Origin: Saccoglossus kowalevskii
Taxonomy: Eukaryota; Hemichordata; Enteropneusta; Harrimaniidae
Length of the DNA stretch: 27,182 bases
Assembly: GCF_000003605.2 (NCBI RefSeq)
Contig: NW_003121911.1
Span: 1,254,361 to 1,281,542 of the forward strand
Reading direction: 5' to 3'
The notes under the pieces are model-generated. The model was not told the DNA's origin and did not search any database. It saw nothing but the letters and a program-made list of their open reading frames with translations. The position numbers and the translations under genes were made by a program. Below, piece by piece: positions 1 through 27,182 of this stretch; position 1 is the stretch's first letter; the number at the start of each line of letters is the position of its first letter.

Positions 1-1624
1 CTAAATGTGGACGTTTAACAAAAATAAAAATATATGTTGCCCGTGACTTGAAGTTTCGCAAAAAAATTGGGCGTGGTTTCTGAATTATGTTGCTAGTCAT
101 TTTTGTAACTCGATGTACGTAACTCGAATATTTCAGCATCTAAGTTGATTGTACTCGCGGTTTTTTGCTTGATGTAGCTTCTATCACCCACGTTTGTTCG
201 GTCTTACGAATGCGTCTCTTGATAGTAGTTTCTTGCACTTCTCATGAATATACTTGATACAGTTTCTTGCGCCGTGTAGTTTTTTTAGCCGTTCAACTTT
301 TTTAGGGAATGAATGGGTCAGAAATTATCTAAATGTTACTGAGTATGCTACTATGACAACCTATACAAATGAGACAACATGACATATAGTTGTATACTGC
401 GAATGTGCACTTTCTATTCTAAATATCTTCCAGTACATATGGGGCAACGCTCTAAATTGCCCAAACAAATTGAGAAAAAAACAAATTTTATTGGACGACT
501 AACATTTTAGTCACATAATTGACCACGTGTTCGTTATCGTGAAGACAGGTACGAGTATAGGGTTGAAAGGAACGTACCATTTATTTGTCTCGTGTCAATA
601 AATTATTAATATTTATTTTTGCGTTTTATTGTGATATTCAGAATGATCCCAGAACAAAGACTTTCGCTAAATGCTCAATAACCAAGCGATCTTAAGACAT
701 CATATGCGCGATTATAAACCACAAACTGTTCAATCACTTGGCTCTATCGTCGCTGTTTGTATGGTTTGTCTGTTTTCCTTTATATTTCACAGAAATAAAC
801 CAGTTTTTGACCTTTTAGATGAATTAATTGTAAGAGAACAAATACTGTGCAATTATTCTGCCAATACATCCCGGTATCTGCAAACAAATATAGCACAGCT
901 GTAAACTCCGTTCCCACCCTCGCTAATTTAGTTTCAGGCATCAGAAAGTTGATAAAGATGTGCTGACTGTCCTAATAAATGTCTTCGATATATTTCAATG
1001 CTTTCGTTGTCATGGAAATTGACAATAGGCTACATTGGCAGGACTATGCTTACAACCAGGAGCTCAACGTGGTGTACCCGAAGATTACAATCTTGGCCCA
1101 GTTCAGTTCTCCTTCTTCTCCATAAAAATGACATAAACATATGTACTGACGCTTCTAACAGTCGCTTATTTTCAGATTATACATGTACTATTTTTTTTTT
1201 AATTTCATGGAAAGGAACATATATAACTGGCCTGTAAACTAAAGATTCACAAACGACATACATTGAGCATGTGCAATGTAAGAAACTCATAATGCAGACA
1301 ACTTGAAATTATATATTTGACCCTTAAAACGAACCTGAAACAAATCCCCGTGGAAGGACATGCTGATATTATGTGCCCCAAAGGAACGTGTTTGTAAAGC
1401 TGCGTGCCTTTTCGTGACCCTTCATTAAATTCGAAATTCTATGTACAACTTGTAATGAAGCTTATTAGTCCTAAGGTAATGTGACAATACGTCCTAAAAT
1501 CAGTACTAATCCTACTGTATTTTTCCTTATTTGACTTTTAACGTTATAAATAAAACGTGAATGAAGTCCGTTGAAATGTGCTTATCCTACTCTGATCCCG
1601 GGCCTCTACTCCAACAAACCATAG
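1..1624. other. Intergenic, no supported gene
   Basis: AT-rich sequence with only short open frames. The 77-residue frame at 671-904 and the frame at 979-1125 (48 residues, MSSIYFNAF..., ending SSPSSP) resemble nothing I recognise. A TTTCAG precedes the latter near 937, but no donor or coherent exon follows. Confidence 0.6.
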
Positions 1625-1650
1625 ACCTTAGAAAGATCTCTTTCTAAGGT
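1625..1650. repeat. Perfect 12-bp-arm hairpin
   Basis: ACCTTAGAAAGA and TCTTTCTAAGGT are exact reverse complements separated by two bases. It lies in intergenic sequence just left of the CTCF-like pair. Confidence 0.7.
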
Positions 1651-1684
1651 TATGAACTAACACACTTTTCCTATGATAACTCGC

Positions 1685-1696
1685 GCCCTCTAGTGA
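1685..1696 (-). promoter_or_regulatory. CTCF-like motif, left of a divergent pair
   Basis: The minus strand reads TCACTAGAGGGC, matching the CTCF core CCASYAGRKGGC at 11 of 12 positions and continuing into GCGCGA. It is 5.0 kb upstream of the PDE start codon. It forms a 15/16 inverted match with 1899-1914, so it could instead be part of a small inverted-repeat element. Confidence 0.35.
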
Positions 1697-1898
1697 CAGC
1701 GATTCCATGACGCAAATGAAGGATACGGAAGTCATTTACACCGTCGATATCGTTTTGAACTGTAATCGACTATCCATGGAGATGATTATGTTTTTGAATG
1801 ATAGTATTTTTTAAATATCAAAACGACTGCACAATCAAAAACTACAGTTGACCTGAACGACATTAGCGTCACCGATTTTACGTTACAGAAACATTCCA

Positions 1899-1910
1899 TC
1901 ACTAGGGGGC
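1899..1910 (+). promoter_or_regulatory. CTCF-like motif, right of a divergent pair
   Basis: The plus strand reads TCACTAGGGGGC followed by GCG, again 11 of 12 to the CTCF core. It points away from the partner at 1685-1696. CTCF is present in bilaterians, but whether this lineage uses this core is assumed. Confidence 0.35.
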
Positions 1911-1914
1911 GCGA

Positions 1915-4179
1915 TTTATAAGAATCTTTATAACTTGAACGCACACCTCTGTAATTATCTTTCGCTAATTTAAAATTCAAGATATATGTACGCACTTAAT
2001 TTATCAACATAATTTTAAATTTGCATCAGCACTGCACTAAAATACTCATAATATACATAAATTTGAGGCTGGTCTGACGAATTTCATTTCATTTCATCAT
2101 TTAGGTGTTGTAGGTCATTTTTTTATTTCAGATTTTTTTTGTAAGCCCTACCCTTAATCTCAAAAGGGGGAGGGGCTATAACTATCACTTTTTTTCTCAA
2201 AGAAGCCACCAATCTGATTAGAATAAGATCCTAGTTTGGGTTTTATTTATTTATTATTATTATTTTTAAGAATATTCTTTTAATTACGTATTGATATCAT
2301 ACACTTTATTTTATTTTATTTCATTTGAATTTATTGTATATTTGCTGGCAAGTTTTGGTACAGTTTTGTTAATCGCGAAAGTGATAGTTAAAGTGGCATT
2401 CAGCCTTCGTAATGTTGTTATAACTCACTATACGGAGTCTATAGAGAGGTATATGGTATATGAGAGTCAGTTCCCATCAACCCAGGGAGCTCACACTAGC
2501 AACTCATAGCTGACAGACTCGGTCGCGTTGAACGTTGTTACGAAATGTCAACCACTATAAATCCACTGCTGACGGCACGTATTTTTTTCGGTGATATTAG
2601 TAGCTTTGTAATCCCTAGATTATCCAGTTCTGGATTTACAAAATGAAATGTACGCAATAATAATAATAAAATATAAATAAAATATTTAAAATTAAACTAA
2701 ATTCTAGCCGTACAATACACCAGATTTTAGTAATCAGATTGTTGTGCCCTGGGCTATTTTTTTCTCCATTTCCCCCCACACTGATTGGTTCTGAATCGAT
2801 GGATATAGTGAAAGAATAGTGAAGTAAAATCTATTCAAAGCGTTCTGGAGATTTCTGTAAATGTTAATCTAACAACTTCAAGTTGAATGTCATGATTTAT
2901 ATTTCAGTCAGTTTGACAGTGGTTGCCATGACATATACTGATAAAGGTTAATGACAAGACCAGATGGCGAGCTGGTCGAAATCAACCAAAACCATCTTAT
3001 GACTCTGCAGTTTTTAAGATACAATACAGTAGCTGTAATCCTAAACCAATTTTGTTTGCGATTCTAACTAAGGCGGTATCTTTGTGGAATGTTAGTGCAA
3101 GACTATTACCCCGTAAATATTAGTTAGTGTTGACAATATATAGTAGTGTTTTTCTAGAAAGCTTGACGAGTAATTAATTGATTATGATGTGTAAAACTTT
3201 CATGTGATTGGTTGTTTGTTGGAAGGAAAGGCCTTGGAGTCTCTTATACTGATTGTAATTGGTTAAGGAGTGACAAGAAATAAAGAGTGATTTAATGCTG
3301 TCTCGGGTGAAAACCAGGGACTTGGCAGAGAATCGTTTGGGAACATGAACGAAGCTTGTGTGTGTTTTTGTCAGCCTAGTGTGGAAACGACCGAATTCCG
3401 GTTACCTAAGTGAAAGGTTTTTAACCATCAAAAATACCTATCACATGAAGGTCAGCGCCAGCCCCGGATACGTCAATCTGACGGCAAAGGAACATCTTTC
3501 CATTGCGTCCATATTTTTTTTTTTTTAAATACTGATTGAATAATCGCCCCCAAAATAAAATTCGATTGTGTATCCCACCTGCTACAAGTTTGTTGGCATC
3601 GAGTGGCAGGGACGGACGAAGGGACTTTTTTCATGCATTCATGATATTACTTAGTATATTATTTGTGCATCGGTTCTTTTATTGAAACGCGTAAGATTTA
3701 ACAGAAATTGGGTAGCTAAAAATAACTAACATTAGCGACTACAATTCACGCCAGGTATTTATTTTTAAGCTGTTTCATATAGGAGGGCGTATAATTGTTA
3801 GTCCCGTAAAAGAATGTGAACGAAATGAATACCAATGAATCATCAGTGATTGAAAGGTGATGCTTTGTCAATATCATATTTTTGTTTTTGAATTTAGTGA
3901 GTGAAGGAGTAAAGCAAGTGTTATTAGTTTTAATTGTCATTATAAATTTATACTGATTGTTCAGATTAGAAAAGTCTATGATGTTTTTCATCAAATGAAT
4001 CTTGTTTTGTTTTTTTATTTATATATAGGGGACATAATATTATAAAAATGTTATTTCCACTTCATTTACTGAACATAATTCACATATCCTTGTCTCCATT
4101 TTTCTTATATTGTTTGTCTCCCGTATTATATGTTACTGTAAATCCAAGCAACAATACCCAACTATAATCTAAACAATCA
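1915..4179. other. Intergenic, simple repeats only
   Basis: It contains ATTTC repeats (2081-2096), TTA/TTTA-rich tracts (about 2240-2270) and AAT repeats (about 2658-2690). The motif CAATCTGATTA occurs at 2210 and inverted at 2731-2741, shared with the 9.5 kb foldback. No coding evidence. Confidence 0.55.
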
Positions 4180-4999
4180 ATGTCAAAAGGCAATATTTAC
4201 AAATCCGAGAACACACAGGGGACACACAAACAAAACAAACAACGCACTGTCAAATCGGTGAGAGATACATGGACCTCAAGGCACAAACCAAGAGGTGCTG
4301 TCAGGTGTTTCGAAAAGAGTGGGCACATCCTGCTCCACATGTGGCACCCGCCATATATCTGTCTGAGTCACAATGGTGAATTTTTAGGTCATCCTCGTGC
4401 AAGACAATTGACATCCAGCGCTTCTATTATCATCTGTTTCATAGAAACATGATACTTGTCCACCAGGTGATGATACTTGCCATAGAACTTTTTAAATGAC
4501 AAACCCTTGACTTAATAGTTTAAAACAGAGAAGACGATGTCGTTGTAAAACATCAGAATACATACTACATGCTCTGCCATAACGGATAAGCTGAGATATG
4601 TAAACGCCATAAGCGGGGGGAAACAGGTACATGTATATTGAAAAATTTATGATAGTGAAATTGAAATCATCTCTTTTGTCATAAAGTCTGGTAGAAAGAT
4701 GACTATTGTTGTCAAATTTGAGGTACATGTCAAGGTAATGAGGCCGAGGAAGTTGATTCTGTAGTTTCTTTAATGTCCAGTTCTGTGGGATATATTAATA
4801 GGAGCGAATCACAAAAGTTAGGATTGTTGATGGAAAGGACATCATCAATATATCTAAATGTAAAATTAAAAGATTTAGCTTCTTTAAATTTTTTGTTTCT
4901 AACAAGTTTCTGAAGAAACTCGGTCTCATACGAGAATAAAAAAAAGTCGGCCAGCAAGTCATCATTCTCAACTCTGGCTGGTATTTTAAGAGAAACCAT
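4180..4999 (-). mobile_element. Truncated retroelement remnant (RT fragment plus 3' tail)
   Basis: The element runs on the minus strand. Beyond the RT stop at 4389, the stretch to about 4180 reads, on the minus strand, as a non-coding tail including GGTGCCACATGTGGAGCAGG. From memory this resembles the 3' flank of related elements in bivalves, but it was not checked. No terminal repeats or target-site duplications were identified, so both ends are approximate. The upstream edge is blurred: stops interrupt the RT frame above 5000, although TTFTEEEIQANHKSF at about 5001-5050 could be further decayed coding sequence. Confidence 0.55.
4389..4999 (-). pseudogene. Broken reverse-transcriptase fragment, Penelope-like type
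   Basis: Reading the minus strand from 4999 gives a degenerate IP....LLAD block, then FLFSYETEFLQKLV, then FRYIDDVLSINNP. YIDD in the last block is the catalytic YxDD box of reverse transcriptases. The frame breaks near 4730 by one extra T: ASLP should read ASYLD. It resumes as YLKFDNN, LYDKRDDFNFTIINF and YGVYISQLIRYGRACS, and stops at 4492. A second shift recovers FKKFYGKYHHLVDKYHVSM down to a stop at 4389. The order matches the C-terminal half of RT proteins common in marine invertebrate genomes, which I place nearest Penelope-like elements. The N-terminal fingers, and the endonuclease if any, are missing. At least two frameshifts make it inactive. Confidence 0.75.
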
Positions 5000-6339
5000 G
5001 AAAGACTTGTGATTCGCCTGGATTTCTTCCTCAGTAAAAGTGGTTTGTCTATAAGTAAATGAGGATTATTCCGTCGAAACTCACTTGCTATGGATTTCTT
5101 GAATATCTGCATTTGTTATTATAGTACAATAAGTGTGAAATTGTTTTTGAAATTTCCAGTAGGTCCTCCCTTTTTCACCAGACTTTATTTATTTCTAGTT
5201 TGCTATAGACTGGGCATTGTTAGCCCTGTGTTAGTAATTGTTTTGCTTGTCTCAATCAATTGAGTTTGGTTGTGTAGTATTGGTTAACTACAGTTGAGGG
5301 ACTCTGGGTTAACTGAGGTGTTATTACACTAGACCAATTTGGTTATTGTTGTGTATTTACTAAAGTTACTTCCTTCACCAGCTTATTCCGTTACTAGTAT
5401 GTGGTGTAGCTATAAGGTGAGTATTTCTCATCTTGTTTACCAGTTCTCCATAAATACATGTATTGGAGGTGTTTTTTATTACCTGTGAATATGAACCGCA
5501 AGAGACGTAGATGAACATCCCCCAACATCTGATTTATGTGCTTTCGTCTCGCCAAATGTCACTACCATAAGCTAGGATTTGTCATACAATAATACTCACT
5601 AGCATACGCTGGGGGCGCTGTTCTCCACTGGTTGTGAAGAAGACCGTGGCGTATTCAGTTTACTAATCATAATCAATCCATCCTTGTGAAAGTGCTGCAG
5701 TTTCATTTGCCTTCGCATCACTTTATTTTGTGTTCCAGGAATTAAACTGTGTATTAAAAACACTTCATACCACCTGTGTCTTTGATTAGACACTACGAGA
5801 GAGTATGTCGTTGTCCCTTTCCGTTATCATGTAATGTATATTTCAATATGCACATAATGTACCTTTATCGTCCTGTACATTTAATGGCAAGTGTGAGAGA
5901 AGTCTGCATCAAACTCTCAATTTCAGATTGCCGCATGAGCGCAACACAATTCCGCACATAATTCTCTAATTTCAGCTATGTTCTCGTTAACTGAGAAAAA
6001 ATATGGTCAGATTGAATTGGATTGAAAATAAATTATTTCCGTTTCCATACCACGGGATCACAACAGTTCCGTTGGCATGCCAACGCAACTAGTCATTTGG
6101 ATTAGTCGTCTGGATTTCAATTGAACAGAGCTGATGTTGAGAATGTTGCACATCTCCCGCTGCAAACCTGGCCTGTTACCGCCTCCATGTCATTTCAATT
6201 ATTCAAAACATGAGTCAGTCGTGTATTTTAGCACTATACATTATTATGAGACTAAATACAGGATTTTTTTAATTTTAAAACACGCAAGGTTTAATTTTAA
6301 TCAAATTCATGTTACACGTTCCTAAATAGTAACCACGAT
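5000..6339. other. Intergenic between the RT remnant and the PDE promoter
   Basis: It may contain decayed upstream RT sequence up to about 5112. The 64-residue minus-strand frame at 5599-5793 looks mildly protein-like but has no recognisable family. The 6070 palindrome is listed separately. Confidence 0.5.
6070..6085. promoter_or_regulatory. Perfect 16-bp palindrome upstream of the PDE promoter
   Basis: CGTTGGCATGCCAACG is its own reverse complement. It sits about 530 bp before the start codon. TTGGC..GCCAA resembles an NFI dimer site with too short a spacer, and TGGCATGCCA is an imperfect p53-family half site. No family is assigned. Confidence 0.35.
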
Positions 6340-6508
6340 AATGATGTCATTGGCGATCATCCAATCATCGACCTTCAAAATGAATAGATAATTAGTTGAT
6401 ACTAAACGCGGCGCGAGTGTCACTCATCTTGGCTCAGTAGTGATTTCGTTAACTGCTGTCTGCTGCAACTGAATCTCGCTACGAACTGCAACAATAATTT
6501 CTTTTCGA
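6340..6508 (+). promoter_or_regulatory. Presumed promoter and proximal 5' region of the PDE gene
   Basis: The 280 bp before the start codon are richer in CpG than the flanks (for example CGCGGCGCGAG near 6407). They contain a CRE-like TGATGTCA near 6343, an inverted CCAAT (ATTGG, 6349-6353) and a direct CCAAT (6361-6365). The transcription start is not visible. TCAGT-like initiator text (GGCTCAGTAG, about 6431) is one candidate. No clear TATA box was found. The call rests on position and composition. Confidence 0.4.
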
Positions 6509-6564
6509 ATGTGGCGCACCTGATGAGGCTAGCGGTTGATACGGCTTCTGCCGACTCTGTATAG
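6509..6564 (+). promoter_or_regulatory. Two overlapping upstream ORFs in the PDE leader
   Basis: ATG 6509 encodes four residues (MWRT) and stops at TGA 6521-6523. The last base of that stop is the first base of the next ATG (6523), giving a TGATG overlap. The second uORF has 13 codons and stops at TAG 6562-6564, 53 bases before the PDE ATG. Such an arrangement can limit initiation at the main start or allow reinitiation. It matters only if transcription begins upstream of 6509, which the sequence cannot show. Confidence 0.4.
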
Positions 6565-6617
6565 TGACATTTACGAAAGTGTTAGCGCATTTTGAAGGAT
6601 TACTCGAACTTGCAGAC

Positions 6618-7238
6618 ATGGGAACGAAACAGATAACCAGGGAAGATGTCGCGAAGTTTTTGGAGAACGATTACCAGTTCGCCGAGGAATATTTCTCGAC
6701 GTCAGCTACAGCAAGCATGGTAGAAAAATGGGTAGCTAAACACCCGGGTCACAAAGACGCGCAGTCGTTTGCAGACTCCGACTCAATCGGAGAGACGGAG
6801 AAAGGGGCCGCAATTTTGAAACACTTTCGGAAATCGATGTCAGGAGCCGGGGGCTCGTTGAAGAGTCTGATAAGCGGTAGTCCAAAGCCAAAGACGTTAC
6901 GCAGAAGTCGTACCGTGTTGAAAGAAATGAATGAAAAGGAACTGTTCATGGAACTGATTCGTGACATTTCTAATGAATTAGATATTAACTCATTAAGCCA
7001 CAAAATTCTGCTTAACGTCAGCGTTTTGACAAACGGTGATCGGTGCAGTTTGTTTTTGGTAAGAGGCTCCAAGGAAAATCGCCAGCTTGTTTCGAAGCTG
7101 TTTGATGTCAATGAGAATTCAACACTGGAAGATTCTATACACTCAGAAGCTAAAGAAATACGCTTGCCGTTTGGTAAAGGAATCGTCGGACATGTTGCGC
7201 TCACTAAGGAAACGGTTAACATCAAAAATGCTTACGAG
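6618..7238 (+). CDS. PDE11: First coding exon of a PDE11-like dual cAMP/cGMP phosphodiesterase (5' partial gene)
   Basis: The exon encodes residues 1-207 of a class I cyclic-nucleotide phosphodiesterase, which hydrolyses cAMP and/or cGMP in the cytosol. ATG 6618 is the first ATG after an in-frame TGA at 6537 and has G at -3 and +4, a good Kozak context. Residues 11-43 match the N-terminal PDE5/11 segment (VAKFLEN, MVEKWVAKH). Residues 50-105 are a Ser/Lys/Arg-rich linker with RKS and RRS sites that could be phosphorylated. GAF-A starts near residue 115 (DISNELD, SLSHKIL), with DRCSLFLV at 141-148, LVSKLFDV at 157-164 and KGIVGHV at 187-193. The exon ends at NIKNAYE before GTAAGT, in phase 0, which agrees with where I recall the PDE5/PDE11 exon boundary. 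DRCSLFLV, DISN..D and VEKW favour PDE11 over PDE5. The rest of GAF-A, GAF-B and the HD-type catalytic domain lie outside the window or beyond the visible intron. No frameshift is present. Confidence 0.92.
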
Positions 7239-7244
7239 GTAAGT
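7239..7244 (+). other. 5' splice donor of PDE exon 1
   Basis: GAG|GTAAGT is a full consensus U1-type donor. It falls exactly where PDE5/11 homology stops: the reading after it (VSTTTCSSNALKNE, then a stop) is unrelated to the family. A perfect 16-bp palindrome starts two bases beyond it, at 7246. Confidence 0.9.
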
Positions 7245-7245
7245 A

Positions 7246-7261
7246 CTACTACATGTAGTAG
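7246..7261. repeat. Perfect palindrome directly after the splice donor
   Basis: CTACTACATGTAGTAG is an exact 16-bp palindrome. In RNA it can form a six-pair stem with a CATG loop, two bases after the end of GTAAGT. Confidence 0.6.
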
Positions 7262-7508
7262 CAATGCGTTGAAGAATGAATGACTAAATCAACGACCAGA
7301 CACAAGACCGCCGTTGGTCGCACACCTGCTGCCTTATGTGCTATTGTATAAGTGACTACAGCCTTTCATTGTTCATGCCCCGTTATATTTGAACACCGCG
7401 GGTCTGTTGTTTACAGGATTTCCCTAACAGTCTGTCTGCTATCATGGCCGAGGACCCTCCAATTTAGTTTGAGGGTTTCCCTCTAAAGGATGGCTCGCTA
7501 TCCGTAAT

Positions 7509-7531
7509 CAGCGCGCGCTGTACTCGCGCGA
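7509..7531. repeat. CpG-rich palindrome cluster
   Basis: CAGCGCGCGCTG (7509-7520) is a perfect 12-bp palindrome, followed by TCGCGCGA (7524-7531), another perfect palindrome. This CpG-dense patch is unusual in the AT-rich intron and lies 270 bp after exon 1. It may be the 3' edge of a promoter-associated CpG region. Confidence 0.45.
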
Positions 7532-9472
7532 AATATAAAATTCGACTGTTTTTTTCGGGTCCGGGTACCTATTTCTGTATTTATACTCTTTCAACTCAGT
7601 CGAATCCTTTTTCAGATGTCTTCACAGCATATCAGATTACTACAAGTTTCAAGTTTCGAACTACTGTCAACGGAAATTACTTCCGATTTTTGACAATTTA
7701 TAAAATTGAAACACGTTTGATTGAATGGTGAGTAAAACTCTTTGACGTCGAACCGGGCCTGCGTTGTTGTCGAACACAATATTAGCTCATTAACATTTCT
7801 GTGTGTTTTACCATAGTTCTGCCTTATTTTATAACATTGAGGATACAAGCAAATTCTAACATCTGTCGTTTTGTTCATTATTGTAAAAAAAGGGAGAATG
7901 TGAGCCGAACCGTTTTGGCCGTAGGCTACACCTAATAAGTAACTTGATTAACATTGACACCAAAAACGGTTTGGTTTTGGCACCTCATTACCGTGGCATT
8001 GCAGTTGTATCAGAATAATATCATTTAATTGATCGCTTATGCAAACATCAGATGGATTAAACTCAAAGTTTTTAATAAAAGCAATGTTTTGTGTTATGTC
8101 ACATGTGATATTTGCGACTATATGTATGTTTTAAACAAGCAGTCAGCGGCATAAAAGATGCGATTTTGAATGTGCTGTGCGGGAGAGTTTCGCCTTCACG
8201 CCGAGCAACTCACAAATACAATGTACTTTGCTTGTTGTGGAGAAAACAAAAGAGCCTGGCGCCTTGTCATTTGTTCTGTATATCAAAAGGGTTTCCCAGA
8301 GTTTGATGGTGAATAGGAGTTTTACGGCTTGAATACACAGGATAAATCAAAGTGTTCGCCATACATCCTTACAACTTCTATGCAGGGGAGATGTGTGCAG
8401 TGTGGTGTAATGCTATAATCCATGCAAAAAATCAACGGTGTTTTGTTAGAACATAGCGTTTCTCTTAGAGGGAGTTGAACTTGTATGTTCCTAGGTTGTC
8501 ATACTTTCATAGTGGTTTGTCGAGTTTTAGTGTATGAAATGAAGGACACCGTGAACCTAATCAAGTGGCTAGGCACTGATTTTGCATAAGAATATGCCAA
8601 TGTCAAATTACTGAGTCAATGCTATTAAAAGAAGTTCAGTTCTCTATGCTTTTCAAATACCTGGACATTAAAAGCATAGCAACCAACGGGTGTTTCTTCA
8701 TTGAAATTTTACTGCCATGAAAACACAGTAACGATACTGGCTTTTTTTGTGAGTACTTTATTGAAAGTCTAAAAAAAAAAGTTATTATACCAAGCAAGGC
8801 AATAAATAGGACAAACAAATCACGAACAGTTAATTTAGCAAAATAGAATTTATTGTTTTGTGACCTGGATTTATTGAGTTAATAAGAAAATAAGACCATT
8901 TGCTGTTCCCTGAGGTACCTGACAGTCGATTGAACAAAAAGGGTTTACAAAAATTGATGGTGATTTTGTTATATTTTAAATGACCATTAAAAAGAAATCT
9001 AATTGTGTCTCTCATTCGTACTCCTAATTTATTTGCACATTTTAATTGAACTCTACTGATGTAGATGTCCAGCATCTTCTGCTATTGTTCAGAGAAAAGT
9101 ATTGCTCTCTATACTAGGCCTCGGTACTTGGAAGTACAATCGCCTGCCTTCTCTGGTTATAGCCGCTTCTCATAAAAATAGATATTTGTGAACGAGCAAA
9201 CACAGCATTGTTCAGACTGTTGGTTACCTGCCAACTTAGCCTGTTACAGCTTGGCTCGTATTGACAAGCTGCGTGCAAATGTTTTTTTCACACGTATTCC
9301 TCCATGTACAACTGGGACAGTTTTAGTGGAAAATTACATAGCTAACAAAACAAAATGTTTAAAGGGTGATGTTGAATATTCCATAATTTGAGGCTGTGCT
9401 ATTTATCCAAAGAAAAATGTAGTAAGATATTAGTCAGAAGTTTGATTTTTGAACATCTTGGGCATCATCAAG

Positions 9473-9713
9473 TCACTGATCAATCTGATTAAAATCTGAT
9501 GTAGGTATGAGGCTTCAATTTTTTTTTTTTTTTTTTTTATGACCCTTTATATAATATTTATTTGTACTTTAGTTTGAATATGTTGATTTTTTGTTTTTTC
9601 TTGCTGTTAATCAGTTCTTAGAAAATCGTGTCCCAAATAAATATTATATAGAGTTATAAAAAAAAAATTGGAGCCTCATACCTGCATTGGATTTTAATCA
9701 GATTGGTCACTGA
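9473..9713. repeat. Foldback (long inverted repeat), possible MITE
   Basis: The left arm (9473-9564) and right arm (9634-9713) are inverted copies. The first 46 or so bases of the left arm match the reverse complement of the right arm with about six differences, sharing CAATCTGATTAAAATC and GGTATGAGGC. Both then have a poly-T run (20 T's on the left, about 10 as read on the right), and both end in TATATAATATTTATTTG. The loop is about 69 bp. No coding capacity is present. The structure fits a non-autonomous foldback or MITE-type insertion. Confidence 0.75.
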
Positions 9714-12700
9714 TTTACTGTTACAATGCATTTCCCATTAATGTTGACCTTAATGCACAGCAGACTTTTTTTCTTCCCCTCCATGTTTGGCCTTTAGGTG
9801 TCTCCATTTTAATTTATAGGACAGTCACCAGTCTATCAATACACCAAAAAACAACCACATAATTATCTTACAATGTGTTGACAAAACATGTCCTGACTAA
9901 TTGAATTGGATGCAATTTGCATATCACATGATTGGTCATGTGATAATTTGGAAGTGATATGTTGGAAATGAGGAGGAAACAACCTTCTGATTTTACAGCA
10001 AATTTGTATGTCAATATTAATCCTGCCTGTCCTGTATATTTCCCCCAACTTCAGAGTATTTTCCCTGACACATCCCTGACAACAGACAACCATATACTGT
10101 ACCACTGCCCTGAAAAAAACACAAAAACAGTATATTAAAGAGAGATTCAACCACATATTGTTTACAAAGTGATTCTTTTACTGATGTAGCCACTGTGTCT
10201 AAGTAAACATCAAACGTACCTGTACTTTAAAATTGTTGGTTGCTATTTTAGGATTTTAGCGAGCTCTCAAAATGGAATTCAAAACAGTGATGTACCGATA
10301 TAATAGGATTTTAACTTGATGAAATGTTTGTAATCCAGCTGGCTTAAAAGTATGGGTCTAATACGGACATATACCGGTAGCTATAAACTTGATTCACTTA
10401 ATGTATTTCAACAAAATAGATGCATTAAATAATTTGTATACACTTTTGGCTCAGTATGAACTAGTTTGTTTGTGAGCACACAATTATGTAAGTCGTCTTA
10501 TGCACAGTTTTGTGATCACATTGTCATGGGCAAGCGGGAGGGGTGTTGTCATCTGACGTCTCACTTATACATGTATACCAGTAGTTGAACATTTTTCATA
10601 TTACCCATTTGATATTAATTCCAAGAGAAATTGAGTCTAGCTATGCAACATTCCTTCATCCATTAATAACTATCATTCAATCAATCTCACCAAACCACCA
10701 TATGGCCAGTATATCACATTTACTTTAAACAAACACTTGAACCCTGACAAGCAGCCCACACAGATAAGCGATGAAAATATCTTTTGTAATGATTTGTACA
10801 AATATTTTATACTAAGTGATCAAGCGTTGATGGTTACCATGCTTTCCACTTCAATTTCTTTCTTTTATAATAATCATAAGCAAAGTGAAAATTAATCACA
10901 AGTATTAATCTAAATATATCACAGAATCTGTTTTTCACAAGCAAATCAAAAATGGTTTGAACTTTATATAACTTCATATGATAGGTAATTCAGCTTTAGT
11001 TTATTTCACTCTAAAGCCACTTACAGTTGTGTTTCTTGATTAGGTTTAAAATCAAATCAGTTTCATACAGAAATATTCCCTGGTGTAGACTCGTGGTATA
11101 GTAAATGGTTTAACCTCTGAATATTGTAATATGACCCCATCTTATTGTTGGCACAATATCAAATGCACATTTTAATGCAATTTTCGATAATTTTTGTTGT
11201 TAATTTTTAGAACGAATGAACATAATTTTCATTCAGGCATTGAATAAAGTTTGTAAAAAAATTATGCAGCTTTTATTTTTTATATATTGTGACATAAGTT
11301 GACTTTAGAAATCATTAAGGATTAAATTGAGGGAAAAAAATACGGATATTTCATCGTATCATGGATGATAGCAGACACTGCAGTTGTCTTACACAGTAAA
11401 ATGTCAAATTGTAGATAATGGTTACACATAGCAATAAATTATAATGTTTGGACTGAAGCTTCCTTTATAACCTTTGTGCTGTTTCCATTTTAGAACACTT
11501 TGCTATCATCCTACATTACTAGTAATGCACACTGACCAGATTCTTTAAGTGCTAAGATAAAAGAAAAAAGAAGGTTATTTCTGTGTTTTGTGCTTATTAG
11601 ATCTTAGTAATACAATTTACCATGTAACGTGTCATATCTGATTGCATCACTTGGGCCAATTCATCCCCTGAAGAAATAGATCGTAATTTTCTTGAAAGTA
11701 TAAGCCTGCTCGGGGAGTGTGTCTAGGGAATATAACAGCCATATCTGGAAATAGAATGTTAATATAAGCATTCTCATCTCATGTTTCTCTTTGATGCTGC
11801 TAATAGTGAAACTTGGGTCATATCATAACTGGTGTTCTGTCAGATGTACTGAAAGTATCAGGGTTGATATTATATTCCTGGGCTAATAGCTTTATAAATA
11901 TCAGGTTGAAAAAAGGTGTTTATTATTTTATTAAATCTTGTAGGGTCAGCGGATTTGTTTACTCTTCTCTGAGTAATAAAATTATCAAAAGAAAAATGAT
12001 AAAACGCGAAGAATACACATCTTGCATTGATGGGTTATTACGCACAATTACTTATGACTTATGAAAAGATAAGTTGGATATCCACTGTTAGTCATGAATA
12101 TTAATGAGGCAGACGAGCATTCCATACCCCGTCTTAGAATAATGTATGATATGATAAACGCACATGTTGCTTTTATGTACTAGTGTTGAGAACACCATAA
12201 ATAGGAAACAAAATGAAGTCGAACCGAGTAACGTAAATACAAATGTAGAAAGCTAGATCAACAGATTGATACTCTTAAGCCAGCCAGCATACCAACATTT
12301 CATTAAAGATCAACGCAGTTATTTTAACTATTCTGCTGCATACGTCAAGCCTATGATTTGATATATAATCGCCTCGGACTACAAGCCCTTTCCCCTCTTC
12401 CAGTTCAGCAATCATGTAGTAACCATACACACAATAAAATGTCTTACTGACGTATGAAGATCAATGTTCAATCATCATAATCCGACAACATAAAATCCAC
12501 TATCCCTAGACACACAGTATTTGTAATAAAGTTTCCGAATTGAACTAGATTTTAGTAGGCTGTTTCTGTGGTCTTTTTGTCAATTCATTTAAATTCAAAA
12601 AAATCTATAGCCTCGAATGTTTCTGCCTCATTTAATACTGCTGAGAAACTACTAGTAATTATGTGTTTCAAGTTTGTGCATTGTAAATAAAATGGGTTAT

Positions 12701-14605
12701 TTTTTATTTAGGGGGAAAAATACATTTTGTATGCTTTATTGCTGGTGGTCTGTTTGTGGGAGTGCATGTGTTGTCATGAATTAGGAGATTATTGATAGCT
12801 GTAATTATTTCTGTGGGAAAAGAAAATGGTCGAGTGCGATTGTGAATCCCTATAGTGACATAATGTTTATTTTTGTTCATTGAAAAGGGAAAGCAAGTTT
12901 TTGTATGCTCCTTTGTAATAAAATAACACTACTCTTGATTTGACGACTTATTGTCAAGATACGCAATAGACCATGTAGACATTGTTTTGAGAGAGTTTAT
13001 AACCTCTTAATGATCCATGTCAAAAATAGAGTGAATAATTCACGTCTGTTGCAGAGAAAAGAATACAACAAAATAGGGACAACAACAAATACCCCCGGTA
13101 AGACAGATTGGACCGAGCTTTGAACATTATGCTGTGCATCCCCTAGACATTTCTGTTTTGTTACTGAGCTTCAATAGATGTGCAGTGCTGAATGGACAGC
13201 TCCATGGTGAGAGCATTCCAGATATAATGCGAGTGAAAAAAAGAGCATTGTGATTTATTTATGGAACTAGTCAAATGGAAAATAAACACACTGTATGATA
13301 TTTCTTATTCTATTCATTTCATTTGTACAATCTGTGCTGGAGTAACGTATGTTGAAAATACGTTTAAATGTTAGCTTCAGGGTTGCTGGATTCAGCATAC
13401 CCCCCCCCCCCCCAAATTTCAGGCAGCTGTGCCAGTATTCCAATTGCCATAACATCTGTATACTGTGATAAGTTTTGTCACATTAAGTTCGTCATCGCTA
13501 GCATATTCAATAGGTTAATTGGAGTACATAATCAGGTCACTTCTTATATGCAGCAATTTCAAAAAAGAAGTACTGTGTTTCTGCTTTCAATGGGCTATGT
13601 TGATTGAACTTTTATTTTTTAAAGAGGTACAAGTTTGGGTTGGTTGTTGTAATCAGAGTGTACCTCGTGTACCAAAGTTCCAACCGTAACGCTGTGTGTT
13701 GTGGAACTGCTCAATATAATGAAGGAACCCCTGTTTAAATTGCTAACAATACCCCCCTTCTGCAAGGTCATACCGCTATCTCCACCATTTGTTCCACTGT
13801 GACCTTTTGTTGAAACTGCGTAAACAATTTTGAGATAATGATATTTTAACAAGAATATTTTGATAGTAATGTTGATTGTTAGTAGTGTGAAAATGAAGCC
13901 ATCATTTGTATTATTATTAAGTAGACTGTTTTGCAGTTAGATTAGCTTGGCAGTATCATATGACAATTGGAAGAGATATGATGCCTCCTTGGGATGTTCT
14001 ACAATGGAATCATCGATGCATGTAGTTTTGTCAGCATTGTCCTAATTTGTCATTGTCATTTGTAATCATTGTTCTGTGTTTGTGTTGCCTTGATAGTGTT
14101 TTGGTTAAACCACACACTTCAAAATACAGTTTACTGATTTTATGTTGTCATAAAAAAATGTCATACTCTTGTTGTTATAGAGTCTGACTTGACAGCGCAA
14201 TGTAACAGGTGTTCTTTTTTTCTTGCAAAACATGCACCTTATAAAACTATATTTTTTAAAATTCAATGAGATGTATAGGCAATTAGTTGAAGGACATTGA
14301 AAAACAAGATGGATGCAGCCTCAATTTTACCAGATCATTCTTCTTGATAATAGAAAATGAAAACATTCATGTCGTCTCATTTCCTCTGAAAATTATCTAA
14401 TTATCTTGGGTATTATACTTGTGACAGTGCAGGATTTTAATTAATTTAAAAAATCTACCTGTACTGTCTCAGATGAAATGTAATAAACTACCTGAATGTA
14501 ACTATTAAATAGTGTGCTGTACTGATAATTTATGTTGATGGAAAAAAACAGCATGCTAATACAGAGATTTGCAAAATATAATGAATGTTTGACAGTATGG
14601 TGTCT
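9714..14605. other. Intronic, nothing recognisable apart from a poly-C run and one weak ORF
   Basis: This is low-complexity AT-rich intron. The minus-strand frame 13619-13852 is discussed as a finding. A TATACATGTATA palindrome occurs at 10567. No RNA gene, known domain or transposon terminus was seen. Confidence 0.5.
13400..13413. repeat. Poly-C tract, 14 bases
   Basis: This is an uninterrupted C14 run in otherwise AT-rich intron. A second C11 run lies at 14952-14962. Homopolymers of this kind are prone to sequencing-length error. Confidence 0.8.
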
Positions 14606-14619
14606 GTTACCATAGAAAC
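14606..14619 (+). promoter_or_regulatory. RFX X-box
   Basis: GTTACCATAGAAAC matches the 14-base X-box consensus GTHNYYATRRNAAC at every position. It is in intron 1, about 8 kb after the exon and 1.4 kb before the S-X-Y-like module. Confidence 0.5.
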
Positions 14620-15994
14620 AAACAGTTAAAGGTTAAGTTCTACTCCATAAGCTGGTGAGTCAGCTTGTTTTCTTTTCTGATTGGGTTTGAGCATTTTTTT
14701 TTTTTTTAAATTGTACACAGTCCAAATTCCACATCTGGTGAGTAGGCCAGGTCAGCGTATGTAAATATTGATGAAGGAACTGGTGGGGAGAATATCATCT
14801 GTTTTTTTTTCAAAATGTTATTATTCTTCACAAGATATAAATGACTCCAATGAATTATATTATGAAGATGAGAAATTATGTTGTACTTTGCACTTGCCTG
14901 CCATTTTTTTTGCTAAAGGGCAATGAATGTCTGTGTATTGAATGCACTGGACCCCCCCCCCCTTACTATGAATACAAATTAAAAATCCAAGCATCAAATA
15001 AACCATATATTTTGTATTTCCAAAAAAAAACAATTATTGTATTTAATTGGATTTACAAGTATACCAAACTGAAACCAATTCATTTATATACACCTTTTAA
15101 TAGGTCATCTATGTTATCGAGTAAATACAGTATACAGAAAAAAATAGTGTCAGATAAATGTAACTGCTTACATTTGACCATCACAGTTGAAATACAGAAG
15201 ATGTATTATTAGTACAAATAGGCTGTTAATTATTGAAGTATTTGATTCATAAAATAATCACACATATAAATTTGAAACAGATTAATTATAATGTGCACAA
15301 AATACCAACTGAAAGTGTAAATGATACATTTCAGTTATTAGATTTCCCAGGAGAAAGATTAATATGCGAATATTAATAATTCATCATTTCTTGCAAGTAA
15401 TTGTACTTATTCAGATTGGAGCCCCGTAACGTGCATTTTGATGAAATTATTATTACAGAGTGTTTAGTAGTCTTCCTGACCTGAAAAGGTATCAAAGTGT
15501 GTAACTACTCTAGGCGCCACTGATCCTTAAACTGATAGCAACAAAAAGAAAATTAACGATGACAGGTCGTTGAAGGACATCACTCTATATCAAGAGCCTT
15601 CACTAACCATGGTACTTCTAAACTAAAGAATTATTGCCCAATCTTTAGTCGTATTTTTACCGCTCTCATTCTATGATCTTGGGTTAAACATTAAAAATAT
15701 CTGAAAAATAAGGAAGGAAAAATTGCTGTTTCTTATTGACTGACACCGGTACTTCCCTTTTCTCATGTCTGATGTATACAAATAGGTTTTCATATTGTGA
15801 ATATTTTTTATGCATACCTAATGCTTTTGAAAAAAAAAATGCTAGAACGCAGATTTATCTGTTATTCACTGGAAAACAAAAAATTATTATAAACAAATTA
15901 TGCTTTCCCCAAATGTATAAACATTTATAAATATTTAAATCAAATTAAAACAAAACCCTGTGATTAATGATAAGCATGTCTCTTGGTACTGCTC

Positions 15995-16060
15995 TATTGC
16001 ATAGAAAATGATGACTAGCGACACAGTGACGTCAAACACACAATCTTTCTGATTGGTCAA
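15995..16060 (+). promoter_or_regulatory. S-X-X2-Y-like composite element (RFX/CREB/NF-Y type)
   Basis: In order there are TATTGCATAGAA (15995-16006, S/W-like), ACTAGCGACA (16014-16023, X1 half-site-like, with G for A in AGCAAC), the perfect CRE TGACGTCA (16027-16034), 14 intervening bases, and CTGATTGG (16049-16056), an inverted CCAAT or Y box for NF-Y. From memory, the human HLA-DRA promoter has TTGCAAGAA, CCTAGCAACAGA, TGCGTCA, about 15 bases, then CTGATTGG, so order and spacing agree closely. Invertebrates have RFX, CREB and NF-Y but no MHC class II. Any functional likeness would be convergent or ancestral wiring. Confidence 0.4.
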
Positions 16061-16529
16061 ATAGGTTTCAACTATCGACTGCCATTTCTGAAAATTTATT
16101 AATAAACAAATAACCTAGACTGCAAATGACAGTATATAACATAAACACTGACAAGCGTGTGATCGTCTAGTGCCTCGGATTTATATCAAAGAAAAAAAAG
16201 GAGGGGCGGAAATTATTATTATTACTGCTGTTAACTTCATTTAATTAAAGTTGGTAAGAGGAGGGAGGGTATAATTAGGTCAGATAAAAATGGATGTTAT
16301 CATCTTATCCCATCTGTAGTAAACCCCTGAAACCACAATATAATTATCTGCCCATATCGGTTTTGTTTGGCAGCTGCTGTTATTGAGTAGTTGGATAAAG
16401 CTGCTTTGTGTTTGTGTGGCTGTTCACAAACAATTCAACCACCTTATATATGCAGCAGATAGCCTTGGTCATATTATTGTCAAAAGCCATAACTACTTGT
16501 ATTTCAAGCAACTTTCATCAAATTTAATA

Positions 16530-16543
16530 GTTACTATGGCAAC
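16530..16543 (+). promoter_or_regulatory. RFX X-box
   Basis: GTTACTATGGCAAC fits GTHNYYATRRNAAC at all 14 positions and is nearly palindromic. It is the first of three X-boxes within 340 bp. Confidence 0.55.
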
Positions 16544-16797
16544 TATAAACACTGCCCGGATCATCATATAAGTGAAATTTATTATTTTGCAGCTAAGCAA
16601 TAAAGCTGGAAAAATCTATTAGATCATTTAATATGGTGGTTAGATGAAGTTCTAAATATAGCAACAAAGCTTTTGATATTGGATGAAAAAAAATGAATAA
16701 TTCACTATCTGCATTCTTTCAGAAATACTAGAAGTCATGCACCCTTGATAGTTACATGTATATGTGCAGCCCTCTCGCTGAAGGGCCAGTATAGATT

Positions 16798-16810
16798 GTT
16801 GCCTAGCAAC
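16798..16810 (+). promoter_or_regulatory. RFX binding site
   Basis: GTTGCCTAGCAAC fits the RFX consensus GTNRCC-(0 to 3)-RGYAAC with a one-base spacer. Both half sites are complete. Confidence 0.55.
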
Positions 16811-16853
16811 TACAGTTGTATTTTTTGACAGTTGTATAACATGGCTGAAGATG

Positions 16854-16866
16854 GTTACCGGGCAAC
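16854..16866 (+). promoter_or_regulatory. RFX binding site
   Basis: GTTACCGGGCAAC is a second complete GTNRCC-N-RGYAAC match, 56 bp after the start of the previous one and with the same spacer length. Confidence 0.55.
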
Positions 16867-17701
16867 ATGCCGATGTGAAGTGGCATACTGTCACATAGTT
16901 TTTATTTGCTTGTTGAACTAGAAAGAAAACAGGGTCGTAATTACATATATTTTAGCCCCATTCAATTCCCAAGGTGTCATGTGATGTGTTAATTGTCAAA
17001 TTTTGCTGCATGACATTCTTAAAGCGCAACAGTCGTCATACCACGTTGTGTTCGATATGACGTCCCATGCGATGTATACAACACATGTAAAATACAATGT
17101 TTATATAAACGAAATTTGAAAGCATATTGCGCTACAACTGTGTCACTTCAAACATCCAAATAATTGAGAACCAAACTGACAGTCATATGAAAAATTCTAT
17201 TTTCAGCCTCTTTCATATATTAATAGATTTATTTTTCCAATACATTAAAAAATACATAATGTAGTATGCTTTATTGTTATTTATTCCGCTGATTTATTCT
17301 TCCAGAAAAATAAAGTAATCTATTGTGATGAATTAGTATAAAAAAAAACAGACACACCGAAGATCAATAAATAATTTTTGTTTCCCAGTTCATTGAGGAC
17401 AAATTTCCAATCAAAATTTGTTACTGTGTTAAATAATTTTTTTTTTTTTTATGATTCAAGCCTAGCCATTCACACTAGAAGTAATTGGCACTGCTTTTGT
17501 TTGGCTTGTCTGATTTGGTATACGACAACATTTATCACTGACTGGGGACTGTTTTGGGCAGAAGTATATTAGGAATAAATACTTTAATTTGATTTTTTCT
17601 ACTAATTCTGGGGCATCATTGGTAACATTTTAAAAAGACTTGTGTTTTGAGGTTTCAGCCATGCCTCAGACCTGATTAGTTTACGGTTGAAATTTGTACA
17701 T

Positions 17702-17842
17702 ACTAATGATCTAATTTGCATAAATTAGTCAATTTATCACCAGTACCTGCTGCCACTTGTCAAATGTCTGTGCCACTTGGTACATACGTGCTCTGGTATA
17801 ACGTTGTACTAATTACCTAATTTGCATAGATTTGGCAACTTT
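17702..17842. repeat. Diverged tandem repeat, unit about 106 bp (family B)
   Basis: ACTAATGATCTAATTTGCAT at 17702 recurs as ACTAATTACCTAATTTGCAT at 17808. ACTTGGTACATA lies between them. The partial second unit ends near 17842. A related copy lies at about 23090-23210. Confidence 0.55.
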
Positions 17843-19406
17843 CTGGTGTGTCAAGAATTTTTAGGTTACATATGCTTATTGCAGACTTTTATTCTCAGTC
17901 AAGTTAGCTTTCACTCTTTCTGAAATGCCCCAAATTTGACTGTCAAGTCATGCAATCAGGTCATTGGACATTGTTTTATTTTCCCAAATAATTAAGTGTC
18001 CATCAAGGACCATCATGATTATCGTGACTGGGTGTGAAACAATAAACTATGCTTTGACGTGACCTGTTGACAACAGTAAAAGGTGTGAAATACTTCAAAA
18101 AATGCAAATACTATTTTCAAAAAAAAAATCACCCGATTTTTTGTCAAAATCACATCAGTAATTCATTTTCGCACTGTGCTAAAAGAATGACATCATCAAT
18201 ATTCTGAAATTCACATAGAATTGCTTCAGTATAAGACAGAATTCTGATTGGTTAATAACAGGCTTGATCTGTCAGGTCAAAGGACGTTGTTGCAGGTTAA
18301 ATCGTGCATAAAAACATCATGGCGGAAATTGCTTTGCATCAAGTGTTTGCATAAGATCAAAAACATTCAACAATAATGATGAAGATCTTGACTCCAACTC
18401 CTTTCCCAAAGACCTAATAATTTTTACACCATAAATTCTGATGGTATGTAAATAATATTGTAATAAAATGTACATTTTTTTGTATGAACATTTTTGTTTC
18501 CAAATTGTGAAAGTGTTTTAGAAGTCAATGACAAGGCAACTAATTTTGCGATTTAATTTTTCCCAAAGAAACGTAATATTCTCCTTAATAAAGCACATGT
18601 TCAACAAAAATTGCTATTTTGATAATATATGGAGGGGGGTAGAGCTCAACTGAGCATCCACTCCTAAAAAAACATGATTTTCAGAGCCGTACGCGGGCAC
18701 TAAGTCGAATGAGTATGGTATTATTAATATATAAACAATACTGTCTAGCATTGTATAACTCGGTGTGGTTGTGATGGAGCAAAGGCCAGTCTGTAAGCAT
18801 GTTATAATAGGCTGTGATGTGACCCCTGTTTCTGATGTCAGAAGTCTTTAATGAAATCACTGTAGGACATCATATGGCAGAGTTGAATTTAATTTCCTTG
18901 TCTGTCACAGACTTACATTTTATAACCTATGTTTCACTTTTTGAGAATATTTTTTTATTATTATTAATCTGGATTAATTTTCAACAGTGATATTATTGTT
19001 TAAATAATCGATTTGATACTAAGGTCCCACTTGTTTTATTTCTTGTATTTGATTTACTTAAAATTTGTATGAGGTTTGTTTGCCTTATCTAAACTGATTG
19101 TACACTCATGTTTGCTATCTCTTACAATCATATTATTAATTTATGTTTACATTGGTTAAAAAAAATTGTTTAATCTATAAAAAAATATTTATTAATCTAT
19201 GACTATGTAGAACGAATAGGAAAATGCTTTGTAACTTTAGACATTGTCATTTCTCATTTATTTGGAAAGTGTAGGAAAGCCACACGTACTCCTCTCAATA
19301 TTGGCAAAAAATAATTGAAGCTGGCAACCAGATATCTGTGGGTGAATACATGTACATAATTGGAAATGTCTACATCTGATTGCTTACTTACAGGGCTTCT
19401 CGCTGC

Positions 19407-19414
19407 TGACGTCA
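19407..19414 (+). promoter_or_regulatory. Consensus CRE
   Basis: TGACGTCA is a perfect palindromic cAMP response element in intron 1. It is the second of two in the window, the other being at 16027-16034. Confidence 0.35.
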
Positions 19415-19980
19415 TGTCTTTTCAGCGATCATTTTATACCCAAGACTTACGCTGCTCCTCAAGTTACACTGAATTCAATCATTTGAAAATCAGATGGCGT
19501 TATTATGGTGTTATATTGAAGGCAATCAAGTGCCAGAATTGATTCTGCAAGAATAGCAGAATTTTTTAGAGTTTGGTTGATTTGTGCAGTTAGTGTCTAA
19601 TCATAAATTTATGAGTTTTATTCCAGTAACCTGGAACTCGTAATGATAAGCTACTTTCTATTTAGAAATCAAATAACACTTGAATGAGCGCTGGGTAATA
19701 TTGAGAAGTTACAGAATTACAGAAAAAAATCATATTCTGGCAGCCATTTTGAATGAAGAATTTGTGTTTACCTATACTGTTTATCGGCCTCCAGATGTAC
19801 GTACCTCCATAACATACCAAGATGCATGGAAGTGTAACATATTATGCACACTCCTCGTACCCTATATGCAAAGTTCTCAGGGGAGAGTTTGAATGTTCTT
19901 CATTTATCTTTGAGCTTCTTGGTAGTATCCATTCAGCGAAGTCCGAAAATGAGAACTTATGGATTGACCTCAGTGCCTGA

Positions 19981-20125
19981 ACCTTTCACATTCAAACTTC
20001 ACACATACATCATACACCATGGGATACATATGATCATTGATTTGTTTCACAATATGAATCAAAATGACTGACTGGTGGCCATTTCATTTTAATGAATGCC
20101 ATGACTGTTTATGTTCAAACTCTAT
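19981..20125. repeat. Interspersed repeat copy (family A)
   Basis: TTCAAACTTCACACATACATCATAC is followed by CAAAATGACTGACTGGTGGCC and CATTTTAATGAATGC. The same blocks recur at about 24178-24290 and 24500-24560. The open frames around 19680-20071 fall in or beside this repeat and are not taken as genes. Confidence 0.55.
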
Positions 20126-20570
20126 ATTTCTTAAACTAGATAATTCATGAGCACTGTGTAATGCAATTATTCAATTCAATATTATTTATAGAGAATTTTG
20201 ATTCAGTTGGTGATTTTTGCAACATAAAGAACAATTTTTGTTATCTATCAACACCATGATCTGCATGATACTTGCCATTGTTTATTTATATTAACTATCT
20301 AGTAAGGAATGTCAGAGGGCAGGTGCTGTTTTGTTGTCATTGCATCATGTTGTTGTCATTTATGGCAAGCAAAGCTAACTAGAGAGGAGGGCACCTGTAG
20401 TGTAACTGCTTGGATACTGTGAAATAGTCTAAAAAATTATCATTTTTAAGATAAAACCACATGCATACAATTTATTGCCGGGTAGATACAAATCAGATGT
20501 TATCTTTTATTGGGCTCGTAAGCCTGTTCACAAGTCTTGAAAAATAGAAGAAAATAGAAGACATTGATGC

Positions 20571-20583
20571 GTTACTTAGCAAC
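20571..20583 (+). promoter_or_regulatory. Near-consensus RFX site
   Basis: GTTACTTAGCAAC has one departure (T for the second C in GTNRCC) and otherwise the same one-base-spacer form as the sites at 16798 and 16854. Confidence 0.35.
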
Positions 20584-20734
20584 ATGCAGTTATGTTCTTT
20601 CTTTATAACTCCCTGTAATAGATTTGTTGACCTGTTTCTTATTTTGTCTGTTTATACACATAACATAGATATATCTGGTGATTATCATTGTCATTGGTAA
20701 CTCAATACTTAGATTTCACTTAATCTATGTATGT

Positions 20735-20880
20735 TTATGCCATGTACATTCTTGGACATATATTGACTGATTTGATTAAAATTATGCAATTTATTTCATT
20801 CTACCATCCAATTGAAATTGGTTGACTGCATGATGGTCGCCATTTTGTTTTAAAACATGGTGTCATCAAAGACAATTGCC
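20735..20880. repeat. Diverged copy of repeat family A
   Basis: GGTTGACTGCATGATGGTCGCCATTTTGTTTTAA resembles the ATGACTGACTGGTGGCCATTTCATTTTAA block at 20061. The preceding text is only loosely similar. Confidence 0.35.
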
Positions 20881-22770
20881 TGAGTGGCCTATCAGTGCTC
20901 TTCAAATAAAGGATACACATTTCAGAGGGTCTCCTGGACACATCAACCCTGGTTTAATTGTCTGATGGGAAAAGTGTGTCCATATTTACTCCTAAACAAA
21001 GCACTTGTATTAAGTGTTTGTCAATCATAATTATATTGTTAAATGGTCAGATGTCTTACAAAAATATTCCAGATATTGAAATTATTTTCCTATTTTTTAT
21101 GAGTAAATTTGTATTTTGGTATTTACAAATAATTGATCCCTGGAATGCTACTCATGCTATTTATTCACAAGTGGGTGTATCTACTTTGTTGAGTAATGCC
21201 AGTATTGAAGTTTTATCAGATTTTGGAGTCCAGTGCTACACAGATCCGCTGTCCATAAATGGCAGGCAATCAGTTTAGATGTTGAAAAAACATTGATTTC
21301 ATCTCACTTAAGCTGCAGAATTGGAAATTCAATTATATCGCTATGGAAACAATCCTACTTTACTTTGTTATCTACCGTCTATCGAGTATAGTTGCATCCA
21401 AAAGAAATGCCGCATAATAGAAGTGCAAGTAAGTTTCTTTTGAAATTGGATTTTGACAAAAATAAAACTCTGATTGATTGGTCCAGTATGGTGACCTACA
21501 TGTTTCAGTTTATTTGATTTGTTTCTTTGAAAGCACACTGAAAATCAGAAAAGTGGTCTCCATCACTCAGGATTGTCCTGCCTGAATACATTAAAATGTG
21601 TAATCAATCAAAATAATAGCATAAAATGCCATGCCATGAACTTTCAGCAATTAATCATCTAGCTGAATTTGTCCATTGTTGGTGTGATTAGGCATTTAGG
21701 TGCTCCAATTTCCAATTTCACAGAATTTGCTGTATTATTACCGCATGTACTTTACTATATGTAAGTTATAAATCCAATGATTTTCAAATAAATATTTGGT
21801 AAATGTATAGAAAATAGACATGTTTTTACACGTAATAAACAGAAATAACAGTCGTGCAAGATTAAATGAAAACTGCAATCTGAAATTAGGGTGTTTTGGC
21901 AAGGTTTCGACAAATATTCACCTGGAACTATGCTTGCACTTCTATTATATGTTGATATGTTGTTTTCATTACGAGTATAAATAAAAATTACAGTACATGT
22001 AGTATTATTTGAAAAAGATGAATATTAATTTTTTTTTTTACACAATGATGACTTAATTATTCTTATTCTTAATTATTCACAGCTAAATTTTAGTCTGTAT
22101 TTTCAACCCAAAATTCTTAGATATATTATTCAATGTTTCAAGATTTTTATACTGAATTTTGCCATGAAAAAAAAATATTGTGCTTCATTAGTTTGTATCC
22201 ATCCTAGATTCTCAATGGACAAGGTTGTAATACAGCTACACCATGTTTTAATAAAAACATAAAAAAAAAACGATCAAATGACAGATACGTAAATACAAAT
22301 GTATGTTCAAGCCAAAGATGTTACTTATTGATGGTAATTGCATATACAACATGAACTTAGAAATAAGGTTTGTGCTTGTTATCACTTATGAGTGCCTGTC
22401 CAGTGTTTATATGATTGTTGCAAAGTTTGCTGTGATTCTTTGCTGTTGACTCATCAGGGTTCTGGCCGATGTGTCTACAGGCATCTTGCAGTCTCTGTTA
22501 TTACCTGCTATTTATATACTACTTTCTGTCCCTGGAACCTTTTGATGTCTATTTCTTGAATTGTAATCCACAGCCAGGGGGATGTATAGTATATATACAT
22601 TGTATACAAAGACATTCACTGCTAGAATACACAGAACGTGCATGTTGAATACCCATCAGTACAGCATCTACAATAAAGATAGTCTAAGCTTTTAAGTATT
22701 TAACATTTGCTTGTTTAAAATAACCCACATTGGTTCCTTTGATGTGTAGTAAAGAAGATTTGGTAATTGT

Positions 22771-22845
22771 TGTCCTATTTAAAATAACTATTCAAAATAG
22801 CCAGACGTTTCGACCCATAGGATCTGCTCTAGTAGATTATAGAGA
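22771..22845 (-). mobile_element. Possible short transposon-derived fragment
   Basis: The minus strand reads GATCCTATGGGTCGAAACGTCTGGCTATTTTGAATAG... in short form. A GGxCGAAACGTC block like this is frequent near the ends of retroelements in many animal genomes. The match is from memory and the fragment is under 80 bp. Confidence 0.25.
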
Positions 22846-23089
22846 TGTAAATACGAGAACGTGAGAACTTGCATAATGACTACAAAATTTAAGTATAAAA
22901 AGATTCTACAATAATACATGTATACGATCACTAGGTAACAAGCACAGGGAATGAGTTGAACAGTTTAAAAAGAGAAGCATTGTCTAATTAGATGAGTGAT
23001 ATTTAGCTAATTTTAGCTGATCAATACACTTTCATTAAAGTCTTTGAACCTTTTTTTAAGATTGCTCATATGCAAGGTTATATGTGAGA

Positions 23090-23210
23090 AAAAATTACAT
23101 AAATTAGCCAATTTTTAGTTGTTCCACACAGATTCTTCAATTACCACTTCTCAGATTTTAATGAAACTTGGTACATAGGTCCTCTCAGATAATCTAAAGA
23201 CTTGATTACC
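23090..23210. repeat. Related copy of repeat family B
   Basis: ATAAATTAGCCAATTTTTAG followed by ACTTGGTACATAGG and a CTCTCAGATAA stretch parallels the arrangement at 17720-17800 (ATAAATTAGTCAATTT, then ACTTGGTACATACG, then CTCTGGTATAA). Confidence 0.45.
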
Positions 23211-24176
23211 TTAAAGTTAAAATCCATATATATTAGAGCATTCAACTAAATATCGCCAACAATACAAGTTTCATTCGGCAAATTTAGCATGTAGAGATCT
23301 CAGATGTATTTGAATACAAAATGCATGAAATTAAAAAAATTTCAGGTTGCCAAATTTCATTGAAAAACTTGCTCCTCAAACAAAACACGGCTACACATGT
23401 CAAAATGAGACCACCCTGTTCTTGTTGGTTGCTATAGATATCAAGTGATGCTTCTAGAACTCTACTCTCCTGAAGTACTGGTAAAATAACAACAAGCACA
23501 TAAACATGCTAACTGTTTTGTGATGGTGTAACCAATAGCACTAATTTGATTAACAAACAATTTTTCCATTAGCAACATGGGCTATGGCTACAAACCTTTC
23601 AGTTTTCAATGACATAGAAAAACAAATGACATGTACAATGTTTTCAACAACAACAAAAAAAAGAATCGTGAAAGCCATGGAGATTTTCTGTCATAGAAAA
23701 GAATTTTCAAATTAAAAACACCTTCATCTGTCATATGGTACAAACGTATTTCCTGCTTGATATATGTTTATGTCCTGAAGGTTTTGATGTTTCAAACATC
23801 TGCATGTCAATCACTGTGTTTTTATCAACTTTTATTCTCTCAAGTTATTTACTGTTTTATTTTTTTTTTTTTAGTCGAAACATTTTGGTTTAATTTTTGG
23901 ATGCTTGCTTGTCTTAATTGCCATGCATCTATATAGTCACAGCTATCTTTTCTTAGAAGTGGACAAGAACCGTCTTGACTAATTTGGTTCAAACATTTTT
24001 ACAACAGCTGGACTACAGATTATTCATTTATATTTATAGATTTTGTGTGTTCTGTCATTTTTCTTGGACATGCATGTAACATTATACTCTGTTCATTTTT
24101 GTGCTGAAAGTACGAAAATGGAGACTTGTAGATTCACCTGTGATGGGACCTAGTTGACATTGATTTACAGATTAGA

Positions 24177-24625
24177 CTCAAAATGGCTGACTGGTAGCCA
24201 CTTTATTTTAATGAATGCTGTTTTTGAGCTATATCTCTGACGTCTTAAAACTTAATACATACATGTACATCATACCTCTAAGCATATATAAGCATGTGTA
24301 TTTGTTTAATGATCCAACTTATGATGGCCAAACGATGGCCATTTTAGTGCAAACAAGTCATCTAAATTAAAAACCGAACTTATTATGCATGGGCAAATTT
24401 TGTGATTAAATTCATGATGTCAGACTGGTGTCAGTTTGAACGAATGCAGTCATTCCAGAGACATACAGTCGCTCTGACATGCCGTGAGCAATAATGTTCA
24501 AACTTCACAATACATCACATATCGTGTCACACCTATGCACATGCATTTCGCAATCCAATTAAAGAAGGCTAGATGGATTCCATTGTGACATCATTAAAGC
24601 TCTAATTCAAAATGGTTGACAGTTT
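24177..24625. repeat. Degenerate tandem array of repeat family A
   Basis: CAAAATGGCTGACTGGTAGCC (24179) with ATTTTAATGAATGC is followed by further partial copies. ACTTAATACATACATG with CATCATACCTC starts near 24251, GATGGCCATTTTAG is near 24335, ACTGGTGTCAGTTTGAACGAATGC is near 24424, TTCAAACTTCACAATACATC is near 24500, and CAAAATGGTTGACAGTTTTG is near 24608. Units are about 140-190 bp and heavily diverged. Confidence 0.5.
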
Positions 24626-27182
24626 TGTTTTATTGTACAATGGAGATGTCAATGACTTGCATTTGTTAAATTACTATGGATCTACTGGGAAAAAAAATCC
24701 ACATTTTGAATCTTATATCAGTGTGAAGAATTGTTCATAATTTTCTACATCTACTCATTAAGAACAGTGAAGATATATTATAGCCCATTAAATACATGCA
24801 AGATGGATTAAAAGGTAATACATGCAGTGTATATAAAATTCAAAAAGTCTGTTGGGTTTTGCTTTTATGTGTCACATTTATTGTTATTAATGATTATTAT
24901 TCATTTATTACAATATGAGAGGTCATTTAAATGAGGTTTTCACTTATTCGTAGCGGTGGTTGCTATGATCACGAGTTACGTCATATCAAAGGTGAGTGGA
25001 TAATACAGTTCATTGCCCCCACAATGTATGAAGAATATTATATAGGGTGATCATCACATGACCAAAATACAGTTTTATGTTTATGATGCTTACGAATTAC
25101 ATGCAAATTTATGCTAATTAGACATGACGTTAGTTATGTACATGTACAAATGTGCGCATAACCAAAGTACAACAATACAACAATATGGCTATTCTGCCCA
25201 ACTTTTCATATTTCATAATATTATAATAGTCATTGTGTAGTAACAGCTTGAAAATGCTGTGCAGTATATATTTGAAAATATTGAATGTGTGTGATTTGGG
25301 GTTTTCATATTGCAACAGCTGTTAATGATATCAATTGAAAGCTTATTGCAGTAACCTGACTCTATTATGTTATACCTTTTTAAAAATGTATTTTTGTTGT
25401 TGCTGCCGTTGAACAAAAAAATAAATATTGAGACAGGTAACTTGAATATATGTTCCTTATAATTAATAACCATCTTTAAGCAGTCGGGGTTGAGCATATG
25501 CATGTATAAGCAGATTGTCTCTTATTTGAAGGGTTAAGGGCGCTGACCCTAATAATAATGAGTGTCTCAACTGGTGCTCTTTATATGAACCATGTTATTC
25601 ATACAGTTACATACATCTCTTCAAATATCATTGTGTATAGTAAGACAGATATACAACACTATTAAATTTGCATCATGAAATCATTCATGGAGCTTAATTA
25701 TTGGGGTCTTGGGACTATAATATGACGTATTTGATGCTATTAATTTGCTATCACAGTGCAATTTTAAAGACTAGGTTATTCAACTCGTAAGCTCTAAGTC
25801 TGTGTTTTGAAAGTTGGTGGAGCGAACTTCAACTGATTTAAGGCACCATATATTTTCCATCAAATTCTGGGAGCAAGCTTTTAGGCAACAACTTGTCTTT
25901 TACGCAGGCACACAATGTTCTAGACGCATATTAAATCATTTTTCTGTCAGTTACATAAAAAATAAATTATCACCATAAAAGACTACAAGTCTGGTTACTG
26001 ACTATCGGCTTTTGTTTTTAATAGGAATATCTTTTAAGACAGACAGTTTTTTATAATAATCTAGCTGTAACCCTGTCTGGGAGAATTACTCTGAATTTAC
26101 TCTGAAAAGACATACGACTGAATCAACATCATGGCTGGTAATGAAATAAGCATTCTATGATAGAACGGTCAACCTGACTTCCTCGAGGGACTCCAGTATT
26201 TCATGTTCAATCTGAGTCTCCTTCAATTAAGTATGCTTGCATGGTTGTTGATATTTCATGCTAGGAAATAACAGGCATCCTGAATGGTTTTCTGGTTGTG
26301 TCATCAGGAAACGCTGGGTGATATAGACAGTATTATGGCATCAGCAAATTATACTGTCTATACCTACCTGAGGTAATGGTAGTAGTTTTGTGCATCACCA
26401 ATATATCTCATCAAAGCAGATTACTATTTCCCTGAAGAGCTGAACACATAGTTGTTTTACTCACAATTACTACTACATGTAATAGAGGCATTAAAACACA
26501 GAACACTGCGCACACGACATGTATGATGCATGGAATAAGTTTCTTTATGATAGGTATTCTTCGGGGATGTCTGGTGGCTGAATGAAAGACATTCTGAGTA
26601 TTGTTTATGTATGTCTGTTTGATTCACGCACTCGGTATATTTTTACTTTGATAATATTTATCTTTGTAGTATTATGAGATTATTATACGAGAATATACCG
26701 CAAAGCATGCACAAACTGAATATGATAATCATATTGACTGGCATGTAGCAGACACTGATGTAATCGTATACTGCTTCAGTGCATAATCTTGTATTCTCAT
26801 GATAGCCTTATTATTATAAATCTTTTCCTTCTCCTAGTAATAATTGAATGAAATATAACAGCCTGATGTATACCAGTGAAAAGAATTTAACGAGATTCAT
26901 GTCCGTGTGACCGTTTGTGTTCAGTGACAGAATTTGTTTCTATCGTGCGCCTCATTGTTGTTGCTTTCGATGTAAATAATTTAAAATGTGGAATCTGACA
27001 TGAATATGATGCAAACAGGGATTTTCCAAACAGGGAAGACATTTGTAATACTTGTGCACAGGGTTTTATGAGACAATTAAATTCGAATGTTTTAATTTGC
27101 ATTTAATTTTACAAATCATCCCTGTTTTATCCTAGTTTCTGAATTCAACCAATAAAACCGAAATGCAAAACTATGTTCTAAC
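24626..27182. other. Intronic tail, no supported gene
   Basis: AT-rich sequence. A near X-box (GTTGCTATGATCAC, 24959-24972, 13 of 14) and the 26322 stem-loop are the only structured features noticed. The minus-strand frames at 25130-25503 and 26887-27102 show no family signature. Confidence 0.5.
26322..26362. repeat. Stem-loop with perfect 12-bp arms
   Basis: TATAGACAGTAT (26322-26333) and ATACTGTCTATA (26351-26362) are exact reverse complements around a 17-base loop. Confidence 0.6.

Follow-up and report, generated by a model that had tools for sequence, protein, structure and literature searches.

The four-box locus at 15997–16056 works, if at all, most likely as an ordinary CRE–CCAAT module, perhaps as a cAMP-responsive intronic promoter or enhancer. 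To the reading that it is a small cis-regulatory module with putative CREB/ATF and NF-Y sites 14 bp apart, located in a long intron of a PDE11-like gene and serving cyclic-nucleotide feedback, we assign a probability of roughly 0.48. This reading is favoured because the CRE and the CCAAT box are both perfect and their pair is the part of the locus least expected by chance. The two perfect boxes, the gap between them and their position can be read directly from the window, that is, the whole stretch of 27,182 bases (34% G+C) that was analysed. We infer that CREB and NF-Y would bind here, that the gene extends further downstream, and that the locus would have promoter or enhancer activity and take part in feedback. 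The original prediction, in which the locus had been read as an MHC-II-type S-X-X2-Y enhanceosome layout within a phosphodiesterase intron, was partly supported.

All four boxes are present as described (Table 1). The S-like, X1-like, CRE and Y strings were found at the predicted places, and the gap of 14 bases between the CRE and the Y box as well as the distance of 18 bases from TTGCA to CTAGC proved correct. The boxes span 60 bp from S to Y and follow the order and orientation S, X, X2, Y of SXY modules. The perfect CRE at X2 presents a sequence-predicted CREB/ATF site and CTGATTGGTC at Y a sequence-predicted NF-Y site, whereby CTGATTGG corresponds perfectly to the NF-Y core; the two consensus sites lie within about two helical turns of each other. 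As the original prediction had also noted, the X1 half site is imperfect, since the substitution falls inside the GCAAC core, which here reads GCGAC with a G where an A is expected. The claimed likeness to HLA-DRA holds for order, orientation and span, but not for the distance from X1 start to CRE start, which had been omitted from the comparison and amounts to 12 bases here versus 10 in HLA-DRA when the CGTCA half anchors the alignment.

Table 1. Features of the four-box locus, its possible promoter signals and the upstream coding exon (positions in the window)
Feature	Position	Strand	Basis
First coding exon of PDE11-like phosphodiesterase (encodes the N-terminus and the beginning of GAF-A)	6618..7238	+	first Met to GAG|GTAAGT
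S-like box TTGCATAGAA	15997..16006	+	present in sequence; 6/9 to TTGCAAGAA
X1-like box CTAGCGACA, imperfect RFX half site	16015..16023	+	8/9 to CTAGCAACA
Perfect CRE TGACGTCA (X2-like)	16027..16034	+	present in sequence
CTGATTGG, reverse-read CCAAT box (Y-like)	16049..16056	+	present in sequence
TATATAA, possible TATA box 76 bp past the CCAAT box (speculative)	16133..16139	+	sequence
TGGTAAGA, donor-like, speculative end of a non-coding first exon	16252..16259	+	sole + strand TGGTAAGA of the intron

Taken singly, the boxes differ in how far they exceed chance. Given the two perfect CREs and four CTGATTGG of the window, a pair in the same orientation with a gap of 13–17 has a probability of 0.0014. 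The window is itself rich in both elements, as 400 simulated windows contained on average 0.36 perfect CREs and 0.76 CTGATTGG (both strands). If the pair is allowed anywhere within 60 bp and on either side, the probability rises to 0.035, which leaves room for chance. For X1, a match of 8/9 within five offsets has a probability of 0.0018; in total, 11 X1-like sites of at least 8/9 occur in the window, the locus' own site included (9 on the + and 2 on the − strand), and one of them, at position 96 on the − strand, matches at 9/9. Thus, both the CRE/CCAAT pair at this gap and the X1 box at 8/9 exceed chance. The evidence for the S box is weak: its 6/9 match to TTGCAAGAA has a probability of 0.09 (9% of intron positions, five offsets), and its exact TTGCA core one of about 0.009 (0.0085).

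In order to place the locus, we analyzed the coding content of the window, which holds one recognisable gene piece, the PDE11-like exon. The product of the + frame at 6618 matched the GAF-A structures of PDE5/PDE6 with a best E of 9.4e-23 (phmmer), and a human PDE11A4 query sequence aligned with the exon up to base 7238 at E 8.5e-26 (tblastn); the initial 42 residues of the exon also aligned with PDE11A4 from Met1 (E 0.012, tblastn). In Pfam, the short translation of the exon reached GAF at E 0.00076, its 20.4 bits falling short of the cut-off of 22.4. At the 3' end of the exon the donor-like GAGGTAAGT is read, and the four-box locus follows about 8.8 kb downstream of the exon. Of the claim that the locus sits in a PDE intron, the part that held true is that a first coding exon of an animal PDE11-like gene lies upstream, while the placement in intron 1 is an assignment by inference, because a second exon was not found in the window and would lie past 27,182 or have been missed. 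The six frames of the window, stop-masked and split into halves, yielded no Pfam match at E 0.01, whereby these scans are insensitive and missed the PDE exon itself; phmmer with the three + frames of 7.2–22.2 kb against PDB chains gave nothing at E 0.1. A search of the whole window for the next GAF exon with motif regexes yielded two weak DxxTG matches (6100 and 25981), neither of them exon-like, tblastn with PDE11A found nothing better than E 3.6 outside the exon, and a codon-bias scan of the whole window showed no strong candidate besides it. A search of the viral_contigs collection yielded no relative of the exon, as none of 9 pattern stretches was confirmed, and Rfam and ARAGORN found nothing on the window. 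The window also contains several repeat-like stretches. An inverted repeat with arms of 59 nt (9470–9528 and 9658–9716; 88% complementary, 129 nt apart) is possibly a small transposable element, and a 44-nt sequence in two copies of 89% identity (20056–20099 and 24175–24218) is likely an interspersed repeat. On the − strand, 4492–5065 holds broken frames reading ...FRYIDDVLSINNPNF..., which we take to resemble debris of a retroelement reverse transcriptase; the sole Pfam match for one piece of this region was Nbas_N (E 0.096), which stayed below the cut-off, and the other piece had none.

CREB and NF-Y are general animal regulators. If the locus is a CREB/NF-Y module, cAMP, or cGMP via its kinases, would activate CREB on the CRE, and NF-Y on the CCAAT box would bend and open the DNA and stabilise CREB. 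Together they could drive an intronic alternative promoter, for which TATATAA would put the start near 16160, or they could act as an enhancer of the upstream promoter. Since a phosphodiesterase destroys cyclic nucleotides, the enzyme would thereby close a negative feedback loop. The X1-like and S-like letters might add a weak RFX contact or might be incidental. The CpG content, TATATAA and TGGTAAGA can be regarded as weak post hoc hints at a promoter within the intron whose first exon is non-coding. For 16010–16209, a stretch picked after the fact, CpG observed/expected is 1.0, versus 0.48 over the intron; as many CpGs are found in 5.1% of the 200-bp intron windows, and among the best 12 listed there are at least 9 other separate intron places with at least 7 CpGs per 200 bp. 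TATATAA lies 60–120 bp downstream of 2.4% of intron positions (P 0.024), and the looser TATAWAW of 8.3% (P 0.083). An ATG is absent between 16139 and 16255. A downstream coding exon for such a promoter was found neither by phmmer in 7.2–22.2 kb nor by tblastn or codon bias in the whole window. With 15 CpGs per 200 bp, 7496–7695 directly after the PDE exon is the most CpG-rich place of the intron. The second perfect CRE, at 19407–19414 and 3.4 kb from the first one, overlaps an ATG and lies about 25 bases past a CTGATTGC; a candidate ATG-bearing exon at this place was inspected by eye and provisionally dropped, as its frame showed no PDE homology beyond a chance-level match (E 24, tblastn).

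The chief rival, which has to be taken as a serious possibility, is that short motifs met by chance in a long AT-rich intron and that the HLA-DRA template was chosen afterwards by a knowing reader, the locus having been selected from a reading for anything notable. How strong the composite appears against this depends on the test chosen. We scored TTGCAAGAA, CTAGCAACA, TGACGTCA and CTGATTGGYC in HLA-DRA order (maximum 36) and took as a null 56,000 windows of equal length simulated with an order-2 Markov model. With a spacing tolerance of ±2 bp, the locus scored 32/36, the top of the window with both strands counted, and exceeded the simulated maximum of 29, which speaks against chance. With ±1 bp, however, its score of 26, still the top of the window, was reached by 622 of the 56,000 simulated windows, and with exact spacing the locus fell outside the four best matches listed per strand; the loss is due to the longer X1–CRE distance. 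The same boxes with random gaps gave a window maximum of 30 among 1,454 templates kept, again against chance. Among 3,000 permuted templates, 43 reached at least 28, two reached 31 and one 32, and the latter three all did so at the four-box locus itself, the one at 32 with the core read on the opposite strand and S at its other flank. Thus, much of the score comes from the X1–CRE–Y core, with S contributing little. When the letters of S and X1 were scrambled at the same CRE, the observed 14/18 was reached in only 0.17% of 20,000 trials, which likewise argues against chance. A single occurrence of the X1+CRE+Y pattern in the window compares with none in 100 dinucleotide shuffles; TGACGTCA-N10-20-ATTGG is also present just once, and one shuffle out of 100 contains it. 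In favour of chance, a box-free local alignment to the HLA-DRA stretch, in whose template the S region and a 5-base linker are presumed letters, was best on the + strand at 15992–16064 with 57.5. Among 400 simulated windows 8 did at least as well, and among 300 templates with shuffled HLA-DRA letters 4 did. Moreover, the CTAGC/CRE/ATTGG triple with gaps that include the true one (CRE-to-ATTGG 17) was found in 2 stretches of viral_contigs, and the triple with a shorter CRE-to-ATTGG gap of 13–15 in 7 stretches of the prokaryote genome_contigs, a count that gives the rate for an equally specific pattern and not for the true geometry; in such sequences the code is not expected to function.

Less probable than either a CREB/NF-Y module or chance is a real S-X-X2-Y enhanceosome, in which X1 would be bound by an RFX-family protein, X2 by CREB and Y by NF-Y, assembled cooperatively at fixed spacing, controlling the phosphodiesterase and originating by convergence or by pre-MHC descent. 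We regard it as unlikely, although all four boxes share the order and orientation of such a module and the span lies within the 59–68 bp of SXY modules given in PMC4243378. It is also favoured by S+X1 at 14/18 given the CRE (±2 bp), with P 1.6e-4 against simulated sequence and 5.0e-4 when real intron positions serve as the reference, and by the Y flanks, which in the local alignment resemble HLA-DRA past the box itself (TTTCTGATTGG.CAAA.AG). The altered GCAAC core, the 2-bp shift between X1 and X2 and the weak S box weigh against it, so that the predicted use of an RFX5-type enhanceosome code was not supported. According to PMC2278383, RFX on an X box is strictly required for CIITA recruitment, and the new S-Y enhancers were strongly weakened when the X box was mutated; in the locus, it is this critical element that is imperfect, and it stands at an altered distance from X2. 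Modules of the known kind are located close to transcription starts, in typical cases within 200–300 bp (PMC4243378 and PMC2278383), whereas the locus offers just a speculative start near 16160. For most invertebrates, only one RFX gene had been identified by 2008 (PMC2533330). Among the papers listed on SXY or RFX5 together with invertebrates or outside the MHC, none deals in its title or abstract opening with an SXY-type element of an invertebrate, and the statement of PMC7281430 on the subject is that the module is highly conserved across vertebrates. A true RFX-type enhanceosome is possible but not supported, and the wider claim that an invertebrate RFX–CREB–NF-Y composite at near-MHC spacing controls a cyclic-nucleotide phosphodiesterase, such that the MHC code would predate or have arisen apart from MHC genes and CIITA, is more doubtful still. 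The least likely reading of all places the boxes in a transposable element or in the promoter of another gene inserted in the intron. Retroelement-like debris near 4.5–5.1 kb on the − strand, the other repeats of the window, and a 16-nt, 81% complementary AT-rich inverted pair that encloses the boxes (15371–15386 and 16089–16104) would fit such an insertion. Within the window, however, 15.9–16.2 kb is overlaid by no repeat of at least 30 nt; apart from the inverted pair, which is weak, the repeats around the boxes amount to a 14-nt AT palindrome (15918–15937) and a 13-nt direct repeat (15443/16209), both of chance size, and an exact copy of the X1–CRE 20-mer is absent from viral_contigs.

For the comparison with HLA-DRA, we take CCTAGCAACAGATGCGTCATCTC to be its X1/X2 and CTAGCAACA its X1 half site for RFX, and we assume distances of 17 for S–X1 and 15 for X2–Y; these distances depend on the letters of the S region and of the 5-base linker, which are presumed ones as well. 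Relative to HLA-DRA, the locus shares order, orientation, the 60-bp span, a CRE-type X2 and a reverse CCAAT Y, but its X1 carries a substituted RFX core and its spacing differs by +1 for S–X1, +2 for X1–X2 and −1 for X2–Y, the first and last of these versus presumed letters. Unlike MHC-II modules, it is intronic and its start site is speculative, and the vertebrate proteins RFXAP and CIITA are not known from invertebrates, this animal included. CCTAGCAACAGATGCGTCATCTC occurs inside a probe labelled XBP1 in PMC4806502, and ATTTTTCTGATTGGCCAAAGAGTAATT, which contains the Y letters, is given as an HLA-DRA promoter primer in PMC4501648 and as a primer for HLA-DR also in PMC13338575. Layouts of the S-Y type outside MHC genes are found in human at RAB4B, TPP1, PSMD3, MYBPC2 and others, bound by CIITA/RFX, and six of these have a tightly constrained S-X-X2-Y arrangement; in contrast to the locus, they lie in CIITA-bound promoter regions with experimentally shown RFX dependence (PMC2278383). 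As NF-Y was present on two of three imperfect modules and some targets had no obvious S element in the same paper, imperfection is compatible with an SXY reading. The locus is at most a candidate member of the SXY family, with the layout present, the RFX site at 8/9 and the spacing displaced. The MHC resemblance is striking but weak in its defining part, the X1/RFX box, and the locus would bear on the origin of the MHC enhanceosome only if an RFX protein recognises X1 and the spacing proves conserved.

If the locus is a CREB/NF-Y module, it would constitute another cAMP-responsive element in a phosphodiesterase gene and follow a known feedback design. CRE and CCAAT promoter pairs are found in cyclin A and fibronectin, where CREB/ATF and NF-Y sites are likewise one to two helical turns apart, whereas here the pair sits in a PDE11-like intron and its function is predicted. 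An intronic phosphodiesterase promoter that invites comparison belongs to PDE4D, another PDE family than that of this locus, for which a promoter role is hypothetical. The literature considered on CRE/CCAAT pairs and PDE promoters comprises PMC7793273 and PMC10146088, as well as PMC3287996, which has no bearing on the argument. PMC10146088 describes four PDE11A variants that differ in their amino terminus and cites by title work on a cAMP-specific PDE gene whose intronic promoter gives hormone and cAMP inducibility (Vicini 1997); like this promoter, the module at 15997–16056 would exert cyclic-nucleotide feedback from within a phosphodiesterase gene.
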